Below are positions 1 to 64,000 of a DNA stretch of 64,000 nt, piece by piece. The stretch is from Butyrivibrio sp. LC3010 (GTDB lineage: Bacteria > Bacillota > Clostridia > Lachnospirales > Lachnospiraceae): the NCBI RefSeq assembly GCF_000424385.1, contig NZ_AUJU01000003.1:1-64000 (forward strand). Reading direction: 5' to 3'. Every line of letters starts with the position of its first letter. Position 1 is the stretch's first letter. A model generated the notes under the pieces. It had not been told where the DNA came from. It made no database searches and saw only the letters and a program-made list of their open reading frames with translations. The translations under genes were made by a program, and so were the position numbers.

Positions 1-169
<169 letters not shown>

Positions 170-353
170 AAATGTTTCTCAAACATCTCTGTTTAAGATC
201 GTTCGTCTTCTGACCAGAACTTAAGCTTGGCTTTTGTTCTGTCCGTTTTACCTTTAGTTAGGTTGTTTTGTTCTCTGAATATTCTTTTTGGAATTTTCAG
301 GGTTGCATTACTATTTCATTGTCAAAGTACAATCTCATCATATTGATGAGGAA

Positions 354-442
354 CGCAGAAGGAGGGATTTGAACCCTCGCGCCGCTATTAACGACCTGCA
401 CCCTTTCCAGGGGTGTCTCTTCAACCTCTTGAGTACTTCTGC
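354..442 (-). tRNA. tRNA-Ser (anticodon GGA)
   Basis: A 7-bp acceptor stem (GCAGAAG with CTTCTGC), anticodon stem CACCC/GGGTG around loop CTGGAAA (anticodon GGA), a long variable arm typical of class II tRNAs, and a TTCAAAT T-loop are all visible on the minus strand. The discriminator base is G, as expected for serine tRNA. CCA is not encoded. It lies between the tRNA-Ser(UGA) gene and the 16S gene in the same direction, so cotranscription is likely. Confidence 0.95.
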
Positions 443-481
443 AAAAGTGTTGACTTCATCTCTTCACTCTTTAATTTTGAG

Positions 482-567
482 CGGAGCGAGAGGGATTCGA
501 ACCCTCGTGGCGTTGCCGCCAAACGGTTTTCAAGACCGCCTCGTTATGACCGCTTCGATATCGCTCC
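482..567 (-). tRNA. tRNA-Ser (anticodon TGA)
   Basis: Acceptor stem GGAGCGA/TCGCTCC, anticodon stem GCGGT/ACCGT around loop CTTGAAA (anticodon TGA), a long variable arm and the T-loop TTCGAAT identify a class II serine tRNA with discriminator G. It is the first gene after the consensus promoter at 616-644. The second tRNA-Ser follows after a 39-nt spacer and the 16S gene about 185 nt further on. Confidence 0.95.
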
Positions 568-615
568 ATTTATAATTTTCTCTGTGAAGTGTTGCACACC
601 TCAGCAGCGAAATTT

Positions 616-644
616 ATTATATCCATATGTGCATATAATGTCAA
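616..644 (-). promoter_or_regulatory. Consensus sigma-A promoter for the tRNA-Ser/16S transcript
   Basis: On the minus strand TTGACA, a 17-nt spacer and TATAAT match the consensus perfectly. The predicted start is about 40 nt upstream of tRNA-Ser(UGA). No equally good promoter was seen between the tRNAs and 16S, so the tRNAs and 16S may share this one. Confidence 0.85.
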
Positions 645-755
645 CACTATTTTTAAATTTTTTCTTTTTATATTTTATTTTTTTCTTTCCCTTTTCTCAA
701 AGTGTGACTTTTACTCTTTGAAGCATCTTTCTTAAGTTGGAATTTAATTTTTACT

Positions 756-1481
756 TCAGCTTTTTCTTTTTAATATTGATTCAGCCAGAATAATATCCTC
801 AGGAGTGGTTATCTTAATATTGTCATATGATCCTTCAACCAGCTTTACTTTCCGTTTTCCAAATGTCTCCATTACCATGGCATCATCTGTTATGTTTATA
901 CCTTTTGAAATCAGGTCCTCTTCATTTCTGACAAGTTCTTCATATAACTCTGATATTTCATCATAAACAAAAACCTGCGGCGTCTGTATAAGCCAGGTAT
1001 GATTCCTGTCAGGTGTCATTTCGGCAAAGCCTTCGGAATCTGCAATCTTGATGGTATCTTTTACAGGCATGCCAATTACACATGCTCCATACTTCATCAC
1101 TGCATCATAAGCTCTCTCCAAAATCATATCATCAATAAATGGTCTTGCTCCATCATGAATAAACGCTATCTCTGTATCCCCTGAAGCTGCTTTAAGGCCA
1201 TTTCTTACACTGTGGTAACGAGTGCTGCCACCCGGAATCATTGCTTTAACTTTAGTGAAATTACGCGAACCTATTATGTCTTTTTTTACATATTCAATAT
1301 CTTCTGACGGTAATACAAGAATGATTTCATCAACAAAGCTTTTTTCAAACACTTCAAGTGCATATAAAAAAAGTGGTTTCCCTGCTATCTGCATATACTG
1401 CTTTTTTATGTCGCTATGCATTCTGCTACCGCTTCCTGCAGCTAAAACTATCGCTGTTGATTTTTTCTTATGATCTGCCAT
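756..1481 (-). CDS. ispD: 2-C-methyl-D-erythritol 4-phosphate cytidylyltransferase
   Basis: Cytoplasmic enzyme of the MEP isoprenoid pathway that makes CDP-methylerythritol from CTP and MEP. The N-terminal nucleotide-binding motif [10 protein letters not shown], then [11 protein letters not shown], the FIHDGARPF segment and the C-terminal ITTPEDI motif are all present. The length of about 241 residues is normal for stand-alone IspD. I chose the ATG at 1481 (MADHKKKS), which has a purine-rich GGGAAAGAAG stretch upstream. An in-frame start 15 codons earlier would lie deeper inside tsaD. It overlaps the end of tsaD by 14 bp and is the last gene of the t6A operon. No clear terminator follows; the sequence down to the tRNA promoter is T-rich on the plus strand. 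Confidence 0.93.
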
Positions 1482-2610
1482 GATATCTTCTTTCCCTGTT
1501 TCCAAGAGGTAAATTAGGTACTGCATTTAAATCCATCCCACTTCTTACCCCTTTTAAAAACTCATAATAGCCTGCTGCTCCGATCATTGCTGCATTATCA
1601 GTGCATAATACCGGTGAAGGCCTGTAAAATGTATATTCTCTGTCCTTGCATTCTTTTTCCAATCGTCCACGTAACGCTGTATTAGAAGCAACGCCACCAG
1701 CTATGGCTATCTTATTGCATCCATATTCAGCCGCTGCTTCTATTGTGTGCTCAGTAAGAACATCTATAACTGCCTTCTGGAAAGAAGCAGCCACATCATT
1801 TATGTTTACGCTCTCTCCTTTCATTTCAGCCTGGTTAAGATAATTCAGTACTGCAGACTTAAGTCCGCTAAAACTAAAGTCATATGATTTTTCAGTGGTT
1901 TTTGCTCTAGGAAAGTGTATTGCTTCCGGATTCCCCTCCTTTGCAGCAGCATCCACCTTGGGTCCACCGGGATATCCAAGCCCTATCGCTCTTGCAACTT
2001 TATCAAAAGCTTCACCGGCAGCGTCATCACGTGTCTGACCAATAATGTCATATTCACCATAATCTTTCACATAGACAAGGTGTGAATGTCCTCCAGAAGC
2101 AACAAGGCAAATGAACGGCGGCTCTAATGTCTTGTCCTCTATATAGTTAGCACAGATATGTCCTTCTATATGATGCACTCCAACAAGCGGTTTTCCTGTA
2201 ACAAAGCTAAGGGCTTTGGCTTCTGAAACACCAACAAGCAGGGCTCCGACCAGGCCGGGACCATATGTTACTGCTATGGCATCGATATCTTCAAGCCTGA
2301 GCTTTGCCTCATCCAATGCAGCACGCACACAACCATTTATTTTTTCTACATGCTTTCTGGAGGCTATCTCGGGTACTACCCCACCATAAATTGTATGTAA
2401 AGCTATCTGAGAAGATATAATATTTGACAACACCTCTCTGCCATTTCTGACCACGGCAGCCGCTGTTTCATCGCAGCTGCTTTCTATTGCCAGTATTGTT
2501 ATATCATCAGCTTTGTTTTTTTCAATGTCGTTCTCGTTCTTAATCGACATAAATATTACGCCGTCCTCTTCGGTACGGCGCTCAATTTTTTCTACATTTT
2601 TATTATCCAT
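1468..2610 (-). CDS. tsaD: tRNA N6-adenosine threonylcarbamoyltransferase TsaD
   Basis: Catalytic subunit of the t6A complex. It transfers the threonylcarbamoyl group from TC-AMP to A37 of ANN-decoding tRNAs, together with TsaB and TsaE. It has the ASKHA-fold start [12 protein letters not shown] (about residues 39-50), the iron-binding HHIEGH motif (about 146-151), VASGGHSH, and GGVASN near the C-terminus. The N-terminus carries a charged extension of roughly 36 residues before the conserved core; an internal ATG at 2550 is an alternative start. Neither has a strong Shine-Dalgarno, and the 3-nt gap after the preceding gene suggests translational coupling. It sits in one operon with tsaE and tsaB-rimI; tsaC is not in the window. 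Confidence 0.96.
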
Positions 2611-2613
2611 AAT

Positions 2614-3204
2614 TTACTGCTCTTCATCCGTTATTTCTGAAACTGTCCAACCCATTATCTTCCATAGTCCTTCTGAATCCTTTCGAAGAACAAACAAATA
2701 GTTATATGGAGTAGTGGATGTTCCATGTCGCAAATTGATTTTTGCGAGTACATTTGCTATTTCTTCACCGTTATCTCTCTTTTCCTGGAGATCCGATGTC
2801 AATACTTCATATTTGGTGATAGAATAGTCACCCTTCTTTTTTTCGTCTACTTCATTTTTGAGTCCATCCGGCCAATTGCTCTGATTCAGCAGAAATTCTG
2901 AATCAAATATACCCGCAAGAATTGCTGCCATTTTATCAAATTCTTCGTCAGTATATGTCTGTTTATACAGAACCTTCATGGTCCGGGCATAAAGATCCAC
3001 AACAGTAGGAGGAGTTTTCGGATAGCTTTTTGCAAGGTCAATGGTTGTTATTTTTTGAACCTCTGTAAGCACCTGGTCCTCTGTTGTAGTATTTGTGTTC
3101 TTACCATTTCTGGTTATAACAACAAATATAGATATTCCTACAACTGCTGCAAGAAACATAAGCAACACGGTTTTAAAAATACTATTCTTCGTAGACTCGT
3201 CCAT
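2614..3204 (-). CDS. Hypothetical membrane-anchored protein in the t6A operon
   Basis: A protein of 196 residues whose family I do not recognise with certainty. One hydrophobic segment (about residues 10-28, after a short basic N-terminus) predicts an inner-membrane anchor with most of the protein outside the cell. The outer part ends in a mixed alpha/beta stretch (…LRHGTSTTPYNYLFVLR…WKIMGWTVSEI) reminiscent of an NTF2-like fold, which is only an impression. The start ATG follows a GAGGAATT Shine-Dalgarno. It lies between rnz and tsaD with tight spacing (28 nt and 3 nt), so it is cotranscribed, but nothing ties it functionally to tRNA modification. Confidence 0.8.
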   Translation of the reverse strand: MDESTKNSIFKTVLLMFLAAVVGISIFVVITRNGKNTNTTTEDQVLTEVQKITTIDLAKSYPKTPPTVVDLYARTMKVLYKQTYTDEEFDKMAAILAGIFDSEFLLNQSNWPDGLKNEVDEKKKGDYSITKYEVLTSDLQEKRDNGEEIANVLAKINLRHGTSTTPYNYLFVLRKDSEGLWKIMGWTVSEITDEEQ

Positions 3205-3232
3205 AATTCCTCCTCAAAAGAAATATGATCTG

Positions 3233-4156
3233 TTATTCGTCTTCAAATTTTAATGTGATATTTCTACCGTCCTTGGCTGCAATTGATTTAGAAAAAATTT
3301 CCTTTACTTTAGGGAGATATTCCTTTGGATTAACAAGTGACGGACTGTAATGTGTAAGCCACATTTCTTTAACGTTTGCCTTCTTTGCAAGTTCAGCAGC
3401 TTCATACATTGTCATATGTTTGTTTTCTTTTGCTTTCTGCAGTTTTTCAGGTTCTCCGTACATTCCTTCACAGATAAATAAATCTGAATTTTCGGCATAT
3501 TTAATTATACTGTCGGTGGGCCTTGTATCTGTGACATATGTCAGATGTATGCCCTTCCTTGCCTCTCCAAGAACCATATCCGGTGTGAAGATTCTGCCAT
3601 CCTCAGTATGTATAATCTCGCCTTTTTGCAAAGGATTCCAGTATTTCTGTTCTATATTGTTTGCTTTGGCAGCTTCGACGTTAAATTTTCCAATCCTGTC
3701 CAGCTGCATGGAGTATCCATAACATGTAATGTTATGATTTACCTTGAATGCATTGATTTTAAATTCCGGCATATCAGGTATTATGATCTGGTCACTATCG
3801 CTATTGATCTCGTGATATTCAATAGGGAAAGGAAGTTCCGGCGCGATTGTCCTCAGCGCTTTAACTACACGTTCAAGCCCTTTGGGTCCTACGACCAGAA
3901 GTGGTTCTGTTCTTTCGGCATTGCCCATAGTAAGAAGCATTCCGGGTAATCCGGAAATATGATCTGCATGATAATGTGTAAAACAGATCATATCTATGGG
4001 TTTAGGACTCCATCCGCTTTTCTTTAAGGCTATCTGTGTCCCTTCTCCGCAATCAATTAAAAAGCTCTTTCCGTTATAACGGACCATCAGAGCTGTAAGG
4101 TATCTGTTTGGCAGTGGCATCATGCCGCCAGTTCCAAGTAGACATACATCAATCAT
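3233..4156 (-). CDS. rnz: Ribonuclease Z (tRNA 3' processing endonuclease)
   Basis: Metallo-beta-lactamase-fold nuclease that removes 3' trailers from tRNA precursors. The signature FTHYHADHISGLPGML (His61, His63, Asp65, His66) and the late THYSPSL motif provide the zinc ligands, and the exosite region lies around residues 160-190. At 307 residues it is the usual length of the short bacterial form (RNase Z/BN). Many tRNAs here may lack an encoded CCA (the two serine tRNAs in this window do), which fits a need for RNase Z. Its start overlaps the end of tsaB-rimI by 8 bp, so the two are translationally linked. Confidence 0.95.
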   Translation of the reverse strand: MIDVCLLGTGGMMPLPNRYLTALMVRYNGKSFLIDCGEGTQIALKKSGWSPKPIDMICFTHYHADHISGLPGMLLTMGNAERTEPLLVVGPKGLERVVKALRTIAPELPFPIEYHEINSDSDQIIIPDMPEFKINAFKVNHNITCYGYSMQLDRIGKFNVEAAKANNIEQKYWNPLQKGEIIHTEDGRIFTPDMVLGEARKGIHLTYVTDTRPTDSIIKYAENSDLFICEGMYGEPEKLQKAKENKHMTMYEAAELAKKANVKEMWLTHYSPSLVNPKEYLPKVKEIFSKSIAAKDGRNITLKFEDE

Positions 4157-5390
4157 TCGTTTTATTTCTCTTCCAATATATTATAGCATCGTCCTTCGGA
4201 TCATCATAAAATCCAGGTCTGGTCCCCTCATTCACAAAACCAAGTTTTTCATACAGCCCTATTGCCGGTGCATTTCCTGCTCTGACTTCAAGAGTAAAGT
4301 TCTCGCATCCTATAGCTTTTCCTCTAAGCAGTAGTTTTTCAAGCATCATAGAGGCGATTCCTGCTCCCCTGCATTCCTGGGATACAGACACATTTGTAAT
4401 TTCTCCGTCTCCCTGGATGTTTTGCACGCCGCATAATCCTACTACATTTCCCACCTTTTCTGCAACAAGATAAACCGTGTCATCCCGTGTACTTGCTTCA
4501 AGTATTTGTTTTTCAGTCCATGCTTCTTTACCGAGGTTGGCTTTTTCCAGTTCTGCAGCGTATGTTATATCCTCTGCCCTAAGGTCTCTTATGTAAATGG
4601 ATTCACTTTTACTCTTTTTTTCCAGCTTAGTTGAATCTTCAGAGGATGATTTCATTGCAGATTTTTTCTCTGCAGCTTCACGCTCAGCCTGGGAGGCTCT
4701 CAAATATTCAGGAGAAAAGCTGTCAGCATCTACTGTTTTGCCTTCACGAAGGTATATTTCCGCCAGAGAAGCCAACGCTGAAGCTCTCTGTCTGTTCATA
4801 TGAGCAGGCGCAAGGATATAGTTGACTGTCAACAGTTTTTCAATCTTATCCCTATAAACCGGTACTCCATCACCAAGAAGCACAACCGTTTTGCCAAGCA
4901 TGTTAAGTTCACCTGCTATGTTCTCAACAGACATTGCACTCTGAGGTTTTATTGTTTTCATAGAAAAATAGATTTCACTATGCTTTTCGTTTTCCTTTTC
5001 AGGGACAAAAGTATATATGCCTGTGTAAACCTGGCTTCTTCTGGCATCCATCATTGGACATATAACGAGTTCATTACCATAAAACTGATATGCCATTGCA
5101 TCAAGGGTTGGCACGGCAATCAGTGGTTTATCCATGGCGAGGCATAGTCCTTTAGCTGTTGCGCATCCTATTCTAAGTCCTGTAAATGATCCGGGTCCCG
5201 CTGCAATCGCAATAGCATCAATTGTATTTAAATCAAGTGCTATACGTTTTTTAATTTCGTCCATCATAGGAAGTAAAAGCTCTGAATGCGTAATCTTATG
5301 CTGTATGGAAAACTCCGATAACAGTTTGTCATCCTCCATAACAGCCACACTGCAAACAAGGCCCGATGTATCTAATGCAAGTATTCTCAT
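4149..5390 (-). CDS. tsaB: TsaB-RimI fusion: t6A complex subunit plus ribosomal-protein-alanine acetyltransferase
   Basis: Two domains in one 413-residue chain. Residues 1 to about 235 are TsaB, the TsaD partner, with the N-terminal ILALDTSG and AAGPGSFTGLRIG motifs. A charged linker (about 236-265, rich in Lys, Ser and Glu) leads to a GNAT domain (about 268-408) of RimI type, with the acetyl-CoA loop ECRGAGIASMML and the APAIGLYEKLGF motif. TsaB and RimI are commonly encoded side by side; here they are fused with no stop or frameshift between them. RimI would acetylate the N-terminus of ribosomal protein S18. tsaE starts 3 nt upstream and rnz overlaps downstream. Confidence 0.94.
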   Translation of the reverse strand: MRILALDTSGLVCSVAVMEDDKLLSEFSIQHKITHSELLLPMMDEIKKRIALDLNTIDAIAIAAGPGSFTGLRIGCATAKGLCLAMDKPLIAVPTLDAMAYQFYGNELVICPMMDARRSQVYTGIYTFVPEKENEKHSEIYFSMKTIKPQSAMSVENIAGELNMLGKTVVLLGDGVPVYRDKIEKLLTVNYILAPAHMNRQRASALASLAEIYLREGKTVDADSFSPEYLRASQAEREAAEKKSAMKSSSEDSTKLEKKSKSESIYIRDLRAEDITYAAELEKANLGKEAWTEKQILEASTRDDTVYLVAEKVGNVVGLCGVQNIQGDGEITNVSVSQECRGAGIASMMLEKLLLRGKAIGCENFTLEVRAGNAPAIGLYEKLGFVNEGTRPGFYDDPKDDAIIYWKRNKTND

Positions 5391-5393
5391 TTT

Positions 5394-5831
5394 CTATCTC
5401 TCAATCGTTCTTAATGTTATTCGGCGATAATCTGTTCCTTTCATCAGATCTTTTTCAATTATTATCTCCATATATTTTTCAGGAAGGATTTCCTCTATCA
5501 GATTTGCCCATTCAATGAAGCATATTCCTTTTCCGTAGAAATAGTCCTCATATCCTATCTCATCCATTTCACTCACATCGCCTATTCTGTAAACATCGAA
5601 ATGATAAAATGGTATCCTCCCCTCATCATAAACCTGAAGTATCGTAAAGGTAGGACTGTTTACAGGTCCTTCGATTCCAAGACCTGCTGCCACTCCCTGA
5701 GTTAATACGGTTTTACCCACACCAAGATCCCCGATCAGTGTATATACCGATCCGGGCGCAGCAGTCTCTCCAATTCTTTTTCCAAATGCGAAGGTTTCCT
5801 CCGCTGAGTATGTTTCTAATATAGTATTCAT
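5394..5831 (-). CDS. tsaE: tRNA threonylcarbamoyladenosine biosynthesis ATPase TsaE
   Basis: P-loop ATPase that completes the TsaB-TsaD-TsaE complex needed for t6A37 synthesis. Walker A is GDLGVGKT (residues 34-41), followed by SPTFT, the YHFDVYRI strand and FIEWAN, all typical of TsaE. The length of 145 residues is normal. It is the first gene of the leftward operon. No Shine-Dalgarno precedes the ATG, and a good promoter (5838-5866) is positioned so that transcription should begin at or within a nucleotide or two of the start codon, suggesting a leaderless mRNA. Confidence 0.96.
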   Translation of the reverse strand: MNTILETYSAEETFAFGKRIGETAAPGSVYTLIGDLGVGKTVLTQGVAAGLGIEGPVNSPTFTILQVYDEGRIPFYHFDVYRIGDVSEMDEIGYEDYFYGKGICFIEWANLIEEILPEKYMEIIIEKDLMKGTDYRRITLRTIER

Positions 5832-5837
5832 ATAATC

Positions 5838-5866
5838 AGAATATTCCAGCCATCCAAAAAATGCAA
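5838..5866 (-). promoter_or_regulatory. Promoter of the tsaE operon
   Basis: TTGCAT, 17 nt, TATTCT on the minus strand. The -10 box ends only 7 nt before the A of the tsaE ATG, so the predicted transcription start coincides with the start codon. Confidence 0.6.
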
Positions 5867-5885
5867 GTCGGGAGCCAAAAAGGTA

Positions 5886-5913
5886 TTGACGTATTCACTT
5901 TCTGCTATATAAT
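5886..5913 (+). promoter_or_regulatory. Promoter of the FMN riboswitch-ribU transcript
   Basis: TTGACG, 16 nt, TATAAT on the plus strand, with predicted start near 5920, about 10 nt before the riboswitch aptamer. It is divergent from the tsaE promoter, the two -35 boxes being about 20 nt apart. Confidence 0.8.
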
Positions 5914-5930
5914 GATGACATAAAAATATA

Positions 5931-6130
5931 ATCTTCGGGGCAGGGTGTAATTCCCTACCGGCGGTAACTGAGAAGCTTTTTATTTTGTATGTCAGCTTAA
6001 TCATTCATTAATGACATCGAAACAGAAATGTTTTGCTGATAATCTGCTTGCATCAGAAGTCCGCGAACCGTTTTTACGGCCGATTTGGTGAGATTCCAAA
6101 ACCGACAGTATAGTCTGGATGATAGAAGAT
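5931..6130 (+). ncRNA. FMN riboswitch (RFN element)
   Basis: The conserved RFN blocks are present in order: ATCTTCGGGGCAGGGTG, CCCTACCGGCGGTAA, AGTCCGCGAACC, GATTTGGTGAGATTCC and CCGACAGTATAGTCTGGATG, closed by GAAGAT pairing with ATCTTC (P1). The P2-P3 arm is long because of an extended internal hairpin (about 5970-6050). A terminator hairpin follows at 6149, so FMN binding probably causes premature termination upstream of ribU. Confidence 0.96.
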
Positions 6131-6148
6131 GTCGTTTTATTTTGTCCC

Positions 6149-6177
6149 GAATCAACATCTATGTTGATTCTTTTTTA
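6149..6177 (+). terminator. Riboswitch-controlled intrinsic terminator
   Basis: GAATCAAC and GTTGATTC form an 8-bp stem (up to 10 bp counting the closing A-T pairs), followed by a run of six T. It lies between the FMN aptamer and the ribU ribosome-binding site (TGGAGG, 6225-6230), the position expected of an expression platform. Confidence 0.85.
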
Positions 6178-6239
6178 TTAATAGAGCGTACGTAATCTAA
6201 TCATAATCCTCCCCGACATTAATCTGGAGGAAAAAAACC

Positions 6240-7007
6240 ATGAAAAACAATTTATTAGCTTCAATCGCAGAAAACACTCTTCTTGTAGCGATTTTTCTCA
6301 TGCTTATCGTTGCCATGTTTATAGCAGCAAGAATTGCAGAGAACTATGTATCTAAAAAAACCGGTGACTCTTCAGGCACAATGAGTACCAGAAAACTTGT
6401 CATCATCGGCATCTTTTCAGCAATTTCAGCAGTGCTCATGCTCTTTGAAATTCCGATGCCTTTTGCACCAAGCTTCTACAAGCTGGATATCTCAGATCTT
6501 CCGGCAGTGATCGCAGGTTTTGCTTTTGGCCCCATGACCGGTGTAATGATTGAATTTATAAAAATCCTTCTCAATCTTGTACTTAACGGAACACAGACAG
6601 CATTTATCGGTGAGTTGGCAAATTTTGTTGTTGGATGCAGCTATGTACTTCCCGCTTCAATCATTTATATTTTCAAAAAGAACCGCCAGACAGCATTTAT
6701 TTCATGCCTGGTAGCAACTATGATCATCACAATAGTAGGAAGCTCTCTCAACGCATTCTATCTTCTTCCTGCTTTTGCCAAGCTTTATGGAATGCCACTT
6801 GATGCACTTATTGGAATGGGAACAGCCATTAATCCGGCTATAAACAATCTGTTTACATTTGTGCTTTTCGCTGTTGCTCCCATTAACCTTATTAAAGGTG
6901 GCGTACTTAGTGCAATTACAGCTCTGGTTTATAAAAAGCTCAGTCCAGTGCTCAAGAATTCAGAACTGGCATCTCACAGAAAAATTCAGACAGGAACAGA
7001 AGCTTAA
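6240..7007 (+). CDS. ribU: Riboflavin ECF transporter substrate-binding (S) component RibU
   Basis: Integral membrane vitamin-binding subunit that imports riboflavin together with the shared ECF module (EcfA, EcfA', EcfT), which is not in this window. About six membrane segments are visible after an N-terminal extension with an extra hydrophobic segment (about residues 9-35). The LDISDLPAVIAGFAFGP motif is characteristic of RibU-family S components, and the small-residue-rich start of the core (VIIGIFSAISAVLM) is the kind that docks on EcfT. At 255 residues it is longer than the usual roughly 190-210 because of that extension. Translation starts 9 nt after TGGAGG. The FMN riboswitch upstream makes regulation by FMN very likely. 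Confidence 0.94.
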   Translation: MKNNLLASIAENTLLVAIFLMLIVAMFIAARIAENYVSKKTGDSSGTMSTRKLVIIGIFSAISAVLMLFEIPMPFAPSFYKLDISDLPAVIAGFAFGPMTGVMIEFIKILLNLVLNGTQTAFIGELANFVVGCSYVLPASIIYIFKKNRQTAFISCLVATMIITIVGSSLNAFYLLPAFAKLYGMPLDALIGMGTAINPAINNLFTFVLFAVAPINLIKGGVLSAITALVYKKLSPVLKNSELASHRKIQTGTEA

Positions 7008-7063
7008 ACCTGCAATTTATATATTATTTATTGTTTTTTAATAGCATGAAAATGGCGTCTTTA

Positions 7064-7092
7064 TTGACTTTTATACTAGCGAACCCTAAGAT
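7064..7092 (+). promoter_or_regulatory. Probable promoter of the HD-GYP gene
   Basis: TTGACT, 17 nt, TAAGAT, with a predicted start about 43 nt before the ATG at 7142. The -35 box lies in the left arm of an imperfect inverted repeat (7054-7069 and 7121-7135) whose right arm contains the ribosome-binding site GAGG (7128-7131). Confidence 0.55.
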
Positions 7093-7141
7093 TAATTTGT
7101 ATTTACGTTCACTAAAAAACAGTCAATGAGGCGCCTTCTTT

Positions 7142-8218
7142 ATGAAAAGGTTGATTACAAAAAAACTTGTTCCGGGCATGGTTTTATCTGATAACATATA
7201 TGCCCATGATAATAATCAATTGATCTTACCAAAAGAATATGTTCTGGATAATCAAGCCATCACAAAGTTGACCTTTTATTCTATACAAAGTGTGCTTGTT
7301 GAAGATTCTTCAGAAGATTTGATTGCTTCTTTTGATAATAACAAATCCTATGCAGCCAGTCTCAGACAGACTGCTGAATTCATTGAGTTCAAAAAGGACT
7401 TTGAGGATTGCGCAACCAAATTCAAATCCGGTATAGAAGACTTAATAAACGATAAAGAGAAGTTTGATATTGATTCCATCATTTCTCCAATTTATGCATT
7501 ACTGCACAAAGGGAGCAGCTCCTCAAATCTTTTCGACATGATTCATAATCTCCGCTGTTACGATGATGCAACTTATGTACATTGTATAAGCGTAGCCATG
7601 ATATGTAACATTTTAGGTCAATGGCTTAAAATGAGCGAAGAGGACATTTTGATCCTGACAGAGGCAGGTCTTCTTCATGATATAGGAAAACTTCTAATTC
7701 CAAATGAAATAATAACCAAACCATCAGGTTTATCTTCTGATGAGTACTCTGTGGTTCAGACCCACCCCTCTCAGGGGTATATGATCCTTACCGATCTGAA
7801 TCTGAGTGACCATGTGAAAAATTCCGCGCTTATGCATCATGAACGGTGCGATGGCACAGGATATCCTGCTCATCTTCGCGGGCCTCAGATAGATTATTTC
7901 GCAAAATGTGTGGCCATCGCAGATGTTTACGATGCCATGACCTCTGCCCGTGTATACAGGGATTCACTTTGTCCCTTTATAGCAATTGAAATGTTTGAAA
8001 ATGAAGGGCTTCAGAAGTATGACACAAATGCTATAATGACATTTCTTCAGAATATCGTTAATACATACTTATTAAACCGCGTGAAATTAAGCGATGGCCG
8101 TGAAGGAGAAATCATATTCATAAATCGCGCTCATCTCAGCAGGCCTACAATAAAAATCAATGATGAATATCTTGATCTTACGCAGCATCCTGATCTATAC
8201 ATAGAAAAAATACTGTAA
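7142..8218 (+). CDS. HD-GYP domain protein, probable cyclic-di-GMP phosphodiesterase
   Basis: A protein of 358 residues with an N-terminal region of about 130 residues, partly coiled, with no recognised sensor domain, and a C-terminal HD-GYP domain. The catalytic signatures are HDIGK (His179-Asp180), HP at about 208, HHER (232-235) and CDGTGYP (Gly240-Tyr241-Pro242), so the metal centre is complete. HD-GYP proteins typically hydrolyse c-di-GMP to GMP. No membrane segment is seen, so it is probably cytoplasmic. The opening VPGMVLSDNIY is a common N-terminal motif of this group. It is a single-gene unit, with a bidirectional terminator at 8529-8553. A role in biofilm or polysaccharide control would be inference. 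Confidence 0.92.
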   Translation: MKRLITKKLVPGMVLSDNIYAHDNNQLILPKEYVLDNQAITKLTFYSIQSVLVEDSSEDLIASFDNNKSYAASLRQTAEFIEFKKDFEDCATKFKSGIEDLINDKEKFDIDSIISPIYALLHKGSSSSNLFDMIHNLRCYDDATYVHCISVAMICNILGQWLKMSEEDILILTEAGLLHDIGKLLIPNEIITKPSGLSSDEYSVVQTHPSQGYMILTDLNLSDHVKNSALMHHERCDGTGYPAHLRGPQIDYFAKCVAIADVYDAMTSARVYRDSLCPFIAIEMFENEGLQKYDTNAIMTFLQNIVNTYLLNRVKLSDGREGEIIFINRAHLSRPTIKINDEYLDLTQHPDLYIEKIL

Positions 8219-8301
8219 CTGTAGCTTATAGGCATATTCCTTTTATTATGGATCTTCTCTAAAACCTATTTATAAGTTAGCATGAAAAAGCCTTACCAAA
8301 C

Positions 8302-8527
8302 AAACTCCACCAAGTCCGAAAATATTGTACTTATCGGAGTTACATAGTTCTCTCGAAGCTTGTGAAAAACTCACTGGTTTTTCTACTAAAATAAGAATTT
8401 TGCTTGCAAAATTCTCGCGCCGAGCGCGGTTGCTTCAAGCAACATATTCCTATCGCGCGAGTGCGCATCCTCACGGAGTGTTTTTATCTTATAGGAAATC
8501 CGGAGGAATTTCCTGTAAGATAAAAAA
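8302..8527. repeat. Cluster of inverted repeats in the HD-GYP/murA intergenic region
   Basis: The 365-nt gap between two convergent genes contains no credible gene but at least four stable palindromes: GAAAAAC/GTTTTTC (about 8364-8383), AGAATTTTGC/GCAAAATTCT (8394-8415), CTCGCGC/GCGCGAG (8414-8420 and 8455-8461) enclosing TTGCTTcAAGCAA (8430-8442), and a near-perfect 19-bp hairpin with arms 8481-8499 and 8508-8526 differing at one base. This resembles a composite extragenic palindromic element; no transposase or flanking target duplication was recognised. Confidence 0.6.
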
Positions 8528-8528
8528 A

Positions 8529-8553
8529 GAATCACTGTAAGCTACAGCGATTC
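8529..8553. terminator. Bidirectional intrinsic terminator between HD-GYP gene and murA
   Basis: GAATCACTGTA and TACAGCGATTC pair with one mismatch. T-rich tracts follow on both strands (TTTTTG on plus; seven T on minus), so it can end transcription of both convergent genes. Confidence 0.8.
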
Positions 8554-8583
8554 TTTTTGTTTATATTCATGTTTGTATTTATG

Positions 8584-9876
8584 TTATGCAAACTTTAATT
8601 TGAATTTCTGAAGTTCTCTGTCAGAATCTATCTTTTGAATCTGAGCTCCAAGTTCTCTGAGTTTTACATCAAAGTCCTCATAACCTCTCTCGATATATTT
8701 GATATCTTCCACAGTAGTAAATCCCTCAGCTGTAAGTCCTGCTATTACAAGGGCTGCTCCGGCACGTAAATCCGGTGCTGCTACTTCTGCACCTGTATAT
8801 TGATCAACGCCTTCAATAATTGCAGTACTTCCCTCAACTTTGATGCTGGCTCCCATTCTGGTAAGCTCATCAACGTATTTAAAGCGATTCTCAAAGAGCG
8901 ATTCTGTTACAAGACTTATACCACTTGCAAGTCCGAGTACAACAGTAATCTGCGGCTGCATATCCGTAGGATATCCCGGATATGGAAGTGTCTTTACATG
9001 GACATTCTTCATTCTCTTAGTTGCTACGACTCTGACTGCATCATCAGATTCGAGAACCTGACATCCCATCTCAGTGAGCTTGGCACTTATTGATTCCAAA
9101 TGCTTGGGTATTACATTTTTGATAGTGACATCACCCTTAGTAGCAGCTGCAGCCATCATAAATGTTCCTGCCTCTATCTGATCAGGAATTATCGTGTACT
9201 CTGTCCCGTGCAGCCTCTCAACACCTCTAATACGTATTATGTCAGTACCGGCACCTTTAATGTCAGCACCCATACTATTTAAGAAGTTGGCAAGGTCAAC
9301 CACATGTGGTTCCTTGGCAGCATTCTCAATTATTGTTTTCCCTTCTGCCATAGAAGCTGCCATCATAATATTGATCGTAGCACCTACGCTGGCTATATCG
9401 AGATAAATATGGTTAGCTACTAATCTGTCTGCCTGGGCACTTATAATTCCATGTTCTATTGAAACATTCGCGCCAAGAGCAGTAAATCCCTTTATATGCT
9501 GGTCGATAGGTCTGAGACCGATATTACATCCACCTGGAAGTACGACCTGCGCATTCTTGTATTTTCCAAGAAAAGCACCAAGCATATAATATGATGCTCT
9601 TATCTTTTTAATAAACTCATTCTCTATTTTGTATGAGCTAACCTGTGATGCATTGATTGTAACTGAATGACGGCCTGTTCTGTCGATCAGTACCCCTATG
9701 CTCTCCATTGCCTGAAGCATTACATTTGTATCAGCCTCATCAGGCATATTGTCTATATATACAGTCTCATCGGTCATAGAAGCCGCAGCAAGAATAGCCA
9801 GTGCAGCATTCTTAGCTCCACCGATTTCAACTTCACCTACAAGTGGTGTCCCACCTTTAATAACATATTTTTCCAT
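8584..9876 (-). CDS. murA: UDP-N-acetylglucosamine 1-carboxyvinyltransferase MurA
   Basis: First committed enzyme of peptidoglycan precursor synthesis; it adds enolpyruvate from PEP to UDP-GlcNAc in the cytoplasm. The substrate-binding KN pair is at residues 22-23 and the catalytic loop LPGGCNIGLRPIDQHIKG carries the active Cys (about 117), the residue alkylated by fosfomycin. At 430 residues with the full inside-out alpha/beta barrel it is standard length. The start ATG has a weak AGGA Shine-Dalgarno. It has its own promoter (9949-9977), and a small hairpin (ATTCAC/GTGAAT) lies in the leader. Whether the genome carries a second murA cannot be judged here. Confidence 0.97.
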   Translation of the reverse strand: MEKYVIKGGTPLVGEVEIGGAKNAALAILAAASMTDETVYIDNMPDEADTNVMLQAMESIGVLIDRTGRHSVTINASQVSSYKIENEFIKKIRASYYMLGAFLGKYKNAQVVLPGGCNIGLRPIDQHIKGFTALGANVSIEHGIISAQADRLVANHIYLDIASVGATINIMMAASMAEGKTIIENAAKEPHVVDLANFLNSMGADIKGAGTDIIRIRGVERLHGTEYTIIPDQIEAGTFMMAAAATKGDVTIKNVIPKHLESISAKLTEMGCQVLESDDAVRVVATKRMKNVHVKTLPYPGYPTDMQPQITVVLGLASGISLVTESLFENRFKYVDELTRMGASIKVEGSTAIIEGVDQYTGAEVAAPDLRAGAALVIAGLTAEGFTTVEDIKYIERGYEDFDVKLRELGAQIQKIDSDRELQKFKLKFA

Positions 9877-9948
9877 AATTTCCTATATTCACACCTTCGT
9901 GAATCTTTTAGTTGATAAACTTTCTCCCCAATTTTATAAACGCTTTAT

Positions 9949-9977
9949 GTTATACCACAAATTAAAACATTTGTAAA
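9949..9977 (-). promoter_or_regulatory. Promoter of murA
   Basis: TTTACA, 17 nt, TATAAC on the minus strand, in the 110-nt gap between the M23 peptidase gene and murA. Predicted start is about 65 nt before the murA ATG. Confidence 0.65.
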
Positions 9978-9986
9978 ATGAACCCA

Positions 9987-11564
9987 TTAATTAAGATAAT
10001 TAAGCGGATTAACCTGAGAGCCATTTATCAGTATTTCAAAATGTATATGCGCGCCGGTACTTACGCCGGTGTTACCGCTAAGTGCTATCTTCTGTCCCTG
10101 AGAAACGGACTGTCCGGGCTTAACCAATATTTTGGATAAGTGTCCATATCTGGTCTCTCTTCCATCAGAATGACTGATGTAGACAACATAACCATAGCCA
10201 CGTCCCCATCCGGCTCTTGTTACAACACCGGCATTAGATGCCATGACAGCAGTACCTACAGGAGTTGCCCAGTCAATTCCTTTGTGGAAAGAACTTGCAC
10301 CCTTTGTAGGAGCATTCCTTCGTCCAAATCCGGAAGACAGTCTTCCTCCAGATATAGGTTTAATATATGTGGGAGGAACGATGGTTCCCCTTTCTACAAT
10401 CTTGGGAACTGCTTCATAGGTCACCTCTTCCTTTTGAATATCACGACCTACTTCGCTATTATTAACATACGAAACCATAGCCACAACTTTTCGGTGACCG
10501 TCTGAGGGTTCCTGAACAACTTCAGACCTTGTTGTATACCAGGAATCATTATCCCTGTAAATAACGTCAGCCTCATAGTCTTCTTCGTAATACTGCTGCT
10601 TTGTATATACAACAGCCAGTTCCGGTTCAGGAACTGTAACTATGATCTCATCTCCTATTCTTATGGTTGAGTTCTCATCTTCTATAGTTTCATTTATCGC
10701 TATAAGCTGATTCATCGGTATTCCGAAATCTTCAGCTATAGTTCCTAATGTATCGCCTGCCTTTATTTCGTATATCTGATTAGTCTCCTGATCCTTGGTG
10801 ACTTCATCTATGGCAGTCTGAATATCAGTAATTTCTGAAGATGGCAAATAGCTTTCGACCACTTCCACCTTATCACCAAAATCTATTGACATAAGTCCCA
10901 ACTGATAATCATCAAAGCTTTTTTCGACAATCAATGGCTTGATCTCTCTGAAAATATCAGATATTGCCTGATTAATTCCAGCCTCAGGAAGCTTAATCTC
11001 CTCTTCCTGCTTCTTGGCCTCTTCGACTGATACAACCTGTGATGTAAGCACATTTACCTCACGGGTAGGGTCCGTTACAAGTTCAACCTTGTATTCACCC
11101 TCTGTATCGTATTTTCCAAGGGCCTCCCCTAAAAGAGTAAAAACATCATCTTTACTAGAAAGATTGACTGAGTATTTATTGATTTTAACAGTATATGAGC
11201 GTTCCAGTGTTGTCGAAATATTATTTTTGAGTACCTCAAGCATTCTGGCTCTGACTGCTTTTTTAGAGTCAATCTGTCCAAACAGTACATCATCGCCCTC
11301 AAGCTCAAGATTAGCATCCACAAGTATGAGTTCTTCACTCTCAGCAGCAAGCTGCCTTCTGGCATCCCTCAGGCATTTCTCTGCAGCTTGTTTAGACGAT
11401 AGTGTTCCGACTTCCACTCCGTTTAATGAAACTTTAAAAATATTATCACCCGAACTTTGTATCGGCGAATAAATCGGCAATATCATGACCACCCAGACAA
11501 TTGCCGCCATAATAGTAGCCTGAAAAATGCCCACTCGAATTTTTTTGAGCTTATAAAACTTCAT
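9987..11564 (-). CDS. Membrane-anchored M23 peptidoglycan endopeptidase with LysM and G5 domains
   Basis: A 525-residue cell-envelope hydrolase. Order: cytoplasmic basic start, a membrane anchor (about 13-33), a long alpha/beta region with internal repeat character (about 40-260), a LysM domain (YEIKAGDTLGTIAEDFGI, about 266-312), a G5-like beta domain (about 320-400), and a C-terminal M23 lysostaphin-type peptidase with SSFHKGIDWA, YGHLSKI and GAHIHFEI. The HxxxD and HxH zinc ligands are intact, so it should be active, cutting peptidoglycan cross-bridges. It starts 3 nt after a coiled-coil tail-anchored protein gene, and the two are probably coexpressed. M23 enzymes often depend on coiled-coil partners (EnvC or FtsX systems), which makes the neighbour suggestive. 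Confidence 0.92.
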   Translation of the reverse strand: MKFYKLKKIRVGIFQATIMAAIVWVVMILPIYSPIQSSGDNIFKVSLNGVEVGTLSSKQAAEKCLRDARRQLAAESEELILVDANLELEGDDVLFGQIDSKKAVRARMLEVLKNNISTTLERSYTVKINKYSVNLSSKDDVFTLLGEALGKYDTEGEYKVELVTDPTREVNVLTSQVVSVEEAKKQEEEIKLPEAGINQAISDIFREIKPLIVEKSFDDYQLGLMSIDFGDKVEVVESYLPSSEITDIQTAIDEVTKDQETNQIYEIKAGDTLGTIAEDFGIPMNQLIAINETIEDENSTIRIGDEIIVTVPEPELAVVYTKQQYYEEDYEADVIYRDNDSWYTTRSEVVQEPSDGHRKVVAMVSYVNNSEVGRDIQKEEVTYEAVPKIVERGTIVPPTYIKPISGGRLSSGFGRRNAPTKGASSFHKGIDWATPVGTAVMASNAGVVTRAGWGRGYGYVVYISHSDGRETRYGHLSKILVKPGQSVSQGQKIALSGNTGVSTGAHIHFEILINGSQVNPLNYLN

Positions 11565-11567
11565 TCT

Positions 11568-12143
11568 TTAAACCAACCCTATAATTCGTAGAACTACAAG
11601 AGCCAAGTTGGCAATAGTAGCGATCAGAATGATCACTGTCAAAGGCATAATACCTCTGTTCTTTGCTCTATTAGCCCTCTGCATGGAATCAAGCTGTCTC
11701 ACAAGCATAGTGAATTCACCTCTGATTGATTCCATCTGTTTCTTTAAATCCTCTTTAATCTCATCAAGCTGCTTCTTTTGTTCATCTATTACAGCAGCCT
11801 GGACGTTCCTGTAAATTCTTACTCCGACATCATGAGTAGCTTCGTCACTTTTATTAAGTCTGTCGCTCAGATTATCCTTAAGTTCTCTGATAGCATTATC
11901 AAGTTCCTGTACATTGACATCTGCCTCATCTCTGTCCTTCTTTAGATCCTTAAGAGCTATTTCAATATTATTCAGTCTGTCCTCAAGCTTATGTGCATTT
12001 TGACGAAGAACATTTATCTCTTCTTCATATTGCCTGTTCTGATTCTCAATCTGCTCTCTATGAGCCGCCTCAGCAGCAGCATTAGCATTTATTATCTCTT
12101 GCGCACTGATTTTCCCAGCAAGTTTATCCATTATATTATCCAT
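11568..12143 (-). CDS. Tail-anchored coiled-coil protein of unknown function
   Basis: A highly charged helical protein of 191 residues. A long coiled coil (about residues 25-155, Glu/Lys/Gln/Asp-rich with heptad leucines) is followed by one hydrophobic segment (PLTVIILIATIANLALVVL) at the extreme C-terminus, so the bulk is probably cytoplasmic and tail-anchored. I chose the ATG at 12143 because GGGAGGGG lies directly upstream; earlier in-frame ATGs at 12176 and 12167 have no Shine-Dalgarno. It precedes the M23 peptidase gene by 3 nt. No family was recognised. A scaffold or regulator of the downstream hydrolase is a guess from position only. Confidence 0.8.
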   Translation of the reverse strand: MDNIMDKLAGKISAQEIINANAAAEAAHREQIENQNRQYEEEINVLRQNAHKLEDRLNNIEIALKDLKKDRDEADVNVQELDNAIRELKDNLSDRLNKSDEATHDVGVRIYRNVQAAVIDEQKKQLDEIKEDLKKQMESIRGEFTMLVRQLDSMQRANRAKNRGIMPLTVIILIATIANLALVVLRIIGLV

Positions 12144-12174
12144 AGCCCCTCCCGTCAACAAATGCATTCTGTCC

Positions 12175-12203
12175 ATTTTATTTAATTAAAACTTTATAGC
12201 CAA
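12175..12203 (-). promoter_or_regulatory. Possible promoter of the coiled-coil/M23 operon
   Basis: TTGGCT, 17 nt, TAAAAT on the minus strand, giving a leader of about 25 nt that ends in the strong GGGAGGGG ribosome-binding site. Confidence 0.4.
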
Positions 12204-12316
12204 ATACTAGATTACATTATTTATGCATTTCGCACAATAATACTATGAAATAATTCCTTGTTTTGTTTATATTAACGTCTAGTTTAAATTTTATTAATAA
12301 TTTGTTCATATTTGAT

Positions 12317-12325
12317 TGTTATAAT
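12317..12325 (+). promoter_or_regulatory. Extended -10 promoter upstream of a structured RNA
   Basis: TGTTATAAT is a consensus extended -10 element on the plus strand; no convincing -35 box is present 16-18 nt upstream. Predicted start is about 12332, just before the structured segment. Confidence 0.45.
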
Positions 12326-12331
12326 TAAACA

Positions 12332-12450
12332 GAACCAAGGAAAATGAGGTTCATGAGCGAAGCTTATTAGTAGCTCCGAAAGATAGATAAATTTTTTCAT
12401 AATAGCCCGGGTGCCGAAAGGTGCCTGGGCACTCCTCATTATTGAGGAAT
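12332..12450 (+). ncRNA. Candidate structured RNA (unassigned class)
   Basis: The 384-nt gap between two minus-strand genes contains a compact set of helices on the plus strand: an outer stem AATGAGG (12343-12349) with CCTCATT (12434-12440), a small GAGC/GCTC helix (12355-12376), and an 11-bp hairpin GCCCGGGTGCC-GAAA-GGTGCCTGGGC (12405-12430) capped by a GNRA tetraloop. That hairpin uses three G-U wobbles, which pair only if the plus strand is the RNA. The 3' arm of the outer stem can instead form CCTCA/TGAGG (12434-12447), a switch-like alternative. It matches no riboswitch class I could recall, and no gene follows on the same strand. The remainder of the gap (12451-12560) holds one more hairpin (12477-12502). 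Confidence 0.5.
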
Positions 12451-12560
12451 TATTACTTTCAATATAGATTTCTATCTGAACGCATATAGGAAAATGCGTT
12501 CAAAAATCCGTTATTTCACAGATTCCTGAACGTATTCCATTTATATATCTATAAATGATA

Positions 12561-13199
12561 TCAATCATTCTGAAGCGTTATTGACTGTATCTCTTCATTC
12601 AGTGATAGCATTCTGTCGTCAAGCTCCGCCACCATCCTGGCACATTCAAATAACTGCGCTTTTATATTTGCAGGTGCCTTGGTCTCGAATTTATATTGAA
12701 TCTTATGTTCCAGACTTGCCCAGAAATCCATGGCAACAGTACGAATCTGGACCTCAACCTTAACCTCTGCCTTATGATCAGACAAATATACAGGAACTGC
12801 AACAATCATGTGATAGCTGCGGTAGCCACTGGTTTTGGGATTCATTATGTAATCCTTTATAGTCAGTACCTTAATGTCCTGCTGGTTGCTTATCATGTCC
12901 GCAATACGATAAATATCTGAAGTAAAAGAGCATATGATTCTGATACCGGCTATATCATTGATATATTTCATCATGTTTTCCAGTGTTGATTCATAGCCGT
13001 GCCTTTTAAGCTTTTTAACAATACTTTCAGGAGTCTTAATTCTGGACTTTATATGTTCTATCGGATTATATCTGTGAACTTCTTGAAATTCATCATTTAG
13101 TATCTCAATTTTTGTATTTATTTGTTTAAGAGCTGAATTATATAGAAGGCTGACTTCTTCCCAGCTTTTTATATCTCCATCTGAAAATCTGGACTCCAT
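12561..13199 (-). CDS. Small alarmone synthetase, (p)ppGpp synthase (RelQ/SAS1 type)
   Basis: A 212-residue protein made only of the RelA/SpoT synthetase domain, without a hydrolase or TGS/ACT regions. Typical motifs are RIKTPESIVKKLKR (ATP binding), DIAGIRIICSF, GYRSYHMIVAVPV (G-loop-like Tyr) and VEVQIRTVAMDFWASLEHKI with the catalytic Glu. Length and the C-terminal helices match the tetrameric SAS1/RelQ group, which transfers pyrophosphate from ATP to GTP or GDP. The ATG is preceded by a weak GGGGG-containing leader (13200-13210). It appears to be a single gene between the structured RNA and the polysaccharide locus. Confidence 0.93.
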   Translation of the reverse strand: MESRFSDGDIKSWEEVSLLYNSALKQINTKIEILNDEFQEVHRYNPIEHIKSRIKTPESIVKKLKRHGYESTLENMMKYINDIAGIRIICSFTSDIYRIADMISNQQDIKVLTIKDYIMNPKTSGYRSYHMIVAVPVYLSDHKAEVKVEVQIRTVAMDFWASLEHKIQYKFETKAPANIKAQLFECARMVAELDDRMLSLNEEIQSITLQND

Positions 13200-13261
13200 A
13201 GTATTCCCCCTGTATGGTCCATCACCAAATACATCTATTATTATTTACCCAAAAGTACCCA

Positions 13262-14191
13262 TCATTTATCCCAATAGCTCTTGTTCATTGAACATGCTCT
13301 TACAAGCGCCTTGGGAAGCTTTTTATAACGCCTTCCCATTCTGTATCCAATAAATCTGAACCCACACATTACAATATAATGAGGCACCAGATACAGCTTC
13401 CCGATATGTTGAAAATGTCTAATGGTATCCCTCACCATACGCTTGCCCTCAGATTCAGACTTGATTCCGGAAAAGATTTCAGGATGATCAGTCTGAGACA
13501 CACCAAGGTCAAAATTCCGATGAAACTGCTGCATACAGGAATAATTATGGGAATGTATTACTCCCGCATCAGGTACATAGCATATCGCATATCCCTGATA
13601 CATTGCGTTTCCTGCATATACCATGTCTTCATTGAAAATCGCCTTGTGAAGGAACCCTCCTACCTTATCAAAAACATCTCTTCTATACATTGCACAAACA
13701 TTGGAACAGAAGAAAGTTTTTATCCCAAGGTTTGGTAAATCTTTGATTGTCTTGCGAATGTATTCTGTAGGGTAATTGAATTTTCTTGAATAGCGTTCAG
13801 CCAGATTGCAATCGCTTTTAGGATACTGTCTACCATAAGCTGCTGCTACCTGCGGATCTTCCAGCTCTTTTATAAGATTGGAGATCAAATGATAATCCCT
13901 TGGCACAGCATCCTGAGTAATCATAAGAAAGCAATCTGCTGTTGACAAACTTACTCCAAGATTTCTAGTCTCACCATGATCAAATTCCTTCTTGGAAATA
14001 TGACGGACAATTATATTGTCATATTTGCCGATTGTATCCATGGCGTCTTTTCTTTCTACCAGATGATGCTTCTCTGTATTAATTATTATAATCTTCTCAG
14101 GTCTGTATGCCTGCTTCTCCAGCTCATCGATAAGCATGGAAAGCTCCGGTCCCGGTTTATATGTTGGTATTATTACATCTACTGTCTGCAT
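13262..14191 (-). CDS. GT2 family glycosyltransferase (rhamnosyltransferase-like)
   Basis: A cytoplasmic GT-A enzyme of 309 residues. The N-terminal VDVIIPTYKPG strand binds the nucleotide sugar, MITQDAVP supplies the DxD-like metal site, and AIFNEDMVYAGNAM carries the ED acidic pair expected to act as base. The KEFDHGETRNLG segment is typical of dTDP-rhamnose-using GT2 enzymes such as RfbN-type rhamnosyltransferases. The C-terminus is basic and amphipathic, suggesting peripheral membrane contact. The ribosome-binding site is AAAGGAG. It lies downstream of the LCP gene's terminator, so it is probably transcribed separately. Donor specificity is inferred from similarity only. Confidence 0.85.
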   Translation of the reverse strand: MQTVDVIIPTYKPGPELSMLIDELEKQAYRPEKIIIINTEKHHLVERKDAMDTIGKYDNIIVRHISKKEFDHGETRNLGVSLSTADCFLMITQDAVPRDYHLISNLIKELEDPQVAAAYGRQYPKSDCNLAERYSRKFNYPTEYIRKTIKDLPNLGIKTFFCSNVCAMYRRDVFDKVGGFLHKAIFNEDMVYAGNAMYQGYAICYVPDAGVIHSHNYSCMQQFHRNFDLGVSQTDHPEIFSGIKSESEGKRMVRDTIRHFQHIGKLYLVPHYIVMCGFRFIGYRMGRRYKKLPKALVRACSMNKSYWDK

Positions 14192-14298
14192 TATACTCCT
14201 TTAAATCATAAACAAATTCCAATGGATTGTTATGAGTATGCTTGTTTCAGTACATATTCAGCTTGCGCAAGTGCGCAAATATCTCATAGCTCAAATAA

Positions 14299-14322
14299 AG
14301 CCCCGGCTGAAATGCCGGGGCT
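14299..14322 (-). terminator. Intrinsic terminator after the LCP gene
   Basis: AGCCCCGGC and GCCGGGGCT form a perfect 9-bp GC-rich stem with a 6-nt loop, followed on the minus strand by TTTATTT. It starts 15 nt after the LCP stop codon. Confidence 0.88.
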
Positions 14323-14336
14323 AGTCTTCAAAACTT

Positions 14337-15428
14337 CTATCTGTCAAGATACTCATCCGTATCAGCAGCGATCTTCTGGCTGTATTCCTCAACACTTGAA
14401 GATACCTGATATTCAGCATCATCAAAGAGGAATTCATGAAGCCACTTAACATTAGAAGCAAGATTTACTGGAATTACACAACTTCCCTTTTTACCAATTG
14501 TACCGGTTGCTCTCATATCCGCTACCGGGAATCCATCATTTGCAACTACATTATAATTGGTAACATTTCCTAATAATTTTACAATATCATCAAGTCCAAG
14601 TGAAGTATATGTCTCACCAAAAACCTTATTTGCGACATTTTCAAGTTCAGAAATGTTTACTGTTTTAGCCTTTTCCAAAATAGCCATGAGAACTGTTCTC
14701 TGTCTCTCAGCTCTCTTGAAATCATCACCGGCTGTGTACCTTATACGGCAATATGCAGTAGCCTGAAGGCCGTCAAGTGTCTGCATTCCTGTCTGAGTAA
14801 CCGGTGTGTATTTTTTATTGAGTTCTTCTGCCATAGTTGACTGGTAGTTGTTAAGATGAGTTATCTCATTCTCTTCAATGTTAATATCAACTCCACCAAG
14901 CTCATCTATAACATCTGTAAGGCCACCAAATCCAATTGTAACGAAATCAGTTATATCCATATCCAGATTCATATTCAGCATTGAGATAGCCTGCTCAGGG
15001 CCACCAGCCATATATGCTGCATTACACTTGGTATATGTATCATTACTAAGATTAAGATATGTATCACGGTATACTGAAACCAGTCTGATATCACCTGTAG
15101 CATTGTTGATTGAAGCAATCATGATGGTATCACTTCTGGTATTCTTATCAAGATCGCCCTCACGAGAATCTACACCAAAGAGTGCCAGATTCGTATAGCC
15201 TGTCATCTGCTCATTCTCTTCGACTCCGGTATTCACACTCTCGGCAATTACCTTCTCATCAAGATTGACCTTACCTACCTTATCAACTTTAATCCTGCCA
15301 AACAAAGTCCAAACTATAAAAAGAAGTATAAGCAGAACAACAATTTCAACCCCAAAAATCACAAGTGCTCTCTTTGTGTTCTTCTTTCTGCCTCTTCTGC
15401 CTGAGCTTCCACTCCTGCGATTAGACAT
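14337..15428 (-). CDS. LytR-CpsA-Psr (LCP) family glycopolymer transferase
   Basis: Membrane-anchored extracellular enzyme of the family that moves undecaprenyl-pyrophosphate-linked polymers onto peptidoglycan. A basic cytoplasmic start (rich in Arg, Gly and Ser) leads into one transmembrane helix (about 20-44). The LCP domain (about 78-280) has the FGVDSREG, TRSDTIMIASIN, VYRDTYL and RIRYTAGDDFKRAERQR motifs, with the Arg and Asp residues that coordinate pyrophosphate and Mg. At 363 residues it is normal length. It is the last gene of the block that contains the initiating phosphotransferase, which strongly suggests it attaches the polysaccharide made by this locus to the cell wall. Confidence 0.93.
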   Translation of the reverse strand: MSNRRSGSSGRRGRKKNTKRALVIFGVEIVVLLILLFIVWTLFGRIKVDKVGKVNLDEKVIAESVNTGVEENEQMTGYTNLALFGVDSREGDLDKNTRSDTIMIASINNATGDIRLVSVYRDTYLNLSNDTYTKCNAAYMAGGPEQAISMLNMNLDMDITDFVTIGFGGLTDVIDELGGVDINIEENEITHLNNYQSTMAEELNKKYTPVTQTGMQTLDGLQATAYCRIRYTAGDDFKRAERQRTVLMAILEKAKTVNISELENVANKVFGETYTSLGLDDIVKLLGNVTNYNVVANDGFPVADMRATGTIGKKGSCVIPVNLASNVKWLHEFLFDDAEYQVSSSVEEYSQKIAADTDEYLDR

Positions 15429-15505
15429 ATCAAAAATCTCCTTTAACTTATGTTTTCCACTGCCCTATTTTGCCACAAAAACAATAATTATACAAGCAAA
15501 AGTAA

Positions 15506-16909
15506 TCAGTAAGCATTCTTATTTATAAAGCCATGGAAAATCGTTCCTATAAGAATCCTGATATCAAATTCCATTGACCAGTTCTCTATATAGTAAATAT
15601 CATATTCTATACGTTTTCTTATAGAAGTATCTCCTCTGTAACCATTGATCTGAGCCCATCCTGTCAGTCCGGGTCTTACCTGATGCTTGACCATGTACCT
15701 TGGAATCTCCTGCTTGAACTTTTCAACAAACTGAGGTCTCTCCGGTCTTGGCCCGACAAGTGACATGTCTCCGATCAGAATGTTAAACAACTGAGGAAGT
15801 TCGTCTATACTATGAGATCTTAAAAATCTTCCAATTCCGGTTACTCTGGGATCATCCTTTGTAGTCCAACCCTTTTTCTCGCTTTTCTCAGACTGAAGCT
15901 TCATGGTTCTGAATTTGTACATCATGAAGCTCTGGCCGTGAAGTCCAACTCTCTCCTGCTTAAATATAATAGGTCCAGGACTTGAAGCCTTAACTGCTAT
16001 GGCAGATGCGAGCATTATTGGTGAAAAGAGAATTATTGCCACTATAGAGCCAACTATATCAACGATTCTCTTCACAAATACATTAAATGCATTTGTCAAT
16101 GGCACATATCTGATGTTAATAACCGGAAGTCCCATAATATCTTCCGTGTAAGGATTACTCGGGAAAAGGCTGGTATAGTCCGGTATGAATTTTGTATGAA
16201 CACCTGATTTCTCACACTCATCCACAAGCACTTCAAGTCTGTCATATCTGTCCAGGGGAAGAGTTATCGTAATCTCATCATATTCATTCTCTTCGAGAAG
16301 TTCAGGAAGCTTACCTATTTTTGAGATTACTTTTACCCCATGATAAGTTGTTCCGATCGGAACCGTATCATCAAGAATTCCGCTTACTACATATCCCCAT
16401 TGAGGATTATTGTTGATTCGACTGATATACCCTTCAGCGCTTCTTGAATATCCCACAAGGAGAATATGCTTTAAATTATATCCTTTTCTCCTGATATATC
16501 TTAGAAACCTCCGGAGCAAAACTCTTGAGAGGCTCATCAGTATGACATTTATCACCCCGAACATGATTATCATCTTACGGGAGAAATCGACCTGTTTAAC
16601 CATGTACAGCGCTACGAAGAATCCTATAACGCCAATAACATTGGCTCTTAGAATATTATATAGCTCAATCCTGGTCCTTGTGGCACGTCTTGGCGTATAG
16701 AGATTGACCATATTGTAAAGAACCATATATGCAGGCACCAAAAAATAGAGGGCAGTAAAATATGTCCCCATTGATAGGTAGCCTCCCTCCGGCTCTGAAA
16801 AAGGTGATTCAAATTTCAGATAAAATGCCAGCATATAGGAACAGGCCACAATTATGCCGTCCCCAACGACGTGCAGCATGTTCAGGTTTTTCTGATTATC
16901 TTTAATCAT
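15506..16909 (-). CDS. Polyprenyl glycosylphosphotransferase (initiating sugar-1-P transferase, WcaJ/PssY type)
   Basis: Starts polysaccharide repeat synthesis by transferring a sugar-1-phosphate, typically glucose or galactose, from UDP-sugar to undecaprenyl phosphate. Residues 1 to about 150 contain four membrane helices, 150-270 a CoA-binding-like Rossmann region (HILLVGYSRSAEGYI), and after a further helix (about 285-305) lies the catalytic domain with FKQERVGLHG, MYKFRTMK, SIDELPQLFNIL, DMSLVGPRPE and VRPGLTGWAQINGYRG. At 467 residues all family blocks are present. It is tightly linked to two GT2 genes upstream and the LCP gene downstream. Confidence 0.94.
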   Translation of the reverse strand: MIKDNQKNLNMLHVVGDGIIVACSYMLAFYLKFESPFSEPEGGYLSMGTYFTALYFLVPAYMVLYNMVNLYTPRRATRTRIELYNILRANVIGVIGFFVALYMVKQVDFSRKMIIMFGVINVILMSLSRVLLRRFLRYIRRKGYNLKHILLVGYSRSAEGYISRINNNPQWGYVVSGILDDTVPIGTTYHGVKVISKIGKLPELLEENEYDEITITLPLDRYDRLEVLVDECEKSGVHTKFIPDYTSLFPSNPYTEDIMGLPVINIRYVPLTNAFNVFVKRIVDIVGSIVAIILFSPIMLASAIAVKASSPGPIIFKQERVGLHGQSFMMYKFRTMKLQSEKSEKKGWTTKDDPRVTGIGRFLRSHSIDELPQLFNILIGDMSLVGPRPERPQFVEKFKQEIPRYMVKHQVRPGLTGWAQINGYRGDTSIRKRIEYDIYYIENWSMEFDIRILIGTIFHGFINKNAY

Positions 16910-16936
16910 ATCTATTTCATTCTATAACATTTTATT

Positions 16937-17926
16937 TTATCCAACAAGCCTGCGAACGCAGTTAACAAGCAGTTCCAATTCAAGCTTAGCATAATTTTTA
17001 AAATGCGTATTACTATATGCTACTTTCTTGTTACTATTATGGATAATTTTGTTTATCCCACTCATTAATCCTTTGAAATAAGCTCTTCCAAGCTTTTTCT
17101 TTGAAAAATACAACTGCTTTATTATAATTCCTGTGACTATGAGCGGTAAATTTATAATTATCTGTAAAAAAGGCATATTCTTGTATATAAAATAAAGATT
17201 GTTGGCAGCTGTAAGTTCTTCCTTAAATACGTTATATCTTGAGCCGCTGGTCCCGCTACCTGCATGATAAACTATAGCAGATGGTTCAAAAACGTTCTTA
17301 TATCCAAATATCCTTGCCCTGTAGCCTATATCAACATCTTCAAGATAGCAGAAATGAGCTTCATCAAAATAACCTATTTCTTCAAAGACAGATTTTCTAT
17401 AGATAGCCGCCCCTGCGCATGCTGAGGTGATTGTTTTCTTTTTATTGTAACGGCCTTTATGTTTATCCCTTGCAGGTGAAAAGGCCCATCCCAGTGCACA
17501 GTAATAATCCCCTGCATCATCTATATAGTCTGGATTGTTCAATTGTAGCATTTTAGCCTGAACAGAGAAAATCTTCTTATCGTGATCCGCTGTTTTTATA
17601 AGCTTCTCCGTCATTGCCTCATCAGAAACAGTATCATTATTAAGAAGAAGGACATACTCTGTTTTAGCAAGTTTCATACCTACATTCACCGCATTGGCAA
17701 ACCCGGTATTCTCAGAAAGCTCGTGAATAATTACTTCAGGGTATGCTTTAGCATGTTTTGCCATTGCATTTTTTAGTATTTCCAATCCGTTATCTGTCGA
17801 ACCATTATCTACCACTATAACCTTAGACGTAACAGTCTGCTTCTTAAGGCTTCTCAGACAGGCATCAAGATATTTTGCACCGTTATAGTTAGGAATAATG
17901 ATCGTAACTCTTTCGCCAGTATACAC
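16937..17926 (-). CDS. GT2 family glycosyltransferase
   Basis: A 329-residue GT-A enzyme. VTIIIPNYNGAKYL opens the nucleotide-binding fold, LLLNNDTV is the DxD-equivalent metal site, CAGAAIYRKSVFEEIGYFDE is the conserved mid-domain segment and FCYLEDVDIGYRA holds the ED catalytic pair. A hydrophobic stretch near residues 255-275 may attach it to the membrane. It resembles rhamnosyltransferases of the WbbL type. The start is GTG at 17926, supported by a GAGGAG Shine-Dalgarno 7 nt upstream. It lies between the initiating phosphotransferase and another GT2 gene, so it probably adds an early sugar. Donor and linkage cannot be read from sequence. Confidence 0.87.
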   Translation of the reverse strand: MYTGERVTIIIPNYNGAKYLDACLRSLKKQTVTSKVIVVDNGSTDNGLEILKNAMAKHAKAYPEVIIHELSENTGFANAVNVGMKLAKTEYVLLLNNDTVSDEAMTEKLIKTADHDKKIFSVQAKMLQLNNPDYIDDAGDYYCALGWAFSPARDKHKGRYNKKKTITSACAGAAIYRKSVFEEIGYFDEAHFCYLEDVDIGYRARIFGYKNVFEPSAIVYHAGSGTSGSRYNVFKEELTAANNLYFIYKNMPFLQIIINLPLIVTGIIIKQLYFSKKKLGRAYFKGLMSGINKIIHNSNKKVAYSNTHFKNYAKLELELLVNCVRRLVG

Positions 17927-17957
17927 TAGAATCTCCTCTATAAGCGTCGGATTCCTG

Positions 17958-19343
17958 TCAGATTATAGTTTCAAATCCGGGATCCCACAATACTTTGTAG
18001 CCAAGTTGTTTTGTAGCCAGTCCGAAACGGACGCACTTATTCAGTATTTCGCTTTCTGTTCCCAGAATCTCAGGACGAATACTATTATCTTTTGTTGTAT
18101 CCACATAAGATATACCAAAAATCTCTTTATACAGGTTTTTCAGCTCAGGGCGAATTTTCATACATCTTACGTCAACCGCATCAGTATCCTGTTCCAAAAC
18201 AGCCAGATGTTGCCTTCCGCCGCTAAATCCCTTCGGAAGACCATCAAATCGGATCTTTCCATCTGCTCTGTAATTACCACCAAGAAGAGTGCCGTTCTTA
18301 TCTACAATCTTACCGCCTACTACGCCGACATCTTTTCTTGCATCAAAAATGTCTTCCTTATACTCAACCCTGTAAAAGCCCACATGTTTAAGATGAGATA
18401 CTGTAGCCCTTATATTATTTGAATCAAGGAAGTCCTGAACAGCTCTTTTTCCGGCATCATAGGCATACATCTTGCTCTGCGGGTTGGCAGAGGTTGAATT
18501 CTCATGCGTTCTCCAGTGATATAACACTTTTGAGATATGTACTATCTGCTTCTCATAATCAGACGTCCACATGATTCTTCCAATAGCCCTCAGGAAAAGA
18601 TCATAGTCCTGAGCTCCGTCATATTCATTCCGGAATCTGCAGGTATGTATTACATCAGACCTGATTGTCGTAAAGTGACAGATATAATTATTGGACAAAA
18701 ACAGGTCCGGATTAAATTTCTTTTTTCTGTGATATTCGAAAAACTTCTTTCCTTCAGCATCACACTTATCCTCATCGGAATAAATAAGCCTTGGATAGTT
18801 TTTTATGGCAGCTATGGCAACTTCACACAGGGCATCAGGAGTAAGCAGATCATCATGATCAAGCAGAGCCATATAGTCTCCCCTTGCGACATCCAGCGCC
18901 GCATTACTGTTTCCTGAAATTCCTGCATTTGCTTTCAGCTTTATATGTCTTATTCTGCCGTCATTTGTTGAATAGCCCTCTATAGTTTCAGTGAGAGGAT
19001 AATATGGTCTTCCCTTTGAAACCACCGGTGCCTCAGCAAGAATAAGTTCCCACTTACCGTATGTTTGATTCTGTACTGACTCTATCATTTCACGCAGAAA
19101 TCTTCTGTCAGTATTAAAGCAGGGCACAAGTATGCTTATAAGAGGAAGCATCTTTGATTTTCCTGCATTATTAAGAAGCGCTCTGTACCATTTTCTTTGT
19201 TTTTCCAATTTCTCTTCGGAAACCGGCACAAAATCATAGCTTTCAGTGCGCTGATCGCGGAGCCTCTCCATTGCAGCAACAACGGTATTCCCCACTCCGT
19301 TTCTTCTTGCATATGCAATTGTCTTTTTTATATTATTGATCAT
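17958..19343 (-). CDS. GT2 family glycosyltransferase with a truncated second GT domain
   Basis: A protein of 461 residues with one complete GT2 domain (about 68-320): LISILVPCFNTDRRFL, the MALLDHDDLL metal site and AQDYDLFLRA. It parallels the first domain of the 687-residue gene at 21269-23332. After it comes only the back half of a second GT2 domain: DVGVVGGKIVDKNG and the following strand match the acceptor half of that neighbour's second domain, while the nucleotide-binding half is missing. The C-terminal 120 residues are therefore probably a remnant or a structural add-on. A terminator hairpin lies between this gene and pgm upstream. Confidence 0.85.
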   Translation of the reverse strand: MINNIKKTIAYARRNGVGNTVVAAMERLRDQRTESYDFVPVSEEKLEKQRKWYRALLNNAGKSKMLPLISILVPCFNTDRRFLREMIESVQNQTYGKWELILAEAPVVSKGRPYYPLTETIEGYSTNDGRIRHIKLKANAGISGNSNAALDVARGDYMALLDHDDLLTPDALCEVAIAAIKNYPRLIYSDEDKCDAEGKKFFEYHRKKKFNPDLFLSNNYICHFTTIRSDVIHTCRFRNEYDGAQDYDLFLRAIGRIMWTSDYEKQIVHISKVLYHWRTHENSTSANPQSKMYAYDAGKRAVQDFLDSNNIRATVSHLKHVGFYRVEYKEDIFDARKDVGVVGGKIVDKNGTLLGGNYRADGKIRFDGLPKGFSGGRQHLAVLEQDTDAVDVRCMKIRPELKNLYKEIFGISYVDTTKDNSIRPEILGTESEILNKCVRFGLATKQLGYKVLWDPGFETII

Positions 19344-19354
19344 ATTAAAATAAG

Positions 19355-19381
19355 AGGGCTGCCAGGCAAACTGACAGCCCT
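19355..19381 (-). terminator. Terminator or attenuator downstream of pgm
   Basis: AGGGCTG and CAGCCCT form a stem (with TCAG/CTGG able to extend it) followed on the minus strand by CTTATTTTAA. It occupies most of the 57-nt gap between pgm and the next GT gene, which has no evident promoter of its own, so partial readthrough is likely. Confidence 0.75.
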
Positions 19382-19400
19382 ATAAATAGTATTTTTAGTG

Positions 19401-21143
19401 TTATTCTATAAGAGCCTTAACAGCAGCTGTTAATTCTTCCTGCTTCTTCTCAGCATCCTCAAGACTTGTTCCCTTAACACCCATGTAGAATTTAATCTTG
19501 GGCTCGGTTCCTGAAGGACGTGCGCAGCACCATGAATCATCATCCAGTGCAAAGTACAATACATTAGACTCCGGAAGTCCGGTTGTTCCTTTTTCACCAG
19601 TCTGAGGATTAACTGTCTCACCTGTCTTGTAATCACGGAACTCAAGAACAGTCCAATCACCAAATTTCTTAGGCGGATTGCTTCTAAGTTTATCCATAAG
19701 TGCAGCTATCTCTTTTGCACCTTCAATGCCCTTCATAGTGATTGAATACTGACCTTCCTTGTAATAACCATAATCTTCATACATGTCGATCATAGCATCC
19801 CAAAGAGTCATATCATGCTTCTTGCAATATGCAGCTACCTCGCAGAGCATCATAACTGCAACAATAGCATCCTTGTCACGGGCATGTGTTCCGGCAAGGC
19901 AACCATAACTTTCCTCAAGTCCAAATACATAATTGTATGACTGATTGTTTTCCTCAAAAAGTCTGATCTGCTCGCCTATATATTTGAAGCCTGTAAGAAC
20001 TTCGATATAGTGTAAGCCGTACTTATCAGCTACTCTCTTAGCCATGTTAGTTGTAACTATTGTAGTAACAAATGCAGGTCTCTCAGGCATTGTACCTGTA
20101 GCCTGTCTCTCACGAAGAATATACTCTCCAATAAGCATACCGGACATATTACCTGTGAATGCTACATACTCGCCTGTCTTTGTATCCTTAGCATAAACAC
20201 CAAGACGGTCTGCATCAGGATCTGTTGCAAGAACGATGTCTGCATCCTTCTCTTTTGCAAGTTCAAGAGCAAGCTTAAATGCCTTAGGATCCTCAGGATT
20301 AGGATAATCCAGTGTAGTAAACTCAGGATCCGGAAGCTCCTGCTCAGGAACAATAAATACATTCTTAAATCCAAGCTCAGCAAGTACTCTCTTTACTGGT
20401 ACAAGACCTGTTCCATGGAAAGGTGTATATACTACTGTGAGCTTCTCAGCCATTTCCTTGATAACATCAAGATGAATGATCTGCTTTTTAAGCTCTACCA
20501 TATATGCATCATCAATTTCCTTGCCTATAACTTCATAAAGGCCTTCCTTCATTGCGTCCTCTTTGGACATGGTCTTTACGTCATTATAGTCAGTTATTGC
20601 CTTAACTTCTCCGATTATTCCAGTATCGTGAGGAGGTGTAACCTGTGCGCCATCCTCCCAATAAGCTTTATATCCGTTGTATTCCGGCGGATTGTGGCTT
20701 GCAGTTATCATTACACCTGCAATACATCCAAGCTTTCTTAAAGCAAATGAAAGCTCAGGAGTAGGTCTAAGTTCATCAAAAACATAAGCCTTTATACCAT
20801 TAGCTGCAAGACATCTTGCTGTCTCATCGGCGAACTCAGGTGAAAATCTACGGCAATCATATGAAATAGCCACACCTCTCTTAGCGCCATCAGCACCACC
20901 GTTTTTCTTGATATAGTTTGCAAGTCCCTGTGTAGCCTTACGTACTACATACTTGTTCATTCTGTTAGTACCTGCTCCGATAACCCCACGCAGACCACCT
21001 GTACCAAACTCAAGCTCCTGATAAAATCTATCCTGAACTTCATCCTCATTGTTACGGATAGCTGTCAGCTCTTTCTTTGTTTCCTCATCGAAGTAAGGAT
21101 CATTCAGCCAATATTCAAGCTGTTTCATTGCTTCACTCATCAT
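19401..21143 (-). CDS. Phosphoglucomutase/phosphomannomutase family protein
   Basis: A 580-residue alpha-D-phosphohexomutase that interconverts hexose 6- and 1-phosphates. Motifs: the catalytic serine loop ITASHNPPEYNGYKAYW, the metal-binding loop ATDPDADRLGVYAKD, the sugar-binding loop GLEESYG and the phosphate-binding RPSGTEPKIKFY. The long form (over 550 residues) groups with PgcA-type phosphoglucomutases of Firmicutes. In this locus it would supply glucose 1-phosphate for RfbA and for UDP-glucose synthesis. The start is the tandem ATGATG after AAGGAGG. A 13-bp palindrome GAGGTTAAACCTC (21160-21172) sits in the leader, next to a possible -10. Confidence 0.93.
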   Translation of the reverse strand: MMSEAMKQLEYWLNDPYFDEETKKELTAIRNNEDEVQDRFYQELEFGTGGLRGVIGAGTNRMNKYVVRKATQGLANYIKKNGGADGAKRGVAISYDCRRFSPEFADETARCLAANGIKAYVFDELRPTPELSFALRKLGCIAGVMITASHNPPEYNGYKAYWEDGAQVTPPHDTGIIGEVKAITDYNDVKTMSKEDAMKEGLYEVIGKEIDDAYMVELKKQIIHLDVIKEMAEKLTVVYTPFHGTGLVPVKRVLAELGFKNVFIVPEQELPDPEFTTLDYPNPEDPKAFKLALELAKEKDADIVLATDPDADRLGVYAKDTKTGEYVAFTGNMSGMLIGEYILRERQATGTMPERPAFVTTIVTTNMAKRVADKYGLHYIEVLTGFKYIGEQIRLFEENNQSYNYVFGLEESYGCLAGTHARDKDAIVAVMMLCEVAAYCKKHDMTLWDAMIDMYEDYGYYKEGQYSITMKGIEGAKEIAALMDKLRSNPPKKFGDWTVLEFRDYKTGETVNPQTGEKGTTGLPESNVLYFALDDDSWCCARPSGTEPKIKFYMGVKGTSLEDAEKKQEELTAAVKALIE

Positions 21144-21236
21144 CTTCCTCCTTATAAGTGAGGTTAAACCTCAATATACTTAGTAAATCATTACTGAAAG
21201 CAAAAATCAAGATAATACTTCCCAACAATCATAGGA

Positions 21237-21266
21237 ACGAAAAAGTCACTTCGTGGCTCTTTTCGT
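21237..21266 (-). terminator. Probable terminator of the large GT/exporter operon
   Basis: On the minus strand ACGAAAAG pairs with CTTTTTCGT (one bulged T) around an inner CAC-GAA-GTG helix, 3 nt after the stop codon of the 687-residue glycosyltransferase gene. The U-rich arm is part of the stem, as in many lachnospiral terminators. Confidence 0.5.
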
Positions 21267-21268
21267 GC

Positions 21269-23332
21269 TCATGAATTTCTCAGACTGCTATATCCTTCGA
21301 CGTTTAGCGAAAAATCGCTTCTGTCAAGTGAGAAGTTCGGATTATAGTACGGATCTCCCTTATCGAGAACTTTTTTCCATTTAGTGCGGAAATGCTCTGA
21401 TTCCTTATCATATCTTTTGGCATTTTCGCCCTCAAGATCAAGACCTCTTGAAGCGGACTCATAATGATACATCTCTGCAAAGGGTGTAAATATGTTGAGA
21501 TACCCTTTTTCCCGTAATTTGAGGCAAAAATCAACATCATTTAATGAAACCTGAAATCCTTCGTCAAATCCTCCGACTTCATCGTACTTTTGTCTTGATA
21601 CCATGAGACATGCACCTGTGACAGCCGATACATTCTGAGCGTAGCAGAGTCTTCCCATATATCCAAGGTTCATTCCCTCCTGCCCATAATGTGAATGTCC
21701 TGCCGTTCTGTGAGCTCCAAGTCTTAAAACAATTCCTGCATGCTGAATTTTTCTGTTGGGGAAATATAATTTTCCTCCAACTGCACCAACATCACTACGC
21801 TGGGCATACATCAAAAGCTCTTCCATCCAGTTCACGGTTATTACCTGAGTATCATTATTCAGCAATAGAATATAGTCTCCTGAAGAATTCTTTACTCCAT
21901 AATTAACTACCGCAGAATAATTGAACGCCGGTCTTGATCCATCCGGATTTAAATTATTCTTATCATCATAGTAATCCACAATCTTTAACACAGAGCTCAT
22001 CGCGCTGTTTCTAAGTTCATCATAATAAGCTTTTATTTCTTTTGAGCTGCTGCCATTTTCTACCAGTATGATCTCATAATTATCATAGGTCGATTTTTCA
22101 TATATTGATGTGAGACACCTTTTAAGATCCTCCATGTGCTCACATGTAGGAATAATTATCGATATTTTAGGCATTCCTTCGACTTCATATGCTATCTTGA
22201 ATATAGTCTCAAATGCCCTTGTGCTGCTGATCTTAAAATGATCATAGCCGTGTCTTCTTAAATGATCAGCCACTGCGCCTCTTGCCGCATCAATGGCATA
22301 GCTCTTGGCACTGATATCTGATGCCACACTTCCGGCATGGGATCTCCAATAATATAAAAGTCTTGGTACATGAACTATCTTTTCCGCGTTGTCTGTCAGC
22401 CTGAGAATCATATCATGATCCTGGCTTCCATCAAACTTGGATCTGAAAAGCTCGGTCCCATCCAAAAGTGAACGTTTAAATACACTAAAATGGCAGATAT
22501 AGTTATTTGCCCTTAAATTATCAGGTGCATAATCAGGTTTAAAATGCATTGTTATCATGTGATCAATGCTCTTGCCTGAAAAAGTGGCCTCATCACAGTA
22601 AAGATAATCTGCATTTTCTTCGTTGATAGCCTTAACGTAATAATATAAAACCTCAGGATGCAGAATATCATCATGGTCCAAAAGGCCTATATATTCGCCG
22701 GATGCAAGCTTCAGGCACTCATTGGTATTTCCGGAAATACCTGTATTTTTCTCAAGTCTGTGATATAAAATTCCGGAGTCTTTCGATATACCTTTTCCGC
22801 TCCGCTCATCCTTCTGATATTCCTTTACAATCTGCTCTACATATGCATGCTCGGCATCTGAGCCGTCTGCCAGACACAGCTGCCAGTTTGTATAAGTCTG
22901 ATTTAAAACAGACTCGATCATATCTCTCAAAAAGTTCTCAGGTGTGTTATACAGAGGAACAAGAATACTGATAAGAGGCATATTATCAAATCTGGTCTCT
23001 CTCTCAATCCTTATAGTTTCCTCTGAGGGAAAGCTCTCTGTTCCATAATGAACCTTCGCTTTTCTCTCAATCTGTTTGTACTTAAGCTTTGCTATAACAC
23101 CTCTGACAGATCCTGCATTCTTGACTCTGTCCTTTTGTCTGATAACAAAATGCATGGCGTTTCTGGCAGGAGTACTGGCTTTCCAGATAGGATTATTTTT
23201 AATTCTGTTTAGTTTAAATTCCAGTTCCTGATTCTTATCTTCAAGATCTGCTATTCTCTGAGCAAGATCAGCACTTTTAAGCTTTTCCTTCTCATATGCT
23301 GTTTTAAAATCAAATTCTGTATTGTCAGTCAT
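21269..23332 (-). CDS. Tandem-domain GT2 glycosyltransferase
   Basis: A 687-residue cytoplasmic enzyme with an N-terminal coiled coil (about 15-45), a first GT2 domain (about 100-340: LISILVPLYNTPENFL, IGLLDHDDIL, SQDHDMILRL) and a second (about 370-630: ISIIIPTCEHMEDL, ILLLNNDTQV, VSLNDVDFCLKLREKGY). Both domains keep their metal and acidic motifs, so it probably adds two sugars, as in bifunctional O-antigen and rhamnan polymerising enzymes. Its ATG overlaps the stop of the upstream GT gene (TAATG), which implies coupled translation and roughly equal amounts. It is the last gene of the exporter block. Confidence 0.9.
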   Translation of the reverse strand: MTDNTEFDFKTAYEKEKLKSADLAQRIADLEDKNQELEFKLNRIKNNPIWKASTPARNAMHFVIRQKDRVKNAGSVRGVIAKLKYKQIERKAKVHYGTESFPSEETIRIERETRFDNMPLISILVPLYNTPENFLRDMIESVLNQTYTNWQLCLADGSDAEHAYVEQIVKEYQKDERSGKGISKDSGILYHRLEKNTGISGNTNECLKLASGEYIGLLDHDDILHPEVLYYYVKAINEENADYLYCDEATFSGKSIDHMITMHFKPDYAPDNLRANNYICHFSVFKRSLLDGTELFRSKFDGSQDHDMILRLTDNAEKIVHVPRLLYYWRSHAGSVASDISAKSYAIDAARGAVADHLRRHGYDHFKISSTRAFETIFKIAYEVEGMPKISIIIPTCEHMEDLKRCLTSIYEKSTYDNYEIILVENGSSSKEIKAYYDELRNSAMSSVLKIVDYYDDKNNLNPDGSRPAFNYSAVVNYGVKNSSGDYILLLNNDTQVITVNWMEELLMYAQRSDVGAVGGKLYFPNRKIQHAGIVLRLGAHRTAGHSHYGQEGMNLGYMGRLCYAQNVSAVTGACLMVSRQKYDEVGGFDEGFQVSLNDVDFCLKLREKGYLNIFTPFAEMYHYESASRGLDLEGENAKRYDKESEHFRTKWKKVLDKGDPYYNPNFSLDRSDFSLNVEGYSSLRNS

Positions 23333-25416
23333 TATTTCACCTTAAGTAAATTTGGTACCCAATTAATCAATTTCAGGCTTCCGGTCTGATCAAGTGCTGC
23401 CATACCGACCTGATAATATCCGGGAGAAAGCTTCCCGGTTGCAATTCGCACTTTGTATCCGGTCAGGTCCACATCTATCTGATCCTGAAGTCTTAGTCTG
23501 ATATCAGGTCTGTACCATGTATATACCGGCATACTGTAAACTATAGAAGAAACCGGCCTTGCACCCTCATCGGATCGTTCAACCTGTCTTAGTACAAGCC
23601 TTCTTTCGAAAAAGGCATTGTCTGAACCGATAACAAAGCTATATCCCTTGATAAAGTAGCCATCGGAGGCCTCTCCATCTCTGATTCCATACATCCAGTT
23701 TTCCATAGTTCCGGCATATTCAACACCAACCCTGAGGCAGGCATCCTCTCTTGCATCAACAAATCCATCCTCATGAACCTTGATGCTGTGATAGGGTATA
23801 TCCGTTACCGGTGTAAAGTCTTCACATGGAATTATTGCGCTTATAGTCTCATCATCAGTAAGATAACCACTGTAGAAGGGATCCTTATTGTAAAAACCGG
23901 GATGACGCTTCATAAGCACTTCATACTCACGGGCAAGGCGCTCCATCTTTTTAATATCCAGAGTATCAAGCCCTCGACTTAATGACTCGTGATGATAGAG
24001 GCTTATGTGATTGCAGGATACATTATAATATCCCTTCTCAAAAACACTGTAGCACAGATCAACATCATTAAACGCAACCGGCAATTCCTCAGGAAATCCT
24101 CCGACCTCGTTAAACTTTTCTCTGCTGATCATAAGGCATGCGCCTGTAGCACCTATCAGATTATGAATTCCTCTGTTAAATCCAAAATAATGTGATTTCT
24201 GATCGTGCATTTTCTGGAGCTTATGAACAGGGCCAAGCCTTACATTAGTGATTCCGCAATGCTGAATCAGATCACTGTCAGGATAAAGGAGCTTGGCACC
24301 AACAACTCCGACATGACGAAGCTGCGCCTGTGAAAGCATCTCCCGCATCCATCCATCCTGAGTGGCTTCAATATCATCATTCAGGAAAAGCAGGTATTCA
24401 CCGCCGGACCTTGATGCTCCACGATTACACATATGTGAAAAATTAAAATTCTCAACCTTATATAGATACGAAATATTGATCAGACCATTGATCTTATCAA
24501 TCTGGCTTATATAAGATCCATATCTCACACGATTATAAGCAGTACTTCCATTATCAACTATCACTATCTCATATTTAATATTCTTCTCATGAGTAGTATT
24601 AACTATCGATTTAAGACACTGAAAAAGAATGTCCGGATGGTCCTTTGTAGGAATTATAATACTCACAGTAGTGGGTTTCATAAGCATATGCCTGGAATTA
24701 TGAAATCCTCTTCCATAAAATACATCCGTCTCAGAGTTTCTGTGGAAGAGTATCTCTCCAATATGTCCTATAGGAAATGACATATCTTTTCTCTTTCCAA
24801 AAGCTCTTTCTTCTATCGCGAGCATGCAGAATAAAACGTCCGCAGAAAGCATACTTGCTTCACGTCCCAAGGCTTCCGGGGTATTTTTCTTAACTCCCGT
24901 GGTTCCTCCAAGCATTCGCAGAGCATTGTCATACTCTGCTGCAGCGGCTTCATAGGTATTTGCTCTGCAGGCAAATACACTGCCAATATAAAATGCATTA
25001 AGATATGTATCAGGTGACCAGTCAGGTTTAAAGTACGGGTGTCCGTATTTACCCCTGCTCACCATTTCATCCTCATCGCCGTAAACAACGTTGATCTCGG
25101 GATGTGCCTCAAAATAACGTCTTATATTTTCAACAGCATGTCCTGCGAGCCTTCCTTTTGGGCTCACGAAAATAAGGATCTTCTCAGCAGTGGCCGTAGG
25201 ATCAGATTCTCTCCAAACCTTAGTATAGGATACAATCTCCGTAGTCAGCTGAAGTCTCCCCGTAACTTCAGAAGCCTCCCCGTTTTCAATAAATACAGGG
25301 TGCTTCTCCTGACGGTGTTCCCAGATGTTATAGGCATTTTTACACTCATTGACCTTATTCTGGTAACCACGTTTTCTGTTGTTAATAAGAACGTTCTTAA
25401 TGGCTTCTTTTAACAT
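23332..25416 (-). CDS. Large GT2 glycosyltransferase with a degenerate N-terminal GT domain
   Basis: A 694-residue protein. The N-terminal part (about 80-230) resembles a GT2 domain (YGDEDEMV, PYFKPDWSPDTYL) but lacks the usual nucleotide-binding opening strand, so it is probably inactive or structural. A full GT2 domain follows (about 250-510: VSIIIPTKDHPDIL, LLFLNDDIEA, GATGACLMISREKFNEVGGF, VAFNDVDLCYS). The last 180 residues are beta-rich and may bind glycan. It starts 11 nt after the methyltransferase-kinase gene and overlaps the next GT gene by one base. It most likely extends the exported polymer; specificity is unknown. Confidence 0.88.
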   Translation of the reverse strand: MLKEAIKNVLINNRKRGYQNKVNECKNAYNIWEHRQEKHPVFIENGEASEVTGRLQLTTEIVSYTKVWRESDPTATAEKILIFVSPKGRLAGHAVENIRRYFEAHPEINVVYGDEDEMVSRGKYGHPYFKPDWSPDTYLNAFYIGSVFACRANTYEAAAAEYDNALRMLGGTTGVKKNTPEALGREASMLSADVLFCMLAIEERAFGKRKDMSFPIGHIGEILFHRNSETDVFYGRGFHNSRHMLMKPTTVSIIIPTKDHPDILFQCLKSIVNTTHEKNIKYEIVIVDNGSTAYNRVRYGSYISQIDKINGLINISYLYKVENFNFSHMCNRGASRSGGEYLLFLNDDIEATQDGWMREMLSQAQLRHVGVVGAKLLYPDSDLIQHCGITNVRLGPVHKLQKMHDQKSHYFGFNRGIHNLIGATGACLMISREKFNEVGGFPEELPVAFNDVDLCYSVFEKGYYNVSCNHISLYHHESLSRGLDTLDIKKMERLAREYEVLMKRHPGFYNKDPFYSGYLTDDETISAIIPCEDFTPVTDIPYHSIKVHEDGFVDAREDACLRVGVEYAGTMENWMYGIRDGEASDGYFIKGYSFVIGSDNAFFERRLVLRQVERSDEGARPVSSIVYSMPVYTWYRPDIRLRLQDQIDVDLTGYKVRIATGKLSPGYYQVGMAALDQTGSLKLINWVPNLLKVK

Positions 25417-25427
25417 CTGCTAATGCT

Positions 25428-27551
25428 TTACTTAGGAAGAAGCTTCTTAATCTTCTGAAGAAACTCCCCTTTCTCCTCCGCGCTTTCATCCACACTCACC
25501 CTGAGTGAATCCTCAAGGGTAATAGCTGTCTCCTTCGGAATAAGCGTAGTCATCATTGTAACCTTCAAATGATTCTCACGCCTTTTCTCAATTTTATCAT
25601 CCATAAATCCAAATTCTATATTAGGATCATCTGTTCCAAATACAATACTGTCCTCAGAAATCCATGAACCGTTGGGATGAATTGAAATATAAGTGTCTCC
25701 TTCTTCTACCGAAACACCATTCCATACAACCTGCTTAATAGTTACTATGCAGCTGGAAAATGCCGGATCGATTCTGATGTTCTGCACATTATCATTGCAC
25801 TCCACATCGAGTGTGACGATATTATGGTCATCATAAGACTCCTCAGGGAAAATAGAATCATCCTCGCTATAACCATCACCCTCATCAACATAAATCTGAA
25901 TATCCTCAGCACTTCTTGCTGTTTCTGCGGAGCCTGCAAGTTCCTTGGGAACAATAGCAGTCCTTCCTATCATCTTCCAGAGTTCAACTGACGATTTCCT
26001 TCTTCCGGTGACATATTTCTGGAAATCAGCCTCCTCACTGAGAAGAGCCTTTATATCCTCATCAGTTATACCTATCTTTTCATATAAAGCCTTAACATCA
26101 AGCTTCTCACGGCTTCTGTCCTCAAGGATGTAACTGTATAGTGCTCTGAATGCTATTTCCTTTGGCGGAATACATTTTCCATATGTCCATTCATAATCAA
26201 TTATGGTCCATATAGGTCCATTAACCAGAATATTAGGGAAAATCAGATCATAATCCGTAACCGGATAATCAGATCTGTATCCAATCCTTCTCATGTACTC
26301 TCTGAAAAGTGCATTAAATGAATCCATATCATCTGATTCAAGACATGCATCAAACAAAGCTGTAAGAGGGATGCCGTTAACATATGAAAACATTGCACAT
26401 CTTGACTTCTCATCAAGCTGGCAGTCGTTTACCTCAAGGTCTCCGCCTCTATATCTCTCGCGAAGTGCATAATAAGCATCCTGCATTCCAAAAATGTGCT
26501 CTTCTGCAGCTTCTGTAAGGGGATACTTCTTTATTATCTTCCTTCCAAGTTTATCAACAACAATATCTGTCCTTATCTTAAACTCGTCCGCACGGTCGTT
26601 GGAATATTTGCAGTAAACAGTATCAAATCCTGGCCCTAAAATAACCTCGAAGGAATTAGCAAAATCAGCATACATTCCATCATTTATAAGGCATTCATAG
26701 GCACGCTTTTCATTAAAAAGAAGTAATCTGTCTCTATCAAAATTCCGTACATTATCCTGCAGTTCTCCGTATCCGGGTAAATATTTATCCGAATGGAGTG
26801 AAGTCATAAGCTTGTAATCCGGGTATGGATAATAGAAATGATAATCATTGATACCACACTTCTTAAATATCTTTATAAGCCCGTTTCTTGTAAATGTTCT
26901 TGCAACAGAATCCTTGGAATAACCTTCAATTCCATTGAAATAACCACCAAGATGATCCTCTGCTGCCCCTGCAAAGTACTTAAGACCTATCCTGTTCTCT
27001 ATAGCTATAACAATTCGTCCATCTTTTTTAAGATGCTTCTTAAGCATCTTAAGGAAATTCTCGTATGGGTTCTCTGTGCCGATATAGCCCTGTCCATACT
27101 CAAAAACACCTATAAGAAAGATAAAATCGAAATCTGTCGGAAGGTCAGGCTCAATATCTCTAAAATTACCAACGTGAATAGTTACATTATCACAATCAGA
27201 ATTCCTTGTAGCATTTATCTCACTTCTACGTCTTGAAAGATCACACGCAACTACCTCTTTGGCTTTCTCCGAAAGCATACCGGTAATTGCACCGCAACCG
27301 GCTCCAACCTCAAGAACCTTTTCCTTACCATTCATCGGAATCCATTCTACAATGTTGCTTCTAAGCTCTGATAAATGATACAGTACCGGCCAGCTGGCTT
27401 TCTTTTCAATAATCTCCGGATACTCTTCTCTTTTATGTTTTCTTACGATGTCGAAAATTTCCTGTTCTACCGGTCCATCACTATACAGATCAAGTCCGGC
27501 ATAATGCTTGAAATTCAGTTTTACGTTACCAATAAATACTTCTTCCTGCAT
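25428..27551 (-). CDS. Methyltransferase-kinase fusion, candidate polysaccharide chain terminator (WbdD-like)
   Basis: A 707-residue protein directly downstream of the ABC exporter ATPase gene. Residues about 60-250 are a class I SAM methyltransferase (VLEVGAGCGAITGML; VACDLS; GVFEYGQGY). Residues about 300-490 look like a divergent protein-kinase/APH fold: a lysine in RKIIKKYPL, a hinge-like MFSYVNGIPL, a catalytic-loop-like TDYDLIFPNILV (D and N) and a DFG-like IIDYEW. The last 130 residues are beta-rich. Methyltransferase plus kinase next to Wzm/Wzt is the arrangement of WbdD, which caps O-antigen chains and sets their length. The role is inferred. The Shine-Dalgarno is AAAGGA. Confidence 0.78.
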   Translation of the reverse strand: MQEEVFIGNVKLNFKHYAGLDLYSDGPVEQEIFDIVRKHKREEYPEIIEKKASWPVLYHLSELRSNIVEWIPMNGKEKVLEVGAGCGAITGMLSEKAKEVVACDLSRRRSEINATRNSDCDNVTIHVGNFRDIEPDLPTDFDFIFLIGVFEYGQGYIGTENPYENFLKMLKKHLKKDGRIVIAIENRIGLKYFAGAAEDHLGGYFNGIEGYSKDSVARTFTRNGLIKIFKKCGINDYHFYYPYPDYKLMTSLHSDKYLPGYGELQDNVRNFDRDRLLLFNEKRAYECLINDGMYADFANSFEVILGPGFDTVYCKYSNDRADEFKIRTDIVVDKLGRKIIKKYPLTEAAEEHIFGMQDAYYALRERYRGGDLEVNDCQLDEKSRCAMFSYVNGIPLTALFDACLESDDMDSFNALFREYMRRIGYRSDYPVTDYDLIFPNILVNGPIWTIIDYEWTYGKCIPPKEIAFRALYSYILEDRSREKLDVKALYEKIGITDEDIKALLSEEADFQKYVTGRRKSSVELWKMIGRTAIVPKELAGSAETARSAEDIQIYVDEGDGYSEDDSIFPEESYDDHNIVTLDVECNDNVQNIRIDPAFSSCIVTIKQVVWNGVSVEEGDTYISIHPNGSWISEDSIVFGTDDPNIEFGFMDDKIEKRRENHLKVTMMTTLIPKETAITLEDSLRVSVDESAEEKGEFLQKIKKLLPK

Positions 27552-27554
27552 GTT

Positions 27555-28898
27555 TTATTCCTTTTTGGCATCGGTTACCTGTACTGTTGATTCCATATCT
27601 ACAAAGCCAACCGTGTTTTTATCTGACACAACAGTTAAGTTAAGTGCATCATAGAGACGATGGTAGACCTCAAAATTATCCTGTTCAAAACCTGTAACTC
27701 CAAAGGATACGAGATAGTCTCCTCCCTGCAAAAGCATTCTCTGACTAAAGGTAATAACCTTCTCCTCTCCTGCCTTAACAGGCTCCAGGAATGCTTTTTC
27801 AACCATGGAATTGGTTCCTGCAATTTCAATTCCCATGATGTTTTTAATAGTAAAAGCAAAAATCGGAGCATTTATATCTTTAAGGAACTTAACCTTCATA
27901 TGAATGGTAAACTCTGTTCCCTTAATTACCGAATTAGTACGCAGCCCCTTGGAATCTGTGGCATAAAATTCCACAATCTGTGCTGCATTATTTCCATATT
28001 CCAAAAGATCAGGATTCTGCTCGGTTTTATCCTTATCTTTGGTGGAATCATCACAATTTTCTTTGTTGTCCACATCTTTTTTGCCAAGCTTTTTCCCGGC
28101 AGCTTCCCTGATGTCATCATCCTCAAGAAGAGACTTGAAATCATTCTCGGGAAGAGGATATTGTCCAACCAGAACCTGTTTATATATATCTATCATCTTT
28201 TTAGGGGTACCTTCACCAAGGATCACTCCCTGATTCAAAAGGATCGCCCTGTCACAATATCTGCTTATGGTTGAAAGATCATGTGAAACAAAAAGAATCG
28301 TTTTCCCCTGCTTCTTGAACTCCTCAAATTTATGGTAACACTTTGCCTGAAAGAAAACATCACCAACTGAAAGCGCTTCATCAACAATCAATATTTCAGG
28401 ATCTATGTTGATGGCTACTGCAAAAGCAAGTCTTACAAACATACCGCTTGAATATGTCTTAACAGGCTGATAAACGTAGTCTCCTATATCGGCAAATTCA
28501 AGTATCGAATCCATTCTGGCCTTTATCTCATCTTCGGAAAAACCTATCATCATTCCATTGAGGAATATATTGTCGATGCCGTTATATTCCATATTAAAGC
28601 CAGCTCCGAGCTCCAGGAGTGCTGATATATGTCCATCCACCTCAACAGAGCCTGATGTAGGTGATAAAACACCTGTAATGATTTTAAGAATAGTAGATTT
28701 ACCGGAGCCATTGGTTCCGATAATACCTATTGTCTCTCCCTTTTTCACTTTGAGATTAACATGATTAAGGGCAAGATGCTCTGTATATGAATTTCCTTTA
28801 AGCAATCCCAGCGCATCTTTCAATCTGTCACCGTTTTTATTATATAGTTTATACATTTTCGTCAGGTCTGTGACCTGAATCGCTATATCTTTTTCCAT
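27555..28898 (-). CDS. Polysaccharide ABC transporter ATP-binding protein with C-terminal Wzt-like domain
   Basis: A 447-residue ATPase of the Wzt/TagH group. The nucleotide-binding domain (1 to about 240) has Walker A GTNGSGKST, signature YSSGMFVRLAFA, Walker B ILIVDEALSVGD and the switch FVSHD. A charged linker (about 255-300) joins a C-terminal beta-sandwich-like domain (about 305-440: QIVEFYATDSKG, FTIHMKVKFLKDINAPIFAF), the layout of Wzt proteins whose C-domain recognises the finished, capped polymer. Together with the permease upstream it forms an ABC exporter for undecaprenyl-linked glycan. It lies 27 nt after the permease gene and 3 nt before the methyltransferase-kinase gene. Confidence 0.93.
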   Translation of the reverse strand: MEKDIAIQVTDLTKMYKLYNKNGDRLKDALGLLKGNSYTEHLALNHVNLKVKKGETIGIIGTNGSGKSTILKIITGVLSPTSGSVEVDGHISALLELGAGFNMEYNGIDNIFLNGMMIGFSEDEIKARMDSILEFADIGDYVYQPVKTYSSGMFVRLAFAVAINIDPEILIVDEALSVGDVFFQAKCYHKFEEFKKQGKTILFVSHDLSTISRYCDRAILLNQGVILGEGTPKKMIDIYKQVLVGQYPLPENDFKSLLEDDDIREAAGKKLGKKDVDNKENCDDSTKDKDKTEQNPDLLEYGNNAAQIVEFYATDSKGLRTNSVIKGTEFTIHMKVKFLKDINAPIFAFTIKNIMGIEIAGTNSMVEKAFLEPVKAGEEKVITFSQRMLLQGGDYLVSFGVTGFEQDNFEVYHRLYDALNLTVVSDKNTVGFVDMESTVQVTDAKKE

Positions 28899-28925
28899 TA
28901 AACCAAACTTTCCTGATGGATTATA

Positions 28926-29948
28926 TTAAAGCACATCTGCAAAATGTGTTTTAGAACGCTTGAAAATCAAAGAACCTATACAAAATAATGCTACAACAAC
29001 GATCCAGAAATATGTGCTTGAGTAGAAATGCTCAAAGAACCATTCATCGCCGTAAACAGCATTACGATAGCCATTAACAACATAAGTCATGGGATTAAGC
29101 TTAATAATCCACTTAAGATTGTCTGGAAGCATATTGATATCCCATAAAATCGGAGTCGCCCACTGTCCTACCTGCAAAGCGATCGCCAGGATCTGTGTGA
29201 GATCCCTAAAGAAAACCACCACTGCACATGTAGTATAACAAACGGACAATACTAAAATAAACTCACATATTGCGTAATAAAAAATCTGAGTCGTATATAT
29301 TGTGGGATAATACCCATACATACAAGCCACAACAAGCATTACTACTGCAAAAAATATATGAATAAATAATGCTGCAATAACTTTGATTAGCGGAAGTATA
29401 CTGATCTTAAATAGAACCTTCTTTACAAGGTAATTATATTCAAGAAGTGATGTAGTTCCGTTCATAAGTGCTTCATTAAAAAAGAACCACGGAACAAGTC
29501 CGGATGTGAGAAAGAGAACATACGGCACATCTATTCCACCTGCAACCATCTGAGATCTTGTGTGGAATATTCTGTCAAATACAAACCAATACATCAAAAC
29601 AGTGACCACCGGTTGAACCAGTGCCCACACAACGCCCATATAAGAGCCGGCATATCTTTTCTTAAAATCATTTACCGCAAGTCGCCATATAAGCCTTCTG
29701 GAATTAAAAAGCTCAACCGGCAATACCATAAGTTTGTCATACCATGCAGTAACAAGTATCATCGACATGACTATCAAAATACATGCACATATCTTTTTAA
29801 GGAGCTCCGTATGCTGATCTGCCAGCTGATTGCTGTGCAAGACAACAATCAGCATAAGCACTACAGCAAGTCCATAATATATTCCAAGCCCCACCTGCTT
29901 TGGCAGCTCACTTATAAACGGCAGTTTATCAGTTTTTTCCTTTGCCAT
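28926..29948 (-). CDS. Polysaccharide ABC-2 transporter permease (Wzm/TagG-like)
   Basis: A 340-residue integral membrane protein. Two N-terminal helices precede the ABC-2 domain with the cytoplasmic motif DFKKRYAGSYMGVVWALVQP and about six further helices (including LFLTSGLVPWFFFNEALMNGT). It pairs with the downstream ATPase to export lipid-linked polysaccharide or teichoic-acid-like polymer. The two extra N-terminal helices make it longer than typical Wzm (about 260 residues). Its ATG is immediately adjacent to the rfbC stop (TAAATG), so the exporter is coupled to dTDP-sugar synthesis genes. Confidence 0.92.
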   Translation of the reverse strand: MAKEKTDKLPFISELPKQVGLGIYYGLAVVLMLIVVLHSNQLADQHTELLKKICACILIVMSMILVTAWYDKLMVLPVELFNSRRLIWRLAVNDFKKRYAGSYMGVVWALVQPVVTVLMYWFVFDRIFHTRSQMVAGGIDVPYVLFLTSGLVPWFFFNEALMNGTTSLLEYNYLVKKVLFKISILPLIKVIAALFIHIFFAVVMLVVACMYGYYPTIYTTQIFYYAICEFILVLSVCYTTCAVVVFFRDLTQILAIALQVGQWATPILWDINMLPDNLKWIIKLNPMTYVVNGYRNAVYGDEWFFEHFYSSTYFWIVVVALFCIGSLIFKRSKTHFADVL

Positions 29949-30515
29949 TTAGTTAATACCGCGTTCCTTTTTATAGTCAGAAAGTGTTCCCCACTTAGTA
30001 TCCTTATCTGAAAGTGTGAGTTCTGCCTCATTTTCGAAAGGCCATTCTACTCCAATCTCGGGATCCTTAAAGAGAAGACCGCCCTCATCGTCGGGATGAT
30101 AGAAATCTGTACATTTGTACGCAAATTCAGCATAATCTGAAAGTACAAGGAAACCATGTGCAAATCCCTTAGGAATAAAGAACTGCTTCTTATTCTCAGC
30201 TGAAAGAACAACTCCAAACCACTTTCCAAAAGTAGCTGAACCTTCTCTTAAATCAACAGCCACATCAAAAACTTCACCGTTTACAACACGAACAAGCTTG
30301 TCCTGAGGGAAGCTCTTCTGAAAATGAAGGCCTCTCAGCACACCTTTTTTAGATGCTGACTGATTATCCTGTACGAAATCCATAGGAATACCTATTTTCT
30401 CAAAATCACGTTTTGAGTATGTCTCCATAAAATAGCCTCTGCTATCACCGAAAACCTGGGGTGTGATAACCTTAAGTCCTTCTATTTCACATGTTTCAAC
30501 TGTTAACTGTCCCAT
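29949..30515 (-). CDS. rfbC: dTDP-4-dehydrorhamnose 3,5-epimerase
   Basis: A cupin-fold epimerase of 188 residues acting on dTDP-4-keto-6-deoxy-glucose in the dTDP-L-rhamnose pathway. DSRGYFMETYSKRDFEK, the catalytic-His motif VLRGLHFQ, and FIPKGFAHGFLVLSD with its tyrosine-containing YKCTDFYHPDDEGG are all conserved, and the length is normal. It lies between a short membrane protein gene and the exporter permease. rfbA and rfbB are nearby but rfbD (the final reductase) is not in this window. Confidence 0.95.
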   Translation of the reverse strand: MGQLTVETCEIEGLKVITPQVFGDSRGYFMETYSKRDFEKIGIPMDFVQDNQSASKKGVLRGLHFQKSFPQDKLVRVVNGEVFDVAVDLREGSATFGKWFGVVLSAENKKQFFIPKGFAHGFLVLSDYAEFAYKCTDFYHPDDEGGLLFKDPEIGVEWPFENEAELTLSDKDTKWGTLSDYKKERGIN

Positions 30516-30537
30516 TTTAACCTAAATCCTCCAAAAT

Positions 30538-30936
30538 CTAATTTGCATTTCCGTCTGTAACTTCCGGTACTTCATGAAGCATTCCGTGTTCATCCGGTTT
30601 TAGATTGCCGTCCTTAACAGACGATGACTGATCCTGCTGAATGTCTGCATTGGCAGGAACAGGCACATTATCAACAACAACCACCACTGAAGGGCGTTGC
30701 TCACTTTTATCAAAAAAATCGTTGGCAGTAAGAAACCCTTTAAGATTGTCTCCTATCTGTTCTCCATATTCAGTTGTACGTACTTCTTCCTCAACGCTCT
30801 CCTCTACCTCTGCCGTATCATTCTTTCCAACAAGAGAATTGATCTGCTCTCTGTTGGCAGCATAAACAACAACAGCGATAAGGGCCAGCGTAGTAAAAAT
30901 AGCCAGTACAGATAACCTGAATGTTTTAGAGTCCAT
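30538..30936 (-). CDS. Hypothetical small membrane-anchored protein
   Basis: A 132-residue protein with one N-terminal hydrophobic segment (about 8-27, [20 protein letters not shown]) and a strongly acidic, low-complexity remainder rich in Glu, Asp, Val, Ser and Asn (for example [15 protein letters not shown]). No family was recognised. The outside part is probably disordered. It overlaps the end of rfbA by 11 bp and precedes rfbC, so it is firmly embedded in the dTDP-sugar/exporter operon. It could be an accessory to the envelope machinery, but nothing in the sequence shows this. Confidence 0.75.
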
Positions 30937-31795
30937 TTGCTACCTCAACAAGATATTTACCGTAATCAGTTTTCATCAAAGGCTCAGCAAGCTTTAATAA
31001 CTGTTCCTTGTCGATAAAACCTCTCTTATACGCAATCTCTTCTATACATGAAACATAAAGTCCCTGTCTCTTCTGGAATGCGCAAACAAAGTCAGCTGCA
31101 TCAAGGAGTGAATCATGATTTCCTGTATCAAGCCATGCAAAGCCTCGACCCATAGTCTCAACACGAAGCTCACCGCGTCTCAAATACTCATTATTAACAC
31201 TGGTAATCTCTATTTCTCCTCTTGCAGAAGGTTTAACATTTTTAGCAATTTCAATTACGTCATTATCATAGAAGTAAAGTCCCGGAACCGCATAGTTGCT
31301 CTTTGGATGCTCAGGCTTTTCCTCAATTGATATAGCCTTGCCGTTCTCATCAAACTCTACAACACCATATTCTCTGGGATCACGAACATAGTATCCAAAT
31401 ATGGTTGCACCCTTATCCCTTGCAGCAACTTCCTTAAGGAGCTTACTAAAGCTCTGACCATAAAAGATATTGTCTCCAAGTACAAGAGCCACACTGTCAT
31501 TACCTATGAAATCTGCTCCGATAATAAATGCATCTGCCAGACCTCTCGGCTGCTCCTGAACAGCATATGAAAATGACATACCAAGCTGCTCTCCTGTTCC
31601 GAAAAGATCTTCAAAAATCGGCAGATCTCTGGGTGTTGAAATAATAAGAACCTCTCTTATGCCCGCAAGCATAAGTGTTGAAAGCGGGTAATAGATCATA
31701 GGCTTGTCATAAACAGGCATAATCTGTTTTGAGATTGCTCTTGTAAGCGGATAAAGTCTTGTTCCGGAACCTCCGGCTAAAATAATACCTTTCAT
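30926..31795 (-). CDS. rfbA: Glucose-1-phosphate thymidylyltransferase
   Basis: Makes dTDP-glucose from dTTP and glucose 1-phosphate, the entry to dTDP-deoxysugars. The signature [33 protein letters not shown], the metal and sugar loop LGDNIFYG and the [20 protein letters not shown] segment are conserved, and the length of 289 residues is typical. I chose the ATG at 31795, which has GGAGGG 7 nt upstream; a TTG five codons earlier is part of that ribosome-binding site. The leader (31802-31861) contains hairpins that may matter for regulation. Confidence 0.96.
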
Positions 31796-31837
31796 GGATA
31801 TTCCCTCCAAATAAATTCCTAAAGCGGACCACTTGCG

Positions 31838-31860
31838 GTGAATCCCTTAGGACGATTCAC
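31838..31860 (-). promoter_or_regulatory. Hairpin in the rfbA leader
   Basis: GTGAATC and GATTCAC form a perfect 7-bp stem about 40 nt before the rfbA start. Its loop sequence CCTAA can instead pair with TTAGG nearer the ribosome-binding site, so two exclusive structures are possible. A TATAAT box lies about 60 nt upstream (near 31920) without a clear -35. Function unproven. Confidence 0.35.
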
Positions 31861-31967
31861 AGTTTCAATAATTTGCTTTACATTACCTCACAAAAATGTA
31901 AGCAAACATTTTCACCACATTATACTATAACACAAAATGAACGTGTCTTTCATTTGTTGTTATTTCG

Positions 31968-32900
31968 TTATTTATTCTCGTTTTTTCGAACCTCATCAAT
32001 GATAAACGGCGGTCTGGACCTTGAAGCATCCAATGCACGCCATATATATTCCCCAAGAATACCAAGGGTTACCATTATCAGTCCTGTTGCAAAAAGCACT
32101 ACGCACATAAGTGAAGCGTATCCTGCTATCGGTGTTCCCACTGTCAGCTTCTCATATATAGCACCAATTATTCCGATCAATGCTGCAAGAGCAACAAAAA
32201 ATCCCACAGTGCTGATGGCCCTTATGGGGAAATACGAAAAGCTCATCATCGAATCAACTACCAGTTTATATTTCTTAGCGAAAGTCCAGCGTGATTTACC
32301 TACTGTCCTGTCTTTTCTGTGGAAGTATACCTTTGCTGATTTAAAACCGATCCACATAACCTGCAGAGTAAGAGATGAATTTTTCTCATCCATCAGCTGA
32401 ATGACCTCTATAGCCTGTCTGTCCAAAAGGTAACAATCACAGCCTCCCTGAGGCATCTCTTTGTTGATTGTCTTTCTTACAAGCCAGTAATACATACCGG
32501 CAAAGAACTTTTTCACAGCACCTTCATCTCTCTCAGCGCGAATAGCAAGTACTACTTTATTGCCTTCCTTCCACTTTTCAAAAAGATCAAGAATAAGAGT
32601 ACTGTCCTCCTGCAGATCAGCCTGCTTGGTCACAGCGCAATCACCCGTGCACACAGATAACCCCGCCAGAATTGCAGCATGCTCACCAAAATTCCTTGAG
32701 AGTCTGGTGCATACAACCTTCTCATCACGGCTGGCTATCTTATTCATAATTTCCCAGGAATTATCGCCGGATCCATCATCAACAAATACTATCTCGTAGT
32801 CAGGAAGCTTTCCCAGGATTTTCTCCTTCATGTCATCATAGAGCATCTCTAGTGTATCTGAATTGTAATACACAGGAACAACTATTGATAATTTACTCAT
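31968..32900 (-). CDS. Undecaprenyl-phosphate glycosyltransferase (GtrB/DPM1-like GT2)
   Basis: A 310-residue GT2 enzyme with two C-terminal transmembrane helices (about 225-250 and 262-285). LSIVVPVYYNSDTLEML and FVDDGSGDNSW form the nucleotide fold, ADLQEDS is the metal site and VGKSRWTFAKKYKLVVDS is the arginine-containing loop that is highly conserved in GtrB. Such enzymes load a sugar from UDP- or dTDP-sugar onto undecaprenyl phosphate on the inner face, for use outside by GT-C enzymes after flipping. It lies between rfbB and rfbA, so a dTDP-derived or glucose donor is possible. Confidence 0.9.
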   Translation of the reverse strand: MSKLSIVVPVYYNSDTLEMLYDDMKEKILGKLPDYEIVFVDDGSGDNSWEIMNKIASRDEKVVCTRLSRNFGEHAAILAGLSVCTGDCAVTKQADLQEDSTLILDLFEKWKEGNKVVLAIRAERDEGAVKKFFAGMYYWLVRKTINKEMPQGGCDCYLLDRQAIEVIQLMDEKNSSLTLQVMWIGFKSAKVYFHRKDRTVGKSRWTFAKKYKLVVDSMMSFSYFPIRAISTVGFFVALAALIGIIGAIYEKLTVGTPIAGYASLMCVVLFATGLIMVTLGILGEYIWRALDASRSRPPFIIDEVRKNENK

Positions 32901-32962
32901 CTTATCTCCATAATTTCACCGATAATTATCCTTACCGATGAGGTCTCCTAAAACGCAACAAC

Positions 32963-32997
32963 AGAGAGCCCGGTAAAAAAGCTTACCAAAGCTCTCT
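32963..32997 (-). terminator. Hairpin downstream of rfbB, possible terminator
   Basis: AGAGAGC/GCTCTCT and an inner GGTAA/TTACC helix form a long hairpin within the 132-nt gap between rfbB and the GtrB-like gene; the minus strand then reads GTTGTTGCGTTTT, a poor U-tract. Partial termination is plausible. Confidence 0.45.
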
Positions 32998-33032
32998 TGT
33001 TATACTAATGATACAACCGCATCATTTATGTT

Positions 33033-34121
33033 TTAAAGCTTGTTGCTGTACATGCTGTCGTAATATTTCTGGTAGTCACCGCTTGTAACGTTCTCCATCC
33101 AATCCTCATTGGCAAAGAACCACTTTATTGTCTTGCGGATACCTTCTTTAAACATTGTCTCAGGCTCCCAGCCGATCTCAGCCTTGATCTTATCAGGAGC
33201 GATAGCATAACGACGGTCATGTCCCTTTCTGTCTTCAACATAAGTGATAAGATCGTAAGTAATCTTCTCTTTTCTGGGATCTGAATCATCAAGTGACTCA
33301 CGAAGGACATCTATAATAGTCTGAACTATCTCGATATTCTGTTTCTCATTATGTCCACCGATATTATATGTCTCGAAAAGTCTGCCCTTCTCCTGAACCA
33401 TATCGATTGCCTTGGCATGATCTTCAACATAGAGCCAGTCACGAACATTCTTACCGTCTCCATAAACAGGAAGAGCCTTGCCTTCAAGTGCATTGTGGAT
33501 CATGAGAGGTATCAGCTTCTCCGGGAACTGGTAAGGGCCATAGTTATTTGAGCAGTTTGTAATGTTTGCAGGGAACTTATATGTATCCATATAAGCCTTA
33601 ACAAGCATATCTGAGCTTGCCTTACTAGCTGAGTACGGGCTGTGAGGATCATAAGGTGTATCCTCATAGAAATAAGCATTGGGATCCTCAGGAAGCGATC
33701 CGTAAACTTCATCTGTACTTACGTGAAGGAATTTCTTTCCTTCCTTGAAGGTTCCATCGGGAAGTTCCCATGCCTTCTTAGCTGCATTAAGCATTGTTGC
33801 TGTACCAAGTACATTGGTCTCAACAAAAATCTCAGGATTAACAATTGAGCGGTCTACATGACTCTCAGCTGCAAAATGTACAACCCTGTCGATATCATTT
33901 TCTTCAAAAATCTTATTTATAGCATCTCTGTCACAAATATTAGCTTTAACGAAAGAATAATTATCTCTGTCCTGAACGTCCTTTAAATTCTCAAGATTGC
34001 CTGCATATGTAAGTGCATCAACATTGATGATACGGATTTCATTATCATATTTTTTAAACATGTAATGAATGTAATTTGAACCGATAAAACCGGCACCGCC
34101 TGTTACAAGATAAGTTCTCAT
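33033..34121 (-). CDS. rfbB: dTDP-glucose 4,6-dehydratase
   Basis: An extended SDR enzyme of 362 residues that converts dTDP-glucose to dTDP-4-keto-6-deoxy-glucose. NAD binding is by TGGAGFIGSNYI at the N-terminus; the catalytic elements are STDEVYG and YSASKASSDMLV (Tyr and Lys of YxxxK), with the family segment NNYGPYQFPEKLIPLMI. Length is normal. It has its own promoter (34177-34205) and is followed by the GtrB-like gene and rfbA, forming one unit. The product can be routed to L-rhamnose (RfbC, RfbD) or to 3-amino sugars (see the aminotransferase at 56192). Confidence 0.97.
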   Translation of the reverse strand: MRTYLVTGGAGFIGSNYIHYMFKKYDNEIRIINVDALTYAGNLENLKDVQDRDNYSFVKANICDRDAINKIFEENDIDRVVHFAAESHVDRSIVNPEIFVETNVLGTATMLNAAKKAWELPDGTFKEGKKFLHVSTDEVYGSLPEDPNAYFYEDTPYDPHSPYSASKASSDMLVKAYMDTYKFPANITNCSNNYGPYQFPEKLIPLMIHNALEGKALPVYGDGKNVRDWLYVEDHAKAIDMVQEKGRLFETYNIGGHNEKQNIEIVQTIIDVLRESLDDSDPRKEKITYDLITYVEDRKGHDRRYAIAPDKIKAEIGWEPETMFKEGIRKTIKWFFANEDWMENVTSGDYQKYYDSMYSNKL

Positions 34122-34176
34122 TTTTTTACTCCTATATAATATAAATATAACTACTTTTAAATAATTAGCTCATAAA

Positions 34177-34205
34177 ATTATAACCGTTATGTGATATTCA
34201 CGCAA
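34177..34205 (-). promoter_or_regulatory. Promoter of rfbB with an adjacent palindrome
   Basis: TTGCGT, 17 nt, TATAAT on the minus strand, about 50 nt upstream of the rfbB ATG. The -35 box overlaps the edge of an 18-nt inverted repeat (arms GCAAGAAA and TTTCTTGC, 34202-34219), a possible operator. Confidence 0.65.
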
Positions 34206-34303
34206 GAAAGATTTCTTGCCTTACTGCCTGATGCAAAAAGAGAAAGTATTAAAATGCCCATCAACAGGCCATTACAAGCCACCTTCGTTGAAGGTCAGTC
34301 TGA

Positions 34304-34642
34304 TTAAAGCAGATAAAATACAAGGATACCTGCCATGATAAGTATCATACCCCAAATCTTGTTTTTGGTTATCTTCTCTTTGAATATCATTCTGCTTAAA
34401 AACATAACAAGGATATATCCCACAGGCTCTATTATCACCACATACATGTAAGGCATATGTCCATAACAGATAATAGCCACCAGCATGGACACAACAAGAA
34501 GCCCATATCCGCCTATCACAAGTACATTAAGATACTGTCTGATAAAACCGTGATATTCTTTAAGAGAGCTCTGTTTTAACATAATCTGGGACACTGAAGC
34601 CAAAAGTTGTCCAAAGAGCATCAGCACTATGAAGGGAATCAT
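34304..34642 (-). CDS. EamA/SMR-type half transporter, subunit 2 (ArnE/ArnF-like)
   Basis: A 112-residue protein with four predicted transmembrane helices and little else; MILIMAGILVFYLL at the end and ISQIMLKQS-like SQIMLKQSS near the start fit the drug/metabolite transporter fold. It overlaps the upstream half transporter by 4 bp (ATGA). Paired short DMT proteins in polysaccharide loci are known as undecaprenyl-phosphate-sugar flippases (the ArnE/ArnF pair for Ara4N), which fits the undecaprenyl-phosphate glycosyltransferases encoded in this locus. Function is inferred from context. Confidence 0.82.
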   Translation of the reverse strand: MIPFIVLMLFGQLLASVSQIMLKQSSLKEYHGFIRQYLNVLVIGGYGLLVVSMLVAIICYGHMPYMYVVIIEPVGYILVMFLSRMIFKEKITKNKIWGMILIMAGILVFYLL

Positions 34643-35028
34643 ATGCTTCCTCCCTTCATATCATCTGTATCCTCTTCCATGTTTTCTGTAGGAGAATTCA
34701 GAATGATGGTGCCTGCAATAACCATGATCACTCCAAGAATCTTAGCAAAAGTTATTCCTTCGTGGAACAGCACGACACTCCAGAGAAGCGACCATAAAAG
34801 CGTCATCGCCTTGTTTGCATAGGCTATAGACAGCTCAAACCTCTTTAATAACTGCTGCCACAATATGGCATATATTCCCAGCACCGCAAAATCAAGCAAA
34901 TAAAAAATCACAAATTCTTTTGACAAAAAATCATAGCCAGAAACAAGCTTACTGATAACTGTAGTCAGTGAATAAATAAGCACCGCTCCCTGCAAAAAAA
35001 TAATACTCAAAAACCTGTTATTCTTCAT
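34639..35028 (-). CDS. EamA/SMR-type half transporter, subunit 1
   Basis: A 129-residue protein with four predicted helices: IIFLQGAVLIYSLTTVIS, VIFYLLDFAVLGIYAIL, KAMTLLWSLLWSVVLF and ILGVIMVIAGTIIL, followed by an acidic tail (MEEDTDDMKGG). The start is the ATG at 35028 with GAGG five nt upstream; the Shine-Dalgarno overlaps the stop of the preceding SGNH gene. It is the upstream member of a heterodimer-like pair with the 112-residue protein, probably flipping an undecaprenyl-phosphate-linked sugar. Substrate unknown. Confidence 0.82.
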   Translation of the reverse strand: MKNNRFLSIIFLQGAVLIYSLTTVISKLVSGYDFLSKEFVIFYLLDFAVLGIYAILWQQLLKRFELSIAYANKAMTLLWSLLWSVVLFHEGITFAKILGVIMVIAGTIILNSPTENMEEDTDDMKGGSI

Positions 35029-35035
35029 CAAAACC

Positions 35036-36019
35036 TCATTTATATATTGCGGAGGCAAAATGCTCTGCTATATGTTTATTTGCATCCTTGTTAACATGAA
35101 TATTATCAAGAAGGAATTCCGAACTGTTTCCCTCATCGATAGTTCCATAATAATTATCTATGAAAGATACTCCGGTATCACCGCAGGTATCTATCATATG
35201 CTGCAGATATGTAGTAAGTTTACCGTTTCCAAAATCGACCCTGTCTCCATTTTTCAGAACACCATCTGAATCATAGGCATAACAAAAAGTAAAAGACATG
35301 CACACAATTCTGATGAAAGGATATTTTTCCTGTATCATCCTGATTCCCGAATCAAGTGCTCCCATGTAGGTCATAGGATCCAGTTTGTCGCCGGGATTCA
35401 TACCTGGACGAAGCTTTATATAATCTGTGGCATCATAATAAATGATAAGTGTGTCCACCTTGTTCATATCAAGATCAACAAGGCTCTGTGCATGCTGCTG
35501 CATCACTGTCTCACCGAGAATCCAGGTGGCATCAAGAACATCCGTCCTCGTATCACCAGCTATAGACTTAGCTATATTGAAAAAGCTCAGTCTGTCCATC
35601 GCATCTCCTTCCCCTTCAGGGCTTGAAAGAGCGATTGTACTTCCCGCAAAGCCTGCGTTTATCACTTCCGCTCCGGTTCTGTCAGCTATCTGTGCACAGA
35701 CGCCATCGTCGGAAGTATCATATGTAATCGCATCATTTCCCAGAACAAGTATCGTTTCCTTGCCATCGTCTTCATGCCCTTCTCTCTTTTCGGAGGGTAA
35801 AAGAAATACCTGGTCAAGAAGCTCTACCTCATATTCCGATTCATCAATTTCAACCTTTTCAAGCGTCTTGCCCTTATTCCATTTAAGGAGCCTGAATGCG
35901 CCATATCCGATAAGTAAAACAATAAGTCCCAGAATAACCAGATGAACCCATCCGGGAATTCCAGCGTCATTTCGTCTTTTTCTACGTCCTCTGTTATCAT
36001 CAGATCTGTAATTAGCCAT
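35036..36019 (-). CDS. Membrane-anchored SGNH-fold protein lacking the nucleophile (pseudoenzyme candidate)
   Basis: A 327-residue protein: basic cytoplasmic start, one transmembrane helix (about 23-45), then an extracellular SGNH-like domain. It is related to the lipoprotein at 44311-45579, whose block I is FIGDSQFD and block III EYGANDYI; here these read VLGNDAITY and YYDATDYI, so the catalytic Ser and the block III Asn are gone, while block V DNIHVN keeps Asp and His. It may bind glycan or assist acylation rather than catalyse it. I chose the ATG at 36019 with GAGAGG upstream. It overlaps the preceding SGNH gene's end. Confidence 0.82.
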   Translation of the reverse strand: MANYRSDDNRGRRKRRNDAGIPGWVHLVILGLIVLLIGYGAFRLLKWNKGKTLEKVEIDESEYEVELLDQVFLLPSEKREGHEDDGKETILVLGNDAITYDTSDDGVCAQIADRTGAEVINAGFAGSTIALSSPEGEGDAMDRLSFFNIAKSIAGDTRTDVLDATWILGETVMQQHAQSLVDLDMNKVDTLIIYYDATDYIKLRPGMNPGDKLDPMTYMGALDSGIRMIQEKYPFIRIVCMSFTFCYAYDSDGVLKNGDRVDFGNGKLTTYLQHMIDTCGDTGVSFIDNYYGTIDEGNSSEFLLDNIHVNKDANKHIAEHFASAIYK

Positions 36020-36029
36020 AAAAACCTCT

Positions 36030-37109
36030 CTAATACTCCTTTGAAAACAGCTCTTCAAAATCGAAATTCTCTATAATCTTTCGCATTTTGGAAAGCTCGG
36101 TTTCAAATTCTTCCTCACTTTTTATCTCATAGGATCCATCCGCAAAACACTCTGTCATAAAGCGGTTGATCCTTGGATTATAGTGCGTATAATCCGCATA
36201 ATTATTCAAGTCTGTCACAACATCTTCCATATTCTGAAAATAGAATAGACGCACATTATCATACTGCAAAAGCTCTCTCGCCGCAAACATATATTGATTC
36301 AGGGTAGCCTCCAGATGATTTTCAGTAATAACATTATTCCAATAAAGAATGCTGTATGGCGGGAAAAATACATAAAAAACCGTGTCCGGATTTTCTTTCA
36401 CAAATGGAAGAATATTGACCTCCAGATTTTCCTTCGTCTTGGGAATCAGAAGCTCCTTATCCATCTCTTCATCAACCGGCTCCGGAGCCTCATATCCGTG
36501 CATCACATACTGAAGGTTATAGTAATCCTCAGTCCACCAGCTGGCATAAATCTCAGACATATTGGAGGGTTTTCTCTGAATTACAGGCTTTAATATATAT
36601 TCCAGAAGAACATCCTTATTCCACAGATATTTAACATCATTTACCGGATTTTTATCATAAAGATACATTGGAAGTTCATACTTTATCTCATCCGTTTCTG
36701 CGGTAAGGGTAGGTATATCCAGCCCCAAAAAGACCGCTTTCATATCATTATTCTTTCTGGCATAGGTGTCCTTATCAAAAACTATGCTTAAGATGTTGTA
36801 ATCATCCCTTGGATACGCTCCGCTGTAGGAAAGTTTTAGCGTATTAAGTCCTATCAGCTCATTAAAATCATCCGTATGAAAATTGACTGTCATCGATGAA
36901 CCTATTATGCAGCTGTCATAGTCCATATGCACCGCCATTCCCGGATTTTGAGATAACTGATTATCCACTATATATGGAAATCCATTTAAAGGTTTATGAT
37001 AATGAAAAAACGGATCTACATAGGCAACCAACACTGACACAAGAATCAATATTATTGCAACGGTTACAAAAAAATATAATATAAATTTTTTTCCGCCTGA
37101 TTTATCCAA
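36030..37109 (-). CDS. Membrane-anchored SGNH-family protein, probable MBOAT partner
   Basis: About 359 residues: a transmembrane helix near the start (FVTVAIILILVSVLVAYV) and an extracellular domain with IIGSSMTVNF (block I Ser) and DYTHYNPRIN (block V Asp/His) near the C-terminus, the pattern of DltD/AlgX-like acyltransfer proteins that work with MBOAT enzymes. The MBOAT gene is directly upstream, so it probably completes transfer of an acyl group to the polysaccharide. The best start is the TTG at 37109, placed 7 nt after GAGGAGAG; a longer reading frame would begin inside that ribosome-binding site. Confidence 0.85.
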   Translation of the reverse strand: MDKSGGKKFILYFFVTVAIILILVSVLVAYVDPFFHYHKPLNGFPYIVDNQLSQNPGMAVHMDYDSCIIGSSMTVNFHTDDFNELIGLNTLKLSYSGAYPRDDYNILSIVFDKDTYARKNNDMKAVFLGLDIPTLTAETDEIKYELPMYLYDKNPVNDVKYLWNKDVLLEYILKPVIQRKPSNMSEIYASWWTEDYYNLQYVMHGYEAPEPVDEEMDKELLIPKTKENLEVNILPFVKENPDTVFYVFFPPYSILYWNNVITENHLEATLNQYMFAARELLQYDNVRLFYFQNMEDVVTDLNNYADYTHYNPRINRFMTECFADGSYEIKSEEEFETELSKMRKIIENFDFEELFSKEY

Positions 37110-37214
37110 TACAAATCTCTCCTCATCTATAAACAAATCTTTTATCTGACTAAGACCACTCTGTAACCGGTGCCGTTAACCAATCATGCTTTGCATTCCT
37201 GGACGGTATCAGTG

Positions 37215-38648
37215 TCAAAAGTTCACATAAAGGAAGGTACTGACGCCACCAAGACTTAATACTCCCCATACAAGCAACAGTCCATAAATTATGGGAGCCT
37301 TTCTTTTTTTTGCAATTTTTCTGGCAGTGTCACCTCTGAATATGATAAGTGCAGAGATGATAATTATTATCCACATACATATATAATTACTCTTGTCCCA
37401 GCGCGGTATCGGAGTAACCTTAAAGATATACCAGATTTCATCAACCATAAAACATTCTGCCAGTTTTATGGAAATATGAAATCCTCTCCAGGCATCAATA
37501 TTGATAATTTTTCCCAAAAGTGCCAGTGCAGAATCAATACCGGGGGCCCTGAAGAACACCCAGGCTGCAGTTACATAAAGAAATGTAAGCAAAGTTTTTA
37601 TCCCGTCAATTACTGCAGATTTTTTTGCCTCTCCTGCCTTTTTATCACCTTTTAATAATCTGGTAAGCACCATAAGAAGACCATGAAGACATCCCCACAG
37701 AACGAAACCCCAGCCATTTCCATGCCATATTCCGCTTATCAGAAAAACAACCATAATATTTATACAGGTTCTCACTATTCCCCTGCGGCTTCCACCCAGT
37801 GGAATGTAAATATATTTTGTAAAAAACCTTGTGAGGGATATATGCCATCTATCCCAGAATTCTGATATATTTCCCGACTTGTACGGAGAATCAAAATTTA
37901 TCCTGAGATCCATTCCGATCATTTTGCAGATTCCCTCTGCCATATCACAATAACCGCTGAAATCAAAATAGAGCTGGAAAGAATATGAAACCGCTATAAC
38001 CAGAGCATCCAGCGCCGTAGCTGTGTTTATACCCTGATAGCCAAAATCCACTGCTTTCCCAAGGACATCAGCTAAAAGCACCTTTTTTACAAGTCCCAGA
38101 GTAAACAGCCTAAGACCCTCGGCTATATTATCTGAATTCAGTTTTCTCTTATGAAGATCAAAAATTCCTGCCCTGATATTTTCATAATCAGCAATAGGTC
38201 CCTGGAGAATCTTGGGGAAGAAAAGGACATAACACAGGTAATCAATTATATTAAGTCCTTCCTCTTTATTAAGTTCTGCTATAAACATGATCTGGGAAAA
38301 GGTATAGAAGCTTATTGCCACAGGCATAGCCCCGGCATTTAAATATTTAAAATAACCAAGAAGTGCTACATCCCCTACGATTGCAAAAGCTTTAATATAT
38401 TTAGAAAAACCGCCCCTGCTTCGTAAAATTGCAAGTCCGGATAAAAGATTCCATAAAATACTAAAAGAAAAGATCAGGATACTGAATCTCCCGTATCCCA
38501 CGAAGAAAAAGGCTGACATTACTATCAGCCACAATTTCATCAAAGTTCCCTTTTTATCATCCTGTAAAAAGGAGCTCTGGATTCCCCATATACCCAGAAG
38601 GAATACAGGTAAAAATATAAAAATAAATGAATATGAATTAAAAGTCAT
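37215..38648 (-). CDS. MBOAT family O-acyltransferase (AlgI/DltB-like), copy 1
   Basis: A 477-residue polytopic membrane enzyme. Family marks: FFPKILQGPI, YFDFSGYCDMAEGICKMIG, EFWDRWHISLTRFFTKYIYI, GGSRRG and the catalytic-His motif SGIWHGNGW. MBOAT proteins move acyl groups (acetyl in AlgI, D-alanyl in DltB) across the membrane for transfer to surface polysaccharide. No DltA or DltC gene is near, so O-acetylation is the more likely reaction. It precedes two SGNH protein genes in one unit, and a second MBOAT/SGNH set lies at 41292-45579. Confidence 0.94.
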   Translation of the reverse strand: MTFNSYSFIFIFLPVFLLGIWGIQSSFLQDDKKGTLMKLWLIVMSAFFFVGYGRFSILIFSFSILWNLLSGLAILRSRGGFSKYIKAFAIVGDVALLGYFKYLNAGAMPVAISFYTFSQIMFIAELNKEEGLNIIDYLCYVLFFPKILQGPIADYENIRAGIFDLHKRKLNSDNIAEGLRLFTLGLVKKVLLADVLGKAVDFGYQGINTATALDALVIAVSYSFQLYFDFSGYCDMAEGICKMIGMDLRINFDSPYKSGNISEFWDRWHISLTRFFTKYIYIPLGGSRRGIVRTCINIMVVFLISGIWHGNGWGFVLWGCLHGLLMVLTRLLKGDKKAGEAKKSAVIDGIKTLLTFLYVTAAWVFFRAPGIDSALALLGKIINIDAWRGFHISIKLAECFMVDEIWYIFKVTPIPRWDKSNYICMWIIIIISALIIFRGDTARKIAKKRKAPIIYGLLLVWGVLSLGGVSTFLYVNF

Positions 38649-38674
38649 TTCTATGCTTACCGAACCTATAGTCC

Positions 38675-39439
38675 TTATTGCTGAACCGCTTCGGTATCCT
38701 CATAAATATTATAACCGCCGACATTATCCACAAGTTCAAGACCCATTTTATCAAGCGGTACATCTATTTTCCTGCCCTCATGCATAACTATGTATCTGCA
38801 TTGAGCCTGTCTCGTAGCCTCAAGAAGATCCTTTGCGTTAATTTCCTCCGGCTTTTCAAAAACTTCATGAACCGCATTGTAATAATCCCAATGAATAATA
38901 TCACGTCCGTAAGGCATTAGGATATTTGTATCATATTGTCTTACAAAATGAAGCATCTCAGAAGGAAATACTGCCCTGACTCTCGGCTCATTCTCCCCTG
39001 GACTTATAACGTCGCAGACATCAATGACCACCTGGGGTATATGATAAACATTTTCAGCTTTGACCATATACTGATTCTTGTAAACAATACTTCCGCAAAG
39101 AATGATAAGAGCACTTACAACCGGAAGTCCTATCCTCTTGTGGTTTATGAAAAGCTTACAGCCGGCATAGGATATGCACACTCCCATCGGAAGAAGCCAC
39201 AATATACGGTAATAGGTATCTCCTCCGTCACTTAAAACTGCCACATAGGCAATTCTGGTGTATGGTATGAAAAAACCCACAAGTACTATCAGTGGAGCAA
39301 CGGCTATAACAAGTCTTTTCCTGTTGTCCTTCTCAGTAATCAGAAGATATATTAGAGAAACCAAAAAGAGCGGGATCAGAAAACCATTCTCTCCGTATAA
39401 TTTAAAAATGACCCAACACTCCATAAAAATTCCATACAT
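38675..39439 (-). CDS. Membrane protein, C-terminal partner of a split GT-C-like protein
   Basis: A 254-residue protein with about four N-terminal helices and a soluble C-terminal domain (about 120-254) facing outside. The segment TYYRILWLLPMGVCISYAGCKL and the following soluble part look like the C-terminal half of lachnospiral multi-span glycosyltransferase-like proteins (DUF6077-like, uncertain). It is in the same reading frame as the gene upstream, separated by TGA ATT TGA and 9 further bases, and has its own GAGGA ribosome-binding site. It is probably expressed as a second subunit of that protein. Confidence 0.78.
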   Translation of the reverse strand: MYGIFMECWVIFKLYGENGFLIPLFLVSLIYLLITEKDNRKRLVIAVAPLIVLVGFFIPYTRIAYVAVLSDGGDTYYRILWLLPMGVCISYAGCKLFINHKRIGLPVVSALIILCGSIVYKNQYMVKAENVYHIPQVVIDVCDVISPGENEPRVRAVFPSEMLHFVRQYDTNILMPYGRDIIHWDYYNAVHEVFEKPEEINAKDLLEATRQAQCRYIVMHEGRKIDVPLDKMGLELVDNVGGYNIYEDTEAVQQ

Positions 39440-39454
39440 AAATTTTCCTCAAAT

Positions 39455-40636
39455 TCAAAATGATGTGTATATTAAAAGATATACGCCTGTAGGAATAACT
39501 GACAAAGCAGCCTTGATAATAACCTTTAAATCTCTTGTGTAGATCAGAAGTAAAAGTGACAACAATCCTATAAGTCCTGCTCCAAAAACAATCCCCATGG
39601 AACTCATGATTCCTGCTGCCATATTGAGAAGAAACAATAGTATCCAGGCACTGTTGCGAATCGACCTTATTCCACCTTTTGTCTCTTCCTTCCACAAAAA
39701 TCCCGGCTTCCTGCAATCATCAAACAGCCATAAAAACAGCCAGAATATAAAAGGAATAACGAAGTTGGCTACCATAGCTTTTCCCTGCCAGGTTCTCATC
39801 ATAAAAAAGGTCTCCGGCGTGTAGATCGAAGTATTACCGAACATGGCAAAAAGCGAAATAAACAACATGTACACAGGAATCATATCCTGCCTTGCACCAA
39901 AAAGAATTCGACCTATTTCCAGATAGATCAGATAAACAAGCGGAATGATCAAAAACGGCATTATGGTATGAGATACAATTGTAGCATGAATCCCGCTCAT
40001 TCTTGCTATAAATGCAATCCAGAGAGGAAATACCGCCATGGCATGACGTATATCAAGAGATGTTGAGCTTCCGGTATAAGGAAGAATCGTATTCATAACA
40101 TCTGTCTGCTGCGCAAGGAGCGATTCAACAACATAATATGAATCGTCACCGTCAAACGGAGCAATTACAACAGCCATTACAAGCTGAAAAATCAGCACCA
40201 CAAGAAAAACAGCCCAATATATAAGACTTTCCCTGGAATACTGAAATTTCATGACTCTTACATCTGTTCTGGGGCTTATGATAGCCTCCGGTTTTGCTCT
40301 CTTATCTCCCGGAAAGAACAGATAAAAAATATTTACATCCTTTTTTTCGTAATCCCTCTGAATATCCATAATCTTTGCAGCGTATCCCGCAATGGCAAGA
40401 ATGCCCTGTACACTGGCAAAGGCAACACTGCACTTATGAAAAGCACCGTAAGGAATCTTTATCATGCACCAGATTCCTATCACTTCGAATACAGCAAAGG
40501 ATATCAGAAATCCGCAAAGACAGGTTATCCCTATTGTCTTTTTCGTTTGCGGAAGAATCCTCTGAATTAAGAGCCCCATCCCCATAGGTACTATAAAAAG
40601 CCACAATATCAAAGAAAGTGCGGACAGTACCAACAT
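39455..40636 (-). CDS. Polytopic membrane protein, N-terminal partner of a split GT-C-like protein
   Basis: A 393-residue protein with about nine transmembrane helices. After a cytoplasmic loop (about 95-130) the first outer loop carries an acidic motif, APFDGDDSYYVVESLL, in the place where GT-C glycosyltransferases hold their catalytic Asp. It ends abruptly after a helix (GVYLLIYTSF), and the in-frame continuation is the next gene. It probably uses an undecaprenyl-phosphate sugar at the outer face. It starts 3 nt after the udk stop codon, indicating coupled translation. Confidence 0.78.
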   Translation of the reverse strand: MLVLSALSLILWLFIVPMGMGLLIQRILPQTKKTIGITCLCGFLISFAVFEVIGIWCMIKIPYGAFHKCSVAFASVQGILAIAGYAAKIMDIQRDYEKKDVNIFYLFFPGDKRAKPEAIISPRTDVRVMKFQYSRESLIYWAVFLVVLIFQLVMAVVIAPFDGDDSYYVVESLLAQQTDVMNTILPYTGSSTSLDIRHAMAVFPLWIAFIARMSGIHATIVSHTIMPFLIIPLVYLIYLEIGRILFGARQDMIPVYMLFISLFAMFGNTSIYTPETFFMMRTWQGKAMVANFVIPFIFWLFLWLFDDCRKPGFLWKEETKGGIRSIRNSAWILLFLLNMAAGIMSSMGIVFGAGLIGLLSLLLLIYTRDLKVIIKAALSVIPTGVYLLIYTSF

Positions 40637-40638
40637 TA

Positions 40639-41265
40639 TCAGTTAACCTCCTCCCGAAGCATTGCATTTAAGTGCTCTGTAAAGATATTGATACCAGTGA
40701 GATTCTCGCCGCCCCTCGGAATTATAAGGTCAGCATATTTTTTACTGGGTTCAACAAACTGCTCATGCATAGGTTTTACAGTCTCAGAATACTGGGTAAG
40801 TACTGACGAAACGCTTCTTGCACGCTCGATAGTATCTCTGCGAATACGTCTCATAAGTCTCTCATCAGCATCTGTATCAACAAAAACCTTTACATCCATA
40901 AGGTCTCTAAGCTGTTTGTTCTCAAGTATCAGAATGCCCTCAAGAATGATTACCGGCTTTGGAATCACATGCACTGTCTGATCGGATCTGTTATGGATTG
41001 CATAATCATATACCGGTACATCAATCTCTTCGCCATTTTTAAGCTTCATCACATCTCTTATAAGAAGCTCTGTATCAAAAGAAGAAGGATGATCATAATT
41101 GAGTCTGCTTCTCTCGTCATAGGTCAGATCATTGTGTGCTTTATAATATGAGTCATGGCTGATGACCACAATATCATCACCAAACTGCTCCCTTATTCTG
41201 TTCACAATTGTTGTCTTTCCGGACGCAGAACCACCGGCTATTCCTACAATGCAAATTTTCTTCAT
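40639..41265 (-). CDS. udk: Uridine kinase
   Basis: A 208-residue P-loop kinase phosphorylating uridine and cytidine with GTP or ATP. Walker A is GIAGGSASGKTT; ISHDSYYK, NYDHPSSFD and RRIRRDTIERARS are family marks. Length is typical. It is a pyrimidine-salvage enzyme in the middle of a polysaccharide locus, tightly coupled to the following membrane protein gene. Supply of UTP for UDP-sugar synthesis, or recycling of uridine nucleotides released by glycosyltransferases, is a possible reason for this placement. Confidence 0.96.
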   Translation of the reverse strand: MKKICIVGIAGGSASGKTTIVNRIREQFGDDIVVISHDSYYKAHNDLTYDERSRLNYDHPSSFDTELLIRDVMKLKNGEEIDVPVYDYAIHNRSDQTVHVIPKPVIILEGILILENKQLRDLMDVKVFVDTDADERLMRRIRRDTIERARSVSSVLTQYSETVKPMHEQFVEPSKKYADLIIPRGGENLTGINIFTEHLNAMLREEVN

Positions 41266-41291
41266 TAGAACCTCTCTTTCAAAACTGTGTA

Positions 41292-42797
41292 TTACTCTTC
41301 TATTTCATAATTGTGGGATGATTCACAATAAATATGAGAAAGCATCTCTCCACTATTATTATCATATGTTATAAGCTGAACATCATCCTCAAGGTGATCA
41401 TCATCATATAAGAAATTATTATTCTCATCTGATGTAAGATACAACAACCTGAATTTTTTCTCAATAGGAATATATGTCATTTGCCCCATTGAAGTATCCA
41501 TATTTTCAACAGGCTCATATCCAACAGCCTCGTAGATATTACCTGATGCCCTGTCCATCAGAAGGAAATATTGCTGATGATCTCTTCCGGCCTCTTCAAT
41601 CTTATCTGTACCTGTCAGATTTGAAACCAAATGTCTGAACCATGGATCCTGAAGTGCAGGTGAATCCTCTGTAAGATAGAGCGCAGCACTTACATCTCCC
41701 AATGTGAGCATATTAAGCTGAGTAGTGAGAAGTCTATAGCTTATTTCCCTATCTCTGACTTCTTTATCATATCCTGCGCTGAGTTCATCCCACTTAGAAA
41801 ACTCTGCATCACCTCTGTGATCCTTAAGATCAGTGTTCTCAGAAAGCCATTTTCCTATGCAATCTGTAACCTTCTTTGCTCCGGTAGAGGACAAGTGCCC
41901 GGGATCACTTAAATCCGCTTTGGGGTCAATAATATCCTCCATCTGAAGCATATTTATATACGGAACTCCATACTGCGCTGCAATGTCTCCCGCAGAATTG
42001 GCAGACTGAATATCCTGAGGCTCTGCTGCAAACGGAAGATATGTAACAAGTATTCCTATACCGTCTCTTTGACATTCATCAATGATTTTCATAAGGTATT
42101 CTTCACAAACGGTATGCTCCGGAAGTCTTGCAGCTGTATCATATTCATAATCGTAAGATATGCTTCCCTCAAGCTCATGCTTCATCTCTGCTCCCATTAA
42201 CATATTGTATTCTGAAGTACCTGTAAGTCTCTGGAAGTCCTTCTGCTCAAGCTCGTTCCATCTGTTGTGATATACCATAAAATCAAAAAGATACTGTTTT
42301 TGTATATCAGGATCATGAACGAGGTCCTTAACAGCTGCAATCTTGAGCTTACTCAAAGGATACGCATCCATATTGAGGTGAAGCTGGCTGATAGCTGCCT
42401 GCCTGAACTCTTCGGGAGTCTCCTCATACATTTCATCAATATAATCGTAGTTCCTGTCCATCATAAAGCAATCCACGACTACATAATCCGGCTTACAGTA
42501 ATCAAGAGCCCTTATGAGCTGCCAATAGCTTTCCTTCAGAAGGCTGCCGTGACCACCCAGATTGTAGGATGTGATTCCGTAATCCTCATACAGATCAATG
42601 GGATTTATACCGTTTATCACATGGGAAGATCCCAAAAACAAAACATCAAGATGATCTTTTTTTGCTTCCTCAAAAAAGTCCTTATTCTTCATATAGCTGG
42701 TTTTTCTCTCGGTAACAAGCATTACTGTACACAAAACACCGCCAAGAAGTATAAGAAATAATATTGTTTTAAGTGTAAGAATCAGTTTTCTCTTCAT
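41292..42797 (-). CDS. Membrane-anchored SGNH/DltD-like protein
   Basis: A 501-residue protein with an N-terminal transmembrane helix (about 7-27) and an extracellular domain. LFLGSSHVINGINPIDLY provides block I with the Ser-containing GSSH motif, and DPGHLSSTGAKKVTDCI near residue 310 supplies the Asp/His pair, the DltD-like arrangement. About 170 further C-terminal residues form an extra domain. It starts 12 nt after the second MBOAT gene, so the two likely act as an acyltransfer pair. The gene order mirrors the 36030-38648 set. Confidence 0.88.
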   Translation of the reverse strand: MKRKLILTLKTILFLILLGGVLCTVMLVTERKTSYMKNKDFFEEAKKDHLDVLFLGSSHVINGINPIDLYEDYGITSYNLGGHGSLLKESYWQLIRALDYCKPDYVVVDCFMMDRNYDYIDEMYEETPEEFRQAAISQLHLNMDAYPLSKLKIAAVKDLVHDPDIQKQYLFDFMVYHNRWNELEQKDFQRLTGTSEYNMLMGAEMKHELEGSISYDYEYDTAARLPEHTVCEEYLMKIIDECQRDGIGILVTYLPFAAEPQDIQSANSAGDIAAQYGVPYINMLQMEDIIDPKADLSDPGHLSSTGAKKVTDCIGKWLSENTDLKDHRGDAEFSKWDELSAGYDKEVRDREISYRLLTTQLNMLTLGDVSAALYLTEDSPALQDPWFRHLVSNLTGTDKIEEAGRDHQQYFLLMDRASGNIYEAVGYEPVENMDTSMGQMTYIPIEKKFRLLYLTSDENNNFLYDDDHLEDDVQLITYDNNSGEMLSHIYCESSHNYEIEE

Positions 42798-42809
42798 TAT
42801 AATAATTCC

Positions 42810-44213
42810 TTAAAAGTTCTGATAAATAAATCCTGCTGCATCATATCCGGGTCCCCATATACCACAAGTCACAATAAATGTAACCGCAGCGATATAGATG
42901 AGCCATCTGAGCCAGATTCCCTGATTTTTAATTTTTTCCGAAATCACAATGCCCTTCTTGTTAGCTATATCTACTCCTATAAGCAAAGCTATGGATGAAA
43001 ACAGCAAAAGCACATTGGTTCTGTCAAGTCCAAGGTTATAAAGGGTTCCCTTTGTAATAAACCATGGCTCAGGCTTTAGAATATGTGTCACCATATAAAC
43101 AGCAGAACCAAAATCCTGAACCCTGAAGAATATCCATGCGAGATTTACCAGCATAAAGGTTATCAGGATTTTTAAAACTCTATGGGAAAAGCTGGTCGTT
43201 TCAACCTTAAAAGCAGCACATAGCTTTTCTCTTGCAGGCATCAGGATATGACCTATTACCTGATACAGGCCATGCAATAATCCCCAGATTGCAAAAGTGT
43301 AGTTGGCGCCATGCCACAGCCCACTTAAAATAAACACAATCAAAATATTTATATATTTTCTAGCAGTTCCCTTTCTATTGCCGCCAAGGGGAATATACAG
43401 ATAATCCTTAAACCAGGAGGAGAGTGAAATATGCCAGCGTCTCCAGAATTCCTGGACATTACCTGATAAATAAGGAGCATCGAAATTCTTCATCAGATCA
43501 AAGCCCAGCACCTTGGCGCAGCCTATGGCAATATTACTGTATCCGCCAAAGTCACAGTATATCTCAAAGGTATAAAGAATTGATGCCACCAGTGTAGCTG
43601 TTCCCGCGTACTTCACAGGATCTGCATAAATAGCAGATACAAGTATCGCACATCTGTCGGCTATTATCATTTTCATAAAATAGCCCCACATCATCTGTAA
43701 AAGGCCATCTCTCATTTTGTCATAGCTAAAATCATGAGGTTCCCTGAACTGTCTGAACATATGTCCCGCACGTTCTATAGGTCCTGACGTAACCTGTGGG
43801 AAGAAGGATACAAATAGTGAGAGTATGAAAAAATTCTTCTCCGCATAAATATTCCCGCGGTAAACATCAACCATATAGCCGATTGCCATGAACATAAAAA
43901 ATGACATACCGACTGCTGACAGAATTGAGATGCCCGCATATTTTGAAAGAGCAAGGATCAGAAGATTTGCACCTATCACACATGCAAGAATAGCTTTTCT
44001 CTTATTCCCTTCCTGTTTCTCCATGACCCTTGCCCCAATATAGGTGGACAGGGATGTGAAAAGAAGCATCGGAAAACCTTTAAGATCGAGTGAAAGGTAA
44101 AAAGCCCAGCTCATCAGAAAAAGCCATAAATACCGTAGCTTCGCCGGGATTAAAAAATAGATAAACGCCATAACTGGCAAAAAGATTAAAAACTGCAAAG
44201 ATATAAGCTGCAT
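42810..44213 (-). CDS. MBOAT family O-acyltransferase (AlgI-like), copy 2
   Basis: A 467-residue polytopic enzyme with FFPQVTSGPIERAGHMFRQ, YCDFGGYSNIAIGCAKVLG, EFWRRWHISLSSWFKDYLYI, GGNRKGT and the catalytic-His motif SGLWHGANYTF. All AlgI-type positions are present, so it should be active. It clearly differs from copy 1, so the pair does not look like a recent duplication. Its own SGNH partner follows. Two MBOATs in one locus suggest two acylation sites or two acyl donors. A strong terminator (44266-44301) separates it from the upstream lipoprotein gene. Confidence 0.94.
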   Translation of the reverse strand: MQLISLQFLIFLPVMAFIYFLIPAKLRYLWLFLMSWAFYLSLDLKGFPMLLFTSLSTYIGARVMEKQEGNKRKAILACVIGANLLILALSKYAGISILSAVGMSFFMFMAIGYMVDVYRGNIYAEKNFFILSLFVSFFPQVTSGPIERAGHMFRQFREPHDFSYDKMRDGLLQMMWGYFMKMIIADRCAILVSAIYADPVKYAGTATLVASILYTFEIYCDFGGYSNIAIGCAKVLGFDLMKNFDAPYLSGNVQEFWRRWHISLSSWFKDYLYIPLGGNRKGTARKYINILIVFILSGLWHGANYTFAIWGLLHGLYQVIGHILMPAREKLCAAFKVETTSFSHRVLKILITFMLVNLAWIFFRVQDFGSAVYMVTHILKPEPWFITKGTLYNLGLDRTNVLLLFSSIALLIGVDIANKKGIVISEKIKNQGIWLRWLIYIAAVTFIVTCGIWGPGYDAAGFIYQNF

Positions 44214-44265
44214 TATTCGTCCTCTTTGTTAGATAATATTAAGGTTTAGTATAGCAAAATAAGAC

Positions 44266-44301
44266 CTAAAAAAAAAGAATGTCGCGCCTAGACATTCTTT
44301 T
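44266..44301 (-). terminator. Strong intrinsic terminator after the SGNH lipoprotein gene
   Basis: AAAGAATGTC and GACATTCTTT form a perfect 10-bp stem with a 7-nt loop, followed on the minus strand by nine T. It begins 10 nt after the stop codon of the lipoprotein gene. Confidence 0.92.
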
Positions 44302-44310
44302 GGTTGCAAT

Positions 44311-45579
44311 TTATTGTTTTTTCTTGATACTGTCACTGTATGCCCAGAAATCAAAATTATTTATTTCGATATAAGGCATTTCACTGTCATCAAGCCCTCT
44401 CAGCTTCTGAATTCTGTGAGCAAGAACCGCTGCGTAAATCTGTCTTCCTTTTTCGTTGTAATGAAGACCGTCTACAAGATAATCATCTATAGTTTCCATC
44501 TTAAGGTCAAACTGTGACGCATACATGGAATCCATAAAGTCTATGCCCATATCACTGGCAAGGTTGCTGGCAGTATTGGAATACTCTGAAAGCGTACCAA
44601 TTCCTTTACTTACGGTATAACTGTCTCCAATAAGATATCCGTCTGAGTTGTACCATACACAATATGATGGTCCGCAGAGAATAAACTGCGCCTTGGGGCT
44701 TATGGTCTTAAGTGTATTTATTCCCTCTGAAAGAGCTCCGCTATATGAATGATAATCTACATAATTGGAATTATACAAATCTTTTCCGTTTATATAGTCA
44801 TTTGCTCCATACTCAATAACATACAGATCCACCTTTTCGGGATCAACCCTTTTAAGCTCCTCACCCGCAGGATACTGATCAAGGAAAGAAGCGTTTATCT
44901 TACCTGCAAGGGCATAGCTGATTCCTATAAAACATGAATCACTAAATGTATCAAGTTCAAGGCCCATGTCTCTTGAAAGAGATGCTGCCGTTCCTCCTAT
45001 TGCCAGGTTATAGAACTTAACCTTTTTCCCAAGAAGCGAACAGGTATAAGAGGGTATATCAGATGCCGTTCCTCTGGCATTGTCAAACTGGCTGTCACCA
45101 ATAAAGACTATGTCATAATACTTATCCTTTTTGGGTTCTTCTGCAGGAGTAGCCGCAGGGTCTTCTACGGGAGTCTCAGCAGGTGTCTCAGCCACGGTCT
45201 GTTCTGTTTCAGTGGTATCGGTGGCGGGTACATCAGCAGTTACCGCCTCTGCCTGCTGTACTTCAGCCGCAGGAAGCGCAGGCTCAACTATCTCCTCAGG
45301 ATCAAATGCCACTCCATCCGACGTTACTGCCATAGGCTTTTCAGCTGCTTCTGCTGTAGAAGCTTCAGCGCCATCACCTTCTGCATTCTGCTCCAAACCA
45401 GTCGCCTGCCCCTGACTTACGCCATCAGACACGGCTTCCTCCGAAGTCTCCCCGGTTATCTCTTCTTCCACAACCGGTTCATTTACATTTTTTGAAGTCA
45501 GCTTAGACGGATCACCGCAGCCGGCTATTGAGACGGTAAGCATTAAAGCAGTCAGTCCCATAACAAATCTTTTTTTCAT
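44311..45579 (-). CDS. SGNH/GDSL hydrolase lipoprotein
   Basis: A 422-residue exported lipoprotein. The signal peptide ends in the lipobox SIAGC (Cys about residue 21). A long low-complexity linker follows (about 22-150, rich in Ala, Glu, Thr, Val and Pro), spanning the wall, then an SGNH domain with complete blocks: FIGDSQFDN (Ser), NLAIGGTAA, EYGANDYI (Asn) and DGLHYNEKGRQIY (Asp/His). It should be an active esterase or acyltransferase on surface glycan. It has a possible promoter at 45623-45652 and its own terminator, so it is a single-gene unit between the MBOAT block and a GT2 gene. Confidence 0.91.
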   Translation of the reverse strand: MKKRFVMGLTALMLTVSIAGCGDPSKLTSKNVNEPVVEEEITGETSEEAVSDGVSQGQATGLEQNAEGDGAEASTAEAAEKPMAVTSDGVAFDPEEIVEPALPAAEVQQAEAVTADVPATDTTETEQTVAETPAETPVEDPAATPAEEPKKDKYYDIVFIGDSQFDNARGTASDIPSYTCSLLGKKVKFYNLAIGGTAASLSRDMGLELDTFSDSCFIGISYALAGKINASFLDQYPAGEELKRVDPEKVDLYVIEYGANDYINGKDLYNSNYVDYHSYSGALSEGINTLKTISPKAQFILCGPSYCVWYNSDGYLIGDSYTVSKGIGTLSEYSNTASNLASDMGIDFMDSMYASQFDLKMETIDDYLVDGLHYNEKGRQIYAAVLAHRIQKLRGLDDSEMPYIEINNFDFWAYSDSIKKKQ

Positions 45580-45622
45580 AATAGCTCCTCATGTCATTAG
45601 CAAATCACAAAAGTACAATGAC

Positions 45623-45652
45623 ATTTTAACACTAGAAACTCCCTATCATCAA
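45623..45652 (-). promoter_or_regulatory. Possible promoter of the SGNH lipoprotein gene
   Basis: TTGATG, 18 nt, TAAAAT on the minus strand; the GAGGAG ribosome-binding site and ATG follow within about 45 nt. Confidence 0.4.
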
Positions 45653-45677
45653 AAAAACACAAAAAGTTAATATAATC

Positions 45678-46625
45678 TTAACTTTCCTTTTCCAGCAATC
45701 TCCTCTTATCCGCATTCAGGCTTATAAGCCTCATCTCGAATTCTCTCCTGTGATTTATTGTAAGATTATGCAGTATCATTCCTGCGAAAAATGCGAAAAT
45801 CGCAGCAAGCATCACAAAACCACAGACAATAAGCGTCGGAAATCTCTCAACAAGCCCCGTCTGAAGATATGATGCAAAAATCGGCACAAAAAATACAATT
45901 GATACAATCGCAAGAACAAGAGAGATTATTGAGAAAAATCCCATAGGCTTATAGTCTCTGTAAAGTCTTGCTATGGTCATAAGCACTCTCATTCCGTCAG
46001 AGTAGGTATTAAGCTTTGACTCAGAGCCTTCCGGTCTGTCCCTGAATTCTATGATGTAATTCTCAATCTGCATATGATTATTTACAGCATGAATTGTCAT
46101 CTCTGTCTCAATTTCAAACCCGGTTGATAATACAGGAAATGTTTTTGCAAATTCGTAGCTGAATGCCCTGAATCCTGTCATTACATCTCTTATGTCACAA
46201 TCAAAAAGCCTGTTGATGCTACCCCTTACAAGACTGTTACCAAAATTGTGAAAAGGCCTTTTATTCTCAGTAAAATATGTTGATGAAAGTCTGTCACCTA
46301 CAACCATATCAGCATTTTTCTTAAGTACCAGCTCGCACATGCCAGGTGCTGACTCCATAGGATAGGTATCGTCTCCATCAACCATTACATAGCACTCTGC
46401 ATCAATTTCACGAAACATTCTTCTTATTACGTTGCCTTTTCCCTGAACATACTCATGGCGGACGATTGCACCATTTGCCTCTGCTATTTCTGATGTGCGG
46501 TCAGATGAATTATTATCATAAACATATATAACCGCATCAGGAAGAGCCGCCCTTGAATCCTTTATTACTTTTTCAATGGTCTGCTCCTCATTGTAGCAGG
46601 GAATAAGTACCGCTATTTTATCCAT
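45678..46625 (-). CDS. Polyprenyl-phosphate glycosyltransferase (DPM1-like GT2)
   Basis: A 315-residue GT2 enzyme: IAVLIPCYNEEQTIEKVI, VYDNNSSDRTS, the metal site MVDGDDTYPMESA and GFRAFSYEFAKTFPVLS. Two C-terminal helices (about 232-255 and 268-295) end in a basic tail. It belongs to the dolichyl- or undecaprenyl-phosphate sugar synthase group, making lipid-linked monosaccharides for GT-C enzymes. It is the second such enzyme in the locus (see 31968-32900), and the gene before it encodes a GT-C-like membrane protein, its probable client. Confidence 0.9.
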   Translation of the reverse strand: MDKIAVLIPCYNEEQTIEKVIKDSRAALPDAVIYVYDNNSSDRTSEIAEANGAIVRHEYVQGKGNVIRRMFREIDAECYVMVDGDDTYPMESAPGMCELVLKKNADMVVGDRLSSTYFTENKRPFHNFGNSLVRGSINRLFDCDIRDVMTGFRAFSYEFAKTFPVLSTGFEIETEMTIHAVNNHMQIENYIIEFRDRPEGSESKLNTYSDGMRVLMTIARLYRDYKPMGFFSIISLVLAIVSIVFFVPIFASYLQTGLVERFPTLIVCGFVMLAAIFAFFAGMILHNLTINHRREFEMRLISLNADKRRLLEKES

Positions 46626-46712
46626 TTCTAACCTCTCATTATGATATTTGAGCTAAAATATTAGCCCCGGAAGATTTTCCGTTTTTCACAGGCTTTATAA
46701 CTACAGACTTTA

Positions 46713-48467
46713 TTAATCCAGCCTGTAGACATATATAGTCATCGGAGATGATTCATCCTCATATGTTCCTACAGATAAAAGCCCTTTTTCCTTTGCATTT
46801 CCAAGCTCAATCCTGGAAAAAATATATTTGCATGAAAGCTCCCTCAGAGCCTCTGTGTCTGCATACAGATTGGTATCAGTAACACCTGCCATACTTTTTG
46901 TAGGCATAACTATAGAATCATCAGTTCCGGAATACAGATAACACCTTGCTCCCCAGTCATCAAAATAGATTCTGGTGTTTTCCTTTCTATCAAGGGCTGG
47001 CGCTATGACTCTTCTGAACTTCTCCTTGTATTCCTGAGAATAAAATCCAAGATAACCGTCAAGTGTCGATATTCCGTTGTATTCCAGCACGGCGGGATGC
47101 ATTCCATAGGCCACTGCCCACTCATCCTCTTCATAGCCAAGATCGCTTTTAATTTTATCAAAAAGCTCTGTGGAATAAAACTCTCTGTAACTGAGCCTGT
47201 CCACTTCATGTCCTGTCTTTAAACGATATGCCGTTCCGTAAGCAGTATCATACATATCATTATAATGCCCGGAAAAGAGCAGTATCACAAATACAGCTAT
47301 AACAGGCAGGACTCTTGCGGATATCCTTAGCAGTACATTACTTCTTTTAGCCATTCTCCTGCATACTATGAAAAACATTCCGTACCACAGAAACGGGCTA
47401 AAGAAAATCGTCCTGTTAAACTGCCAACCTGTAAGCGGCGGTAATACCAACGCAACAAAATCTCTTACTGCCTCGCTGTAATAAATTCCATATACAGCGC
47501 TGTTAAAAATCAAAAGCACAAAAAAGAAATTGTAAATATCATGAACAATCCCTTTAAAATCCCTTTTTATCGCATATCCGGCATTTAAAAAGACCAGATA
47601 TATCATACACACCGGGAATACAAAATATGAATGTGCATCATCAGCATGCATCATTCCATTTTTAAACACAGAAAAGCTCTCACCTATAATCTCAGAAATT
47701 CCCATGGAAGCATCTTTCATAGAACTTCTTATCGTTATTTCATCCGAAAGCAGCATGGTTCCAAAAAGTCTGTACTCAAAAATCACAAATCCTGCAGATA
47801 AAACTATAAGAGAAATACATAAGGAAAGAGAAAGCTTTTTATCACTTATCAGTCTCCAGATAATTGCAAGAACCAGGTACCCCAGAATAAACATTCCAAA
47901 ATACGAAAAATAAGATACAACCGGATACAGAAATAAGAGTATATAGTACTTTACAACCTCCCTCTTTAATCCAATTCTGTATATCCTTCTAAGAAGATAT
48001 ATAACAAGGGGAATGGAAGCAAAAGGTATTCCAAAGGCTGGAAAAAGATTGAGAATTCCATATGCAAAAGCACTTAAATAAGCAACATCTCCCGGCTTCT
48101 CATCCGGAAAGAAATCCTTAAACAGCAGCAGGCAGGAAACAAGCGCTATAACAATCTTCAGAATATATCCCAGAACATAAGCGACATATGCCGGAAAAAT
48201 CATGTACAGAATACTGTACAGATAAAATTCTCCGGGAAGATTATCCCTGCTGATACCATTAAGAAACGGGACATCCGCGCCGTGAGCCCAGAATGTCCCT
48301 GTATTTTTCATCATTTGATATTGTGCAACAAATAGATCCAAATTGTCCGGCACTGCTATGTAACTGTTCTCACCGACTATCATATACATAGCAAAAACAG
48401 CAGTGATAAAAATGCCTATAAGCCAGATGTACCATCCGGATGCTATTTTCCCTGTTATGCCTTTCAC
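46713..48467 (-). CDS. Multi-span membrane protein, GT-C-like (DUF6044-like)
   Basis: A 584-residue protein with about twelve predicted helices and a soluble C-terminal region (about 440-584). The first outer loop, SYIAVPDNLDLFVAQYQMMKN, carries acidic residues where GT-C enzymes have their catalytic Asp. The layout recalls the DUF6044 family (from memory) and bacterial YfhO-like glycosyltransferases. It probably transfers sugar from an undecaprenyl-phosphate carrier outside the cell. The polyprenyl-phosphate glycosyltransferase gene follows 87 nt downstream, and a radical SAM gene lies 51 nt upstream. Catalysis is not proven by motifs. Confidence 0.8.
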   Translation of the reverse strand: MKGITGKIASGWYIWLIGIFITAVFAMYMIVGENSYIAVPDNLDLFVAQYQMMKNTGTFWAHGADVPFLNGISRDNLPGEFYLYSILYMIFPAYVAYVLGYILKIVIALVSCLLLFKDFFPDEKPGDVAYLSAFAYGILNLFPAFGIPFASIPLVIYLLRRIYRIGLKREVVKYYILLFLYPVVSYFSYFGMFILGYLVLAIIWRLISDKKLSLSLCISLIVLSAGFVIFEYRLFGTMLLSDEITIRSSMKDASMGISEIIGESFSVFKNGMMHADDAHSYFVFPVCMIYLVFLNAGYAIKRDFKGIVHDIYNFFFVLLIFNSAVYGIYYSEAVRDFVALVLPPLTGWQFNRTIFFSPFLWYGMFFIVCRRMAKRSNVLLRISARVLPVIAVFVILLFSGHYNDMYDTAYGTAYRLKTGHEVDRLSYREFYSTELFDKIKSDLGYEEDEWAVAYGMHPAVLEYNGISTLDGYLGFYSQEYKEKFRRVIAPALDRKENTRIYFDDWGARCYLYSGTDDSIVMPTKSMAGVTDTNLYADTEALRELSCKYIFSRIELGNAKEKGLLSVGTYEDESSPMTIYVYRLD

Positions 48468-48518
48468 AACTTCACCTCTATATGTGCATATCCTGATAAG
48501 GCTGACATAAAGCTACGA

Positions 48519-49514
48519 TTAGTCTTCCTTCTTGAAAATTCCCATTCTCTCATGTCCGCCGAGCTTATTGGGATCTCTTCCCTCAAGAATGGCCTTTACG
48601 ATCGTCATACGGAATCCTGCATCAATAAAGTCACAATGCTTACAGAAGGGCTCATTCTGTCTTCCGGAAGCAATCTTCCTTCTTACAGCCATAAACTCCT
48701 CAGATGCCCATCCATCCTTAAGACTTGTTGTAGCAAGGTCAGCATAATTAGTAACCTCGAAGTTATCACAGCAGCAAAGTCCAAGCTTTCCGTTAGGCAT
48801 TATCCACATATCAGTGAAAGGAAGAAGACAAGTCTCCTTGATAACCTTCTCGGTAGCCTGCTTGTTAGGTGCTGAACCGGCTCTGTTTGTGAGCACTTCC
48901 TCCAGATATCTCATCTGAATCTCTATATCAAGATCCTTGAACTCATCAGGATGAGCCTTAACATACTCATAAATCTCCTGAATGTTCTTATGAAGCTTGA
49001 ACTCCATACTATAGTTGTTGATAATAAGCTGATTTATATAGGGCTGAATCTGCTTAACCTTATCAATATTAAGGATAAGTCCGTTAGTACTCATGAAGAT
49101 GAAGCTCTCAGGAAGCTTCTCCCTCGCGTACTTATGGCGTTCAACTATCTTGGTATCAAGCCAGGGTTCATTATTACCATACAATGTGAGGTGTCCCTTG
49201 TATCCCCAGTCAGCAAGCTGATCGATAATGCTCTTATAAAGGTCATCATCTATCTTGCAAAGAGGTCTTCTCTCAGCATGTACATTTGCTGTACAGAATG
49301 CGCAGGTAGAATTACATCTGTTTATTGTCTCGATGTTAACCACATTGGGCATCGGAACTTCCTTGGCATTCATAAAATAATCTATATAATCCTGTTGCTG
49401 TTTATGTCTTGTGGCAAACTGAAGCTTTAAATAGGCTTCACTGGCAAGCATAGGAAAATGCTTTCTTGCAAACCAGCCAAATTTCCCCATAAAACTGTTA
49501 ACCTTGATTGGCAT
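48519..49514 (-). CDS. Radical SAM protein with SPASM-like C-terminus
   Basis: A 331-residue enzyme. The CxxxCxxC cluster motif is RCNSTCAFC (Cys67, 71, 74), followed by the SAM-binding region (LTLYGNNEPWLD). The C-terminal region holds extra cysteines, LPNGK-like MPNGKLGLCCCDNF and EPFCKHCDF, typical of SPASM/twitch auxiliary Fe-S clusters. Relatives act on peptides, but some are found in polysaccharide and antibiotic loci acting on sugars. No precursor-peptide gene was found nearby. The start follows GGAGG, and it is the first gene of the block leading to the GT-C-like protein. The substrate cannot be told; sugar modification is a contextual guess. Confidence 0.87.
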   Translation of the reverse strand: MPIKVNSFMGKFGWFARKHFPMLASEAYLKLQFATRHKQQQDYIDYFMNAKEVPMPNVVNIETINRCNSTCAFCTANVHAERRPLCKIDDDLYKSIIDQLADWGYKGHLTLYGNNEPWLDTKIVERHKYAREKLPESFIFMSTNGLILNIDKVKQIQPYINQLIINNYSMEFKLHKNIQEIYEYVKAHPDEFKDLDIEIQMRYLEEVLTNRAGSAPNKQATEKVIKETCLLPFTDMWIMPNGKLGLCCCDNFEVTNYADLATTSLKDGWASEEFMAVRRKIASGRQNEPFCKHCDFIDAGFRMTIVKAILEGRDPNKLGGHERMGIFKKED

Positions 49515-49560
49515 TTCATTTCCTCCAAACTAAAAATCTACAAGAGTGCTTACTATATAT

Positions 49561-49775
49561 ACTGCTCACGCCTTATGGTGCTCACAGCAAGTGCGCAGAG
49601 CTGAATGAACAGTTTATAATTATAGTTACTGCTCACACCTTATGGTGCTCACAGCAACGGGATTTGCCCATTCCAATTGCCTTCGGCAAGGGGCAAATCC
49701 AATATTCAAAGCTTTAAACATCCTCACGCTCAGCGCAGCAAGTGCGCAGAGCTGAATGAACAGTTTATAATTATA
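49561..49775. repeat. Direct repeats and palindrome in a divergent intergenic region
   Basis: The 416-nt gap between the radical SAM gene and the GT-C gene carries no ORF but a set of repeats. An exact 40-nt sequence occurs at 49585-49624 and 49736-49775 (starts CAGCAAGTGCGCAGAGC). A 30-nt unit occurs at 49561-49590 and 49628-49657 with one difference, and folds as CTG..CACC-TTAT-GGTG..CAG; the difference keeps pairing as G-U on the plus strand. Between them lies a large hairpin (49660-49700: GGATTTGCCC/GGGCAAATCC around TTGCC/GGCAA). The promoter of the rightward gene follows. Confidence 0.75.
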
Positions 49776-49806
49776 ACAATAGCAGGGCTTTTTTTCAACT
49801 TAGCGT

Positions 49807-49835
49807 TTGACTCTTATCTGTACGTTTCCTATAAT
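49807..49835 (+). promoter_or_regulatory. Promoter of the rightward GT-C gene
   Basis: TTGACT, 17 nt, TATAAT, nearly consensus, giving a leader of about 90 nt before the ATG at 49931 (ribosome-binding site AAGGCGG). Confidence 0.8.
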
Positions 49836-49930
49836 TAATACACAAGTATGGCTTTCTGAATACCTGAGGAAATTCAAGAAGTCATCAACATTCGAACAAT
49901 AATTGCAATCTACAAGGCGGAAAATAGTTT

Positions 49931-51835
49931 ATGCTAACTTTAAATGCGGTATCACTCATTATCTATTTTGGGATCATTGCTTTAGCTTTGTATCTGTATA
50001 GTAAAAATGACCGTGGCTCATTTTCCCAGATAAATCTATCAAATGTCACCTTCAATAAAATATATACGTTTTTTTTACCTGCAGCCCTTATTATTATTGG
50101 TACTGCACTCCGAATTTATAAGCTCACACAGATTCCTTTGGGTCTTCATCAGGACGAAGCATCCATAGGCTATGAGGCTTACATCCTTTCTGTTTTCGGA
50201 ATTGACCGTGACGGCAACAGATATCCTGTTTATCCGATCACTTACGGTTCAGGTGGCGGAAGCCCGCTTATGATCTATATTAACGCCATCACAACCTTTC
50301 TGTTTGGTTCAAGCCCCGTGACTCTAAGGGCCTTGCCGGCTGTTCTTGGTGCAGCTACACTTATTATTTCATTTTTCCTTATAAAAAAACTCAGCAGTGA
50401 ATCATTTTCCGACAGTAGTGAAAGGCTTACTCTTCAGTATATATCAGGTGAATATCTGTGGCTCCCAATTGTGTATCTGTGCATAATTTCCCTTAGTCCA
50501 TGGCATATCATGCTCTCAAGATGGAGCCTTGACAGCAATACCGCACCGTTTTTTGTACTTACTGCTCTCTTTCTTTTCGTTCTCGGAGGCAAAGCGCAAA
50601 AAGAAGCTACCTCCTTCGAGAACATTGGAACATTATTTAAGCGTAAAGACAGGAAAAAACGTCAATCCCTAAGTGCTTCTGATACGCAGGCAACTCTGCT
50701 TTTTGCTTTTTCCGCTTTATTCTATTCACTTACGCTTTACAGCTATGGCGCAGCTACAATCATCATTCCTGTCCATCTGGTTATCATGTGCGTAATATTT
50801 ACAAAAAGACATCGCATGACCAGACTTCAGGTAACAACAGGCGTTGTGGTATTCCTTATTTTTTCTTCGCCTCTGCTGATTTTTTACGTGGTCAATGCAC
50901 TTAATCTTCCACAGATTACAACGCCTCTGTTTACAATAACAAAATTCACAGCCAAAAGGAGCATATTTGTTTCCGGTTCAGGGATGCTATTGTCAGTGCT
51001 GCAGAACCTTCTGGTTATAATTAAAAATCTGTCAATCGGTTCCTCCGCAGAACAGATTCTTAATTATATCCCGGGATTTCCTCCGCTTCTGGCTTTTACA
51101 TTCCCTGTTACACTACTTGGAATGTTTTTAAGTATACTCAGATTAAGAAATGGTGAATTTATTGATCAGGTAATTGCAAGCCTTTTCATCCCTTCATTTA
51201 TCTTTGGTTTATTCGTTGAAGAAGATATAACAAGAATGGTGATGATCTTTATTCCAGTGATTTACTATCTGGCGCGTGGGTACATTTTTATAGTTAATGA
51301 ATTTGTCACTCTTGAAAAAAACACACCAAACAAATTTATTCATTATCTTGCCATATTTGGAAAAGCAATTGCTCCCGCTGTTTTTCTTATTAGCGCAATT
51401 TTATTCAGCAGGACTTACTTTACTGACTTTAATCGTCTAAGCAGAGATGCCTACATGCCCGGATACGGAGAAGCCTGTGCCTATGCAGATAATATAACTA
51501 AGGATGATTCAATTATCTACTCAACCTACGAACACGTATCTGCCCCATTTATGATCGCACTTTATTACACCAAAACGTCGCCCACTGATTTTATCAAGAC
51601 AGTCCATTACAAGGATCCGACTGCAGAATTTCGCATTGCAGATTCCTTTACCAATTTCAGATTTGGACTGCCGGAAGACTTTGCGGAGAATGTAGTCTCT
51701 TATCTGGATGAAGGTAATACTTTTATCCTTCATAAGACTCAGGCTGATACAATAAAAAATGCCCCGGGTTATGATCCCGAGGCACTAAGTATAAACTATT
51801 TTGGTGATTTTTTTGTAATTTCAAAAAGGCCGTAA
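49931..51835 (+). CDS. GT-C glycosyltransferase (GT39/ArnT-like membrane protein)
   Basis: A 634-residue membrane protein with about eleven helices and a soluble C-terminal domain (about 500-634). The first outer loop contains PLGLHQDEASIGYEAYIL, the acidic motif of lipid-phosphate-sugar-dependent GT-C enzymes (ArnT/PMT family), and the second helix pair encloses SGGGSPLMIYINAI. It would transfer a sugar from undecaprenyl phosphate to a surface polymer or protein. It is the only rightward gene in this part of the locus, has its own good promoter, and its last 40 bp overlap the end of the convergent gene. Confidence 0.88.
   Translation: MLTLNAVSLIIYFGIIALALYLYSKNDRGSFSQINLSNVTFNKIYTFFLPAALIIIGTALRIYKLTQIPLGLHQDEASIGYEAYILSVFGIDRDGNRYPVYPITYGSGGGSPLMIYINAITTFLFGSSPVTLRALPAVLGAATLIISFFLIKKLSSESFSDSSERLTLQYISGEYLWLPIVYLCIISLSPWHIMLSRWSLDSNTAPFFVLTALFLFVLGGKAQKEATSFENIGTLFKRKDRKKRQSLSASDTQATLLFAFSALFYSLTLYSYGAATIIIPVHLVIMCVIFTKRHRMTRLQVTTGVVVFLIFSSPLLIFYVVNALNLPQITTPLFTITKFTAKRSIFVSGSGMLLSVLQNLLVIIKNLSIGSSAEQILNYIPGFPPLLAFTFPVTLLGMFLSILRLRNGEFIDQVIASLFIPSFIFGLFVEEDITRMVMIFIPVIYYLARGYIFIVNEFVTLEKNTPNKFIHYLAIFGKAIAPAVFLISAILFSRTYFTDFNRLSRDAYMPGYGEACAYADNITKDDSIIYSTYEHVSAPFMIALYYTKTSPTDFIKTVHYKDPTAEFRIADSFTNFRFGLPEDFAENVVSYLDEGNTFILHKTQADTIKNAPGYDPEALSINYFGDFFVISKRP
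51754..51784 (-). terminator. Intrinsic terminator located inside the opposing coding sequence
   Basis: On the minus strand TGCCTCGGG and CCCGGGGCA form a 9-bp stem (one T-G wobble) with a 7-nt loop, followed by six T. It lies 12 nt after the stop codon of the leftward gene at 51796, within codons near the end of the rightward GT-C gene. Confidence 0.82.
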
Positions 51836-53316
51836 GCTGCAAAGGGAAGGAGCATCAGATAATATCTTATTATATATCTGGACGAACCTTCCCATATTTC
51901 ATGGAAAATCATTCCCCCAAAAACAAACAGTATCGGCAGCGCCTGCCAAAGTGTAAAGCTCTTTTTCTTCAAGGTTAATATGCAATAAACCACCACTCCA
52001 AAATACACAATGAAGTGGGCCACATCCATTATTCCCTGAAAAATCTTCGACCATATCCCATCTACCATTGACCTTGCAAATGAAGATGTAGAATCTGAAT
52101 GTCTCATCGACAACTCAAAATTTCTGACAGATACAAATGTAGGATCCGCCCACTGACTTAAGAATTTTCTTGCATAAAATCTCGCCGCATGAAGCGGTCT
52201 TTCCTTAAACTCAGCAATTCTTTCAGCTATGGCAAGCTTTGCTTTTTCATCAGTAAGCTCTCTGTCATAATCACATTCATCATAGGTATTTCTGTTAAAG
52301 CCGTTGTACCAGCCCCACTCTCCTTCCCCCTCCTGCATAGCCATGGCAAAATAGGTTGAGCTCGGTACGCCCTCCGGATACGCCTCAAGGTCTGCCTTTG
52401 CAGCATATACATTCCCTAAAAGCTTAAGCGGATATATAGCCATGATGCATAGAATAATACAGAATACAAGATTAAAGAAAACAGTCCTCTTCTTTTGCTC
52501 TTCATTATCAAGAATCTCCTGCACAAAATGCACAATCAGCAGGATCACCATGGCAATTAAAGCTATATACAGATTTGTTTTCAAAAAACATCCAAGACCT
52601 AAAAACAGTGCTGCAAGTATCTCATCTTTGACCGCTTTTCCCTTTAAATAGCGGATTTCAAAATAAATAGCAGCAACTCCCGGCGTCACAGACCAGACAT
52701 CGTTGTATACAAAGGTCACATAGGTAAAAAAGAAAAACATGAACAGAGAAAGCACATCAAATATCGCACAGACCTCGTCGTTTTCAAACAGCTCCCGGGT
52801 TATCAGGTGAAGAAGGTACACCGTAAACAGTATCGCTATCATATTTATCAGCTGAAATACTGTATAATTGCCTGGTCCGAACAGGTTACCTATTATCTGC
52901 CCGATAGCCACATATCCCAGCTGAAAGGGATATATAAACATGTAGCCACCTTTACTGAGGCTATGGTAATCCCCTGCATTGAATTCGTTGATGACATTAT
53001 CCAGCATAAGTCCGTCTGTTACTGCCACGGCTTTTGATGAAAAAATGATAATAAGACAGACAACTGCTTCAAGTATAAGTGCAAGTGGCAGCATGCGCTT
53101 TTTTACAATTTTAACTGCCAGTAGAGCCATGAGTGCAAATGCAAGAATTCCTACCAGTAATTCCGAATAATTTTGCGTCCCAAATCTGGGAAGATCCGCC
53201 TCCTGCCCCACATCATAATACACAGTGGTAAAGGTCCCTGAAAGAAGTATCACTGCATTCAATAAAGTAAATGGAATAAAAAAGATCATTGAAAGTCTTC
53301 GAAGATGCTTATTCAT
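51796..53316 (-). CDS. Multi-span membrane protein, GT-C-like
   Basis: A 506-residue protein with about twelve predicted helices. A loop near residue 115 contains MLDNVINEFNAGDYHSLSKGGYMF, and FIYPFQLGYVAIG follows, as in GT-C mannosyltransferase-like proteins. I chose the ATG at 53316; an in-frame TTG five codons earlier is less likely. It overlaps the upstream gene by 8 bp, and the shared block with two more membrane proteins suggests a multi-enzyme set using polyprenyl-phosphate sugars. The gene ends in a terminator embedded in the opposing gene. No exact family assigned. Confidence 0.8.
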   Translation of the reverse strand: MNKHLRRLSMIFFIPFTLLNAVILLSGTFTTVYYDVGQEADLPRFGTQNYSELLVGILAFALMALLAVKIVKKRMLPLALILEAVVCLIIIFSSKAVAVTDGLMLDNVINEFNAGDYHSLSKGGYMFIYPFQLGYVAIGQIIGNLFGPGNYTVFQLINMIAILFTVYLLHLITRELFENDEVCAIFDVLSLFMFFFFTYVTFVYNDVWSVTPGVAAIYFEIRYLKGKAVKDEILAALFLGLGCFLKTNLYIALIAMVILLIVHFVQEILDNEEQKKRTVFFNLVFCIILCIMAIYPLKLLGNVYAAKADLEAYPEGVPSSTYFAMAMQEGEGEWGWYNGFNRNTYDECDYDRELTDEKAKLAIAERIAEFKERPLHAARFYARKFLSQWADPTFVSVRNFELSMRHSDSTSSFARSMVDGIWSKIFQGIMDVAHFIVYFGVVVYCILTLKKKSFTLWQALPILFVFGGMIFHEIWEGSSRYIIRYYLMLLPFAAYGLFEITKKSPK

Positions 53317-54562
53317 GGGATCCAGCTCCAATCCTCTTTACAATATCAAAAGCAGTAATGGCATAAAGGACTACTGCAATAGCTGACAGAATTGTTATAG
53401 AGAACACTTCCTCCTTAAAGAGCACCATTATATACACCAGCATGGAAGTAATATTCATGATGGCTGCAATCCACAATTTCTCTCTCTTAACCCCAAGGCA
53501 AAATGCTGTCATGAGAAGGACGATCGCATAATCATATCTCTCGTGCATCCCCGGTAAAAACATGCAGCAGCTCCAAGCCATAAACAGGCCAAAGTATAAT
53601 ACATTTTCCTTTATATCAAAAAAAGAAGCATGGCGAATAGCATATACCGCAAATACTCCAAGCACCGCAACCGTCATAAGAACTGCCGGCAGCGTTAGTA
53701 TCTCATCAAAGGCATCCAGCCCGAAATTATAAAAATTAGGATAATAGGACACCATGCCGTATCCTTCAGTTGCCACTTCCTGAGTCTGGAAAAGATATGC
53801 CAGATATGTGGCTCTAAGCCCTCTTCTGCTCAAAACACAGGGAAGCCCCATTATCAGATACATAACAGGAATCCATAGGAAATTTAAAATACTGTACCTC
53901 TTTTTTACAAAATAGAGTACCAGAAAAAGAGGTAGAAAGAACACCGCCTGAAGCTTAAAGCTAAATGAAATCGCAAGGAAAATGAAAGCTTTCGTGTAAT
54001 TGTCCTTAAGTACATAATACAAAGCTATTACAAGAAATACTACGTAAATTGCATCACACTGTTTCCACAACGCTCCGTTCCAGATAACAAAGGGAAGAAG
54101 CAGGGTAAGTGCAGCTGAAAAATCACTGATTCTTACGGCAATCCTTCTCTCGACACCTCTCTCATCAAAAATGAGAAGGAGCATTTTTCTTATGAAGAAC
54201 GCGCTGACAAGCTCAGCCGAAAGGGAAAACAGAGCGATCGGAAGATATGGCTCACAGGGAAAAAGTGAGCATATGGCATACATGACATTAAAGGGAACAT
54301 AATAATCACCAATGTCCTTTGAAAGGCCTCCTATGAAACCATACTCTCTGTAAGCCTCTACCCAGGGCAGATAATAGCTCTTATAATCCGGTGAAAGCTC
54401 TGTCTCAGGTATAAGCTTCATCCTGATCAAAACTGCTATAAGGACAATTGCAAATATTGCAATCTTCTCCAGATTGTTCGTAACTATATCAATTATCCAT
54501 TTATCAAAACCGGTTATACCGGAATTATTGAGTTCCTTTTTATTTGTTCCTTCAGTTTTCAA
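53309..54562 (-). CDS. GT-C-like membrane glycosyltransferase (GT87/mannosyltransferase-like)
   Basis: A 417-residue protein with about ten helices. The first outer loop has PETELSPDYKSYYLPWVEAY (acidic catalytic candidate Asp) and the late loop has the motif GMHERYDYAIVLLM; HERY-type motifs recur in bacterial GT-C enzymes using polyprenyl-linked donors. The start is TTG at 54562, with GGGGGAGG 6 nt upstream and no better alternative. It sits between two other multi-span genes in the same direction and overlaps the downstream one. Confidence 0.84.
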   Translation of the reverse strand: MKTEGTNKKELNNSGITGFDKWIIDIVTNNLEKIAIFAIVLIAVLIRMKLIPETELSPDYKSYYLPWVEAYREYGFIGGLSKDIGDYYVPFNVMYAICSLFPCEPYLPIALFSLSAELVSAFFIRKMLLLIFDERGVERRIAVRISDFSAALTLLLPFVIWNGALWKQCDAIYVVFLVIALYYVLKDNYTKAFIFLAISFSFKLQAVFFLPLFLVLYFVKKRYSILNFLWIPVMYLIMGLPCVLSRRGLRATYLAYLFQTQEVATEGYGMVSYYPNFYNFGLDAFDEILTLPAVLMTVAVLGVFAVYAIRHASFFDIKENVLYFGLFMAWSCCMFLPGMHERYDYAIVLLMTAFCLGVKREKLWIAAIMNITSMLVYIMVLFKEEVFSITILSAIAVVLYAITAFDIVKRIGAGSHE

Positions 54563-54588
54563 AAATCCTCCCCCTTAAGTGGCTCCTG

Positions 54589-56172
54589 TTATTTAAGAAC
54601 CACACTTTTCTTATGATAATATTCAGCCAGTGACTTGTTAAGCCAGTCCTTCTCATCTGTAGTTATATCTGAAAAGAATAATAGGCCCGGTCTTACGGAA
54701 TATGATGAAAGATCAACCTTTTCAGTTTTCTCATCCAGTAAGAGATTTAGTCTCTCCTCAAATTCCTGTTTATAAATCTTTGCTCCACCTCGAATATCCG
54801 CTATTGCTTCTGATGACGTAAGTATCGCAGGCTCAGGTCTTACTGCCAGGGCAGTACATACAATAAATGCCGCTGCTACAACCAGGACAACCTTAGATGC
54901 ATACTGTCCAAGGAATGCATCCTCAAGAAAATCCTTTGGCTTTCTTTTTTCAATATCATCCGTATCTATAAGCTTAGCCGGCTTTATAACATATCTTATC
55001 CAGCCACACATGTAGCCTATGGATAATATCAGTAAAAGCATTCCCTGCATATAAAACAGAGCCTGGATTCTTCCTGCTTCTATACTTCCTGTGGCATATA
55101 TCGGCGGCGTAATGCTTGCCGCTGTGAGCAGGAATGAAAAGGAAATAAACAATACCGGATGATCAAATCCGTAGAAACGCTTTATTCTTCCTGTAGCCTT
55201 CCACAAAAACGGTACAAGAAATGCTATCAGTATCACAACAGGCCAGGTCAGCCATTTTCCAAGCATTGCATCCACTGTGTAGTATATTGCCATAAGTATT
55301 GCTTTTATGGGATTAAAAGCAGCCTCAGCAGATCTCTTATGATTACCGGGAGCGATCATTGAAAGAAAAAGACCCAAAAGCATGAATGATGATGGGATGA
55401 CACAAACTTTAAGCTCTGTCAGTTTTTCAGCCACCCTTACCAAAAGATGTTTTCTGTATTCTATCTGCTTTTCAATAGGTGCCTTTTCCGTGAAGTATGT
55501 TATAAGAGCTATCAATAGGATACATGCAGATATTATCCCAAGGCTAAGTGCAGTCATATAATTGGCGCCGCCCAGTAAAAATCCGATTACCGAAAGAGCA
55601 GAAATCTTATATCCTTTAAATGATAATACACCGGAAATCTTTAGAATGAATCCCAGCCACAGAAGAGCGAGACCAAACATAAACAAATAGTTGACAGCCC
55701 CGCTGTACCAGAAAAGGCTCTCCACTCTGGCAGAGCCTTCAGGTAAACACTGGATCAGAATAAAATAGATAATACTGATAATGCAGCCTGTAAGGTGCTT
55801 CTCCACTCTGAGGATTCCCATAAGGAGCTGTCTTAGGAAATACCAAAGCCCCACAGTGAACATAAAAAGCACGATCCAGGTTCCAAGAAAATAGAATTTT
55901 TCTCCAAAAACATGCGGAGCCAAAACAGTCATAAAGTTGCTGAAATATACACCTGTCCAGTTATTGTAATACCATATGGACATGTATATTGCTTTAACAA
56001 CAGCATAAAACCCTCCCGATGACAAAAAGGCATCATGGACTTCATTCGTCATGCTAAAATCATCCGCTGACGGTACGCCATACATTGACACGTACAATAT
56101 CGGAAGTAAAGAAAGAATATTTATTAAAAATAGTACTATTCTCAGGGTTTTAAGCTTAATCTTTTTTTCCAT
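54589..56172 (-). CDS. Multi-span membrane protein (DUF6056-like, possible GT-C)
   Basis: A 527-residue protein with about eleven helices and a short soluble C-terminal domain (about 450-527). The first outer loop reads GVPSADDFSMTNEVHDAFL; a paired acidic SADDF motif in this place is typical of DUF6056-type proteins from Firmicutes (from memory), thought to be glycosyltransferases. It follows the sugar aminotransferase gene by 19 nt, so the amino sugar may be its ultimate donor residue. Activity unproven. Confidence 0.82.
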   Translation of the reverse strand: MEKKIKLKTLRIVLFLINILSLLPILYVSMYGVPSADDFSMTNEVHDAFLSSGGFYAVVKAIYMSIWYYNNWTGVYFSNFMTVLAPHVFGEKFYFLGTWIVLFMFTVGLWYFLRQLLMGILRVEKHLTGCIISIIYFILIQCLPEGSARVESLFWYSGAVNYLFMFGLALLWLGFILKISGVLSFKGYKISALSVIGFLLGGANYMTALSLGIISACILLIALITYFTEKAPIEKQIEYRKHLLVRVAEKLTELKVCVIPSSFMLLGLFLSMIAPGNHKRSAEAAFNPIKAILMAIYYTVDAMLGKWLTWPVVILIAFLVPFLWKATGRIKRFYGFDHPVLFISFSFLLTAASITPPIYATGSIEAGRIQALFYMQGMLLLILSIGYMCGWIRYVIKPAKLIDTDDIEKRKPKDFLEDAFLGQYASKVVLVVAAAFIVCTALAVRPEPAILTSSEAIADIRGGAKIYKQEFEERLNLLLDEKTEKVDLSSYSVRPGLLFFSDITTDEKDWLNKSLAEYYHKKSVVLK

Positions 56173-56191
56173 TTGTCGCTCCGATAAGGAT

Positions 56192-57292
56192 TTATTTGAA
56201 TGAATTTATCAGGTCAATAACATAAGTCTGCTCATCCTCTTTCATCCCGGTATATATCGGAAGTGAGAGAACCTCATTAGCATACTTCTCAGTTATCGGC
56301 AATGCACCCTCTCCTATTCCGAGATATCTGTATGCCTCGGAAAGATGCGGCGGTATCGGATAATGGATAATGGTAGTCACATTGTTATCGGCAAGATACT
56401 GCATAAACTCATCACGCCTTCCGGCTATCCTTACCACATACTGATGCCATACGCTTGTGGCACCTTCTGCAACAGCAGGCTTTATAACGATCGGATTGGT
56501 AATACCCTCGTCATATCTTTTTGCAATGGCAGCCCTCTCATTGTTTATCTCTTCAATATATTTGAGCCTTACTCTTAATAGACCTGCCTGCATCTCATCG
56601 AGTCTGGAGTTAGCGCCTACTACCATGTTGTAATAACGCTTCTCACTTCCGTAATTGCGGTAGATCTTCATAAGTCTTGCAAGCTCAGCATCATTTGTAG
56701 TGATAGCACCTGCATCACCGAATGCTCCCATATTCTTTGAAGGATAAAAAGAAAAACATCCTATATCCCCAAAGCTTCCGGTCATTTTCCCGTTAAAGCA
56801 GGCACCGTGAGACTGAGCGCAGTCTTCCACCAGCTTTAAATTGTATTTTTTGCACAGCTCCAAAGCCTTGTCCATCCCTGCTGCCTGTCCATAGAGATGT
56901 ACAACAAGAATAGCCTTGGTCCTGTCTGTGATTTTCTCCTCAATCTTTGAGGTATCAATCTGGTAATATTCATCAGGCTCAACAAAAACAGGGGTTGCAT
57001 CATTTATAGTAATGCCCATAACACTGGCTATATAGGTGTTACCCTGAACTATAACCTCATCACCTTTACCGATCCCCAGAACTCTGAAAGCAAGCCACAG
57101 AGCATCCAGCCCGCTTGCAAGACCTACACTGTACTTTGTCCCCACAAAGGCTGCAAACTCATTTTCAAAGTTTTCTACCTCTTTGCCAAGGATATACCAG
57201 CCGGAGCGAAGAACCTCCAGAGCCTTTTTCTCATATTCTTCCTGATGTTTGAAGAAGCCGCGATCCATACGGCTTTGCATAATTTTGTCCAT
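56192..57292 (-). CDS. DegT/DnrJ/EryC1/StrS family sugar aminotransferase (FdtB/QdtB-like)
   Basis: A 366-residue PLP enzyme. The Schiff-base Lys is in [19 protein letters not shown], the PLP-phosphate region includes [13 protein letters not shown], and [10 protein letters not shown] holds the Asp contacting the pyridine [22 protein letters not shown] resembles dTDP-3-keto-6-deoxyhexose transaminases (FdtB, QdtB), which make 3-amino-3,6-dideoxy sugars. The required 3,4-ketoisomerase (FdtA/QdtA) and N-acyltransferase are not in the window, so this specific assignment is tentative. Its ATG overlaps the epimerase stop (TAATG). Confidence 0.9.
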
Positions 57293-58350
57293 TATTTATT
57301 ATCCCTGCGCTTAACGTATCCTGCATACCAGTCAACGAAGTTTCTGATACCGTCTCTTAAATCTGTATCAGGCTTAAAGTCAAAGTCTCTCATAAGGTCA
57401 TCCACATCGGCAAATGTAGCCTCCACGTCACCAGGCTGCATAGGTAAGAGCTCTCTGTGTGCCTCAAAGTCAAAGTCCTCCGGAAGTACTCCGTGAGCAA
57501 CCAGTTCCTTCTGAAGAATATCAACGAAATCCATAAGGTTCTCAGGGTTGTGATTACCGATGTTGTAAACCTTGTATCTGTTACCCTTCTCATCCTCGTC
57601 GGGAGTGCTCTGCATAACATTGACAACACCTGTAACTATATCATCAACATATGTGAAGTCTCTCTTGCAGTTACCATAGTTAAAGATCTGAATAGTCTCA
57701 CCGCGAAGGAGCTTATCAGCAAACAGGAAAAGCGCCATATCCGGTCTTCCCATAGGTCCGTAAACAGTGAAGAATCTAAGACCTGTGGTTGCCATTCCAT
57801 ACAGGTTACTGTAGGAATATGCAAAGAGCTCATTGGATTTCTTGGTTGCAGCATAAAGTGAAAGAGGATGATCCACCTGGTCCTTTGTGCTGAAAGGAAG
57901 CTTTGTATTACCACCGTAAACGCTTGAACTGGAAGCATATACAAGATGCTCTACCTTGGGATCAGAGTGTCTGCAGGCTTCAAGAATGTTATAGAAACCG
58001 ATCACGTTAGCTTCAATATAAGCTCCGGGATTCTCGATTGAATAGCGTACACCAGCCTGTGCAGCAAGGTTTACAACAACTGCAGGCTTATATTTTGCAA
58101 AAACCTCATCGACTGCTGCCTTATCTGAAATATCACCTTTTACAAATATGAAATTCTCATATGCAGACAGCTTTTCAAGTCTCTCCTCTTTTAATCTGAC
58201 ATCATAATAGTCGTTAACATTGTCAAAGCCTACAACCTTTATATCCTTAAATTCACCAAACAGACGTGCTGCAAGATGTGAGCCGATAAATCCGGCAGCA
58301 CCGGTTATAAGCACTGTTTTACCGTTCAGATTTACATTTTTTTCTTTCAT
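57292..58350 (-). CDS. NAD-dependent epimerase, probably UDP-glucuronate 4-epimerase
   Basis: A 352-residue extended SDR. NAD binding [31 protein letters not shown] is the long loop typical of UDP-glucuronate 4-epimerases (CapI/LspL); catalytic [15 protein letters not shown] and YAATKKSNE (YxxxK), then [20 protein letters not shown]. It would produce UDP-galacturonate for an acidic polysaccharide. No UDP-glucose dehydrogenase is present here. It is the first gene of the leftward block, driven by the promoter at 58384-58412. Confidence 0.92.
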
Positions 58351-58383
58351 TTCTAAAAATTCTCCTTAAGATGATATAATAAC

Positions 58384-58412
58384 ATGATAGTTAAAAAAGC
58401 TCCGGAGGTCAA
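58384..58412 (-). promoter_or_regulatory. Promoter of the epimerase/aminotransferase operon
   Basis: TTGACC, 17 nt, TATCAT on the minus strand. The -35 box overlaps the CCGGAGG ribosome-binding site of the divergent flippase gene. A TATAAT on the plus strand (58374-58379) may serve that gene. Confidence 0.6.
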
Positions 58413-58415
58413 TTT

Positions 58416-59951
58416 ATGGGCAGAACAAAGCTCGCTGCCAAAAACATAACATTTGGATATGTAGGTCAACTGGCAACTGCGCTGATGTCATTCATTCTGC
58501 GCACTATTTTTATTCAGAGACTCGCCGAAACACTTCTTGGCGTAAACGCACTCTATAGCAATATCCTATCACTTCTGTCAATGGCTGAACTTGGTATAGG
58601 AACTGCTCTTAATTTCAGTCTCTATGCTCCGATAGCAAGGCACGATACTGAAAAAGTAAAGTCATATATGCAGATGTACCGCAAGGCTTATCATACCATA
58701 GCCATAGTTGTTGCGGTAATAGGACTTCTGCTTACTCCGTTTTTAAAATATCTGGCTAAGAATCCCGGAAATATTACCACTAGAGATCTTACTTTTTATT
58801 ATCTCATTTTCCTTTTTAATACAGTAAGCACCTACTTTGTTTCATATAAATACAGTCTGGTCAACGCAGAGCAGAAGAACTACGTACAGACAAATATCAA
58901 TACCATAACGAAAATCGTTACCGTATTTTTCCAGATCCTTATTCTGCTGTTTATACCAAACTTCTATCTCTACCTGCTGACAGATGCGGCTGTTTCGCTG
59001 ATCCAGAAGATATTTGTAAATAGCTACCTTAACAGATTATACCCGTATCTCACAGAAAAAGATATCACTCCTCTTACTGCCGAGGAACATAAAGAGGTCT
59101 GGAGCAAGACCAGAGCTCTGGTTCTTCACAAGGTCGGAGATGTGGCAAGACTTCAGACGGACACACTTATAATCTCATCCTTTATCGAAGTTGCCGTTGC
59201 AGGCGTTGTGGACAATTACACTCTTGTTACAGGAACCATAGCAAATTTCGTAAATATAATCTTCAACTCAGTAATATCCAGCTTTGGCAACCTCATAGCC
59301 ACAGAGACAAAGGACAAGCAATACCGCCTGTTCAGGGTATACCGCTTCTTTGCTTCATGGGTTTACGGTTTTTCTGCATGTGGTTTCTTCATTCTGCTGC
59401 AGCCCCTCATATATCTATGGATCGTAAGAAGACACGGCCCCACCTGGATGCTCGGTACATTCGCGGTATATCTTCTCATCACAGATTACTATTTTAAGGG
59501 TGACAGAATTGTACTATCCAATTACAAAACTGCTGCCGGAGTATTTGAACAGGATAAATACCTGGCACTCATCCAGGGCTTTGTAAACCTTGTGATTTCC
59601 ATTGTCCTGGTACAGAAAATCGGACTTGCCGGTATTTACATCGGAACCGTAGTATCAGGTCTTATCGCCAATATCACAAAACCGATAATTATTTACAAAG
59701 TATGCTTTGACAAAAATGCAGCCTCTTATTTCTTAGACAGCATCAAATACATACTTACCGAATTATCGATAACATGCCTTTTGTATTTTATAAGCACACT
59801 TGTATTAAAAAACATAACTATTCCAGGCTTTGCAATCATGGTTATCCTGGTTACCATTATATATAATGGAATCTTTTGGTTTTTGTATCACAAAACCGAT
59901 GAATATGATTATCTGAAAAATATTGTATTAAGAAGGTTTAAAAAAGCATGA
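58416..59951 (+). CDS. Wzx-type polysaccharide flippase (MOP superfamily)
   Basis: A 511-residue protein with about twelve to fourteen helices; FGYVGQLATALMSFILRTIFI at the start and the TLLGVNALYSNILSLLSMAELGIG segment are typical of oligosaccharide flippases (PST family). It would move undecaprenyl-pyrophosphate-linked repeat units outward in a Wzx/Wzy pathway, yet no clear Wzy polymerase was found in the window, and the locus also encodes an ABC exporter. The ribosome-binding site is CGGAGG. Its stop overlaps the next gene's ATG (ATGA), coupling a flippase to a glycoside hydrolase. Confidence 0.9.
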   Translation: MGRTKLAAKNITFGYVGQLATALMSFILRTIFIQRLAETLLGVNALYSNILSLLSMAELGIGTALNFSLYAPIARHDTEKVKSYMQMYRKAYHTIAIVVAVIGLLLTPFLKYLAKNPGNITTRDLTFYYLIFLFNTVSTYFVSYKYSLVNAEQKNYVQTNINTITKIVTVFFQILILLFIPNFYLYLLTDAAVSLIQKIFVNSYLNRLYPYLTEKDITPLTAEEHKEVWSKTRALVLHKVGDVARLQTDTLIISSFIEVAVAGVVDNYTLVTGTIANFVNIIFNSVISSFGNLIATETKDKQYRLFRVYRFFASWVYGFSACGFFILLQPLIYLWIVRRHGPTWMLGTFAVYLLITDYYFKGDRIVLSNYKTAAGVFEQDKYLALIQGFVNLVISIVLVQKIGLAGIYIGTVVSGLIANITKPIIIYKVCFDKNAASYFLDSIKYILTELSITCLLYFISTLVLKNITIPGFAIMVILVTIIYNGIFWFLYHKTDEYDYLKNIVLRRFKKA

Positions 59952-61093
59952 CTCAGGAAATAATTGAACAGATGATGCGGGTGGCTGAGGCTGACCTGTT
60001 GGAAATAAACAAATACACCCCAAAGGATATGGTAAAGGATGCGGCAAAAAAAGCCCTTGGCAGGGCAACTTCAAACCGTGATCCCATTTTCTGGCCTGCA
60101 GGTCTTTTGATGCTGGGACTTTCAGAGGCTGCCCTTTCTCCATCAGACTCTGCTTCAAAGCTTATCTCGGAACCGGTGAGGGAAAACGCCATAACCATTC
60201 TTCGCTCTTATCTGGACAGATGGATAAAGCAGGGCGAAGAAGTTTCCTATGTGGATGATTCGCTGACAGGAGTAGCACTGATAAAGCTTTTTGAAAAAAC
60301 TGATGAAAAGCGCTATCAGCACGCAGCCGCCAAGATAGCAGCTTTCCTCTCACAGTGTCAAAAGAATCCCGAGGAAAGTATTATTTATAACCCTTCAAAG
60401 GGAAATGACCTTATCTACGCTGACGGTGCCGGACAATCTGCGATGTTCCTCTCCTTATATGCAGCAGCTTCCCACAAAAGGACTGCTCTTTCTCTTGCTG
60501 CAAAGCAGCTTGTCAATTTCCACCAGAACGGTTTTGATGAAAGGTCAGGACTTCCCTACCATGCCTTTTCTTTATCCGAAGGTAAAAAACTCGGAATCAT
60601 AGGCTGGGGGCGGGCTGTTGGCTGGCTGATGCTCGGATACTCAGAGATACTCTCAAACATCCAAAAACAGTCCAAAGAAAGTGAAAATCCCATAAGTGAC
60701 TCTCTGCTTAAACAGACTTCAGACAAGCTCATGTCAGATTTCTACAGCTTAATGAAGACTATTCTCACCTACCAGAGACCTGACGGAGGATTTTCATGGC
60801 TTCTTCCTGCAATTGACGGAGAGGCTGATACCTCAGCAACAGCAATGATCGCCTACTCCATGGCCAACTGGCTCAGGAGCGGTGCCTTCCGCACTCATGC
60901 AAAAGAGCTGTCCACTGAAATAGAAAAAGCCGTTGTCAGCGCCAGGAATTTTCTCCTTGAGCACACTGAAAACGGCTCTGTAAAACAGTCTTTAAGCGGA
61001 TGCGAAGACATCGCAGTTCACAGGCAGACCTACGGTCATTATCCATGGGGACAGGGTTCTGCTCTGGCTTTCCTGAGTATTCTTGAATTTTAA
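59948..61093 (+). CDS. Glycoside hydrolase family 88/105-like unsaturated uronyl hydrolase
   Basis: A 381-residue (alpha/alpha)6-barrel protein without signal peptide, so cytoplasmic. DDSLTGVALIKLFE, IYADGAGQSAMFL (candidate catalytic Asp), GWGRAVGWLMLGYSEIL and RPDGGFSWLLPAIDGEADTSATAM follow the pattern of YteR/GH105 and GH88 enzymes, which remove unsaturated galacturonate or glucuronate ends left by polysaccharide lyases. It is translationally coupled to the flippase gene and followed by repeats and the GH115 gene. It might trim imported pectin fragments or act on the organism's own acidic glycan. Confidence 0.85.
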   Translation: MTQEIIEQMMRVAEADLLEINKYTPKDMVKDAAKKALGRATSNRDPIFWPAGLLMLGLSEAALSPSDSASKLISEPVRENAITILRSYLDRWIKQGEEVSYVDDSLTGVALIKLFEKTDEKRYQHAAAKIAAFLSQCQKNPEESIIYNPSKGNDLIYADGAGQSAMFLSLYAAASHKRTALSLAAKQLVNFHQNGFDERSGLPYHAFSLSEGKKLGIIGWGRAVGWLMLGYSEILSNIQKQSKESENPISDSLLKQTSDKLMSDFYSLMKTILTYQRPDGGFSWLLPAIDGEADTSATAMIAYSMANWLRSGAFRTHAKELSTEIEKAVVSARNFLLEHTENGSVKQSLSGCEDIAVHRQTYGHYPWGQGSALAFLSILEF

Positions 61094-61100
61094 CCCAGGA

Positions 61101-61240
61101 ATGGCTCGCACTAGACTCGAAAATACCTCGTCAAGTGCTCTGCTCAAACAAGCTCCACTAAGCTCGATGGGACCTTGCTAAGTGGACTTGCATGGCTCGC
61201 ACTAGACTCGAAAATACCTCGTCAAGTGCTCTGCTCAAAC
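61101..61240. repeat. 49-nt perfect direct repeat with internal palindromes
   Basis: An identical 49-nt sequence (starts ATGGCTCGCACTAGACTCG) occurs at 61101-61149 and 61192-61240. Each copy can fold as GCACTaGAC/GTCaAGTGC. The 42 nt between them contain another inverted repeat (TCCACTAAGC/GCTAAGTGGA, one mismatch). The second copy runs into the last codons and stop of the GH115 gene. It separates two convergent genes and may help terminate transcription. Confidence 0.8.
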
Positions 61241-64000
61241 CATGGCAGGTGGTAGTTCATCCGTTGATGTCATGTAAAACTGCTCAACGCGCACACCTGC
61301 CGAGAGAGCATAATACCTTAGTGTATGCTTTCCTCCCCGAAGCTTTACATCGATAAGAGGAACCCATCGCCATATGTTCTCTGCAGAAAATCTCCAGACA
61401 GATTGTCCTCCGTAGAGATCTCTCTCAGAGTATATCTTATCGTCTACACCTATCGTAAAGTGGGCTTTATCTGCATCCCACATAAGAAGCTTTCCCCATA
61501 TTCTATAGGTACCGCCTCTGGTTTCCACATTATAGTGAAGCGAAGGTGCCTTCTTTATGGCACTCATGCCTCCCCAGGTTGTTCCATTGTATCTTTCAAG
61601 AGCCTTTTCATCCCTTATGTACATGGCAAGACCTGTCTCACCGTGTGAAGGAGCATTACAATAATCCCAGCCCTCTCCTTCCGTGTAGGCCATCCTCGAT
61701 TCAGCAAGTGCAGATGCAGCCTCTATGAATATTCTTCCATCCTTTTCCACAGATATGTGTTCACCCTGACCGACTATCTCTGTCGCTGCCATAGGAGAAC
61801 CATAGTGTGATAAGAACTCCATGTGCTCGCCAATCTCAAGGCAATTACCCTTTTGCTTTCTAAAGGCATAATATACGGGTCTTGGTGGAAGCTCATAAGC
61901 TTCTTTTCCGTAGAAATCCCAGCTGAACCCTGCAGCATCAAAGCTTAACGGAAGTCTCAAATCTCCGCCTCTTATACCAAGAGTGTTCTCCTGCCTCTCT
62001 CTTGTATATATAACAAATCTGGAAAAGGAGAAGTACTTATCAACTGCATGGAAAATAATCCTGTGGGATCCGGGTTTAATGTTTGGAAGACGAAGATAAA
62101 GCTTATCCACATTATTCCTTACATTATTCTTCCACTCGCCCTTATAGGCATCATTGGCCTCAGTCTCAATAACCTCTACGGGATTCTCATCAACTGAAAC
62201 TCCAATTCTTATCCTTCCCTTGGAATTAAGCGAAGGGAATCTGTGAAGCTCTAATAAAAATGCTCCTGAGCTTGTAACAGTAACCTCATAGGTAAGAGTT
62301 GCACCTTCTGTCCTTGCTTCAACAAGTGAGCCCCTCTGTCTTCCAAGGTTTGGAATGCGTACCCAGGCACCTGATAAATCTCTTACCATGTCCGCCTCGA
62401 TCCTCAGCATTCCGTCATCCTCCATATGCGGAGGAAATACTATATTGCCCTGTCCAAGAAGAGTGATTCCCCTAAAGAGCTTTGCTTCAACAGGAATGAT
62501 ATGACTTTCCCCTGTCATAAGCGCCATAACATGGATTGAATCCTTTATGGAAACAACGGGATCATCTGTTTTAACCTCACCCTTTTTTGTCAAAAGCTCT
62601 GTCAGATCCGAAACCTGATTCCAGTCAACCTCAAGAAGTAATCTTTCTTCCCCGCTTATCCTGATATCGCCGTGTCCTTCAAAGCCAACCATGCTCTCAT
62701 CTGTTATTCTGAGCCAGGATGGCAGATCAACCGTCACAACAATTTCATTTTCACCTGCATTTGCAATCTCAAACCATTTTTCAACAGGTTTAACAAAAGT
62801 CAGAGCATTTTCCTCATTCTGACAGGTCACTATAAGATGATCCTCTGATTTTCTTATAGGCGGCTTACATGCAGGATGCATTGCTGTTCTCGGCGGAGGG
62901 AAATCCTCAGGCGTCATGACGCCATCCCACTTTCCGTCAGCCATAATGTGATTATAGAAATAAAGCATGCTTCGCCTTGCATGATCAAAGGCCAGAGATC
63001 TTGTGGTATAGTCCGCGGCACTGTGGGTTTTTCCCTGTCTTATGCAAAGATTACTTCTGTCAGCGTAGTAATACATGGCATAAGTATAGTAAGCTGCATG
63101 AATTTTCATAAGAATAAGCTGGAAAAATGCATCCTTCTCATTGTCCGGCAAAGAATGATAAATCCTGTTCCCGGTCTTAAACATATATTCATATCTGTGG
63201 ATTCTGCTTACCGCTTCATCGGTATAAGCTGTCTGGGAAAAGGCGTCAGCATCCATCTGTTCAACTTTTCGAACATTGGTAAGCTGATCAAATTCAACCA
63301 GCATGGGTGCCAGTTTTTTCCCGTGATGACCACTAAAGGTTTCATCTATCCACTTCGCCAGAAAGTCTATTTCATCCGCACAGATAGTGTCTGCTTTTCC
63401 GATATCCCAGGCAAGCTGTGCATAATAGGTCATCTGCTGTTCAAGGGGCTTTATCGCACCGAAATTAGTGACCCAAAGTTTGCGGATACCTTCCTCATAG
63501 GCTTTTTTTAACTCATTCCTGGTCTGGGAAAGCGGAATAGAGCACAGGAAAAGATATGATGAACCCGGCGGTGCCCAGTAGGAATTGTGATAATACAACC
63601 CGTTTCCACCTGATCTTCTCTTCTCATTTTCATTTGGATAGCGCCTTACATGGCCGTAATTGTCATTTACCCAGATCAGAGTAAAATCATCCGGTATCGT
63701 AAGTCCGCCATCATATAGCTCAAGAAGCTCCTTGTAGGGTACAAAAATCTTCATAGGAGTGTAGTCCAAAGTGCTCTCAAGAATCTGCTCCTGTGCCTTT
63801 ATAACATCTTCAAGCAGCTCTATCTTTGCATTTTTAAGCTCTTCTCCTCTCAACCCCGTAAGTGCTACAGGTTCAAACTCAGTATCATTTATCCCTCTCA
63901 TTCCAAGGGTGTAGGTTACTTCATAGTCCCTGGTCTGTTCAACTGCTTCCTGCCAGTATTCTATTATTGCGTCACGGCTCTTCTCAGAAGCGGAAAAATC
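61235..64000 (-). CDS. Glycoside hydrolase family 115 xylan alpha-1,2-glucuronidase (partial, N-terminus beyond window)
   Basis: An open frame of about 921 residues runs off the right edge. A Met codon at 63901 looks like a start, but the reading frame continues upstream without a stop (…YWQEAVEQTRDYEVTYTLG) and matches the GH115 region preceding GMRGIND, so the true start is outside. IWVNDNYGHVRRYPNENEKR, GNGLYYHNSYW and WVTNFGAIKPLEQQM are GH115 core segments. Several C-terminal beta domains follow (about 380-920). The enzyme removes (4-O-methyl)glucuronic acid side groups from xylan. Location in the cell cannot be judged because the N-terminus is missing. Confidence 0.93.
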   Translation of the reverse strand, partial: DFSASEKSRDAIIEYWQEAVEQTRDYEVTYTLGMRGINDTEFEPVALTGLRGEELKNAKIELLEDVIKAQEQILESTLDYTPMKIFVPYKELLELYDGGLTIPDDFTLIWVNDNYGHVRRYPNENEKRRSGGNGLYYHNSYWAPPGSSYLFLCSIPLSQTRNELKKAYEEGIRKLWVTNFGAIKPLEQQMTYYAQLAWDIGKADTICADEIDFLAKWIDETFSGHHGKKLAPMLVEFDQLTNVRKVEQMDADAFSQTAYTDEAVSRIHRYEYMFKTGNRIYHSLPDNEKDAFFQLILMKIHAAYYTYAMYYYADRSNLCIRQGKTHSAADYTTRSLAFDHARRSMLYFYNHIMADGKWDGVMTPEDFPPPRTAMHPACKPPIRKSEDHLIVTCQNEENALTFVKPVEKWFEIANAGENEIVVTVDLPSWLRITDESMVGFEGHGDIRISGEERLLLEVDWNQVSDLTELLTKKGEVKTDDPVVSIKDSIHVMALMTGESHIIPVEAKLFRGITLLGQGNIVFPPHMEDDGMLRIEADMVRDLSGAWVRIPNLGRQRGSLVEARTEGATLTYEVTVTSSGAFLLELHRFPSLNSKGRIRIGVSVDENPVEVIETEANDAYKGEWKNNVRNNVDKLYLRLPNIKPGSHRIIFHAVDKYFSFSRFVIYTRERQENTLGIRGGDLRLPLSFDAAGFSWDFYGKEAYELPPRPVYYAFRKQKGNCLEIGEHMEFLSHYGSPMAATEIVGQGEHISVEKDGRIFIEAASALAESRMAYTEGEGWDYCNAPSHGETGLAMYIRDEKALERYNGTTWGGMSAIKKAPSLHYNVETRGGTYRIWGKLLMWDADKAHFTIGVDDKIYSERDLYGGQSVWRFSAENIWRWVPLIDVKLRGGKHTLRYYALSAGVRVEQFYMTSTDELPPAMV

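Follow-up and report, generated by a model that had tools for sequence, protein, structure and literature searches.

Between a minus-strand gene that starts at 12176 and a convergent gene of the RelA/SpoT type, positions 12331 to about 12455 of the plus strand of the window, by which is meant the whole stretch of 64,000 nucleotides that was analysed, very probably hold a small RNA gene. An earlier sequence-only reading of this DNA had pointed to an extended -10 element here, and the element is indeed in the sequence; it had also noticed that no same-strand gene lies directly downstream, and the next gene is found on the minus strand. The features of the window are as follows.

1 to 567, minus strand, left edge: 5' end of a 16S rRNA and two tRNA-Ser genes (window scan).
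5927 to 6134, plus strand: FMN riboswitch RF00050 (Rfam, 105.5 bits).
Start at 12176, minus strand, on the other flank of the stretch: gene of 202 aa with no Pfam family over the cut-off.
12283 to 12310, plus strand: direct-repeat box with an 11-bp period, consisting of TTTAAA (12283-12288), TTAATA (12294-12299) and TTCATA (12305-12310).
12317 to 12325, plus strand: extended -10 element TGT-TATAAT in the sequence (TG 12317-12318, TATAAT 12320-12325), 9 nt after the box.
12331 to 12455, plus strand: predicted small RNA of ~125 nt, both ends placed from the -10 position, homology and fold.
12331 to 12379, plus strand: 5' part, poorly conserved on comparison of homologues, with the outer-stem half 12343-12349 and an 8-codon ORF from 12344.
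12392 to 12404, plus strand: anti-start segment UUUUUUCAUAAUA, the complement of UAUUAUGAAAAAA, kept in homologues.
12405 to 12430, plus strand: covarying 11-bp hairpin (arms 12405-12415 and 12420-12430, GAAA loop 12416-12419).
12432 to 12437, plus strand: anti-Shine-Dalgarno segment CUCCUC, kept in homologues.
12433 to 12455, plus strand: possible weak terminator, by sequence a UCCUCA/UGAGGA hairpin followed by AUUAUUAC.
12561 to 13199, minus strand: RelA/SpoT-domain gene (Pfam PF04607), the convergent neighbour, outside the RNA.
44311 to 45579, minus strand: lipoprotein gene with the start GAGGAGCTATTATGAAAAAAA, the best-scoring predicted partner of the RNA.

Homologues of the RNA are found throughout the window's genus and beyond it. 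A blastn search of 99 genomes with 12300-12520 recovered the core in the genus, where 58 of 61 genomes carry it (G017, G018 and G053 gave no usable match); all 58 loci have TTTTTCATAAT, a hairpin and ACTCCTC, and the anti-start core UUUUUCAUAAU is present in every one. A pattern scan of named genomes returned at least 118 stretches, of which 94 with the hairpin were retained (among these L106, to which a simple count gave no more than 5 pairs) and 24 without it were dropped. By their titles, 77 of the 94 listed loci belong to Lachnospiraceae or a member genus (Roseburia, Eisenbergiella, Acetatifactor, Butyrivibrio and others, which we take to be placed in that family), 15 are labelled only broadly and 2 bear the name of another group. 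At the loci L063 (titled Bacillus sp.) and L151 (titled Muribaculaceae) a normal RNA copy sits beside a RelA gene that shares ~73% identity with the window's, and these are likely mislabelled or mixed bins. The 58 and the 94 loci were pooled as 152, five of the 94 being the same places as five of the 58 and hence counted twice, and a covariance model (R1) was built from 131 distinct sequences. It matches 89 of 299 genomes of the same family, spread over 88 of 298 genera. In a class-level sample it matches 3 of 196 genomes, all in the window's own genus with its genome among them. There is usually one match per genome, with two in G001, G030 and G200 and one at E <= 0.001 in the window's genome (G000); the match on the window, 12369-12443 at 85.4 bits, is to a model of which the window sequence is a part. 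Absences from individual genomes are not firm because the searches used strict filters.

The core has the layout U5-6 CAUAAU, hairpin, CUCCUC in the family. Since the scan pattern partly enforces the segments in the 94 loci, their invariance rests on the 58 blast-found copies and on 20 low-scoring remote copies found by a model that had been trained on copies carrying the motif: the anti-start UUUUUCAUAA and CUCCUC are present in 58 of 58 and 20 of 20, the remote copies all having TTTTTCATAA 5' of the hairpin and CTCCTC 3' of it. The hairpin sequences of the remote copies differ widely. These flanking segments, the family-wide homologues and a direct-repeat promoter box are additions to what the sequence-only reading had seen.

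The pairing of the hairpin is kept while its sequence changes. In the alignment of 131 rows 97.3% of hairpin cells are paired and both sides have changed at 10 of the 11 pairs; the covariation score is 0.592 against 0.264 in shuffles that ignore relatedness, with 0 of 500 as high, and it is at most 0.135 when the hairpin is slid. The sequence-only reading had named an absence of homologues with covarying stems as what would speak against its RNA; such homologues exist, and the claim was not refuted on this count. Its 11-bp GAAA-capped hairpin with three G-U pairs is likewise in the sequence, and G-U pairs are common in the aligned hairpins, which favours the plus strand because such pairs fit the plus-strand RNA. 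The plus strand also folds better: 12331-12456 has a predicted energy of -44.6 kcal/mol versus -25.6 +/- 3.3 kcal/mol in dinucleotide shuffles (z -5.7), as compared to -35.1 kcal/mol for the minus strand (z -3.4). It is hardly credible that the conserved signal stems instead from the minus strand, as a short frame ATGAAAAAA... preceded by a ribosome-binding site of its own. The core read on that strand does give GAGGAGT-hairpin-TATTATGAAAAAA, but a 4-nt difference between close relatives (AGATAGATTTTTT vs AGATAGATAAATTTTTT) breaks the frame, the kept G-U pairs fit the plus strand, and the box and -10 face it; the minus-strand ORF was rejected on the frame break and the G-U pairs.

The window RNA is predicted to fold so that the run of six U residues is weakly paired with an upstream GAAAGA and CUCCUC is paired with UGAGGA in a weak helix, both segments lying outside the conserved hairpin. 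As they sit in small helices and are not freely single-stranded, a target could be paired only once these weak helices had opened. The outer 7-bp stem that the sequence-only reading had drawn around the hairpin can be formed (AATGAGG 12343-12349 with CCTCATT 12434-12440) but is not conserved, its half ATGAGG being found in the 75 nt before the core at 3 of 147 sites among the matches listed, compared to 0.9% in shuffles. The rival CCTCA/TGAGG refolding is also present in the sequence, yet mutually exclusive helices are not a family feature because the outer stem is not conserved; and the 8-codon ORF is opened by the ATG at 12344 as described, but that ATG is missing in the close relatives L002-L006. 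Thus the switch-like reading finds no support, as the elements on which it was built (exclusive helices around the outer stem, and the small ORF within) are not conserved. A riboswitch or leader that controls a plus-strand gene by alternative helices is very improbable: an outer stem incompatible with CCTCA/TGAGG can be drawn in the window sequence, but no same-strand gene lies directly downstream of a locus whose next gene is convergent, and no Rfam riboswitch reaches threshold here. This candidate was rejected since the outer stem and the ORF are unconserved. The alternative that had been offered, a stand-alone plus-strand small RNA, is supported by the covarying homologues, the RNA's own promoter and the mostly convergent neighbour.

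That neighbour could itself be the object of regulation. In 57 of 58 same-genus loci, and in 60 of 94 pattern-scan loci among the matches listed, the RelA/SpoT-type gene is convergent with its end no more than 800 nt from the core, as would suit a cis-acting antisense or 3'-end regulator of this gene. However, the gene was not found in 32 of the 94 listed loci, 9 of which hold less than 1000 nt downstream so that 23 are informative; it is on the same strand as the RNA at one locus and nearly 8 kb off at another. Moreover the conserved core lies outside the gene and its conserved segments match start sites, not the gene end. Such a cis-acting role is accordingly quite improbable.

Among the matches listed, a direct repeat TTCAYA-N5-TTCAYA with at most one mismatch precedes 145 of 145 loci (115 with none, 30 with one), or 141 of 141 when only distinct loci are counted (111 and 30), the count having taken in 145 of the 152 loci and left out 7 without 140 nt of upstream sequence; shuffled upstream sequences reach the box at this stringency in 1.4% of cases. 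Other hexamer spacings (7-10 and 12-15) gave 0 to 15 loci, and only the 11-bp spacing stands out. Box and best -10 are 9 nt apart in 107 of the 145 loci, and TGN precedes the -10 in 48 of the 112 sites that have a perfect box and a 9-nt gap, both among the matches listed. The box is present with at most one mismatch in 16 of the 20 remote copies and with 2-3 mismatches in the other 4. A direct repeat just ahead of the -10 is the layout of promoters that are activated by OmpR-type response regulators, and the repeat at 12283-12310 is a probable site for a response regulator. PhoP was first considered because of the direct repeat, and a search of pstS loci gave no support: the best box in the 30 loci from that search agrees at 12-15 of 18 positions, only G036 and G012 representing same-genus genes over the family cut-off, and none of the 30 pst loci examined holds a full box in stretches outside which operon starts may fall.

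In its stricter forms the box was found mostly at this RNA. The strict form GTTCATANTTTRTTCATA has 20 matches in 46 genomes and its reversed pattern 0; 13 are at this RNA, 6 precede an RNA-like sequence upstream of lexA and 1 precedes a third type, the seven away from this RNA all lying ahead of sRNA-like sequences with C-rich motifs. On our reading, the other neighbours of the strict box thus appear to be small RNAs. When the -10 was added to the pattern, 10 genomes gave 8 matches in 8 of them (5 at this RNA, 2 at the lexA-side RNA, 1 at the third type) and no match in the remaining 2. A triple box with -10 and one mismatch allowed gave 15 matches in 20 RNA-carrying genomes, none in 5 of the 20, and 0 for the reversed control; all 15 start within 100 bases upstream of the model match of this RNA. 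Strict patterns of this kind reveal the strongest sites only, and weaker sites at ordinary genes would escape them. A loose box with 2 mismatches has 18 matches in the window's own genome compared to 15 for the reversed control, a count that is uninformative; the stricter patterns alone carried information.

A number of sequences resemble the RNA in design but with other hairpins: CUUUUUUCAUACC-hairpin-CCUCCUCCC in L231 and L251, and CUUUUUCAUAAUA-hairpin-UCCUCCC in L248 and L249. The first pair is the third RNA type, which directly follows the box in L231 (G024) and L251 (G041) with ACTCCCCCAATAAAACTTTTTTCATACC, a hairpin and CCTCCTCCC. The second is a minus-strand paralogue in L248 (G001) and L249 (G030), CTTTTTCATAATA-TGCCAGGTAAG...GCATCCTCCCTTTTATAGGGCTTTTTTT, with a good-looking terminator and, by eye, no perfect box directly ahead of its apparent -10. 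The lexA-side sRNA-like gene (L230/L252) is found on contig 2 of the window's genome, from ~59254 down to 59130 on the minus strand, with the same promoter box; it has lexA on one side and, on the other, a divergent gene for a LysM-like protein (both named by reading), contains CUCCCCCUCAU, and shows CACTATCTCCCCCTCATAAG followed by a terminator-like hairpin. Six further same-genus loci carry it (L227-L229, L238, L242 and L253), and it could instead be a lexA leader. Sub-threshold scores were all that Rfam searches gave for the lexA-side RNA and for the third type, the lowest E-value being 0.0087 for RefA1 (22.5 bits, cut-off 94).

The conserved segments of the RNA under study point to a possible function. 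With the hairpin removed they are the reverse complement of GAGGAG-U-UAUU-AUGAAAAAA (GAGGAG-N5-AUGAAAAAA), which reads as the canonical start site of a Met-Lys-Lys protein. Taking away the stem leaves a linker of 5 nt in 150 of 152 loci among the matches listed and of 3-8 nt in the 20 remote copies; of 24 sampled genes, 15 have 4-7 nt between GAGGAG and ATG (overall range 2-12), and GGAG mostly stands 5-10 nt before ATG (n=136). Pairing was scored against 371 gene starts that a crude script had called in 464 kb of the 4.59-Mb genome, window included, with an energy model that ignores the junction cost of the looped-out hairpin. The native order of segments gave a mean of -10.96 kcal/mol at the 371 starts as opposed to -9.55 with the segments swapped, and -7.09 kcal/mol at internal coding sites; on 300 of the starts the native RNA gave -11.13 kcal/mol versus -8.98 +/- 0.16 for 100 shuffles, and the single segments alone gave -6.1 and -7.3 kcal/mol. 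Some pairing with start sites is to be expected of any anti-Shine-Dalgarno sequence.

Stronger pairing was seen with secretory-like N-termini, as picked by a simple rule (73 genes, -12.8 vs -10.5, p 6e-6), and with five lipobox genes (-17.3 vs -10.9, p 0.004), and here the A-rich second codons of secreted proteins would favour the U6 segment anyway. The best predicted partner among the 371 starts, at -27.7 kcal/mol with the hairpin removed, is the lipoprotein gene at 44311-45579 (minus strand), the product of which looks SGNH-like to us. Orthologues of this gene were matched in 34 genomes, the window's own included, and 30 loci were read, 29 besides its own: 28 of the 29 pair at -12.1 to -24.5 kcal/mol, the remaining one at -4.1 having a mis-called start, and 12 of the 28 are at or below the 5th percentile of the sampled starts (-17.9). 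Pairing of the orthologues is thus strong but not exceptional. Strict complementarity to both segments at once is seldom found: in 62 genomes the joint target GAGGAGT-N1-7-TTATGAAAAAA has 9 matches (one outside the family, 0 in the window's own genome), as compared to 2 for the reversed pattern. By our own reading 7 of the 9 starts look like those of lipoproteins or secreted proteins; orthologues do not recur among the 9 except for one 82-aa protein in G001 and G030, and this search names no conserved target.

The same segments may have a different explanation, namely that the RNA binds a protein such as a chaperone, an RNase or a translation factor, for which the U tract and hairpin would be the site, while CUCCUC would serve the terminator and have no antisense role. 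A U-rich stretch beside a strong hairpin resembles chaperone-binding modules. In 30 of 149 copies among the matches listed a terminator-like tail of G-rich arm and U tract follows CUCCUC (0.6% of shuffles), which can there supply the 5' arm of the hairpin. Protein binding is nevertheless unlikely, since it leaves unexplained the CAU behind the U run in the 58 same-genus and the 20 remote copies, the keeping of CUCCUC where a downstream G arm was not found (it was found in 67 of 149 sites among the matches listed), and a hairpin-less linker that stays within the natural spacing of Shine-Dalgarno sequence and AUG.

The RNA is probably a trans-acting repressor of translation that is built on the design of the csRNAs and LhrC, from which it differs in promoter box, in host family and in its bipartite layout. 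We infer that the TTCAYA direct repeat immediately ahead of the -10 is the binding site of a response regulator, probably one of the OmpR/PhoB type, which would switch on the ~125-nt RNA, in which U5-6 CAUAAU and CUCCUC flank a hairpin that changes in sequence and keeps its pairing. CUCCUC would pair with the Shine-Dalgarno sequence GAGGAG and UUUUUUCAU with AUGAAAAAA, both together on one message, with the hairpin looped out at the junction of the duplex. Such a duplex would block ribosome entry, chiefly on Met-Lys-Lys messages, e.g. those of lipoproteins and secreted proteins. The comparisons establish the conserved structured element with its strand, its promoter box and its complementarity to start sites, whereas its transcription, the class of its regulator, the pairing, the repression and the choice of envelope proteins as targets are inferences.

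Two known systems invite comparison. The csRNAs are small RNAs of Streptococcus that are controlled by CiaRH, from promoters with TTTAAG-N5-TTTAAG at an 11-bp period and a distance of ten to the -10, as set out in the available part of PMC3091779. Shared with them, so far as that part describes them, are the 11-bp direct repeat close ahead of the -10 (here with a 9-nt gap in 107 of 145 loci among the matches listed), the anti-Shine-Dalgarno and anti-AUG segments (here CUCCUC and UUUUUCAUAA), and stand-alone genes with several RNAs under one box per genome (in the window's genome this RNA and the lexA-side one). Measured against the same part of that source, the differences are a TTCAYA-N5-TTCAYA box in place of the CiaR box TTTAAG-N5-TTTAAG, another bacterial family with usually one model match per genome, and anti-start and anti-Shine-Dalgarno segments that are split by a covarying hairpin, the former extending into a U run that matches AUGAAAAAA. 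The pairing sequences of csRNAs are unpaired within the RNA, which ends in an intrinsic terminator; in the present RNA they fall outside the conserved hairpin but each in a weak helix of the predicted fold, and a G arm with U tract follows at 30 of 149 sites among the matches listed. LhrC1-5 of Listeria are controlled by LisRK, and their CU-rich sites, one of which is in the terminator, bind a surface-protein message at its ribosome-binding region; there are three redundant UCCC sites and five copies (PMC4132741, in the portion available). The likeness to that account lies in two-component control and in a CU-rich site against the ribosome-binding site, both putative here, and in such a site within the terminator, here a possible one. 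Unlike LhrC as so described, the RNA has no UCCC in 12331-12455, a single CUCCUC segment and one R1 match in its genome; nor does the available portion of PMC4132741, compared by description, mention a separate anti-AUG/U-run segment that is split from the anti-Shine-Dalgarno segment by a hairpin. By analogy the RNA would work like the csRNAs and LhrC and appears to be a member of neither. Its existence suggests that this design arose more than once in Gram-positive bacteria.

The RNA was said by the sequence-only reading to fit no known class, and Rfam bears this out: release 15 gave no family at the RNA locus when the whole window was searched at gathering thresholds, nothing credible at the RNA when 12177-12570 was searched at E up to 10, and none at the RNA in 16 homologous loci at gathering (L120 was also scanned and dropped as a chance match). 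The highest sub-threshold score at the locus is 18.6 bits for STnc230, on the opposite strand (cut-off 50, E 3.2), and the lowest E-value is 0.82 for CRISPR-DR33 (16.8 bits, cut-off 39). A search of mostly open-access literature, bioRxiv apart, on small RNAs of Butyrivibrio, Lachnospiraceae and Roseburia and on anti-Shine-Dalgarno small RNAs of Clostridium gave, among the papers listed, no title or abstract describing such an RNA, and the searched genus names are absent from the main text, as available, of two genome-wide RNA-motif papers (PMC8632094 and PMC11109978). Lachnospiraceae are a dominant family of the rumen and gut in which this RNA, not matched by Rfam, is widespread. The RNA makes sharp predictions, namely a box by which its regulator may be found, a two-part rule of target pairing, and a regulon that likely consists of envelope and secreted proteins; through it the family would gain a post-transcriptional circuit that is tractable.

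A broader and more tentative proposal, which we hold to be possible and somewhat doubtful, is that Lachnospiraceae have a signalling system whose output is mainly RNA. The strong sites of its regulator would lie almost only before anti-start-site small RNAs (this one, the lexA-side one and the third type), which would clamp the Shine-Dalgarno sequence and AUGAAAAAA across a looped-out hairpin and so lower the synthesis of lipoproteins and secreted proteins as a class under envelope or export stress. GacA acts through RsmY/Z, and such a system could be likened to it.

Downstream of the RNA the window has a palindrome, GAACGCATATAGGAAAATGCGTTC, at 12478-12501, near copies of which occur elsewhere in same-genus genomes. 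At up to 3 mismatches there is none in three of the genomes searched, one more in the window's genome and three in G007, and it is probably a small dispersed repeat unrelated to the RNA.
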